Source: a virus
Length of the DNA: 30,477 bases
Strand: one strand, 5' to 3'
IMG/VR virus record: IMGVR_UViG_3300019752_000016
Coordinates: 1 to 30,477 of that record
Positions 1 through 30,477 of the stretch are shown piece by piece. Positions within the stretch are counted from its first letter, which is position 1. Each line of letters opens with the position of its first letter. The translations under genes were made by a program, and so were the position numbers. A model generated the notes under the pieces. That model saw only the letters and a list, made by a program, of their open reading frames with translations, was not told where the DNA came from and made no database searches.

Positions 1-12
1 ATAAAAGAACAG

Positions 13-195
13 GTGATCGAACCAGTATTAAATAACCCTAAGACTCAAGCATTTATCGCAAGTGCTACAGTGGGGGTTAGCGCTGGTTCAAGTACCATTG
101 AAAACCTCCAAAACATATTCGGCTTAATTGGTACTATTCTAGGCTGTATCTTAAGCGCTGTATTGATTTATAAGAATTTAAAGCAGAAGAAATAA
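13..195 (+). CDS. small membrane protein, holin-like
   Basis: A 60-residue protein with one clear hydrophobic segment (about residues 34-54, NIFGLIGTILGCILSAVLIY) followed by a basic tail (KNLKQKK). A small size, one membrane span and a positively charged C-terminus fit phage holins, and the gene lies directly upstream of the terminase genes, where holins are sometimes found. The GTG at 13 is the first start codon, but the frame stays open to the window edge and no convincing ribosome binding site fits in the 12 visible bases, so the true start may lie outside. Holin function is inference from topology and position. Any small phage membrane protein would look similar. Confidence 0.5.
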   Translation: MIEPVLNNPKTQAFIASATVGVSAGSSTIENLQNIFGLIGTILGCILSAVLIYKNLKQKK

Positions 196-209
196 ACGGT
201 TTATAGTGC

Positions 210-247
210 GCCTCAGGCTATATAAAACCCCTGTGCAATACTGAGGC
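210..247. repeat. inverted repeat GCCTCAG/CTGAGGC
   Basis: A perfect 7-bp inverted repeat (210-216 with 241-247) with a 24-nt loop lies between the holin-like gene and the small terminase gene, immediately before the terminator-like hairpin at 253. It could form an RNA stem in the transcript. Packaging (pac/cos) sites often lie near terminase genes, but nothing else here supports that reading. Confidence 0.35.
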
Positions 248-252
248 AACCT

Positions 253-275
253 AAAGACTTGATTGTCTTTTTTTT
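253..275 (+). terminator. weak rho-independent terminator before terS
   Basis: AAAGAC (253-258), a 6-nt loop and GTCTTT (265-270) run into an uninterrupted T tract to 275. The stem is short and AT-rich, so termination would be partial. It would separate the holin-like gene from the terminase/head genes or let some transcription through. Confidence 0.45.
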
Positions 276-310
276 GGGGTTTTAAAAGCAAAAACGAGTG
301 AGATACGAGA

Positions 311-784
311 ATGCCAGAGTTTACAGAAGATAGGCAGCCAGAAAAACGCAGAGGCAGAAGCACTAAAAATAAGATACTCGATGCAATTAAGAGCGAGTCT
401 GTAAAAGACCTCATTGGATTGCATGGAGAGCCTACGCGCGAACAAGCAGAGAATGCTTTCTTTTCACATATAGCCAAACGAGCTTTTAATATTGATGACA
501 AAGACTCAGGCCAGATGCTTAAGGTATTAGCAGACAAAGGGTGGTCTAGTGTTAAGCCTACAATGGAAAGGGTTGAGTTTGAGTTTGATTCTACTACCAC
601 ACCAGATAAGCAAGCTGCTCAGGTATTGGATGCAGCCAGTAAGGGCTTAATCTCTCCTGATGTTGCCAATATGTTTATCGACTCAATATCTAAGATGCTT
701 AAGATTGATGAAATCACGGTGATTAAGAATCGACTAGAAGCAATTGAGAAGGCATTAGATGAACGCAATTCTAAAGAAGCTTGA
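311..784 (+). CDS. terS: terminase small subunit (putative)
   Basis: 157 residues, close in length to P22 gp3 (about 160). The N-terminus is basic (KRRGRSTKNKILDAIK), as expected for a DNA-binding start, and the C-terminal third is predicted helical and charged (IKNRLEAIEKALDERNSKEA). The main evidence is position: it directly precedes and overlaps by 26 nt the large terminase gene. Small terminases recognise the packaging site and stimulate the large subunit. There is no diagnostic sequence motif, so the call rests on context and size. Confidence 0.75.
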   Translation: MPEFTEDRQPEKRRGRSTKNKILDAIKSESVKDLIGLHGEPTREQAENAFFSHIAKRAFNIDDKDSGQMLKVLADKGWSSVKPTMERVEFEFDSTTTPDKQAAQVLDAASKGLISPDVANMFIDSISKMLKIDEITVIKNRLEAIEKALDERNSKEA

Positions 785-2363
785 TCAATTAGAGTCGATT
801 ATAGTTACATCAGCAGGTAGCGGCCTATCAACACCATTCGGTTTATACGAACCTACAGAGAGTGGCCCTAGGTTAGTTAGGACTATTAAATATAAGAATG
901 GCGAATGGGTTGAGACTGACGACAAACCTCTGGCTACAATTCCCATTAAGCTTGAGCCTGTATTGACACGACCTAAGCGGTTTATTGTTATCATTGGTGG
1001 TCGTGGCTCAGGTAAATCTCAGACAGTTGGCCAAATATGCGTAGTTGATATGCATGACCGTGGCATTAAAACTGCCTGCTTTCGTGAATTCCAAAACTCT
1101 ATTGATGACTCAGTGCAAAGCCTATTAGCTAATCAGATTAGAAAGATTGGCCTAGATGGTTTTACCTTCACAAATACCGCGGTTAAGTCTAGCAATGGCG
1201 CAGAGGCTAAATTCAAGGGTTTAGCTCGTAATCCTGACTCTATGAAGTCAATGGATGGGTTTAAACGATTCTGGACAGAAGAAGCACAAGCAACATCAGA
1301 GAATAGCCTCAAGCTGTTAACACCTACAATGCGTGAAGCAGGTGGCTCAATGATATTCACTGCTAACCCTGCATCAAGTGAGGACCCGTTTTCTAAACGA
1401 TTTATTACACCTTTCAGGGAGGCTTTAGACCGTGATGGCATTTATGAAGACGACCTCCACTTAGTCATTGATATGAACTACACGGACAATCCATGGTTCC
1501 CAGAAGACTTGGACCAAGAGCGAAAGTGGGACCATGATAATCTGCCTAGGGCATTATATGACCATATCTGGATGGGGCAGTTTAATGACTCCATACCCAA
1601 CGGCCTTATTATGTCTGAATGGTTTGATGCTTGTATAGATGCCCATGAAAAGCTAGGATTCAAACCTAGGGGTATTAAGAAGGTTACACACGACCCATCA
1701 GACCTTGGCCCGGACCCAAAAGCTTTATCAATGCGTCACGGTAATGTGATTATTCAGGTTGAAGAGCGTGAAGACTTAGACGTAAATGAGGGTATGGATT
1801 GGGCGACTGATTACGCTGTCAATAATAACGCAGACCAGTTCGAGTATGATGTAGGTGGTATGGGCGCAGGACTTAAGCGACAAGCTAATACTAACCTAGA
1901 TGGCACTAAGATTGATGTTTATCAGTTTAATGGCGCTGTAACTCCTGATATGGGTGATGCTATATATGCGCCTGCTATTGGTGAGAATGTCCAGAAGCAA
2001 AAGACTAATAAAGAAGTATTTAGGAACCTACGCGGGCAGTGCTATGCATCACTTAGAGATCGCGTATATTTAACTTATCGAGCTGTTGTGCATGGCGAAC
2101 TATGTGATCCTGAATTACTAATAAGCTTTAGTTCAGAGATAAAGCACTTGGGTAAGCTTAGGTCCGAGCTATGCCGAATCCCAATTAAGCCTAACGGCTC
2201 TGGCTTGTTTGAACTTTATACAAAGGATACAATGCGTACTAAGTTTAAGTTGTCAAGTCCTAACCTTTCCGACTGTGTTATGATGTCTGAAAGAATTCAT
2301 ATAAAACAGACTGTGATACAGGATATAAGCCACCTACATATAGGCTCTAGGAATCATTGGTGA
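759..2363 (+). CDS. terL: terminase large subunit
   Basis: 534-residue packaging motor that pumps DNA into the prohead and cuts the concatemer. A Walker A motif GGRGSGKS is at residues 80-87 and a Walker B/catalytic-carboxylate-like segment FWTEEAQ at 171-177. The C-terminal half carries acidic positions typical of the RNase H-like nuclease domain, such as FEYDVGGMGAG. The ATG at 759 lies inside terS and has GAGAAGG about 10 nt upstream, arguing for translational coupling. The portal gene follows 4 nt after the stop. The family assignment is firm; the exact subfamily (headful or cos) is not determined by eye, although P22-type neighbours suggest headful packaging. Confidence 0.96.
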   Translation: MNAILKKLDQLESIIVTSAGSGLSTPFGLYEPTESGPRLVRTIKYKNGEWVETDDKPLATIPIKLEPVLTRPKRFIVIIGGRGSGKSQTVGQICVVDMHDRGIKTACFREFQNSIDDSVQSLLANQIRKIGLDGFTFTNTAVKSSNGAEAKFKGLARNPDSMKSMDGFKRFWTEEAQATSENSLKLLTPTMREAGGSMIFTANPASSEDPFSKRFITPFREALDRDGIYEDDLHLVIDMNYTDNPWFPEDLDQERKWDHDNLPRALYDHIWMGQFNDSIPNGLIMSEWFDACIDAHEKLGFKPRGIKKVTHDPSDLGPDPKALSMRHGNVIIQVEEREDLDVNEGMDWATDYAVNNNADQFEYDVGGMGAGLKRQANTNLDGTKIDVYQFNGAVTPDMGDAIYAPAIGENVQKQKTNKEVFRNLRGQCYASLRDRVYLTYRAVVHGELCDPELLISFSSEIKHLGKLRSELCRIPIKPNGSGLFELYTKDTMRTKFKLSSPNLSDCVMMSERIHIKQTVIQDISHLHIGSRNHW

Positions 2364-2367
2364 ACAA

Positions 2368-4464
2368 ATGAAAGACACACAAGAAATCTTAATAGATTTT
2401 AGAGAGGCTCTAGGCTCAAGCAATAATGTCAATGAGCAATGCCTCAAGGATAATCAGTTTGCCAAGATTGCCGGCGCTCAGTGGGCTGGAAGTGATGCAG
2501 AGCAGTTCGCAAATAAGCCTAAACCTGAAAACAATAAGCTATTTAAGAATATAAACCGCTTGCTTGGCCAGTATCAGCGGATGGAAATGAATGCTCGTAT
2601 TGCTAGTGCCAGTGATATTGCAACGGATGAAGATGCAGACTTATTACAAGGTCGTTGGCGTAATGATTTTAATATGTCGGATGGTATTGAGGCGCTAAAC
2701 AATGCGGCAGACGAGGCGTTCTTTGGCGGCTTTGGTGCTGTTAAGTTGGTTGCCAAGTATGAAGACGAGGAAGACCCTAAACCTGAGAATCAATATCTAT
2801 GTATTGAGCCTATCTATTCAGCCCCTAGTTCGGTTGTATTTAGTGCTGGCGCCATTCGTAAGGACAAGCAAGACGCTAAACAGGCATGGCACCTTGTACG
2901 TGTTAATCGCAAGGAGACAGAGGAAACATACGGCGTAGATTTTTCTTCTTTCCCTGATGCAACTGATAGCGGTCTATTTGATTGGAAGACTGATAGCACA
3001 AAGGATGTTTACGTTGCTCACTATTACGAGGTGATTGAAAAAACCCTAACTGAGTACAAGTTCACAGAAGAAGGCATTGATCTGATTATCACTACTGGTG
3101 ACGGCATTAAAGACCAGTTCGGCAATCGCGTTGCCCGTGATGAATTATCAGAATTGCGCGAAGCATTTGAATATGAGCAATCACAGCGTAAAGTTAAATA
3201 TGTTGAGTACGCTTTAATCTCAGGCGATAAATTCCTAATTAAGCCAACAAAGACCCCGTTTAAATCTATTCCTGTTGTTCCTCAGTACGGTTATCACACG
3301 GTTATTAATGGCATTGAGTACTATTGCGGTGAAGTATGTCGACAGCGCGATAGTCAGCGTTTTGAGAATATGGGCTTCGGCGCTCTAATGGAGATCATGG
3401 CTCAGAGTCAGAAAGAAATTCCAGAATATACGCCAGAGCAAATCAATCGACATGCAAACTTCCACGCTAATAAAGATTTAGATAATCCTGCTTTCCTACT
3501 GTCTGACCCTATCAAGGATGCAAACGGTAATATCACGCATGTAGGCCCTATCGGTAAGCACATGCCGCCACAGATAGGTTCGGGCTTAGCCAGTGGCCTT
3601 CAATACCTACAGCAAAACATGGCAGAGCAATCCGGTACAGGACAAAGCACACTGCCAAGTAATACAGCAGCCGCAGCTATTCAGCAGGTCAATGAACGTC
3701 AAGATGATGCATTCCAGCCTTTATTCCAGAATGCAGTTCAAACCATCAAGGCATTATGTAAGGTATGGATTCCAGCAGCTCAGATGGTTTACTTCTCAGG
3801 TTCAAAGACTTTACGAATCCAAGGCCCAGATGGCTCATATAGTCAGGTTAAGACTTTGGAATATGCTGTTACTGATGAGGGTTTTGGGCCTTATAAGAAC
3901 GCTGCACGTGGGAAGTATGATGTTACCGTTAAGGTAGGCGAGTCTCATAAGTCGCAGAAAGAAGCAGACTTAGCAGGTGCTAAAGAATTGCTTCAATATA
4001 CCGACACTAGCACACCACAAGGCCAGATTGTTCTTATGTCTGCTATCCAGTCAACTACAGGCGAAGGTATGGCAGCAGCTCGCAAGATGGCACGATTTAA
4101 CGAGATTAAGATCATGATGATGGAAGGTATTGACCCAGATCTTAAAAACGATGAAGAGCGCCAATTTGCACAACGTACTATGCAGCAAATGCAAGCAGCT
4201 CAACAGAATCAGCAAAACCCACAGGTTATGTTGGCTCAAGCAGAAGCACAGGCCCGAATGATGGAAGGTCAAGCAGCTATCCAGAATGAAGTTAATGACG
4301 CACAGAAGATTCGCATTGATGAATTCAAAGCTATGACTGACCGTGAAAAGGTTAAGATTGATGCTGCTAAGGCTGGTGTATCTATTGAAAATACGCAGGT
4401 TAAAACTCAGGGTGAGCTAATTGATCAGCAGTTAAAGGTTAGTAATGCAATGATGGGGCGTTAA
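2368..4464 (+). CDS. P22-type portal protein
   Basis: 698 residues, close to P22 gp1 (725). The portal is the dodecameric ring at one capsid vertex through which DNA enters and leaves. The N-terminal region matches the P22-portal style (NRLLGQYQRMEMNAR, then acidic ATDEDADLLQGRW), and the segment around CRQRDSQRFENMGFGALME is typical of the family. The C-terminus is Gln/Ala-rich and predicted helical (MQQMQAAQQNQQNPQ, then alternating charged residues), which fits the P22 barrel extension. It sits between TerL and the scaffold/coat block, interrupted by the leftward cassette. Confidence 0.95.
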   Translation: MKDTQEILIDFREALGSSNNVNEQCLKDNQFAKIAGAQWAGSDAEQFANKPKPENNKLFKNINRLLGQYQRMEMNARIASASDIATDEDADLLQGRWRNDFNMSDGIEALNNAADEAFFGGFGAVKLVAKYEDEEDPKPENQYLCIEPIYSAPSSVVFSAGAIRKDKQDAKQAWHLVRVNRKETEETYGVDFSSFPDATDSGLFDWKTDSTKDVYVAHYYEVIEKTLTEYKFTEEGIDLIITTGDGIKDQFGNRVARDELSELREAFEYEQSQRKVKYVEYALISGDKFLIKPTKTPFKSIPVVPQYGYHTVINGIEYYCGEVCRQRDSQRFENMGFGALMEIMAQSQKEIPEYTPEQINRHANFHANKDLDNPAFLLSDPIKDANGNITHVGPIGKHMPPQIGSGLASGLQYLQQNMAEQSGTGQSTLPSNTAAAAIQQVNERQDDAFQPLFQNAVQTIKALCKVWIPAAQMVYFSGSKTLRIQGPDGSYSQVKTLEYAVTDEGFGPYKNAARGKYDVTVKVGESHKSQKEADLAGAKELLQYTDTSTPQGQIVLMSAIQSTTGEGMAAARKMARFNEIKIMMMEGIDPDLKNDEERQFAQRTMQQMQAAQQNQQNPQVMLAQAEAQARMMEGQAAIQNEVNDAQKIRIDEFKAMTDREKVKIDAAKAGVSIENTQVKTQGELIDQQLKVSNAMMGR

Positions 4465-4470
4465 GCCCCT
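4455..4470 (+). terminator. hairpin over the portal stop codon
   Basis: GGGGC (4455-4459), loop GTTAA carrying the TAA stop, and GCCCC (4465-4469), followed by a poor T tract (TTGTT). It lies between convergent genes. The stem is strong but the U tract is weak, so it may only slow rightward transcription. Confidence 0.4.
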
Positions 4471-4481
4471 TGTTCATCGTT

Positions 4482-4679
4482 TTAATTAATTTGCCTTTTC
4501 AGTTCCTTCCTTATAAGTCTCTTTAAGTCAATATGCTCAATTATTGAAGCTATTGAGAAAATCGAGCCAATTAAGACTGGTGCTATATCCCATTTTATTA
4601 ATGAAACAATAACACCTATAGTGATACCTACATAGCAACGCTCTTTGCTGTGCTGTAATACCTTTTGTTCGGCTATCAT
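4482..4679 (-). CDS. small membrane protein
   Basis: 65 residues with hydrophobic stretches at about 17-27 (YVGITIGVIVSLI) and 31-45 (IAPVLIGSIFSIASII), then a strongly basic tail (LKRLIRKELKRQIN). This looks like two short membrane helices with a cytoplasmic basic end. It is the last gene of the leftward cassette and its ATG overlaps the stop of the preceding gene by 4 nt (ATGA), so it is translationally coupled. The topology resembles small phage holin or superinfection-exclusion proteins, but no family is recognised. Confidence 0.65.
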   Translation of the reverse strand: MIAEQKVLQHSKERCYVGITIGVIVSLIKWDIAPVLIGSIFSIASIIEHIDLKRLIRKELKRQIN

Positions 4680-4915
4680 TCTTCTATCTCCGTGCTTGTT
4701 GGGAATACATATTCAGCTCCACATTCCCTATCTGAGCAGTAGATGCGGTCGTTGTCCCGTCCCTCGCCATAAAGCGAGATAGTATTAGCCTCGCATATTT
4801 CGCACTTAATGCCTATATCGGCTAGTTGTTCGAATATGGTCATGCCCTCTAAACTCTCAACCTCTGCCTTGAGCGATTCGTATTTTGCTTCCCAATCTAT
4901 TTTTCCTTTTATCAT
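4676..4915 (-). CDS. small Cys-pair (zinc-ribbon-like) protein
   Basis: 79 residues. The N-terminal half is predicted helical (DWEAKYESLKAEVESLEG) and is followed by two cysteine pairs, CEIC and CSDREC, about 19 residues apart, which could bind one zinc ion. No enzyme motif is present. Third in order from the promoter end of the leftward cassette after the methylase; coupled to the downstream membrane protein. Zinc binding is inferred from Cys spacing only. Confidence 0.65.
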   Translation of the reverse strand: MIKGKIDWEAKYESLKAEVESLEGMTIFEQLADIGIKCEICEANTISLYGEGRDNDRIYCSDRECGAEYVFPTSTEIEE

Positions 4916-4945
4916 ACATTCACCAAATCTATATGTGTCAGTTTA

Positions 4946-4966
4946 GCCATTCACAGTATGAATGGC
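4946..4966. repeat. inverted repeat GCCATTC/GAATGGC
   Basis: A perfect 7-bp inverted repeat with a 7-nt loop in the short gap between the methylase stop and the next leftward gene. It would form a hairpin in the leftward transcript. No T tract follows on that strand, so it is more likely an RNA-stability or translation element than a terminator. Confidence 0.4.
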
Positions 4967-4976
4967 GCGTAGCAGT

Positions 4977-5408
4977 CTATGGGTTGCCGAATACAACAAT
5001 CATGGAGTCGAGCATTACTGACGAGCTTTCCACATACTCGCCTTTCGCATTAAATCCTTTGAATTTAACCCGTCCGCGAAGAAATCTAACCTCGCTGGCA
5101 TTTGGCTTAATATAATCATGGAATAGCGCAGTGCTTGTTGAAACAGGTAGTAGCATTACACAAAGTCTGCCATTATTTGAGAATTCAATAGCCCGTTTAA
5201 CAAAAGCCTCTTTTTGTTTTCTGCTGTATGGGGGATTGATGAAATTACGCTCACCCCATTCAATCAAAAGCCCGTCATTGTCTGGTGTTATCTCACCATG
5301 ATTTATTGGGCAAGGGTCAAAATCAAAGTGAAATTCGTCATTCAGCTCGTCGTATAGGTCTTGTGGCGTTTTCCAGTTGTCACTATGTTTTATTGCTCTT
5401 TTTTTCAT
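4977..5408 (-). CDS. phage DNA N6-adenine methyltransferase (Dam family)
   Basis: 143 residues. It methylates adenine N6 in DNA using S-adenosylmethionine, probably to protect phage DNA or mask sites from host nucleases. The catalytic motif IV NPPYS is visible in ERNFINPPYSRKQKEAF, and the N-terminal WKTPQDLYDELNDEF...FDFDPCPIN segment is characteristic of the phage Dam family (Pfam DNA N-6-adenine-methyltransferase). Length and both ends look intact, with no truncation. It sits in the leftward cassette, has a GAGAGGAAGGG ribosome binding site and shares a duplicated leader with the next gene upstream. No restriction partner is visible, so it is an orphan methylase. Confidence 0.9.
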   Translation of the reverse strand: MKKRAIKHSDNWKTPQDLYDELNDEFHFDFDPCPINHGEITPDNDGLLIEWGERNFINPPYSRKQKEAFVKRAIEFSNNGRLCVMLLPVSTSTALFHDYIKPNASEVRFLRGRVKFKGFNAKGEYVESSSVMLDSMIVVFGNP

Positions 5409-5414
5409 CCCTTC

Positions 5415-5434
5415 CTCTCCTCTCGTTTATGGTG
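5415..5434 (-). repeat. duplicated leader, copy 1
   Basis: CTCTCCTCTCGTTTATGGTG on the plus strand is identical to 5632-5651. Read leftward it is a purine-rich leader (CACCATAAACGAGAGGAGAG) that contains the Shine-Dalgarno of the methylase gene. The duplication suggests that the two genes share a translational control element, or that cassette genes were inserted by recombination at this short repeat. Confidence 0.7.
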
Positions 5435-5439
5435 TGTTA

Positions 5440-5628
5440 TTAATCACTGTATTCATTACTATAGCCACTATCAGCCAAGCACAATCTTCCAGCTATGTGC
5501 AACGATTGTGCTAAGCCGTTAGGAACTAATCCAAATAGACTATCTACCCATGATAGACCGTCCCATTTAAAAACGTATTCCTTGCCGTCACTTCCTATCA
5601 ACAGATAAAAACAGCCTTCTTCCATCAC
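5440..5628 (-). CDS. hypothetical protein
   Basis: 62 residues with no recognised family. The sequence looks like a small beta-rich fold (CFYLLIGSDGKEYVFKWDGLSWVDS). It is preceded by the same GAGAGGAGAG leader as the methylase gene, which supports translation. Second gene of the leftward cassette. Confidence 0.6.
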   Translation of the reverse strand: MMEEGCFYLLIGSDGKEYVFKWDGLSWVDSLFGLVPNGLAQSLHIAGRLCLADSGYSNEYSD

Positions 5629-5631
5629 TTT

Positions 5632-5651
5632 CTCTCCTCTCGTTTATGGTG
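5632..5651 (-). repeat. duplicated leader, copy 2
   Basis: Second copy of the 20-bp leader found at 5415-5434, here in front of the 62-residue hypothetical gene. The match continues imperfectly for another 5 bases (TGTTA versus CGTTA). Confidence 0.7.
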
Positions 5652-5658
5652 CGTTAGC

Positions 5659-5859
5659 TTAAGATGCCACCCATGTGGCTGTCTGCAAAACATTAACCCA
5701 GACAAAAAAACCAATCATCATAAGCAGCCTTGCTACGTCACTACCTACAGATGTTTCCTCCTTCCGCGGGTATTCGCATACTATCAGTTGCAATACAGCT
5801 AATGTTATCCCGATTAAGCCCATAACAAATGCGACCATTAGGTAGATGTTTACGTTCAT
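5659..5859 (-). CDS. small two-span membrane protein
   Basis: 66 residues with two hydrophobic segments, about 6-27 (LMVAFVMGLIGITLAVLQLIV) and 44-62 (LLMMIGFFVWVNVLQTATWV), linked by a charged loop. First gene of the leftward cassette, with an AAAGGAG ribosome binding site 7 nt before ATG, directly downstream of the repeated promoter module at 5888-5931. No family recognised. A membrane protein as the promoter-proximal gene of a moron-like cassette suggests superinfection exclusion or another host-altering role, but this is inference. Confidence 0.65.
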   Translation of the reverse strand: MNVNIYLMVAFVMGLIGITLAVLQLIVCEYPRKEETSVGSDVARLLMMIGFFVWVNVLQTATWVAS

Positions 5860-5887
5860 GTTTTTCTCCTTTGTTAATTGAAACCCT

Positions 5888-5931
5888 ACTCTAACACCTA
5901 GAATTTATAAATCATTGGCCAAAACTACCAA
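5888..5931 (-). promoter_or_regulatory. module A: leftward motif promoter
   Basis: An 18-bp motif TTGGTAGTTTTGGCCAAT is read leftward from 5931 to 5914. Exactly 20 nt later comes TAGAGT (5893-5888) as a -10-like hexamer, with a weak -35 (AATGAT) overlapping the motif end. It points at the leftward accessory cassette. The mirror copy at 5945-5962 is 13 bp away. The same arrangement recurs at 22752, 25293, 27529 and 28888. Confidence 0.75.
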
Positions 5932-5944
5932 AATTCGCTGATGC

Positions 5945-5988
5945 TTGTAAGTTTTAGCCAATCCTATAAAATACATGAATGGGAATCG
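5945..5988 (+). promoter_or_regulatory. module A: rightward variant motif
   Basis: Variant motif TTGTAAGTTTTAGCCAAT (5945-5962) in the opposite orientation to the leftward copy, 13 bp away. It faces the scaffold gene, but the hexamer 20 nt downstream (GAATCG) is poor; TATAAA at 5965-5970 is the only other -10 candidate. It may act mainly as the second half of a paired binding site rather than as a promoter. Confidence 0.45.
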
Positions 5989-6039
5989 CTGCGCCCATAA
6001 ATGCAGCGTATACGTTGACCATATGAGCGGAGAAACAAT

Positions 6040-6975
6040 ATGGATTCTGGAAATATGTCTGAAGTAGAAATTGAAAGCGTTCAACCTGATGAAGTTGTGG
6101 TGACTGAATCAGAGGAACTAGAAGCAACTGAGGCAACACCACAGGCCGAAGAAGCGGAAAGCACAGATCAGCCAGCGGTTTATATTGAAGATGAAGGCGA
6201 CCAGCAAGAAGAGCCTAAAAGCGGTGAGATGACAGAAGCCCAAATGCGGGCTGCTTGGAAAGAAGAACGCGAGAAGCGCAAGCGTAAGAATGCCGAATTA
6301 GAAGAAGAGAAGCGCACCAACGCTGAACTTTTAGAGCGCATTGAACGCACTGAAAAGCTAGCTTTAGAGCTTAGTGTAGGTAAGAAGCCTAATCCTTCTG
6401 ATTTTATTGATGCTCAAGATTACGCGGATGCGATGAGCCAATATGAAGAGAAGATGTCAGGCCTTAAGCCAGCACCAAAGCAGCAAGAGCAAGCAGAGCA
6501 GCAAATACAGCTTAGTGATGATCAGGAGTTCCACGCTGATAAGAGTCGTTTAGAGTTGCGAAAGCACCTACCTGACTACGATGAAGCAGAGGCAGAAGTT
6601 GATCAGTGGTTAGAGTCCAAGTTCCCTAATGGCAAAACCATTAAGGCGGGCGTAATCGCATTAACCCATGCCATGGATATTGATTACGCAAAGGCAATGT
6701 ATGCTGTCAATAAACTTCCAAAGGTCAAGGCTGAGCTTGAAGCAGCTAAAAACCAAATGGAAATCGCGGCAATTCTTAAAAAAGCAGCTAGTAAAGTTAA
6801 GGTTCGTCAACCCGCAAAGATTGAAACAAAACCAGAACCCACTCTTAGCAGTACTGGTTCGGTAAGTGCGGCGGCTCGTGAGCTTGAAAAAGCCCGTGAA
6901 GCTTATGCTAAAGATTCCAGTGTGGCGAACTTCAAGAAAGTCGCTGATGCTAAGAAAAAACTTAAAAGCTCATAA
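6040..6975 (+). CDS. scaffolding protein (P22 gp8-like)
   Basis: 311 residues, against 303 for P22 gp8. Scaffold directs coat assembly into proheads and then leaves. It has a very acidic, Glu-rich N-terminus, a long charged helical middle (EEREKRKRKNAELEEEKRT) and a basic C-terminal end (FKKVADAKKKLKSS), like the coat-binding basic helix of gp8. Position directly before the coat gene agrees. ATG 6040 follows AGCGGAG by a suitable distance; ATG 6055 is an alternative start. Sequence is low-complexity, so the call leans on composition, length and context. Confidence 0.88.
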   Translation: MDSGNMSEVEIESVQPDEVVVTESEELEATEATPQAEEAESTDQPAVYIEDEGDQQEEPKSGEMTEAQMRAAWKEEREKRKRKNAELEEEKRTNAELLERIERTEKLALELSVGKKPNPSDFIDAQDYADAMSQYEEKMSGLKPAPKQQEQAEQQIQLSDDQEFHADKSRLELRKHLPDYDEAEAEVDQWLESKFPNGKTIKAGVIALTHAMDIDYAKAMYAVNKLPKVKAELEAAKNQMEIAAILKKAASKVKVRQPAKIETKPEPTLSSTGSVSAAARELEKAREAYAKDSSVANFKKVADAKKKLKSS

Positions 6976-6986
6976 GGAATAACACG

Positions 6987-8231
6987 ATGCCTAATTCGTT
7001 TTCTAAAGATAAAATGGCTACCCTCTTTGAGGAAACAGCCGAAACAACCTCGCTTAACTTGTCACTATCTAAGTCGTTAGACACTTACGACATGGATATG
7101 GACGCAGACAAAGGCCGAACTTCTGACTCTAACGGTGCTGATACCGTATGGATTCCACAAGAAACGCGCTTTACTGTAACTGATGGCTTCGCCTCAACTG
7201 CTGGCAATGAACAGGATATTGTTGACCGTAACATTCCTGTGCGCCGCAATAAAGCTAAGCATATCTTTACCCGTATCGGCACTAAAGACTTGCGCGACCC
7301 AATGCGTTTAGAGCGTGCTAAAAAAGGTATGGCCAAAGATATTGCCATTGCAGTAGATACCGCAGCCTATGAGACTATGCGCAACCGCGCAAACATGACT
7401 CTATCTCTAACTGGTGATTTCTCTTACGATGATGCTATTCTGGCTGAAAGTAAGATGTTAAACGCTGGCTTAGGTCGTTATGACAAAAAGCTGTGCCTAT
7501 CTATCCCGCATTACAATAAAGTGGCTAAAGACCTACAAACTGCCTCGCGCGATGTATTGGTTAGCGATGCCCTTACCCGTGCTAAAGTTCCAAACCTTTC
7601 AACGTTTGAGACTATGCGCGCAGAGTACATCAATAACCTAGCTGCAAACGGTACTACTGGCCTAACCATTAACGGCAACCAGTCGCACACTGTTTCAACC
7701 TATGATGCGTCTGACGAGTTCTATTTGGATAACCGCCAAATGACTCTAGCAATCACTGGCGCAACTGCTGCGAACATGCCTGCTGGCACTAAGTTCACTA
7801 TTGCGGGTGTTAATGCTCTTAACCCTGAGTCTAAAACTGACACAGGCGAGCTTCAAACATTCACAGTAGTAAATGCTGTAGATGCTGCCCCAGTTATTTC
7901 ACCTGCTATTGTTATTGATGGCCCTTATGCAAACTGTACAGCTCAGGCTGCCACTGGTGTTGCCGTGACTATCATTAACATTGCGAATAACGCTGCATCA
8001 TTGTTCTATACTCCAGAATCTACGTTTATCGTTCCGGGTATTTTACCTGTTGCGGCAGAGGCTGGCGGTGTTAATACCTTCAATGGCGTGACTGATAATG
8101 GCATTCCAATGCGCATGACTATGTGGTGGGATCCTCATGCAGAAGCACTAAACATTAAGACTGTTATCTACTTTGATATCGCGGTTGTTCATCCTGAGCA
8201 AGTTGGTGTCATCTTAGACGTACAAGTCTAA
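6987..8231 (+). CDS. major capsid protein (P22 coat family)
   Basis: 414 residues, against 430 for P22 gp5, forming the HK97-fold capsid lattice. Features of the P22 coat family include the N-terminal helix (MATLFEETAETTSLNLSL), the DTVWIPQETRFTV region, and an inserted beta-rich domain between about 215 and 330 that corresponds to the P22 I-domain (TTGLTINGNQSHTVSTYDA onward). AAGGA lies 9 nt upstream of ATG. The gene ends at a strong terminator, which fits a highly expressed structural gene. Confidence 0.95.
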   Translation: MPNSFSKDKMATLFEETAETTSLNLSLSKSLDTYDMDMDADKGRTSDSNGADTVWIPQETRFTVTDGFASTAGNEQDIVDRNIPVRRNKAKHIFTRIGTKDLRDPMRLERAKKGMAKDIAIAVDTAAYETMRNRANMTLSLTGDFSYDDAILAESKMLNAGLGRYDKKLCLSIPHYNKVAKDLQTASRDVLVSDALTRAKVPNLSTFETMRAEYINNLAANGTTGLTINGNQSHTVSTYDASDEFYLDNRQMTLAITGATAANMPAGTKFTIAGVNALNPESKTDTGELQTFTVVNAVDAAPVISPAIVIDGPYANCTAQAATGVAVTIINIANNAASLFYTPESTFIVPGILPVAAEAGGVNTFNGVTDNGIPMRMTMWWDPHAEALNIKTVIYFDIAVVHPEQVGVILDVQV

Positions 8232-8237
8232 TCTTAC

Positions 8238-8262
8238 GGGGGCTTAACGGCCCCCTTTTTTT
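8238..8262 (+). terminator. strong rho-independent terminator after coat
   Basis: GGGGGC (8238-8243), loop TTAACG and GCCCCC (8250-8255), followed by seven Ts. A classical intrinsic terminator directly after the coat gene. Partial termination here would make coat transcripts more abundant than those for the tail genes. Confidence 0.92.
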
Positions 8263-8281
8263 AAACTATTAAGGGGTTAAT

Positions 8282-8581
8282 ATGTTTCACGTATTTAAAC
8301 AAGGCGGCGGCTGGAAGGATTCGGATGGTTTTGAATACACCATTAAAGCAATCAATCCATCAGACCGTGTAAAATTCCTAGAAGATGGTTGGTATACCTC
8401 ATTAGAGAATGCCAAAGCTATTCAGCTAGATGAATCAGATTATGGCGTAGATGGCGGTGAATATGAGCGCGAACTACGTGATAAAATCAAAGCATTAGGT
8501 GGTAAGCCTGCTGGCCGTTCCAGTATTGAGCGATTAGAACAGCAACTTGCAGGCCTAGAATCAAAAGAAGGTCAGGAATAA
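8282..8581 (+). CDS. head protein with HeH/LEM-like C-terminus
   Basis: 99 residues. The C-terminal 35 residues (RELRDKIKALGGKPAGRSSIERL) have the helix-extended loop-helix pattern of HeH/LEM/SAP-like small domains, often found in small proteins encoded between coat and head-completion genes. The N-terminal part (FKQGGGWKDSDGFEYTIKAI) is unassigned. It lies between coat and gp4-like genes with good spacing. Likely a minor virion or assembly protein, by position. Confidence 0.7.
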   Translation: MFHVFKQGGGWKDSDGFEYTIKAINPSDRVKFLEDGWYTSLENAKAIQLDESDYGVDGGEYERELRDKIKALGGKPAGRSSIERLEQQLAGLESKEGQE

Positions 8582-8583
8582 TA

Positions 8584-9054
8584 ATGGCAACCAAAGGCAG
8601 GATTGCAGAGCGCGCTCTGGATAGCTTAGGAATTGGCGGCAACTACGAATCAGATATGATTGTACGCGCCATTGATAACCTAGATGAAATGATGCTTTCT
8701 TGGGAGCAAGATGGCGTTATTCTTGGGTATGTTCATACCGATGAAACAGCCAGCCCTAGTGATGAATCAGGTATCCCAGACTATTCACGTCAAGCTGTTA
8801 TTCTTAATCTTGCCTGCCAATTAGGTATGGTGCTCAAGCTTCCAATTGATCAATCAATGATGGCGCGAGCATCTAACGCTTATAAAAACCTAATACCAAT
8901 TGCACCACCTTCAATGGCTGCCAATCCTTATATGCCACTTGGCCAAGGGAATAATATTTATTATGAGCAGCCAGCTTTTCAGTCACAGGGCGACACGGTT
9001 TTAACTAACAATCAGGACACGCCTTTACTGGCTGACATTGGTGACGAAGCATGA
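8584..9054 (+). CDS. head-to-tail adaptor (P22 gp4-like)
   Basis: 156 residues, against 166 for P22 gp4. The N-terminus ATKGRIAERALDSLGIGG and the conserved LDEMMLSWEQDGVILGY followed by LNLACQLGMVL match the P22 tail accessory factor gp4 family, which binds below the portal and starts the tail machine. Its ATG is 2 nt after the previous stop. Its own stop overlaps the next start by 4 nt (ATGA). Confidence 0.9.
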   Translation: MATKGRIAERALDSLGIGGNYESDMIVRAIDNLDEMMLSWEQDGVILGYVHTDETASPSDESGIPDYSRQAVILNLACQLGMVLKLPIDQSMMARASNAYKNLIPIAPPSMAANPYMPLGQGNNIYYEQPAFQSQGDTVLTNNQDTPLLADIGDEA

Positions 9055-10502
9055 CAGGCATTAGGCTTGGCGGACTAACAACTCAAGATACAATTGATGA
9101 TACCGCGTTAATCCCCATTACAAACAAAGACAAAGTTACTCGGAATATAAGCTTTTCAGACTTTAAGCTTGGCCTTACAAAGGGCGGGGTTTCCGGTCAA
9201 ATTAACTTAGACCCCTCCTCGCCTATCACTTTATTAAATATCTCTAACGATAATATTAATTTTGCTACTATCTCAAATGGCCAAATGGTGCTTGATGTTT
9301 CTAAGCTACCAACCAATCAGGCATTAACATCAATTAAGTATGTGCGCGATAAGTCAGATTTGACGGGCGCATTAAGTAGCAGTGTTGTTTATATTATAGA
9401 CGGCTCTATTGATATGGGCACAGCGTCAATTACTGTACCTGCTGGCGGTTTGAATTTAGCGGGATATTCTTTTGATGTATCAGGCCTATATTCAAGTGCT
9501 GACAATTATACAATGTTTGTAAGCCCAGCGGGTGGTAGTGGCAACTTCTTAGGGCAGGATTACTTTATACAAGTAAATGGTGCTAATTCTAAGGTTTATG
9601 ATATTGTTGATTCTGATTTTAGTCACGCTTTCGAGTTTGAGCGGATTAATTACAATAACTGCACAAGTCTAGGCACTATTAAAAACTATAGGCAAGGGCT
9701 TGAGGGTGGAACTGGTCGATTTGGCGGCACCCCAGAGCTAACACTTGCGGGTAGCTGGCTTGGTGGTTATCGAATCACAACAAGTATTGTTCGCGGCCTA
9801 GATAATGCTATGACAGGTACATTGTTTAAAGCTGGCACTGGCTTTCAGATGGCTAGTCGATTCTTAACCGATATTAACGCAGACTTACCCCCTGATTGCT
9901 CGCTTTGTGATTTTTCAGCCTCTAACTTCACACTACCTTCCACTATTCAAATTCAAGGCGCGATTGTAACAGGCGCTGCCAATGTAGGCCCAACTCCAAA
10001 CCTTACAGCTGGTGAATTAGAGTGTGACTGGCGAAATAATATAGGCGTAGATAACACCTATGTAGGCGGCAGCACTAAAGTAACGACCGCAACCCTAACC
10101 CCTATTGCTGCAATCAATACCTATTATGATGTACTTGGAACTTTTACAGCTTCCGAGCTGCAACACTTTGATGCACCAGCAAGCGGGCAGCTTAGGCACT
10201 TAGGTGCAAACCCAATTAACTATAAAGTTAATCTATTCTTTAGCGTTGCTGGGACTGCTGACAATCTAATAAGCTTAAAGGTGGTAAAATGGGATGACTC
10301 TGCATCAGGCTTTGTTGATGTAGTAGCTCAGCAGAAGCCAGTGCTAAACCTAACAGGCGGTACGGATGTAGCGTTCTTCAATGTAATTAAGAGCGTTCAA
10401 TTAGATCAAAATGATTATATTAAAATCCAAGTGGCGAATAATTCAGGCACAGCAGATGTAACCGTTCAGCTTGAGTCATTCTATGAGATAACAGAGAGGT
10501 GA
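9051..10502 (+). CDS. virion fibre/adhesin-like structural protein
   Basis: 483 residues. The start (LGGLTTQDTIDDTALIPITN, then VTRNISFSDF) is a typical short particle-binding segment of phage fibre and spike proteins. The middle is Gly/Ser/Thr-rich and probably beta-structured, and the last 130 residues (from about YDVLGTFTASELQHF) look like a jelly-roll knob. No enzyme motif is seen. It is coupled to the gp4-like gene by ATGA. P22 has no gene of this kind here, so this is an inserted fibre cassette. Function as head or neck decoration or receptor-binding fibre is inference. Confidence 0.65.
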   Translation: MTGIRLGGLTTQDTIDDTALIPITNKDKVTRNISFSDFKLGLTKGGVSGQINLDPSSPITLLNISNDNINFATISNGQMVLDVSKLPTNQALTSIKYVRDKSDLTGALSSSVVYIIDGSIDMGTASITVPAGGLNLAGYSFDVSGLYSSADNYTMFVSPAGGSGNFLGQDYFIQVNGANSKVYDIVDSDFSHAFEFERINYNNCTSLGTIKNYRQGLEGGTGRFGGTPELTLAGSWLGGYRITTSIVRGLDNAMTGTLFKAGTGFQMASRFLTDINADLPPDCSLCDFSASNFTLPSTIQIQGAIVTGAANVGPTPNLTAGELECDWRNNIGVDNTYVGGSTKVTTATLTPIAAINTYYDVLGTFTASELQHFDAPASGQLRHLGANPINYKVNLFFSVAGTADNLISLKVVKWDDSASGFVDVVAQQKPVLNLTGGTDVAFFNVIKSVQLDQNDYIKIQVANNSGTADVTVQLESFYEITER

Positions 10503-10506
10503 TACT

Positions 10507-10830
10507 ATGGCTAGCTACTCAATACCCATTCAGGACGGGACTTATGACACAGAATCAGGTGATGTAAGTCAAATAGGCCAGTTAAATACTGGTTTTGGTC
10601 ATCAAATGTCGATTAAGTTAGCTAGCGGGTCATCTATATCAGCAGGAAGTTTGCAGATATTCTGCAAGGGTAAAGGCTCAGATGCTTATGAAGAAATACC
10701 AGACTCACCAATTGATCTAACAGCAATTGTCACACCTATGTTTGAATTTCATAGTGATGCGTATAGATTTGTTATCAGTGGCTCAACTGGTAGCGGAAGA
10801 ATACTAATAACTGACTTAGAGGTTTCTTAA
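10507..10830 (+). CDS. hypothetical structural protein, beta-rich
   Basis: 107 residues with alternating hydrophobic/polar pattern of a small beta sandwich (HQMSIKLASGSSISAGSLQI, then YRFVISGSTGSGRILITDL). It has an excellent ribosome binding site (AGAGAGGTGA) and lies between two fibre-like genes, so it is probably a virion component. No family recognised. Confidence 0.6.
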   Translation: MASYSIPIQDGTYDTESGDVSQIGQLNTGFGHQMSIKLASGSSISAGSLQIFCKGKGSDAYEEIPDSPIDLTAIVTPMFEFHSDAYRFVISGSTGSGRILITDLEVS

Positions 10831-10831
10831 T

Positions 10832-11797
10832 ATGTCAGGGCCTAGACCGATACGACCAACCTCAGGCGGCGGCGCTGGATTAACCCCATCACAGGAGGGT
10901 AATCTTAATGCCAATACAGCTGCAAGGCATACTCATGCCAACAAAGCCACACTAGACGCTACAGAGGAGGCTTTTACTACCTCAATACTAAATAACATCA
11001 ATCAAAAGGTTGATTCTGATGGGTTAAAGCAGCTATCAACTGAAGACTACACGACCGCAGAAAAAAACAAGCTTGGAAATATAACAGACAGCTTCAAAGG
11101 TTTCTTTGCTGATTCAACCGCTAGGGACGCAGCCATAATAACACCTGCAAGCGGCTTTTATGTTATTCAAGATGATACAGACAGCGTTTGGTTTTACGAT
11201 GGTGCGGCGTGGGTCAATACTGGCAATACATCAACAGGTGATATGTTAAAAGCTGTGTATGACCCGACAAGTGTTAGTGCTGATGCTTTCTCTATGGGAA
11301 GCATGGTTGAGACAGCTTCAGAGAAGGTTTTTACCTTAGCAGAGAGGACTAAGCTAGCAGGATTAATACCCATAGATCAACCAACAATTGACAGAATACC
11401 AGCTCAAGAGGTGGTGATTGGAACTGGGGCTACAGAGATTCCGACCAATGGAGATCTACCTGTGTTTGGTACGGCAGCCACTAAAGATACTGGCCTAGCT
11501 AGCGGGCAACTTCCAACCGCTGACCAGCTCAATATGGTTGGCGAGACTATTAATTACACTGGGGCGAATTATCAGCCATCCACGGCTTTAGGCATTGGCG
11601 TTGTTAGATTAATGAAAAATGTATCTGGTTCGCCTTTGGCTCAGGGACAAAGTGTAAGTGCAAGCTCCCTAAATAGAATATACTTTAACTCTTCCGGAAC
11701 GTTGATTGCAACTGCTTCAGGAATGATAGGCACATGGGTGGCTGTAACTGGTGGCGTTGCAGTAAATGACACTGCTGAATTCCTGAGGATTGCATAA
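10832..11797 (+). CDS. phage fibre protein with AEKNKL-type repeats
   Basis: 321 residues. It contains short repeats known from phage fibre shafts: HTHANKATLD, YTTAEKNKLGNI and FTLAERTKLAGL. It also has a GDMLKAVYDPTSVSADAF segment like the YD-type linkers of head and tail fibres. The N-terminus is Pro/Gly-rich (GPRPIRPTSGGGAGLTPSQE). The C-terminal part is Gly/Ser-rich and likely beta-structured. One-nt overlap with the following small gene (TAATG). Attachment site (head or tail) cannot be told. Confidence 0.7.
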   Translation: MSGPRPIRPTSGGGAGLTPSQEGNLNANTAARHTHANKATLDATEEAFTTSILNNINQKVDSDGLKQLSTEDYTTAEKNKLGNITDSFKGFFADSTARDAAIITPASGFYVIQDDTDSVWFYDGAAWVNTGNTSTGDMLKAVYDPTSVSADAFSMGSMVETASEKVFTLAERTKLAGLIPIDQPTIDRIPAQEVVIGTGATEIPTNGDLPVFGTAATKDTGLASGQLPTADQLNMVGETINYTGANYQPSTALGIGVVRLMKNVSGSPLAQGQSVSASSLNRIYFNSSGTLIATASGMIGTWVAVTGGVAVNDTAEFLRIA

Positions 11798-12135
11798 TGA
11801 AATATAAAAACGCAAAAGAGAATCCCAACGGGTCAATTGATTGCTTAGTACTGGTCGGTAATGAATGGGTTCCACATACACAAGACCCTGCTTTTGAGTA
11901 CAAGCCAATAGAAGATTTAGGGGCTGACGACTGGCCTGAGGTCAAGCCATGCGATAAAGCAGAAAAAGACGCGCATAAAGCGGCGCAAGCGCGTGCTTCG
12001 GTTGTTGCGCAGTTATCAACTCTTGATCTTCCTTTATACACAATCGAGCGCGCATTAGCTGGCGATATTAAGGCTCAGAAGAAGATAGCACATAACGAGA
12101 TAGAAAAGCAGAAGCTTCGAGAGTTGTTAAAATAA
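11797..12135 (+). CDS. fibre-associated protein, possible assembly chaperone
   Basis: 112 residues. The N-terminal half (IDCLVLVGNEWVPHTQDP) and charged helical C-terminal half (AEKDAHKAAQARASVVAQL) have the general layout of tail fibre assembly chaperones, which usually lie just downstream of the fibre they fold. It overlaps its neighbours on both sides by one base (TAATG). Similarity is weak, so the role is tentative. Confidence 0.55.
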   Translation: MKYKNAKENPNGSIDCLVLVGNEWVPHTQDPAFEYKPIEDLGADDWPEVKPCDKAEKDAHKAAQARASVVAQLSTLDLPLYTIERALAGDIKAQKKIAHNEIEKQKLRELLK

Positions 12136-12248
12136 TGGCTGTCATACTTAGCACTCTAGAATGGGTAGCAATCGCGCTGTCCGTTCTGATTTTAGCTTTA
12201 ATTTTGTTCAAATATAAACAGGTGTTATTATATGCAAAACCATCATAA
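12135..12248 (+). CDS. 37-residue single-span membrane protein
   Basis: A small ORF starting in a TAATG overlap with the previous stop. The translation is hydrophobic from residues 10 to 25 (WVAIALSVLILALILF), then basic and short (KYKQVLLYAKPS). The tight coupling and clean membrane segment argue that it is real. It lies before the gp10-like gene, 9 nt upstream. No family recognised; small membrane proteins in such positions may aid lysis or ejection, but that is inference. Confidence 0.55.
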   Translation: MAVILSTLEWVAIALSVLILALILFKYKQVLLYAKPS

Positions 12249-12257
12249 GTTTGAATT

Positions 12258-13838
12258 ATGCAAGAACTACCATTAAACGGCTTCTATAGTAGCGAAAGCC
12301 GCAAATTAACAGATAGACGCTGTATAAATTGGGTGCCTACACTTTCTGATAATGGCTCGCTATCCGCTTTCTCTCTTATGCCAAGCTCAGGCATTGAATA
12401 CCTAGATAATGTCGGGCTTGTATGGAATTCAGAGTATGGGGATGGCAAGGTTACTGGCCAAGTAGGAGCGTTTAATGGCTTCAACTCGCTAACGCAATTT
12501 CATGTTGGGGTTCGTATAGTTGGCTATAGCGGCACTGTGTCGCTAACAAAGACACTACCTCAAACCCCAGACGCTGGCGGCTCTTTGTTTGCTGCATCAA
12601 GCAGATATTCACGCTTTGCATCAAACGGTTCGAAGTTGGTATCGGTAGCGCCAAGCTCTTACAATAATTCACGTGATAGGGTTTATGAGTACAATAACAC
12701 TTTAGATCCTACAGCGGTCAATATTGCCTTAATACTTGGGACAAACACGGCGAATATAGTAGACGTTGCATTTCTTGGTGCTCGCTTTCTTTATCTTTGC
12801 GCACAAAAATCATCAAACCCAGCATTAAACTTTAATCGAGTTCATTATTCAGCACTTGGCGCGGTTGAGCCTGATCTTTTAGATTTCTTCACACCGCAAG
12901 GTAATGACGAGCAATTGAAAGGCTTGGAAGTTCTAAACGACCGCTTGTATTTGTTTGCCGAGACTCAAACCTTTATATATCGAGTCACGGAAAGCACAGA
13001 CATTCCCTATCAAATTGTTGGCACCATGGAATACGGCCTAGATGGTACACTGAGCGCACCGCAAGCCAAATGTAAGTACAAGGGAACAATTGCATTTTAC
13101 GGCCGACAAAAGAATGGCCCCACAAGGATTTATCTGTTATCTGGCTCTGGCGCTCAAGCTATATCTACTAAAAATATAGATAGAATCATCGCCCAAGAGA
13201 CACAAAATATTAGGTTGTTTGCGTTTACTGAAAAAGGTCGTGAATTCTTATGTGTTCGCTCAGATACAGTGTGCTTTGTTTTCGAGTCAGAGACGGGAAT
13301 ATGGCACGAGCGTAAAACATACCCTGAAAACTCTTGGCAGTTTGTAGGCGCAACCGAGAATACCAGCGGCACAGGTTCGGTTATGATTGGCGCAGAGTTT
13401 AAAGAAACTTCAATTGGTCGTTTGTTTACTGGTAGTGGTGCTCACAATCCAGTGCTAGGAACCGAAGTGGCATCGCCAAACAATGAATCGAATGAATCAG
13501 GTATAGTTAACCGTGAGATGATCAGCTCACCATTCAATGGCAAGAATGACAAGATTATACTTGCTGAATTACAACCTCAGTGTGAGGTAGATTTTTCAAT
13601 GCCAGATTCTGGTTGGTCTAAACCTGAAATTAATATCAGCGTTTCATATGACTTTGGCAATACGTTTGAAAAAGAGCGTAGCTTGAACATTGGGTCTATT
13701 GGTGACTACAAGGCAACGACTAGGTTTTTCAACTTTGGCTACGTAACTCAGGCATTTACTGTAAAACTTCGCGCAATGAATCCTTACCCTACACGAGTGC
13801 TAACCTTATTGGCTCGAACTGAAAAGGGTTACAGCTAA
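12258..13838 (+). CDS. packaged DNA stabilisation protein (P22 gp10-like)
   Basis: 526 residues, somewhat longer than P22 gp10 (472). The N-terminus LPLNGFYSSESRKLTDRRCINWVPT is characteristic of this tail accessory factor. The FLYLCAQKSS, YLFAETQTFIYRVTES and YGLDGTLSAPQAKCKYKGTIAFYG segments fit its WD-like beta-propeller. The protein forms the ring below gp4 that holds packaged DNA and receives the tailspikes. The next gene starts in its stop codon (TAATG). Confidence 0.9.
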   Translation: MQELPLNGFYSSESRKLTDRRCINWVPTLSDNGSLSAFSLMPSSGIEYLDNVGLVWNSEYGDGKVTGQVGAFNGFNSLTQFHVGVRIVGYSGTVSLTKTLPQTPDAGGSLFAASSRYSRFASNGSKLVSVAPSSYNNSRDRVYEYNNTLDPTAVNIALILGTNTANIVDVAFLGARFLYLCAQKSSNPALNFNRVHYSALGAVEPDLLDFFTPQGNDEQLKGLEVLNDRLYLFAETQTFIYRVTESTDIPYQIVGTMEYGLDGTLSAPQAKCKYKGTIAFYGRQKNGPTRIYLLSGSGAQAISTKNIDRIIAQETQNIRLFAFTEKGREFLCVRSDTVCFVFESETGIWHERKTYPENSWQFVGATENTSGTGSVMIGAEFKETSIGRLFTGSGAHNPVLGTEVASPNNESNESGIVNREMISSPFNGKNDKIILAELQPQCEVDFSMPDSGWSKPEINISVSYDFGNTFEKERSLNIGSIGDYKATTRFFNFGYVTQAFTVKLRAMNPYPTRVLTLLARTEKGYS

Positions 13839-14161
13839 TGCAGAATATTAAACAGACTGCTATCACTCAAACTCAGATTGGGCAGTTGGTATCAGGTGAG
13901 ACAAAACCTCAGGATTCTTGGTCATTTATATTCTGGCTAAAGGCGCTACAAGATGACAACCTAAAACTACCAAGCGTGTATAATATTGCAGATTGCAAGG
14001 TTGTTGGCGGGAATGCTACTTTCCCTCCACTGCCTACTGAAAAAATAGGATTGTTATTTTTAACATCCGGTACTTACGAGGCTGTTGTTATTGGCGGTTT
14101 AGATAAATGGAGGCGACTATATGACGGCACAACATTCGACCCAGCAGCAATTATCCCTTGA
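13838..14161 (+). CDS. hypothetical virion-region protein
   Basis: 107 residues, coupled by TAATG to the gp10-like gene. Sequence such as SWSFIFWLKALQDDNLKLP and EKIGLLFLTSGTYEAVVIGG suggests a mixed alpha/beta small protein. In P22 this place is taken by the tail needle gp26, but no long coiled coil is present here, so it is not a gp26 equivalent. It overlaps the next gene by 41 nt. Confidence 0.55.
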   Translation: MQNIKQTAITQTQIGQLVSGETKPQDSWSFIFWLKALQDDNLKLPSVYNIADCKVVGGNATFPPLPTEKIGLLFLTSGTYEAVVIGGLDKWRRLYDGTTFDPAAIIP

Positions 14162-14546
14162 TATACTTGAAGTTATTTTGGAGATGCACAAGGAAACAGT
14201 TTTTTCTAGGCTTAATCCTGATTTTGACAAAATGCTAAGAAGTATTGAAAGCATTATAGAGAACGGCTTTGTCTATTACGATGGCAAATGCTTATTTATG
14301 GGTAAGTTGTTCAAGCCTTGGTATAATGACGATATTCATGCGACCGATTTCATTACTTACACAAGAAAAGACTTTAGAGGGGAAGGGCTTGCTAAGCTTG
14401 CAATTTCTCAATTTATAGAATGGGCAAAAGAGAAAGGCGCTACAAGCATTAAAATATCTCAAAGCTCAGGAATTAAAAACAAAGAATATAGCGCCATGGC
14501 TAAAAGCTTAAACCTTAAAAAGGTAGGAGAGATTTATAATGTGTGA
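14121..14546 (+). CDS. GNAT-like acetyltransferase
   Basis: 141 residues. The region YTRKDFRGEGLAKLAISQFIEW (RGEGLA at 86-91) matches the acetyl-CoA-binding motif A (R/Q-x-x-G-x-G/A) of GNAT enzymes, followed by the expected helix and strand (GATSIKI). Acetyl-CoA-dependent transfer to an unknown acceptor is the family role. GNAT-like genes occur in this position in several P22-like tail regions, perhaps as virion proteins. It overlaps the previous gene by 41 nt and the next by 8 nt. Acidic catalytic residue not assigned. Confidence 0.7.
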   Translation: MTAQHSTQQQLSLDILEVILEMHKETVFSRLNPDFDKMLRSIESIIENGFVYYDGKCLFMGKLFKPWYNDDIHATDFITYTRKDFRGEGLAKLAISQFIEWAKEKGATSIKISQSSGIKNKEYSAMAKSLNLKKVGEIYNV

Positions 14547-15246
14547 TGTTGAAGAGGAAATAGAAAATGCCGTTGGCAATACGGCTATCGGCACTATTAC
14601 AGAAGAGATTGGCACAAACATCTATGACGCTCAGAAAGATCCTGTATCTGATGCTTATGATGATTTGACTGGCAAGGATGAAGAGAAGGCACTTAAAGAG
14701 CAGATAGCCCAGCAAGAAGCCGCACAACTCGCCCAACTTGAATTTATGAAGGAGCAGTACGGCGATATTACAGAGGGCTTAAGGCCTTATCGTGAGGCTG
14801 GTGAAACCTTTCTGCCTAAGTTGCAGGAAATGCTAAGTCCAGAAGCCAGACAAAGCTTTATTTCTGACTACCTTCAAGGCAGTGAATACCAGCAACTACA
14901 AGACCAAGCAACACAGCAGCTTTTGCAGTCATCGGCAGCAACTGGGAATCTTGGTGCTAGCGGTACTCAAGATCGGCTAGCACGCCAGACTTTGCAAATG
15001 GGTAGCCAATTGGGTGGCAACGCTTACAACCAAGCATTAGGCAATCTAACCACTGGCACTAACTTAGGCTTGGGTACTTTTGGCACTCAGCTACAGGCTC
15101 AAGGTCAATTAAACCAAGGTATGCAACAAGGTCTTGGTAACTTGGCTCAACTTGGCATTGGTCGCGCTAGCATTGGTCAAGGCGGTTTAATGGCAGACCT
15201 AGCACCATTTATTCAAACTGGCGCGGCCATTTACGGCGCTTCTTAG
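14539..15246 (+). CDS. DNA ejection protein (P22 gp7-like)
   Basis: 235 residues, against 229 for P22 gp7. The central FMKEQYGDITEGLRPYREAGE motif is typical of gp7-like ejection proteins. The C-terminal half is rich in Gly, Ala, Gln and small repeats (AQGQLNQGMQQGLGNLAQLG), as expected for a protein packaged in the head and injected through the membrane. First of three consecutive ejection genes. ATG overlaps the previous gene by 8 nt. Confidence 0.85.
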   Translation: MCDVEEEIENAVGNTAIGTITEEIGTNIYDAQKDPVSDAYDDLTGKDEEKALKEQIAQQEAAQLAQLEFMKEQYGDITEGLRPYREAGETFLPKLQEMLSPEARQSFISDYLQGSEYQQLQDQATQQLLQSSAATGNLGASGTQDRLARQTLQMGSQLGGNAYNQALGNLTTGTNLGLGTFGTQLQAQGQLNQGMQQGLGNLAQLGIGRASIGQGGLMADLAPFIQTGAAIYGAS

Positions 15247-15254
15247 GAGTTATC

Positions 15255-16211
15255 ATGGCTATCCCATCAGCAATAGAAATAGCACGATTAGGCGAAATGC
15301 AACGCGCAAATAGTCCATTGGCGCAGCTTGGTCAATTAGTGCAAGGTGGCTTTCAAGGCTATCAGCAGGGCCAAGCAATGAAAGAGCGCAGAGATCAAGC
15401 GGCTGCGGCAAAGTCTGGAGAAGCGGCGGCGGCTAACTACTTAAAGCAAGCCGTTGAAAACCCAGATCAACAAGACCAGTTCTTTTTAAAGGCTTACGAG
15501 GCATCACCTGATTTTGTTTCTAAGTTCATGCAGACCAAGAAGACACAAGGTGAGGCTGAGCAGCTAGGAAGCAGGTCGAGTGTTGAAAATAGAAAGCTTC
15601 AATTAAGAGAGCTTGAATATCAGGCAAACTTAACACGCCAAGCATTAGATCAAGAGACTAATGAACTCAAGCGACAAGAGCTAATGAATAGATTAAAGCT
15701 TCAAGAAGAGAAGATTAAGCAAGAATCCCAAAAGACTGAGGAGGCTGAATCCAAAAAAGAAAGCTCAGTGATGATGGCTAACGAGGCAGCTACACTAGCA
15801 AGAGAAATCGCTGAAAGCCCTAATCTTGGAAGCATTACCGGAACAATAGCGCCTAGGGTTGGCACTGTTAGTCCAGAGTCTCAAGACTTAATTAATAAAG
15901 CTAGCAGGCTTCAATCACTATTAACGGTTGATAACTTAAAATTAATGTCTGGCGTTCTTACCGATAGAGATATTGGCTTTTTAACAAATGTGTCATCAGG
16001 GTTAAACCTAACTGATAACGGTATTCTTGGAAGCAAGAAAGCGGTGCATAAGCGCCTTACTGATATTGCTTCAAAAATAGAAGGCGCAATAGCTGGAGGT
16101 GATGATAATAAAGAGCAAGAATCGCCTAAATACAAGGAAGGCCAAATTGCGACTAATCCACAAACAGGTCAGAAATTAATCTTTAGAGGTGGACAATGGC
16201 AGGCTCAATAG
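15255..16211 (+). CDS. DNA ejection protein (P22 gp20 position)
   Basis: 318 residues, shorter than P22 gp20 (471). The N-terminus (SPLAQLGQLVQGGFQGYQQGQAMKERRDQ) has the amphipathic Gly/Gln pattern seen in internal virion proteins. The middle is a long coiled coil (KLQLRELEYQANLTRQALDQ and following), then a globular segment (SPNLGSITGTIAPRVGTVSP). Strong AGGAG ribosome binding site. It overlaps the next gene by 16 nt. Assignment is by order and composition; direct homology to gp20 is not claimed. Confidence 0.7.
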   Translation: MAIPSAIEIARLGEMQRANSPLAQLGQLVQGGFQGYQQGQAMKERRDQAAAAKSGEAAAANYLKQAVENPDQQDQFFLKAYEASPDFVSKFMQTKKTQGEAEQLGSRSSVENRKLQLRELEYQANLTRQALDQETNELKRQELMNRLKLQEEKIKQESQKTEEAESKKESSVMMANEAATLAREIAESPNLGSITGTIAPRVGTVSPESQDLINKASRLQSLLTVDNLKLMSGVLTDRDIGFLTNVSSGLNLTDNGILGSKKAVHKRLTDIASKIEGAIAGGDDNKEQESPKYKEGQIATNPQTGQKLIFRGGQWQAQ

Positions 16212-18094
16212 AACTACCAGAGGGATTTATAATTGAAGGCGAACAGGATGCTTCTAGTACTCTGCCAGAAGGATTTATTATTAGTGATCCTGAAGAGCCT
16301 ATCACTAAAGAAAGCGTAGAAATGCGCTCCCCAGTTAGCGGGGGTAAATTCTCAGGCTTTAGTGATAATGAGAGGGGTTTTGCTGATACCTTGCCAGAGA
16401 TAGGCGAAGCTCCAGAGCTAAATGAGCTTAGCGTGCCTGCTTTTAAGGCTTCCTATGCCCTTCTTGCTACTGGCGACAATAATAGGATCAAAGAGAGCTT
16501 ACTGGAGCAGTACGGTGATGCTATTAAGTTTGAAGAAGATGAAAAAGGTAACACTGTAATCAACTTACCGTCCGGCCAGTATGCTTTAAATAAAACAGGT
16601 ATAAGCCCTCAAGATATTGCGCGTGGATTATTTGGCGCTTCTGCTATGACTCCTGCTGGTAGAGCTAAGACTTTTGCTGGATCGGTTTTAGGTGCTGGTG
16701 CAACAAGTGCAGCAATAGAGGCTGGTGCCGCTCAAACTGGCGCAGGATTTGATCCGCAGCAAGTCGCTATTGATGCTGCTCTTGGTGGTGTTGGTAAGGT
16801 TGCAGAAGATATTGTTACTGGTGGAATTAGAGCCGCTAGAGGCAAGCTATCTGGAGCAGACGAGGCGCTAGAGGCTGCATCAAAAGAAACTGGAATTCCA
16901 TTAATGACTACCGATGTAGTTAAGCCAGATACTTTATCTGGGAGGCTTGCTCAGTCTACAGGCGAGGTTATACCTTTTGCTGGTACAGGCGGCAAGCGAG
17001 CCTCTCAGCAGGCGGCTAGGGAAGAATTTGTTGAGAGCTTTGCAAGTCAATACACGCCTAGATATGAAGAAGTCGTTCAAGGCTTAAAAAATCAAACAAA
17101 TAGAGTTAAGCAGGCAGCGGGTGCAAGACTTGGAAAAATCCAAAAGGACATGGCTGAATTTGGTGAAATAAATCCAAATAATTCAATTATGGCTATTGAT
17201 AATGAGATCGCAGCATTAACAGCAAAAGGACGTGTGCCTGATGATGCAACAGTTGCACAGCTTCAAAGGTACAGAGATGCCTTAGAAGAGGGGCAGACGT
17301 TTGAAACTCTTGATACTCTTCGCTCTGATTTTAGAGAGCAAGTAAAAGGCGATAGACAGGTTATGCCTAATCGCTCTCAGGCTGCAATTGATCGCATTTA
17401 CAAGTCAATGACTAATGATATGGACTCGGCAATTAAAAATAATCTTGGAGATGATGCGCTCGCACGATTCAAGTCTGCAAAATCAATTTACGCTAGTGAA
17501 GCAAATAAAATTAAAAACACTAAGATCAAAAACATCTTGCAGAAAGGTGACATTACACCAGAGCAGGCTGGGCAGATGATATTTAGTAAAAAACCAAGCG
17601 AAATCAAAAACCTGTATCAAAGCTTAGACCAGAAAGGCAGAGAAGCGGCGCGCTCTACTGTTATTTCAAAGGCCATAGAGGACGCCAGTAAGCGTGTAAA
17701 TGGTCTTACACCAAATACACTAGCAAGCGAGCTTGGTAAGTACCAAACACAATACAACGTAATGTTTAAAGGCGCTGAGAAAAAGCAGATTGAGGGCTTA
17801 ATTGAGCTTCTTAACGCAACAAGAAGAGCGCAAGACGCAAAAGTGGTTACGCCTACAGGTCAAATGCTTCTTGGCCCGCTTGGTGGTTATGCTGCATTCA
17901 CAGATTTAGCATCAACACTTGGCGGTGGTTTGACCATCGGAGGATTTGCAAGGGCTTATGAATCAGGACCAGTTAAAAGAGCACTACTGCAACTTAAAAA
18001 CAGTCCTAAAGGCTCTAAGGCTTACGATTCGGCATTGCAGAACGCTTCCGAGGTAATGAGGACGCTATTGATCGCTCAGCCCGAAGCAGAATAA
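16196..18094 (+). CDS. large DNA ejection protein (P22 gp16 position)
   Basis: 632 residues, against 609 for P22 gp16. It begins with two repeats of LPEGFII, at about residues 7-13 and 23-29, a start seen in several large internal virion proteins. The centre has a small-residue-rich hydrophobic stretch (FAGSVLGAGATSAAIEAGAA) that could insert into membrane. The remainder is charged and helical. Third in the ejection operon, with ribosome binding site inside the previous gene (GAGGTGG). Presumed to be ejected with DNA and to help its entry. No enzymatic motif was identified. Confidence 0.75.
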   Translation: MAGSIELPEGFIIEGEQDASSTLPEGFIISDPEEPITKESVEMRSPVSGGKFSGFSDNERGFADTLPEIGEAPELNELSVPAFKASYALLATGDNNRIKESLLEQYGDAIKFEEDEKGNTVINLPSGQYALNKTGISPQDIARGLFGASAMTPAGRAKTFAGSVLGAGATSAAIEAGAAQTGAGFDPQQVAIDAALGGVGKVAEDIVTGGIRAARGKLSGADEALEAASKETGIPLMTTDVVKPDTLSGRLAQSTGEVIPFAGTGGKRASQQAAREEFVESFASQYTPRYEEVVQGLKNQTNRVKQAAGARLGKIQKDMAEFGEINPNNSIMAIDNEIAALTAKGRVPDDATVAQLQRYRDALEEGQTFETLDTLRSDFREQVKGDRQVMPNRSQAAIDRIYKSMTNDMDSAIKNNLGDDALARFKSAKSIYASEANKIKNTKIKNILQKGDITPEQAGQMIFSKKPSEIKNLYQSLDQKGREAARSTVISKAIEDASKRVNGLTPNTLASELGKYQTQYNVMFKGAEKKQIEGLIELLNATRRAQDAKVVTPTGQMLLGPLGGYAAFTDLASTLGGGLTIGGFARAYESGPVKRALLQLKNSPKGSKAYDSALQNASEVMRTLLIAQPEAE

Positions 18095-18096
18095 TG

Positions 18097-18102
18097 TATA
18101 AT
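18097..18102 (+). promoter_or_regulatory. possible -10 box before tailspike
   Basis: TATAAT occurs 3 nt after the stop of the ejection gene, 38 nt before the tailspike ATG. No good -35 is found at 16-18 nt, so this is only a candidate for extra tailspike expression. Confidence 0.3.
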
Positions 18103-18140
18103 ACTGAATATAAAATAAACATTTCCATAAGGTACCTATA

Positions 18141-20270
18141 ATGGCTAATCAAATTAAAGCCCCAATTAACTACCCTATCATAGCAGGCGGTAAAATCGTA
18201 TCTGGCGGCTCTGTTATTTTTGGTCAGCCTAATGTTAAACCTGACCCTGATAACCCGTCTACACTTAAAGCGGTTTACTTAGACGCAGCTTTAACGCAGC
18301 AGGCAGAAAACCCACAAGGCATTAGTTCGGATGGTGTATTTGATCAGTCCGATACTGGTATCTTATACGGGCCAGAGAATACCGTTTACTCTATTGTTAT
18401 TTTAGGTGCTAATAAGAAGCAGCTTTCTTATATCCCTGAATACGACCTATCAGACGCCAATGCAGCATCAACAGCGCAAGCAGCGGCAGCGCAAGCAGAA
18501 TCAGCAGCCTCTAACGCAATAGCAGCGAAAGATTTAACTGAGGCTTTATATACTGACTTTGTAAACCGTTATTTTGGTGCCTATTCTTCCGACCCTAGCG
18601 TTGACCCAGAAGGCAATCCACCAAGCGAAGGCTCTATTTACTTTAACACCACTTCAAATGTGTTTTTTACTTGGCATAGTGGCGCGTGGAATAATGATTT
18701 CCCGTCTAATCCTAATGGGTTGATGGTTACTGCTACAGGCACAACTACACCTAGGAGTCTGGCTGATAGAGCTGCTAGTGTTATTAATGTTAAAGATTTC
18801 GGGGCTATTTGTGATGGGGTGGCTGATGATACAATACCAACACAGAACGCCATTAATTACATGAAATCAGTAGGCGGTGGCAGTGTTGTTGTGGATGGGA
18901 GGGTGAGAACAACTAGCACAATTATACTAAATGGGGGTGGAGTGACACTAAGCGGAACAATGCCGGAAAGTATATTCAGTGCTTCAATATCCGTAAATAA
19001 AGGGGGGGTTATTTACTCAGACTTTGCAGATGGGCCTGCTTTACTTATAAGCGATGGGGGGGTTAATGTTGATAATTTAACAATACTTGGTAGTCCTACA
19101 AGGCGCTCATCCCCAATATCAAATGGGTCTCAGAATTCAAACAGTGCGATCATTATTGAACCTGCTGACATCCCAAGTGATATTTTACAAAATGTCGTAT
19201 TAACAAATGTACACTTAGTCACTCATCCGGCAGATGGCATACTAATAGAAGCAGATGTTGCAAATGTACAGATCAATAATTGCTATGAGAACGACCTTGG
19301 TAGGCACGGTATCGCAATATCAACTGGCGAGATAGGCGGTAGAACTAATGTGTCTTTACCTGGGATTATAACAATAAAGCATGGTAAGCAGTTCGACTGT
19401 GGTGGTCATGGTATTGCGATTGGCACACCGACAAGTGTGCAGTTCCCTTATAGGATACGTGTCATAAACGTCGAGGGGTATAGGCTTGCAACAGATGCAG
19501 CGCAAAGGTTCGACACATCTAGTAACTGGGTTGTTTGTCAAGACTCTGAATTTGATAACTGTGCATTTGGTGGTACAACAACAGGTAATATACCTGATCA
19601 TTCTGGACTAACTATAGGCGGCAGAGATATAACTGTGAGGGGTTGCAGGTATATTAGTAGTGCGGGCCCTGATTATGTAAAAGTTATACAGCAAGCAGGG
19701 TTCTCTACAGAAAACATTAAGTTTGACGGGGGCATAGCCAACACTGCTGGGTTCACCCCGCCCGCAGATTTTGCCACACTGACAGCGGGTGTAGATGGGG
19801 TACACATTGTCAGGATAGACCATGATGGCGCTAATAGCGTGGACACCATCTCAGTGGATAGCACACAAAATGATATTGTGTTACACGACATAACAACGAA
19901 TAAGACAGTACACTATAACCATGAGTATGATTTTAATGGTGCGGTTGTCAAGGGTATCAACGCATCCGCAGTTGGTAGAAATATAGTAAATGGCTCCATA
20001 GACATCAATAAATCCGGCTACTATATTGTAGATACAGAAGGTATGGCTGCATCTGATGACCTAACTGACATCACAGGCGGGGAGGCTGGCTGGGTAATAT
20101 TTATTAGACAGAGTAATAGTGGACGGGCGATCACAGTTAAGAGGTCTGGGAACATACGACTAGATGGCGGGGTTGATGTAACCTTCAGCGTATCAAGTAA
20201 TCAGTACCTCCAACTTATGTTTAATGGCACTAACTGGTATCAAGTATCACCTCTTGTAACTAACGGGTGA
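18141..20270 (+). CDS. tailspike protein
   Basis: 709 residues. The N-terminal ~110 residues (IKAPINYPIIAGGKIVSGG through YSIVILGANKKQLSYIPEYD) match the head-binding domain of P22-type tailspikes. An Ala-rich helical linker (ANAASTAQAAAAQAESAASN) follows, then the VNVKDFGA-like start of a pectate-lyase/beta-helix domain (VINVKDFGAICDGVADDT) that runs to near the end. Such spikes bind and usually cleave surface polysaccharide. Catalytic residues cannot be assigned. The beta-helix part is rich in G runs and ATA/AGG codons, unlike the surrounding genes, fitting domain exchange for host range. Confidence 0.92.
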   Translation: MANQIKAPINYPIIAGGKIVSGGSVIFGQPNVKPDPDNPSTLKAVYLDAALTQQAENPQGISSDGVFDQSDTGILYGPENTVYSIVILGANKKQLSYIPEYDLSDANAASTAQAAAAQAESAASNAIAAKDLTEALYTDFVNRYFGAYSSDPSVDPEGNPPSEGSIYFNTTSNVFFTWHSGAWNNDFPSNPNGLMVTATGTTTPRSLADRAASVINVKDFGAICDGVADDTIPTQNAINYMKSVGGGSVVVDGRVRTTSTIILNGGGVTLSGTMPESIFSASISVNKGGVIYSDFADGPALLISDGGVNVDNLTILGSPTRRSSPISNGSQNSNSAIIIEPADIPSDILQNVVLTNVHLVTHPADGILIEADVANVQINNCYENDLGRHGIAISTGEIGGRTNVSLPGIITIKHGKQFDCGGHGIAIGTPTSVQFPYRIRVINVEGYRLATDAAQRFDTSSNWVVCQDSEFDNCAFGGTTTGNIPDHSGLTIGGRDITVRGCRYISSAGPDYVKVIQQAGFSTENIKFDGGIANTAGFTPPADFATLTAGVDGVHIVRIDHDGANSVDTISVDSTQNDIVLHDITTNKTVHYNHEYDFNGAVVKGINASAVGRNIVNGSIDINKSGYYIVDTEGMAASDDLTDITGGEAGWVIFIRQSNSGRAITVKRSGNIRLDGGVDVTFSVSSNQYLQLMFNGTNWYQVSPLVTNG

Positions 20271-20337
20271 TTTAATGAACCTAAGCCTTAACCAAGGTAA
20301 TCGCACCTATATAACCTAAACTACTTTGCAAACATGT

Positions 20338-20356
20338 GGTCACAAGGAATGTGACC
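20338..20356 (+). repeat. stem-loop between tailspike and lysozyme
   Basis: GGTCAC (20338-20343), 7-nt loop AAGGAAT and GTGACC (20351-20356). There is no T tract after it, so it is not a standard terminator. The loop contains an AGGA sequence. It may protect the lysis transcript or modulate transcription into the lysozyme gene. Confidence 0.4.
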
Positions 20357-20387
20357 TCCGCAGCGTAGATAAAACATAAGGTTTAAA

Positions 20388-20795
20388 ATGGATAAAATAG
20401 AATTAATAAAGAAGCATGAGGGGCTTAGGTTAAACCCATATAAATGCACATCTGGCAAGCTGACAATAGGTTATGGCCGCAACATTGAAGATAATGGAAT
20501 ATCAAAGCAAGAAGCTGAAATAATGCTTTGCAATGATATTTCTAGTTGTCAGAATGAACTAGATTTAAACATTCCAGCATGGAGAGACCTAAGTGAGCCA
20601 AGGCGTGCTGTATTGGTTAATATGGCTTTTAATCTTGGATACCCGAGATTTAGCAAGTTTAAAAAGATGCTGCAAGCCATTAAAGAAAAAGACTTTAACC
20701 GCGCGGCAGCTGAAATGCTTGATAGCAGCTGGGCTAGGCAGGTTGGCAATAGAGCAATTGAATTAGCTGAAATAATGAAAACGGACAAATACTAA
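20388..20795 (+). CDS. endolysin, T4-type lysozyme (GH24)
   Basis: 135 residues. It hydrolyses peptidoglycan glycan strands at lysis. The catalytic centre is visible: E11 in KKHEGLRLNPYKC, position 20 Cys, and T26 in KLTIGYG. That is the E-8-D/C-5-T pattern of the family, here with Cys at the usual Asp, a common natural variant. No signal peptide, so it needs a holin for export. The C-terminal WARQVGNRAIELAEIM matches the family end. Next gene starts in its stop (TAATG). Confidence 0.93.
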   Translation: MDKIELIKKHEGLRLNPYKCTSGKLTIGYGRNIEDNGISKQEAEIMLCNDISSCQNELDLNIPAWRDLSEPRRAVLVNMAFNLGYPRFSKFKKMLQAIKEKDFNRAAAEMLDSSWARQVGNRAIELAEIMKTDKY

Positions 20796-20926
20796 TGATT
20801 AAGCGATTACTAATAATGTGGCTTTTCGTAATTGGATTAACCATAGTATTAGTATTCGCTTTATCTTGTGACCTAATTCACACAACCAAAACTAAACTAA
20901 GGGGTTTAAAATGCCGTTACTTTTAA
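20795..20926 (+). CDS. 43-residue membrane protein in lysis region
   Basis: A small gene coupled by TAATG to the lysozyme stop. The N-terminus is basic then hydrophobic (MIKRLLIMWLFVIGLTIVLV), ending FALSC at residues 21-25, which is a marginal lipobox. The remainder is short and polar (DLIHTTKTKLRGLKCRYF). It extends 16 nt into the next gene. It could be a holin/antiholin-type protein or a small outer-membrane lipoprotein (spanin-like). Only the signal/membrane segment and the lysis context are actually visible. Confidence 0.5.
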   Translation: MIKRLLIMWLFVIGLTIVLVFALSCDLIHTTKTKLRGLKCRYF

Positions 20927-21111
20927 AAATAGGCTCAGCTATAGGTATGTATTTCTTCAAGAAACATGCTTTAGGGTTGGCGCTAGATGGGATTATCGAA
21001 GCTGCTGAAAAGGCATCTAAGAGCACTGTAACTAAGCTTGATGATAAAGCCGTTGCAGCGCTCAAAGATGACCGTGACGCTATTCTACGGATTGCCCGAG
21101 ACTTGCTTTAA
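20911..21111 (+). CDS. hypothetical small protein of lysis region
   Basis: 66 residues. An N-terminal amphipathic/hydrophobic stretch (LLLKIGSAIGMYFFKKHALGLALDGII) is followed by a charged helical tail (DDKAVAALKDDRDAILRIARDLL). It has GGGGTTTAAAATG as start context. Its stop codon overlaps that of the convergent leftward operon, so the two transcripts meet without a spacer. No family assigned. Confidence 0.6.
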   Translation: MPLLLKIGSAIGMYFFKKHALGLALDGIIEAAEKASKSTVTKLDDKAVAALKDDRDAILRIARDLL

Positions 21112-21542
21112 GATTTAGTATGCAAAAAAACCTGTCCAGCATAACCAAGACCTGTGTAATTACTGGTCTTGGCTAATCTACTGCCTTGCATACCAAAACT
21201 ATAGTTTATTGGAGCTGCTGATTGCTGACCTAGCGACTGCAAGCCACTATGGTTGTTTGCCTGATCAAGTAAATTATTTTGAACAGATAAGGCAGAAAGA
21301 TTACTGTTAATTTTTTCCTGTCTATTTTTAAGCTCAACCCATTTCATATGATATTCAAGCATTTTTTTCTTTTTTTGTGTTGAATCTCTAATTTTGAATT
21401 CAAACAAAAGTGAATCTAATTTAGCGCAAGCTTTATTAAAAATACCGTCTATCTTGTCATTGAATTCATTAACAATAGATTCTAGATCATTGCCTTCTAA
21501 GCGTTTAATTCTTGTTTCTAATTCCCATTCTTTATCGCTCAT
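21108..21542 (-). CDS. hypothetical coiled-coil protein
   Basis: 144 residues, with predicted coiled coil over about the first 90 (KEWELETRIKRLEGNDLES; STQKKKKMLEYHMKWVELK). A Gly/Ser/Asn-rich tail follows (YTGLGYAGQVFLHTKS). Last gene of the leftward early operon. No family recognised. Confidence 0.6.
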   Translation of the reverse strand: MSDKEWELETRIKRLEGNDLESIVNEFNDKIDGIFNKACAKLDSLLFEFKIRDSTQKKKKMLEYHMKWVELKNRQEKINSNLSALSVQNNLLDQANNHSGLQSLGQQSAAPINYSFGMQGSRLAKTSNYTGLGYAGQVFLHTKS

Positions 21543-21544
21543 AA

Positions 21545-21772
21545 TTATTCACCACTTATCAGCTTATCGTACTGAGTTTGCAGCTCTTCCAGTTCCTCTG
21601 TCAGCGCTGCATTCTTCTTTTGTTCTAACTCAAACAATCCCTGAATACGGCTAGCCTCAGCCTCCCACACCTTAGCGTAATCTTTAGGATTAACCCTGCG
21701 CCAGTGCTGTTCATGGTGTGTCTTGTGGTATAAAATCTTGCCTTCAACTTCTGTTTTGCGATACCTAAGCAT
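21545..21772 (-). CDS. hypothetical small protein
   Basis: 75 residues: a His/Tyr-rich N-terminal part (GKILYHKTHHEQHWRRVNP) and a coiled-coil C-terminal half (LFELEQKKNAALTEELEELQ). It overlaps the YopX-family gene by 8 nt and lies 2 nt from the next gene, consistent with one operon. Function unknown. Confidence 0.6.
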   Translation of the reverse strand: MLRYRKTEVEGKILYHKTHHEQHWRRVNPKDYAKVWEAEASRIQGLFELEQKKNAALTEELEELQTQYDKLISGE

Positions 21773-22118
21773 TTGATTTTCCTAATAATTCTATGTTTTC
21801 ATGTATGTTTCCGATTACCCTTACGAACTCGCTCCCTATTCCGCAATGACGATTATCAAATACTGCTCGTAAATGAAATTCCGCCCTATCAAAAATAACT
21901 TCACATAGACCAAGTCTGCAATGATGAACAATATCCCCCTCATAAATCTCTCTTCCACTGTCATCCTTTATCCCAGTGTATTGAGCGCCTTCAAAATCTG
22001 AAATATTTTTACCAACTGGACTAACAAACCCATCAGAAATATAACCCCAATAATGAAAAGATTCGCCATTCTTTCTATATGCATCTTTTAAAAACTGTCT
22101 AAATTTAATATTTTCCAT
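21765..22118 (-). CDS. YopX-family protein
   Basis: 117 residues. The C-terminal domain carries the YopX signature: GAQYTGIKDDSGREIYEGDIV, then a V/I-rich strand segment (CEVIFDRAEF) and the closing EFVRVIGNIHENIELL. YopX proteins are widespread in phages and of unknown biochemical role. Start overlaps the preceding stop (TAATG in the leftward direction). Family call is firm, function is not. Confidence 0.88.
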   Translation of the reverse strand: MENIKFRQFLKDAYRKNGESFHYWGYISDGFVSPVGKNISDFEGAQYTGIKDDSGREIYEGDIVHHCRLGLCEVIFDRAEFHLRAVFDNRHCGIGSEFVRVIGNIHENIELLGKSNA

Positions 22119-22459
22119 TACCCAAAAACCTCTAAAAATTCATTTTCAAGCTTCTTTGGCCAGTTCCAGCTTTTAATAGTGGCCGCTCGTTCGTCACGCA
22201 ATATTTCCTCATCACGAATGCGCATTTCTTCACGTGAGGCCTTTAAAAGCTTATCGGCACGCTCTTTAGCTTCTAACGCCTCATTGTGTAGCTCTTCAAA
22301 GTAAATAGCATTCTGACACACTGAGAAGCCTTTAAACGCCATTCCATAAAGCTCTGTATCAATAAACACCTGCGCTTCGTGTGTATCTTCTGTCATGCCA
22401 TAGAATTCACGGCATTCTTTGCTTAGTTTAGCTGTATTTAAATATACTGTTTGAATCAT
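22118..22459 (-). CDS. hypothetical early protein
   Basis: 113 residues from the ATG at 22459, chosen because AAAGGTGA lies just upstream and because it overlaps the previous stop as ATGA; a longer frame to 22495 lacks a site. Begins IQTVYLNTAKLSKECREFYG; the centre is highly charged and helical (NEALEAKERADKLLKASREE). No family recognised. Second gene of the leftward operon. Confidence 0.65.
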   Translation of the reverse strand: MIQTVYLNTAKLSKECREFYGMTEDTHEAQVFIDTELYGMAFKGFSVCQNAIYFEELHNEALEAKERADKLLKASREEMRIRDEEILRDERAATIKSWNWPKKLENEFLEVFG

Positions 22460-22620
22460 AATTTCACCTTTAAGTATTTTAGTGTTTCTTCCCAAGGGTC
22501 AATCTCAATATTGCGAGACTTTGCCCAGTTATTAGCCGCTATAACCAGATTGTCAGCCATTTCAAAGAATGGAAGCGACATTGAATCATAAGCTCTATCT
22601 AGTGTTTCTCTTAGTGTCAT
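22456..22620 (-). CDS. hypothetical small protein, first gene of leftward operon
   Basis: 54 residues from the ATG at 22620, preceded by AAGGTGG. An in-frame GTG at 22668 would add 16 residues but lies within the hairpin region. Sequence (TLRETLDRAYDSMSLPFFEM, then NNWAKSRNIEIDPWEETLKY) is helical and acidic. Ends with ATGA overlap. Function unknown. Confidence 0.6.
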   Translation of the reverse strand: MTLRETLDRAYDSMSLPFFEMADNLVIAANNWAKSRNIEIDPWEETLKYLKVKL

Positions 22621-22646
22621 ACTAACCACCTTAATTAAATGAATCG

Positions 22647-22666
22647 GCCTAGAGTCCTGTCTAGGC
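22647..22666 (-). repeat. perfect palindrome in leftward leader
   Basis: GCCTAGA (22647-22653), 6-nt loop and TCTAGGC (22660-22666). It lies between the likely leftward start site (about 22718) and the first leftward ATG (22620). It can be an RNA hairpin upstream of the ribosome binding site or an operator for a dimeric protein. Confidence 0.5.
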
Positions 22667-22724
22667 ACAGCTAGTCTTTCCTAGTGTCAACCAATTTAAA
22701 CAGTGGCCCCATGCCACGAACCAA

Positions 22725-22769
22725 ATACTAGCTCAATCCTAAGCCTTTGCAATTGGCAGAAACTTACAA
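22725..22769 (-). promoter_or_regulatory. module B: leftward variant motif promoter
   Basis: Variant motif TTGTAAGTTTCTGCCAAT read leftward from 22769 to 22752. TAGTAT follows at 22730-22725, 21 nt after the motif. It points at the leftward operon. It is 13 bp from the rightward copy at 22783-22800, an exact mirror of module A. Confidence 0.6.
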
Positions 22770-22782
22770 CATTTATTTTATT

Positions 22783-22826
22783 TTGGTAGTTTTGGCCAAT
22801 GACTAAATATCACATGCATATAGAAT
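22783..22826 (+). promoter_or_regulatory. module B: rightward motif promoter
   Basis: TTGGTAGTTTTGGCCAAT (22783-22800), 20 nt, then TAGAAT (22821-22826) as -10. A weak -35 (AATGAC) overlaps the motif end. It drives the small operon that begins with the helix-turn-helix gene at 22855. Confidence 0.78.
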
Positions 22827-22854
22827 CGGGGTGTAACTTACATAAAGGTGACTT

Positions 22855-23055
22855 ATGACAGATAGACAAAAAATCCTCAAATGGTTTAAAACACATAAAT
22901 ACCTAACTTGTGTACAGGCTATCCACAAGCTAGGCGTGTATAACCTAAGAAGCCGAGTGTGCGAAATAGAAGGCATTGCTTCTGAAATAATTAAAGTAAC
23001 CCGCGCAGACGGTGTTGAAACCCGTGTAGCGCGATATTCGTTGGATAGATCTTAA
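22855..23055 (+). CDS. small helix-turn-helix protein
   Basis: 66 residues with one compact winged-helix/HTH domain: RQKILKWFKTHKYLTCVQAI, KLGVYNLRSRVCEIEG (recognition region about 25-38), and a C-terminal beta wing ending VARYSLDRS. This matches a family of small phage HTH proteins. ATG follows AAAGGTGA. As first gene behind motif promoter B it is the best positional candidate for the factor that binds the repeated motif, by autoregulation, but no binding evidence is in the sequence. Confidence 0.75.
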   Translation: MTDRQKILKWFKTHKYLTCVQAIHKLGVYNLRSRVCEIEGIASEIIKVTRADGVETRVARYSLDRS

Positions 23056-23069
23056 TAAGGGAAAGAAAA

Positions 23070-23306
23070 ATGATGACAATGTACACACCAAGCGATAACC
23101 ACAAAGAATTGCAAAAGCTAAAAGCCTTGAATGATGCTTATGTTAAGCAGATAAGCAAAATTGATAAGGAGCTACAGGAAACCAAAAAGCAGCACATAGA
23201 AACATTGGAGTACGCATTAAAATGTATGCTTGTTAATGATTTTATTGAGGATTGTGTTCCAGTTTTGAGAATTAAAAGCGAAATCAAAAAGCTAAAAGGA
23301 GAATAG
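23070..23306 (+). CDS. hypothetical coiled-coil protein
   Basis: 78 residues, strongly charged helical from about 10 to 45 (NHKELQKLKALNDAYVKQIS) and again at the end (IKSEIKKLKGE). AAGGGAAAG precedes the ATG; a second ATG one codon later is possible. Second gene of the early rightward operon. No family. Confidence 0.6.
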   Translation: MMTMYTPSDNHKELQKLKALNDAYVKQISKIDKELQETKKQHIETLEYALKCMLVNDFIEDCVPVLRIKSEIKKLKGE

Positions 23307-23307
23307 A

Positions 23308-23574
23308 ATGAGTATTAAAGACTTACCACATGTAACAGTCGAGCAGGTATTAGCATTGCGTAAAGCAGCTATCGAGCTTGAGAAAGAACTAGCCGAACTA
23401 AAAGCCAGCCTGCCGAAGGTGCGGGTGGATGCTGTGCGTGGACTAATAACAGCCATAGAAGGCGCGATAGAGAACGACTATATCAGTATGAGAGAAGTTG
23501 AAGAAATGGTGCTGGATGACTTCTGTAACTTGGCGGAAAAACACGCTGACAAACTGGAGCAAGGCAATGAGTAA
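23308..23574 (+). CDS. hypothetical early protein
   Basis: 88 residues, mostly helical and acidic (EQVLALRKAAIELEKELAEL, then DAVRGLITAIEGAIENDYIS). It begins 2 nt after the previous stop with AAAGGAG in front. It overlaps the next gene by 8 nt. Function unknown. Confidence 0.62.
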   Translation: MSIKDLPHVTVEQVLALRKAAIELEKELAELKASLPKVRVDAVRGLITAIEGAIENDYISMREVEEMVLDDFCNLAEKHADKLEQGNE

Positions 23575-23890
23575 GCAGAAGATTAGAGAGTGGTTAGTAG
23601 ATAATACAGGTTGTTTCTATGATGATGCCAGAGTAAGCATGGGCGAGGTTGTTGACATTATCCACCAATACACCAAAGACCAGAGCGCGTGGGTTAGTGA
23701 ATTAGATGAATTGTTAATGATGTTCATAGCGGATGGTTATAGTGCATCAGGAAAAGTTAGCAAAAAGACCGCGATAAAAATGATGCGATTTGTAGGTAGT
23801 CGCCCTAAATTACAAGAAATGGTTAATAATTCTGATAAAAATGGAATATTGAGTTATAAGCCATCAATACCACCAACACAGGAGGGTTGA
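23567..23890 (+). CDS. hypothetical early protein
   Basis: 107 residues starting at ATG 23567 (SKQKIREWLVDNTGCFYDDA); a longer in-frame start at 23498 would run through the previous gene without a ribosome binding site. The sequence is mixed helical with a Ser/Pro tail (KPSIPPTQEG). Overlaps its predecessor by 8 nt (ATGAGTAA). Function unknown. Confidence 0.6.
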   Translation: MSKQKIREWLVDNTGCFYDDARVSMGEVVDIIHQYTKDQSAWVSELDELLMMFIADGYSASGKVSKKTAIKMMRFVGSRPKLQEMVNNSDKNGILSYKPSIPPTQEG

Positions 23891-23891
23891 T

Positions 23892-24131
23892 ATGAACAAC
23901 CAAAACCTACTAGACCGCCTAGAAAGCGCTAAGCGGCGTATAGCTAGCCTAGAAGCTGAGAACAACAAACTGACGAATGATTGTAAGTCTAAGAATGGCA
24001 CCATTGCTAGTCTGAGAGGGCGTAATGGATTTTTAAAGTCTGCATTAGCCAAGCTTGCAAAGGTAACTCCAAACGCCTATGACAAAATAGAAGCATGGCA
24101 AAAGATAGCCAATGATTGCGAACACTTATAA
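23892..24131 (+). CDS. hypothetical coiled-coil protein
   Basis: 79 residues with a leucine/heptad-rich start (QNLLDRLESAKRRIASLEAE) and a Lys/Arg-rich middle. Similar in style to small phage coiled-coil proteins. Last gene of the operon, directly followed by a strong terminator. ATG preceded by GGAGGGTTGAT. Confidence 0.62.
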   Translation: MNNQNLLDRLESAKRRIASLEAENNKLTNDCKSKNGTIASLRGRNGFLKSALAKLAKVTPNAYDKIEAWQKIANDCEHL

Positions 24132-24150
24132 GGGCTTAGGCCCTTTTTTT
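24130..24150 (+). terminator. strong rho-independent terminator
   Basis: AAGGGC (24130-24135), loop TTAG, GCCCTT (24140-24145), with a T tract running to 24150. It ends the operon 22855-24131 and isolates the next 840 bases from rightward read-through. Confidence 0.92.
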
Positions 24151-24154
24151 ACGC

Positions 24155-24262
24155 CTATAAACTCATATTAGCCAATACAATGGCGAAGTGTAATTTATTT
24201 TTATTGGTTATTACTGGCCCATGATCAACATGGCCAATAGTACCTACGTTTACCTTTCTCAT
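24155..24262 (-). CDS. 35-residue EF-Tu P-loop-like peptide
   Basis: ATG at 24262 to TAG at 24155. Residues 4-15 read VNVGTIGHVDHG, identical over twelve residues to the start of the G domain of bacterial EF-Tu. EF-Tu continues KTTLTAAI; here PVITNKN follows, then KLHFAIVLA, which again resembles the EF-Tu continuation. So the nucleotide-binding lysine and threonine of the P-loop are displaced by a 7-residue insertion and the peptide cannot be a GTPase. GGTGAGG lies directly before ATG but is paired in the leader (24263-24380). It has its own leftward promoter. Expression is likely from that context; function is unknown. Confidence 0.7.
   Translation of the reverse strand: MRKVNVGTIGHVDHGPVITNKNKLHFAIVLANMSL
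24216..24235 (-). repeat. hairpin inside the EF-Tu-like peptide gene
   Basis: GGCCATG and CATGGGCC, read leftward, pair with one bulged G around a 5-nt loop. The hairpin lies exactly over codons for GHVDHGP, where the similarity to EF-Tu breaks off. It could stall ribosomes or have shaped the insertion. Confidence 0.45.
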
Positions 24263-24380
24263 GCCTCACCCCATTAAAAATCCCGTAATACAGGGTAAAA
24301 GCCTGCGTGAACGGGGCAACTCACGCAATTTGAGGTGCTACCGACACTGATGTCAGCACCATAGCCTTGGTGAGGTTCTG
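24263..24380 (-). promoter_or_regulatory. structured leader that buries the ribosome binding site
   Basis: Read leftward, the leader forms a closed multi-helix junction. P1 is CCTCACC (24375-24369) with GGTGAGG (24270-24264), the latter being the Shine-Dalgarno of the 35-residue gene. P2 is GGTGCT/AGCACC (24360-24355 with 24339-24334), extended by GACA/TGTC with loop TCAG and a 3-nt bulge. P3 is TGCGTGA/TCACGCA (24327-24321 with 24310-24304) with a 10-nt loop. A weak 3-bp stem CCC/GGG follows. CCCC in the P3 loop can also pair with GGGG next to the Shine-Dalgarno. This is the layout of a translation-controlling RNA switch; the ligand or signal is unknown. The helices are also possible on the other strand. 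Confidence 0.55.
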
Positions 24381-24385
24381 AATTA

Positions 24386-24394
24386 ATTATATCA
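24386..24394 (-). promoter_or_regulatory. extended -10 promoter, leftward
   Basis: TGATATAAT read leftward (24394-24386) is a perfect extended -10 (TGnTATAAT). No clear -35 is present, which extended -10 promoters can do without. Transcription would begin near 24379, just before the first strand of helix P1. Confidence 0.55.
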
Positions 24395-24424
24395 CAGGGG
24401 TTTATCTTGGTGTAAGTATTGGGT

Positions 24425-24430
24425 TATAAT
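24425..24430 (+). promoter_or_regulatory. -10 element for the large RNA
   Basis: TATAAT, a perfect -10 hexamer, with start expected near 24437. The -35 at 17 nt (TTATCT) is poor. It lies back to back with the leftward extended -10 about 35 bp away. If used, it would transcribe 24437 to the terminator at 24961 as one untranslated RNA. Confidence 0.45.
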
Positions 24431-24436
24431 TCAATC

Positions 24437-24961
24437 AACGCTTCCGCCAAGGCGTGACAAAATTTGATCAGGATAAGAGGGTTTTGTTTTGTGTAGGTAA
24501 GGTGTCGAACTTGGCGGTTCTTGATCTTGCCTTATTTGCACAAACCAAAGCCCTTTTTTATTGCCCATCTTTTATCACCCTTCAAAGAAGCTCGGTTCGC
24601 AGCCAGAGCGATTAATTAACTTCTCCAAGCAGTTAGCCTAATCATCCATTGATAGCGCATGAGAGCCGACTGGGTGCGCTTTAGGATTAAGGGAACCAGA
24701 TAAGTCCAACCATTGGACGCCCTAATAACGTGGCGACAGTCACACATAATGCAGCGTAAGTATATTGGTCTATGACCTTGCTAGAATTGCTTTGTGTGGC
24801 GGTAGGGAGCGTTAAATGGTCATCACTGCGCTAAGTGTTAGAAATAGTCCCTGATTAATGTATTGCGTGTGACATTAACAAAAAAGCTCTATAGACCTCT
24901 ATGAGGAATTATTGCTGAATTGCCTTAAGTTGAATTTTACCTGATTCTCTTAAGGCTTTTT
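24437..24961 (+). ncRNA. large structured noncoding RNA candidate (~525 nt)
   Basis: No ORF over 60 codons on either strand. Many complementary segments are seen: 24444-24451/24510-24517 (8 bp perfect); 24475-24493/24539-24557 (18 of 19 positions pair); 24590-24595/24603-24609 (one bulge); 24637-24643/24685-24692 enclosing 24654-24659/24675-24680; 24704-24709/24713-24718; 24739-24745/24867-24873 (7 bp perfect); 24767-24770/24774-24777; 24804-24808/24848-24852; 24896-24899/24903-24906; and the terminal hairpin. It has its own -10 and terminator. Size, phage location and ornate helices resemble GOLLD- or ROOL-like RNAs, but membership is not established. No tRNA is seen next to it. Confidence 0.55.
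24922..24961 (+). terminator. rho-independent terminator of the large RNA
   Basis: GCCTTAAG (24922-24929) and CTTAAGGC (24949-24956) form a perfect 8-bp stem with a 19-nt loop, followed by TTTTT. It ends the noncoding region 33 nt before the next gene, so that gene needs read-through or its own start. Confidence 0.82.
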
Positions 24962-24993
24962 GTGCCTAAAGATATGACATATAAGGAATTAAT

Positions 24994-25293
24994 ATGAGTA
25001 ATAACAACTACTTAGAAGTAACGGCTAAATACTTACACGACAACAGGACACCTAAAGGATCATGGACAAGAAGCCAATTTGAGGTTTTAGGTATTGATTG
25101 GCCACCTGCTAAAGGATGGAAAGAAAAAGTGATCGGCTTAACTATTTCACCTGAGCAACAATCAATTTTCGAGAAAAGATTAAACGCAAGTCAGGCAATG
25201 GGTAAAAAGGAGAAATCCATGAAAATAAGCAAAGCCATTAAAATGCTCAAACTATCTGGATACAAAATAATAAAAAATGGAATAGAGGTGTGA
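24994..25293 (+). CDS. hypothetical phage protein
   Basis: 99 residues. The section GSWTRSQFEVLGIDWPPAKGW resembles a short conserved block found in many small phage early proteins of unknown function. The C-terminal 25 residues are basic and helical (SMKISKAIKMLKLSGYKIIK). ATG preceded by AAGGA. The stop codon overlaps the first base of the distal motif copy of module C. Confidence 0.65.
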   Translation: MSNNNYLEVTAKYLHDNRTPKGSWTRSQFEVLGIDWPPAKGWKEKVIGLTISPEQQSIFEKRLNASQAMGKKEKSMKISKAIKMLKLSGYKIIKNGIEV

Positions 25294-25369
25294 TTGGCAG
25301 AATTTATCAATGATTTGGCCTAATTTTGGTAGTTTTAGCCAATTACTTTAAAAACCAGTAATGGATAAT
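25293..25369 (+). promoter_or_regulatory. module C: paired motif promoter
   Basis: Proximal copy TTGGTAGTTTTAGCCAAT (25326-25343), 20 nt, then GATAAT (25364-25369). The distal, inverted copy ATTGGCAGAATTTATCAA is at 25293-25310, 15 bp away. It drives 25398 onward. Confidence 0.75.
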
Positions 25370-25397
25370 TGGCCTTACACAAACAAAAGGTGACGCA

Positions 25398-25670
25398 ATG
25401 ATCAAGAATATAAGGGAGTCCTATAATCCAGCAAATAAGAAGCTAAGAAGGGCTAGGCGGCTTTATTTAAAGCTATGTGCAGATGCTATAACTAAAAACC
25501 CTGAAGCCCTAAACCATGTAATTCAAAGAGCTGTAAAAAGCGGCCTGTACTCAGATACAACCCTTAGAATGGATATAGCGTATTCCTTTATAAAAGCGGC
25601 ATATCTAAAGAACGGCGATAATATAGGGTTTTATCAATTTTGCAGAGAAAAGAATTTGTACTTTAGATAA
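25398..25670 (+). CDS. hypothetical early protein
   Basis: 90 residues, basic N-terminal half (NKKLRRARRLYLKLCADAIT), remainder helical with aromatic residues (IAYSFIKAAYLKNGDNIGFY). ATG preceded by AAAGGTGA, the same ribosome binding site as other early genes. First gene behind module C. No family. Confidence 0.65.
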   Translation: MIKNIRESYNPANKKLRRARRLYLKLCADAITKNPEALNHVIQRAVKSGLYSDTTLRMDIAYSFIKAAYLKNGDNIGFYQFCREKNLYFR

Positions 25671-25681
25671 GGGGTTAATAA

Positions 25682-26023
25682 GTGAAATATGTACGCGCAT
25701 TTTACAGTGAAAGATGGAGGGAGCTTAGCCTTAGATTTAAAGCTGGTGATATTGAGTACAGCTTTGATAGAGGCGGGTTGCTGGGCTTTGGATATATCGG
25801 GACTTCAATTGGGCGTAAAAGCGCAGAAGATATGCAAAAGAAGGCTGACAAGATAGCTGATGACTATTTGGCAGGAAAGAGTGGTGAGATTGCAACATGG
25901 TTTAAATTAATGACATTGACTCGCAGATATACCACGCTTGAGCATATATATCTGCCTCTGGCTCTTTTTGTGTCTGTATTTATTGCAATTATAGTCACGG
26001 TTGTAAAATTAGAAACCTATTAA
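25682..26023 (+). CDS. membrane-anchored hypothetical protein
   Basis: 113 residues from a GTG start. The N-terminal ~85 residues are soluble and charged, and one strong C-terminal membrane helix follows (YLPLALFVSVFIAIIVTVV, about 91-109) with a very short tail. Such tail-anchored phage proteins may act at the inner membrane, but no family is recognised. Confidence 0.62.
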   Translation: MKYVRAFYSERWRELSLRFKAGDIEYSFDRGGLLGFGYIGTSIGRKSAEDMQKKADKIADDYLAGKSGEIATWFKLMTLTRRYTTLEHIYLPLALFVSVFIAIIVTVVKLETY

Positions 26024-26057
26024 ATTTGTGCTGGATATTGAAATATAAGAGGTTGTT

Positions 26058-26387
26058 ATGGATCAAAATTTAATTAATGAATTATTCTTAGAAATAAAGG
26101 AGCTTAGGGAGAGGGTTGAAAAGCTTGAAGGCAAAAAAAAGCAAAAAGCATTTTCAAAGCCTGAGCCTTATGAGCTTCAAAGGTATTTTTTAGATAGAGG
26201 TAGTAACACATGCGTTGATGACGCAGAGCGGTTTTATGATTTTTATGAGTCTAAAAACTGGTTTGTAGGTAAAACAAAGATGAAGTGCTGGAAGGCAGCG
26301 GTTAGAAATTGGATAAGAGGTAACAGCAATGCAAAATCATTTAACAACACAGCAACACTTACAAACCTTGGTGACACGGATTTCTGA
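26058..26387 (+). CDS. replication-associated small protein
   Basis: 109 residues: an N-terminal coiled coil (LEIKELRERVEKLEGKKKQ), then FSKPEPYELQRYFLDRGSN, and DAERFYDFYESKNWFVGK followed by MKCWKAAVRNW. The latter block is recurrent in phage proteins encoded next to replication initiators and in the C-terminal parts of some O-like proteins. It directly precedes and overlaps by 59 nt the P-like helicase loader gene. It may be a reduced initiator or origin-binding partner; no complete initiator domain is visible. Confidence 0.65.
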   Translation: MDQNLINELFLEIKELRERVEKLEGKKKQKAFSKPEPYELQRYFLDRGSNTCVDDAERFYDFYESKNWFVGKTKMKCWKAAVRNWIRGNSNAKSFNNTATLTNLGDTDF

Positions 26388-27030
26388 ATCTGAGGCATTG
26401 GCTAGAGTGCAAGCTAATCAGGACACAGAGCAGGATAGAAAGGTTGTGAACTATATCATTCACAAGCTGCAAGCAATCTGCCCAGCATGGCAACAGTCAC
26501 TGGCAGGCATGGGGCATGATGAAAAGGCGCAGCTAATGAAAACCATTAAGCGTGAATGGCTTAATAGCTTGATGGCAGAGGGGATTAACCAACAGCACAT
26601 TATTGATTACGCCTTGAATAAAGTGAAAGAGTCAGGGAATCCGTTTATGCCGACCGTAGGGCAGTTCATCGCATGGTGTCGCGAGGGTAACATGCCTGAA
26701 GGAACAAAAGGCTGCCTAGAGTCATACAAAGAGATTCAGGCCTATTTGGCACTACCACTTGAGAGCAGAAAGCTTAGTGGATTAAATCCAGAGGTTTATC
26801 ACACTTTGCACAACCTTGGTGACTTTCATGGATTCCGCCATGCTGACAAAAAGCGAGCACTGGAGATATGGACGCAAGAACACAACCGGACTTTGGAGGA
26901 TTTAAGGAATGGCAAGCCGTTAGCAGTCGCGCCACCACCTCGAGTAGCAATAGAGAAAACACACACGCCTTTAGATAAACAAAAGGCAATATCATCAATA
27001 CAAGCAATGCGAGCAGCTTTGAGCAAGTAA
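26329..27030 (+). CDS. replication protein P-like helicase loader
   Basis: 233 residues, the same length as lambda P. Conserved block SGNPFMPTVGQFIAWCREG (about 104-122) is characteristic of the lambda P family, which loads the host DnaB helicase onto the phage origin. N-terminal ILHKLQAICPAW-like segment (VVNYIIHKLQAICPAWQQSL) also agrees. Start has AGAGGT 12 nt upstream, inside the preceding gene. Marks this region as the replication module. Confidence 0.9.
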   Translation: MQNHLTTQQHLQTLVTRISESEALARVQANQDTEQDRKVVNYIIHKLQAICPAWQQSLAGMGHDEKAQLMKTIKREWLNSLMAEGINQQHIIDYALNKVKESGNPFMPTVGQFIAWCREGNMPEGTKGCLESYKEIQAYLALPLESRKLSGLNPEVYHTLHNLGDFHGFRHADKKRALEIWTQEHNRTLEDLRNGKPLAVAPPPRVAIEKTHTPLDKQKAISSIQAMRAALSK

Positions 27031-27042
27031 TAGGAGGTTATA

Positions 27043-27237
27043 ATGACTGCTAAAGTTTTAATTACAGGTGGTAGATCATTGTCATTACCAGTTATTCAGG
27101 CATTAATAAAAGAAGGAATTGAATGCAGTCATGGTAGAGATGATGCTGAATTTCACTCTTATTTTCATCACTATAAGGAAAGCAATAAAAACAAAAGCAA
27201 GCGCAGGACTTACAACCTTAAAGAGGTTAAAAAATGA
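27043..27237 (+). CDS. hypothetical small basic protein
   Basis: 64 residues. N-terminal strand-loop (AKVLITGGRSLSLPVIQALI) followed by a His-rich middle (DAEFHSYFHHYK) and a basic tail (NKNKSKRRTYNLKEVKK). The GG loop is suggestive of a nucleotide-binding start, but the protein is too short for a Rossmann domain. Overlaps the next gene by 4 nt (ATGA). Confidence 0.58.
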   Translation: MTAKVLITGGRSLSLPVIQALIKEGIECSHGRDDAEFHSYFHHYKESNKNKSKRRTYNLKEVKK

Positions 27238-27527
27238 AAACCCACTGCGATAGATGCGGGAAAGATTGCCGAATGGGTAAGTTTAAGATTATTCCTGCAT
27301 GGGAGCTTGTTGAGCTTAGGCAAATCTACCAAACTAATTTTGTCACTCACATTTGCCGAGGTTGTGGGAATATAGCCGATTCCTATGTTGATTACTGGGG
27401 AGAGAAGAAGCCAGAAGACATAATAGCCCTTAATCAATTCCTGAATGCAGGCAAGGTTAGTATGAGTAAGCACCTTGACCTATATTCTATGCTTAACAAT
27501 GCTGGATACAGGGTGGATGCGAGCTAA
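27234..27527 (+). CDS. zinc-finger-like early protein
   Basis: 97 residues with CDRCGKDC at the N-terminus and CRGCG at about 41-45, giving two Cys pairs that could bind one zinc ion. The rest is helical (DIIALNQFLNAGKVSMSKHL). Coupled to the previous gene. Its end is directly at motif copy D1 (27529). Zinc binding is inferred from Cys spacing. Confidence 0.65.
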   Translation: MKTHCDRCGKDCRMGKFKIIPAWELVELRQIYQTNFVTHICRGCGNIADSYVDYWGEKKPEDIIALNQFLNAGKVSMSKHLDLYSMLNNAGYRVDAS

Positions 27528-27528
27528 T

Positions 27529-27604
27529 CTGGTAGTTTTTGCCAATAAATAACCCTGATTTTGGTAGTTTTGGCCAATTACATACAAAGTCAGGTGTTTA
27601 TACT
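27529..27604 (+). promoter_or_regulatory. module D: tandem motif promoter
   Basis: Distal copy CTGGTAGTTTTTGCCAAT (27529-27546) and proximal copy TTGGTAGTTTTGGCCAAT (27561-27578) in the same orientation, 14 bp apart; then 20 nt to TATACT (27599-27604). It drives 27635 onward. It is the only tandem rather than inverted pair. Confidence 0.78.
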
Positions 27605-27634
27605 TGGTTTATCAACTAACAAGGAGAAACAAAA

Positions 27635-28108
27635 ATGAAACCAACACAAGAGCAACTGAATGATCCGAAGTGGTGGACAAATGTGCCAGATGGGAATGAC
27701 TATTGTTATTACGACCATAGTCAATCCGACTACTTTTTTGAAGAAATGGCTTTTGATTCAGATGATTTAGAGCTACTAGCCAAACGCCCAACCAAGCCAG
27801 CATTTGTGCCGGAGGTTGGTGTTGAGTGTGAGTATAGTTTGAATCGCGACCCTGATCGTTTATTTAAATGCAAACCAAGATATGTTAGTGCCAATTTTGT
27901 TGTTGCAGACTGTTTCATCAATGAGGAAGTTATAGAGCAAGCTTTTTATAAAGATGATGTTGAATTCCGCCCCATAAAATCCGAGCGTGAGCTGTTTGTT
28001 GAGCAACTTGCAAATCTTGGTAAAGGATACGGTAGCTTGTATTCAGAAGAGTTTGCAGGCGAGGTATACGACTCAGGCCTATTCTGCTTGAAGGAGGCTG
28101 ATAAATGA
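27635..28108 (+). CDS. hypothetical phage protein
   Basis: 157 residues. The start KPTQEQLNDPKWWTNVPDG is a common opening of phage proteins of unknown function, followed by an acidic middle and a beta-rich part (VECEYSLNRDPDRLFKCKPR). ATG preceded by AAGGAG. First gene behind module D. Confidence 0.68.
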   Translation: MKPTQEQLNDPKWWTNVPDGNDYCYYDHSQSDYFFEEMAFDSDDLELLAKRPTKPAFVPEVGVECEYSLNRDPDRLFKCKPRYVSANFVVADCFINEEVIEQAFYKDDVEFRPIKSERELFVEQLANLGKGYGSLYSEEFAGEVYDSGLFCLKEADK

Positions 28109-28311
28109 TCCTTAAAGGAACGCAGATACACAACCACAAGTTAAATGAAAAGCTTGTAGCTAAGATACGAAAAGAGCGCAACGAAGCTATAAAAATTAGG
28201 GATGAATTAGAAAAGAAGATCAACGCAAGATTACTAGCTAAAGAATACGGCGTAAGAAAAGAAACAATGCTGAATGCAATAAATGGCATAACTTGGGGGC
28301 ATGTAGAATGA
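28105..28311 (+). CDS. small HTH DNA-binding protein
   Basis: 68 residues: an N-terminal NHKLNEKLVAKIRKERNEA segment, then INARLLAKEYGVRKETMLNA and INGITWGHV. This is the pattern of the small HTH domain (K-L-x-E..A-K-x-Y-G-V-x..T-I..I..G-x-T-W) often attached to HNH homing endonucleases. No nuclease motif is present. Overlaps both neighbours by 4 nt (ATGA), next to the AP2-like gene. Confidence 0.68.
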   Translation: MILKGTQIHNHKLNEKLVAKIRKERNEAIKIRDELEKKINARLLAKEYGVRKETMLNAINGITWGHVE

Positions 28312-28742
28312 TGTATTTTGGGCAAGAGCCAAGCTTGGGTTTATCGGCAAAAATGGTTATTACAGACCATGAGCTGCGAAGAATGCGAACAGGAGAACTT
28401 AAAGGCTGTAGTTATGAATCAGCTGGTAATTATGTTTGCATCTATGTAAAGAAAGGTAAAAAAGTACGCATAGGAACATTTGATACTATTGAAGAGTGCA
28501 ACCATGCTTATGATATTTGCGACCTTGAAAGACAGATTCACAACATGAGACAGCGGCTACGCTCTAAAGGCTATGGCGTTAAAAAACAAGCAACAATGAC
28601 CTCCTACACGGTAACAATTGACGGTAAAAGCAAGTCTTACCACAACAAGACAATTGCAAGAATGGTTTATGAGGACGATATAAATAAGCAAATCAACGCA
28701 TTGGAGAAGGAGCTGTATGACATGCAACAAACAAAGTTTTAA
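28308..28742 (+). CDS. AP2-like DNA-binding protein without nuclease domain
   Basis: 144 residues from ATG 28308 (ATGA overlap; ATG 28311 is possible). Residues about 40-69 (NYVCIYVKKGKKVRIGTFDT, then EECNHAYD) match the AP2 domain pattern. Residues about 96-125 (MTSYTVTIDGKSKSYHNKTI) look like a second, degenerate copy. Phage AP2 domains are normally fused to HNH homing nucleases; here none is seen. It and the preceding HTH gene look like the DNA-binding parts of a homing endonuclease kept without the nuclease, possibly as a regulator. Confidence 0.68.
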   Translation: MMYFGQEPSLGLSAKMVITDHELRRMRTGELKGCSYESAGNYVCIYVKKGKKVRIGTFDTIEECNHAYDICDLERQIHNMRQRLRSKGYGVKKQATMTSYTVTIDGKSKSYHNKTIARMVYEDDINKQINALEKELYDMQQTKF

Positions 28743-28911
28743 CTCTAAATCAGATGCAATAGCAGATTGTAAGGCTAGGCCAGCAAACTCAAGCGAGTAC
28801 AAGAGAATACGCAAACTTAGACCTTATTTATGCCCAATGTGCGATAAATGGCACCTAACGAGCCAGAATAAGAAAGTACAAAGGGCGATTGGCAAAAAGT
28901 ACCAAAATTAA
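28717..28911 (+). CDS. small zinc-ribbon-like protein
   Basis: 64 residues. LRPYLCPMCDKWHLTSQ is a conserved signature of small phage proteins (CPxCxxWHLT) that may bind zinc with the His residue. N-terminal part is basic. Overlaps the AP2-like gene by 26 nt. Its last codons overlap the distal motif copy of module E. Confidence 0.65.
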   Translation: MTCNKQSFNSKSDAIADCKARPANSSEYKRIRKLRPYLCPMCDKWHLTSQNKKVQRAIGKKYQN

Positions 28912-28962
28912 TCTAAAGTTGGTAGTTCTTGCCAATTACAAGGAATGCCGGTGCTTTATACT
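28888..28962 (+). promoter_or_regulatory. module E: paired motif promoter
   Basis: Proximal copy TTGGTAGTTCTTGCCAAT (28919-28936), 20 nt, then TATACT (28957-28962). The distal, inverted copy ATTGGCAAAAAGTACCAA (28888-28905) is 13 bp away and lies inside the end of the previous coding sequence. It drives the ERF/exonuclease operon. Confidence 0.78.
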
Positions 28963-28991
28963 TGGCACTCAACTTAACAAAGGTGATTGAT

Positions 28992-29135
28992 ATGAATACA
29001 GAGTTGTTTTTACAAGGCCAGAAGGATTGCCAAGACGGTAAACCGCATGAGGCTGGCAAAGGTGTTGATTATGATCGTGGTTATGCTTGCCAGTATGAGT
29101 TAGAGCAAGCCTTATCTCACACAGGGGTTAACTAA
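28992..29135 (+). CDS. hypothetical small early protein
   Basis: 47 residues from ATG 28992, preceded by AAAGGTGA; a longer frame from a TTG at 28929 would run through the promoter. Sequence NTELFLQGQKDCQDGKPHEA, then DYDRGYACQYELEQ, has the Gly/Tyr-spaced look of small ribosome-modulation-factor-like phage proteins. Stop overlaps the next start (TAATG). Role unknown. Confidence 0.62.
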   Translation: MNTELFLQGQKDCQDGKPHEAGKGVDYDRGYACQYELEQALSHTGVN

Positions 29136-29659
29136 TGGAGAAGAGCGAGCAAATTAATGATTTGGCTTCTGCATTATGTAAGGCTCAAGATCAAATGAGC
29201 GGTGCAGCAAAAGACTCTAAAAACCCATTTTTTAAGAGTTCTTATGCCGACCTATCATCAGTGGTTAAAGCAGTCAAACAGCCTTTCGCTGATAATGGGC
29301 TAAGTTATTCGCAGTTTCCTATTTATGAGGAAAAGCTTGTAGGTGTTGAGACTATCTTAATGCACTCAAGTGGGCAGTGGATTTCTAGTAAACTGCTATT
29401 ACCAATGACAAAGCAAGACCCGCAAGCTGCTGGCTCTGCTATCACCTATGCTCGTAGATACGCATTGCAGGCGATTGCTGGAATACCTAGTGAGGATGAT
29501 GACGGTAATGCAGCAAGCCACGCAAAATCAAAAGCGCCTGCATTCCTTATGGATGAAACTGCAATGGCTTGGGTTTCATCTATCAAGTTAGGAACTGCAA
29601 AGTTAGAAGATATTCAAGATATTAACTACCGTAACTTTATACAGGGGAGTTTAAAATGA
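29135..29659 (+). CDS. erf: ERF-family single-strand annealing protein
   Basis: 174 residues. It anneals complementary single strands in phage recombination and genome circularisation. ERF signature visible: the opening ALCKAQDQMSGAAKDSKNPF followed by FKSSYADLSSVVKAV, then GSAITYARRYALQAIAGI followed by EDDDGNAA. P22 Erf is 204 residues; this one is shorter at the C-terminus, within the usual range of the family. TAATG start, ATGA coupling to the exonuclease. Confidence 0.93.
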   Translation: MEKSEQINDLASALCKAQDQMSGAAKDSKNPFFKSSYADLSSVVKAVKQPFADNGLSYSQFPIYEEKLVGVETILMHSSGQWISSKLLLPMTKQDPQAAGSAITYARRYALQAIAGIPSEDDDGNAASHAKSKAPAFLMDETAMAWVSSIKLGTAKLEDIQDINYRNFIQGSLK

Positions 29660-30399
29660 ATGTATTTTTTGATATTGAGACAATACCAGCGCAAAGTGGC
29701 GTGCATTGCTTTGAAAACTACCTTGCAGCAGAAATGGAGAGTTTTAAGGCTCCAAGCTCATTAACTAAAACTCAAGCCTGTGCAGACCTTGGCTTAAAAG
29801 GCGATGATGCAAAGTACACTAGCAAGGATGATGCTATTGCCCTATGGGAAAAGAAGTTTGCAGAAGAAAAAGCGCCAGAAGTAGCGGAAGAAAAATGGCG
29901 TAAAACTGCGCTAGATGGCTCAGCTGGTGAGCTTATTAGTGTCTCATGGGCTGTTGGTGATAGTAAAATTTTTAATAGCCATCGTGATTTAGGTACCGAT
30001 GAAAGCCTTTTACTTAGCGCATTCTTTAGTGAGCTTGGTGAGCATTTAAAACAGAAGCCTCCTTATTTTATTGGACAATATATTGGTGGATTTGATCTTA
30101 AGTTCTTATTTCATCGCGCTGTAATCCTTGGTGTAAGGCCTCCTTTTGATCTGCCTTTTGATGGTTATCATGGGCGTGATTACTTTTGCACGCAAACTGC
30201 GTGGGCTGGGAAAGGCGGCAGAATGAGTCAAGATAACTTGTGTAAGGCATTAGGAATCAAGGGCAAGCCTGATGATATTGACGGCTCCAAGGTATGGGAT
30301 TTTGTTAAAGTCGGCAATGTTAAGCGAGTAGCAGAATATAACAATGACGATGTTGAAAAGGTTCGACAAATTTACAAGAGATTGACATTCTCAAAATGA
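29656..30399 (+). CDS. DnaQ-like 3'-5' exonuclease
   Basis: 247 residues. Exo I motif DIET with D6 and E8; Exo II region IGQYIGGFDLKFLFHRA with Asp; Exo III region YNNDDVEKVRQIY with Asp. This fits the predicted 3'-5' exonuclease related to DNA polymerase B exonuclease domains. There is an insertion rich in Lys/Glu at about 40-80. Coupled to ERF (ATGA), so nuclease and annealing protein form a recombination pair like other phage exo/SSAP systems. Confidence 0.88.
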   Translation: MNVFFDIETIPAQSGVHCFENYLAAEMESFKAPSSLTKTQACADLGLKGDDAKYTSKDDAIALWEKKFAEEKAPEVAEEKWRKTALDGSAGELISVSWAVGDSKIFNSHRDLGTDESLLLSAFFSELGEHLKQKPPYFIGQYIGGFDLKFLFHRAVILGVRPPFDLPFDGYHGRDYFCTQTAWAGKGGRMSQDNLCKALGIKGKPDDIDGSKVWDFVKVGNVKRVAEYNNDDVEKVRQIYKRLTFSK

Positions 30400-30477
30400 C
30401 GCAAGAAGAAGTAAAAGAGCTGCTAGCACAAATGGCAGCTCAAACAATAAACCAACTAAAGAAAGAAGGTATTTTAT
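30396..30477 (+). CDS. start of next early gene (partial)
   Basis: ATG at 30396 overlaps the exonuclease stop as ATGA. The 27 visible residues (TQEEVKELLAQMAAQTINQL, then KKEGIL) are helical and charged. The frame continues beyond the window edge. Coupling to the previous gene supports it being real; no function can be given. Confidence 0.6.
   Translation, partial: MTQEEVKELLAQMAAQTINQLKKEGIL

Follow-up and report, generated by a model that had tools for sequence, protein, structure and literature searches.

A modular family of large structured RNAs in Vibrio and Pseudoalteromonas phages, best read as an unrelated analogue of GOLLD and ROOL

GOLLD and ROOL are large ornate phage RNAs that form RNA cages and for which no function is known; GOLLD assembles into an RNA-only 14-mer nanocage. 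A loop pseudoknot is found in the leader RNAs of IncI-alpha and IncB plasmids, in which a UUGGCG loop has a CGCCAA partner. GOLLD is phage-borne, is composed of conserved and variable halves, sometimes harbors a tRNA in its linker, and is of unknown function; its 3′ region is conserved in every member (PMC12286853). The J6/8-L8 pairing of ROOL covaries and turned out to join separate molecules (PMC12286853). The Vibrio phage ICP1 produces an ~800-nt non-coding RNA near its lysis genes, which is the most abundant ICP1 transcript (PMC7567579).

The window, i.e., the whole 30,477-nt stretch of DNA analysed here (IMG/VR record IMGVR_UViG_3300019752_000016), belongs to a marine P22-like podophage with a terminase, a P22-type portal, a scaffold, a coat protein, a P-like helicase loader, and an Erf annealing protein. 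Its plus strand harbors a putative large structured non-coding RNA at 24437-24961. The proposal of a large structured phage RNA is supported by covariation and by the gene-free places at which its relatives lie, and the existence of a structured non-coding RNA class is well supported. The original prediction left the choice between a divergent GOLLD or ROOL and a new class; the comparisons favor the latter, while the divergent-member half of the proposal finds no match with either model at E ≤ 10. The family is thus new as far as tested, although large ornate phage RNAs as a kind are already known.

The family shares with GOLLD its nature as a large phage non-coding RNA with one more variable half, with tRNAs at times in the linker and often nearby. 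Phage location, large size, and a linker tRNA are all found among the relatives, although the window RNA itself has no tRNA. In contrast to GOLLD, which is often longer than 800 nt, members span ~450-700 nt and share a 5′ domain while swapping their 3′ bodies. Their hosts are Vibrio and Pseudoalteromonas, and the GOLLD model RF02032 matched none of 13 records at E ≤ 10. The family resembles ROOL in size, in phage location near tRNAs, and in its multiple pseudoknots, and J6/8-L8 is a precedent for the K/K′ pairing described below. However, the ROOL model RF03087 likewise matched none of the 13 records at E ≤ 10, a search that is weak alone, as no positive control rang, and that agrees with the Rfam scans. 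These scans of the window and its relatives with the 4,227 families of Rfam release 15 gave nothing above cut-off except tRNA, HEARO and OLE included, so that all four models proposed for checking were run and no family matched. Matches of the window to MIR5998, STnc50, and other families fell below the cut-off and were taken as chance. The plasmid leaders share the loop pseudoknot and the very bases of the window's version, but the family does not conserve these bases and no replication initiator follows. The ICP1 RNA also lies in a large gene-free gap of a Vibrio phage; it was rejected as a member, the best match of the 5′ model being 14 bits at the terminator ending the gap. That gap (L149:3098-4108) and its abundant ~800-nt RNA represent a separate, unclassified large phage RNA. 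Literature searches, with subscription papers and preprints outside their scope, found no description of the family in Vibrio phages.

The 5′ end of the RNA is placed by a -10 element, TATAAT at 24425-24430, with a probable start site at ~24437. This element, already recognized in the original prediction, precedes the 5′ domain at a similar distance in almost every relative. The strong terminator proposed upstream is real (24130-24150, AAGGGC-TTAG-GCCCTT followed by TTTTT); it was returned by the terminator scan, ends the upstream gene, isolates the RNA unit, and is conserved (24130-24145 plus the T tract) in the contig of the closest relative (L003). At the 3′ end, a terminator-like hairpin, GCCUUAAG ... 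CUUAAGGC UUUUU, occupies 24922-24961, and the next gene begins at 24994. The hairpin and its T5 tract are present as described, but its 8-bp stem carries a 24-nt loop and it is absent from the output of the consensus terminator scan, making a terminator plausible rather than clean. The absence of a long ORF holds, the longest being 53 aa; a protein-coding reading was rejected, as this frame crosses a hairpin with indels among relatives. A tRNA search of the window RNA returned none.

Several neighboring elements are worth recording. The interval 24160-24400 is not empty and holds a divergent minus-strand TATAAT (24391-24386), conserved in the relatives L002 and L087. Behind it lies a small minus-strand reading frame (24152-24259, starting MRKVNVGTIGHVDHG) that resembles by eye the N-terminal P-loop of EF-Tu and is missing in L002. 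On the same strand, 24120-24198 gives a weak match to the Salmonella small RNA STnc50 (25.5 bits, E 0.08, below cut-off), with which it shares CUUCGCCAU. A dispersed intergenic repeat, ATTTTGGTAGTTTTGGCCAAT, occurs at 22780, 25323, 27526, 27558, and 28916 and inverted at 5904-5962, as well as in L003 and L087; it likely serves this group of phages as an operator or promoter.

The plus strand of 24437-24961 folds with -164 kcal/mol (z -3.8; none of 100 shuffles as good); the minus strand folds ordinarily (z -1.3). Nearly the whole energy signal sits in the 157-nt 5′ domain (24437-24593), which alone reaches z -6.8 and contains 9 G-U pairs, while the 3′ body (24594-24961) has z -1.1, an energy not above that of shuffles. 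Thus, the ten or more helices originally seen by eye are, within the body, at chance level by energy.

The 5′ domain, found family-wide, comprises an outer helix, a long hairpin, and a pseudoknot. The outer helix P1 pairs GCUUC (24440-24444) with GAAGC (24587-24591), the latter lying downstream of the U tract; the 5′ strand is invariant in the three close relatives, and the counterpart in Vibrio phages varies compensatorily. The K segment CCGCCAAG (24444-24451) is complementary to K′, CUUGGCGG (24510-24517), in the loop of the long hairpin P3 (24475-24558); both are assigned by comparison of K/K′ pairs and a permutation test, and the complementarity is present in the window, L002, and L087. 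Between K and P3, GUGACAAAA (24454-24462) pairs with UUUUAUCAC (24570-24578), and this helix changes on both sides, from AAAA/UUUU in the window to UUUA/UAAA in relatives. The 3′ side of P3 closes in the U tract (24554-24559). Its stem is mostly replaced in L002 and L087 with pairing kept, and several stem pairs differ on both sides across the three phages. The region 24455-24577 is only 64% identical between the window and L002, yet has the same fold. Finally, GUGGCGGUAGGGAGCGUU (24796-24813) may pair with 24437-24449 in competition with K/K′, as in the minimum free energy folds of the window and L002; this pairing is not seen in L087.

The closest relative, a single contig (L002/L003/L008), has the RNA in the position that it occupies in the window, and the contig L087 comes from a phage with a 78% identical coat protein. 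BLAST of the window RNA against INPHARED and plasmids gave no match; the bridge to the Vibrio members was a covariance model, R1, built from L002 and L087. With R1, a match of 24.8 bits (E 3e-4) emerged in Vibrio phage 1.003.O, where it falls in a gap of 690 nt free of genes, and BLAST with the 1.003.O sequence returned 48 records, each from a phage of Vibrio or Pseudoalteromonas. Adding searches with the L116 and L121 RNAs, the family totals at least ~59 INPHARED records, many of them near-identical isolates, and it occurs in at least 17 IMG/VR contigs. The hosts include V. lentus, V. breoganii, V. cyclitrophicus, V. alginolyticus, V. natriegens, V. parahaemolyticus, and Pseudoalteromonas, among others, and the phages are of several kinds, P22-like and others that differ in genome size and gene context. 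In nearly all annotated records, the match places are unannotated intergenic gaps that contain no gene. Relatives of the window's Erf protein yielded no new RNA, a search of plasmids with the L116 RNA found none, and the DNA of the L127 type-I body (the commonest 3′ body, see below) had no match in 369 Gammaproteobacteria genomes, a search run without a positive control.

The reverse search used R3, a 5′ domain model built from Vibrio phages alone, without the window, L002, or L087. R3 matches the window at the correct place (24448-24586, 33 bits, E 4e-4) and scores 40.6 bits with L008 and 39.4 bits with L087, E values reaching down to 1e-5. It also found a further, previously unused P22-like contig (G014/L150), from which a complementary pair of its own, GTCGATT/AATCGAC, and the motif GCCTTTTTTATTGCC can be read. 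An E value of ~1e-4 is partly generic, because near-perfect long hairpins score on either strand with R1 and R3, minus-strand matches reaching E 0.003. Beyond E values, membership is carried by position, the CCTTTTTTTATGCCTATC motif, and K/K′. The window has the outer helix and long hairpin with a covariance-model match, as well as the complementary pair CCGCCAAG/CTTGGCGG; it lacks the type-I 3′ body, which is not universal in the family.

Members share the order -10, P1, K, P3 with K′ in its loop, U tract, linker, and 3′ body. K and P1 are placed differently relative to each other in the window group and in the Vibrio phages. The sequences of K and K′ differ in almost every phage but are complementary in each, e.g., TGAGACC/GGTCTCA, GTCGAAG/CTTCGAC, GTGGAAG/CTTCCAC, GTGAGATG/CATCTCAC, and TTTGGCGA/TCGCCAAA. 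Most single pairs are only modestly better than shuffles, and the strength lies in the set. A permutation test was chosen over a column-wise test because the subgroups are offset by one base in the alignment. Across 26 sequences, K and K′ have a mean of 6.6 matching bases versus 4.9 with swapped partners, and none of 100,000 partner swaps reached the observed total of 172 (maximum 157), the true significance being lower as the 26 include related sequences. A search for the spaced K/K′ pattern in viral contigs gave, besides true members, mostly coding or chance matches.

Covariation in homologues, one of the checks originally proposed, is strong among the relatives, both in the 5′ domain and in the most frequent type of 3′ body. 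In the 5′ domain of 10 Vibrio phages, 17 of 30 pairs are changed on both sides and 94.6% of cells are paired, values matched by none of 500 shuffles; sliding the partners by one column lowers pairing to ~55%. Family-wide, the P3 stem has double-sided changes in 14 of 21 pairs, with 98% paired. Just upstream of the -10, eight records (L025, L111, L112, L117, L120, L121, L141, and L142) carry an inverted repeat, CCCCACTTTGCATTTGTGTGGAGTGGG, which stands in place of a recognizable -35 before the RNA in otherwise different Vibrio phages and suggests control by a phage regulator.

The 3′ bodies are exchangeable. The commonest, type I, is carried with many 5′ domains. It has double-sided changes in 12 of 15 pairs and 98% of cells paired (0 of 500 shuffles), figures that are somewhat flattered, since the 15 pairs were selected for being paired and variable in that very alignment; pair selection does not explain the size of the effect, and sliding the partners drops pairing to 28-46%. 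Other bodies accompany the family 5′ domain in L112, L117, and L120 (type II) and in L114, L121, and L087, and L111 has a further alternative body. L116 and L117 share ~91% of the 5′ domain but have different bodies, and L087 combines the same 5′ domain with another stem again and a different body. The exchange of bodies is thus general within the family.

The 3′ body of the window (24594-24961) is of a type known only from this phage and L002. The type-I body model, R2, finds nothing there, and exact-pattern scans with pieces of this body returned one close relative only; three genome matches to an 18-mer were taken as chance. Resemblance of GUGGCGACAGUCAC to GGAGCGACAACUC suggests that 24730-24743 may be a counterpart of the type-I NNN-GCGACA-NNN hairpin. 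With a single, nearly identical relative, the window body as a structured RNA is unproven by covariation. Over 24578-24993, only 3 of 416 sites distinguish the window from its closest relative, with no difference from L002 in 24701-24993, versus 36 of 300 sites in the adjacent gene from 24994, 30 of which are third codon positions. Such a contrast indicates strong constraint, barring a recombination tract whose end coincides with the start of the gene.

The linker, which runs from the U tract to the 3′ body, can harbor tRNAs on the same strand as the RNA. Two complete tRNAs, Ser-GCU and Arg-UCU, are present in L126 and L132, and phage Seahorse has three (Trp, Arg, and Gly) between a 5′ domain and a body of type I. 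The linker of L115, L120, and many contigs contains a degenerate tRNA or a GUGUC...GACAC hairpin. Two V. cyclitrophicus phages carry an HNH nuclease gene directly after the RNA (L112:1936-2475 and L117:1816-2355), an arrangement that is not general in the family.

The main rival explanation, which we consider unlikely, is a leader or attenuator in which the long hairpin and U tract form a terminator, K/K′ competes with it, and the switch controls read-through into the body and the next gene. A U tract does follow the hairpin in nearly all members; in the window and L002, the next gene begins 33 nt past the 3′ hairpin with no obvious promoter of its own, and the long-range pairing of 24796-24813 in their predicted folds would compete with K/K′. 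However, the U tract is partly paired within the stem, and Pseudoalteromonas phage HS5 keeps the hairpin and K/K′ without any U tract. P1 joins the 5′ end to sequence beyond the U tract and covaries; therefore, selection acts on an RNA whose transcription continues beyond it. The 3′ bodies themselves covary strongly. In addition, the downstream genes are unrelated between phages (e.g., methylase, HNH nuclease, phosphoesterase, and tailspike), so no single gene is controlled. The pairing of P1 across the U tract also speaks against a small RNA of ~130 nt that consists of the 5′ domain, ends at the U tract, and is followed by unrelated sequence. This reading would account for the concentration of the energy signal in the 5′ domain and for a hairpin followed by a U tract, but not for type-I bodies that are conserved, covarying, and carried with many 5′ domains, or for the near invariance of 24578-24993; it is improbable.

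Still less probable is a DNA element, such as a replication origin or a packaging or recombination site, whose inverted repeats mimic RNA hairpins. The location upstream of replication genes in the window, the recombination of modules between phages, and the scoring of hairpins on the minus strand would fit such an element, whereas the strand-specific fold with G-U pairs, the dedicated -10, the covarying pseudoknot, the tRNAs embedded on the same strand, and a gene context that is not always replicative outside the window argue for an RNA. Equally remote is a very divergent GOLLD, invisible to the Rfam model: the two resemble each other in their range of sizes, their location in phages, their division into a conserved and a variable half, and the tRNA in the linker (PMC12286853), but RF02032 is without a match in the 13 records, and swapped 3′ bodies are at odds with the universally conserved 3′ region of GOLLD (PMC12286853).

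The explanation that probably holds is a stand-alone, large, modular non-coding RNA family without an Rfam 15 model that works in trans like GOLLD and ROOL, of which it would be an unrelated, modular analogue. The architecture is conserved, covarying, and modular, with its own -10 element. An outer helix closes the long hairpin of the 5′ domain, K is complementary to the loop segment K′ with covariation across phages, and the linker connects this domain to any of several interchangeable 3′ bodies. In the proposed scheme, the RNA would be made during infection and persist as a structural RNA. Since the loop-linker pair of ROOL is intermolecular, K/K′ may hold monomers together. By this analogy, K/K′ pairing within or between molecules could build a compact, perhaps homo-oligomeric particle, with the linker, with or without a tRNA, as its cargo or variable surface. 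Instead of serving as the leader of a single downstream gene, the RNA would exert its effect on the infected cell in trans. Both oligomerization and function are drawn from analogy with the known RNA cages.

The replacement of paired segments with pairing kept, together with the exchange of 3′ modules, is unusual and suggests a specificity element. If K/K′ holds monomers together, its wholesale exchange would keep the RNAs of different phages from mixing. A bolder, rather doubtful possibility is that the family represents an independent lineage of RNA-only phage particles, with an exchanged K/K′ self-specificity code, swappable 3′ modules, and a linker for tRNA cargo. The presence of tRNAs in the linker without a detectable relation to GOLLD suggests that tRNA carriage may be convergent in such RNAs. 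Member phages, dozens of them from Vibrio, are cultured and sequenced, making function, expression, and structure testable in phage-host pairs. The family looks like an independent counterpart of GOLLD and ROOL.
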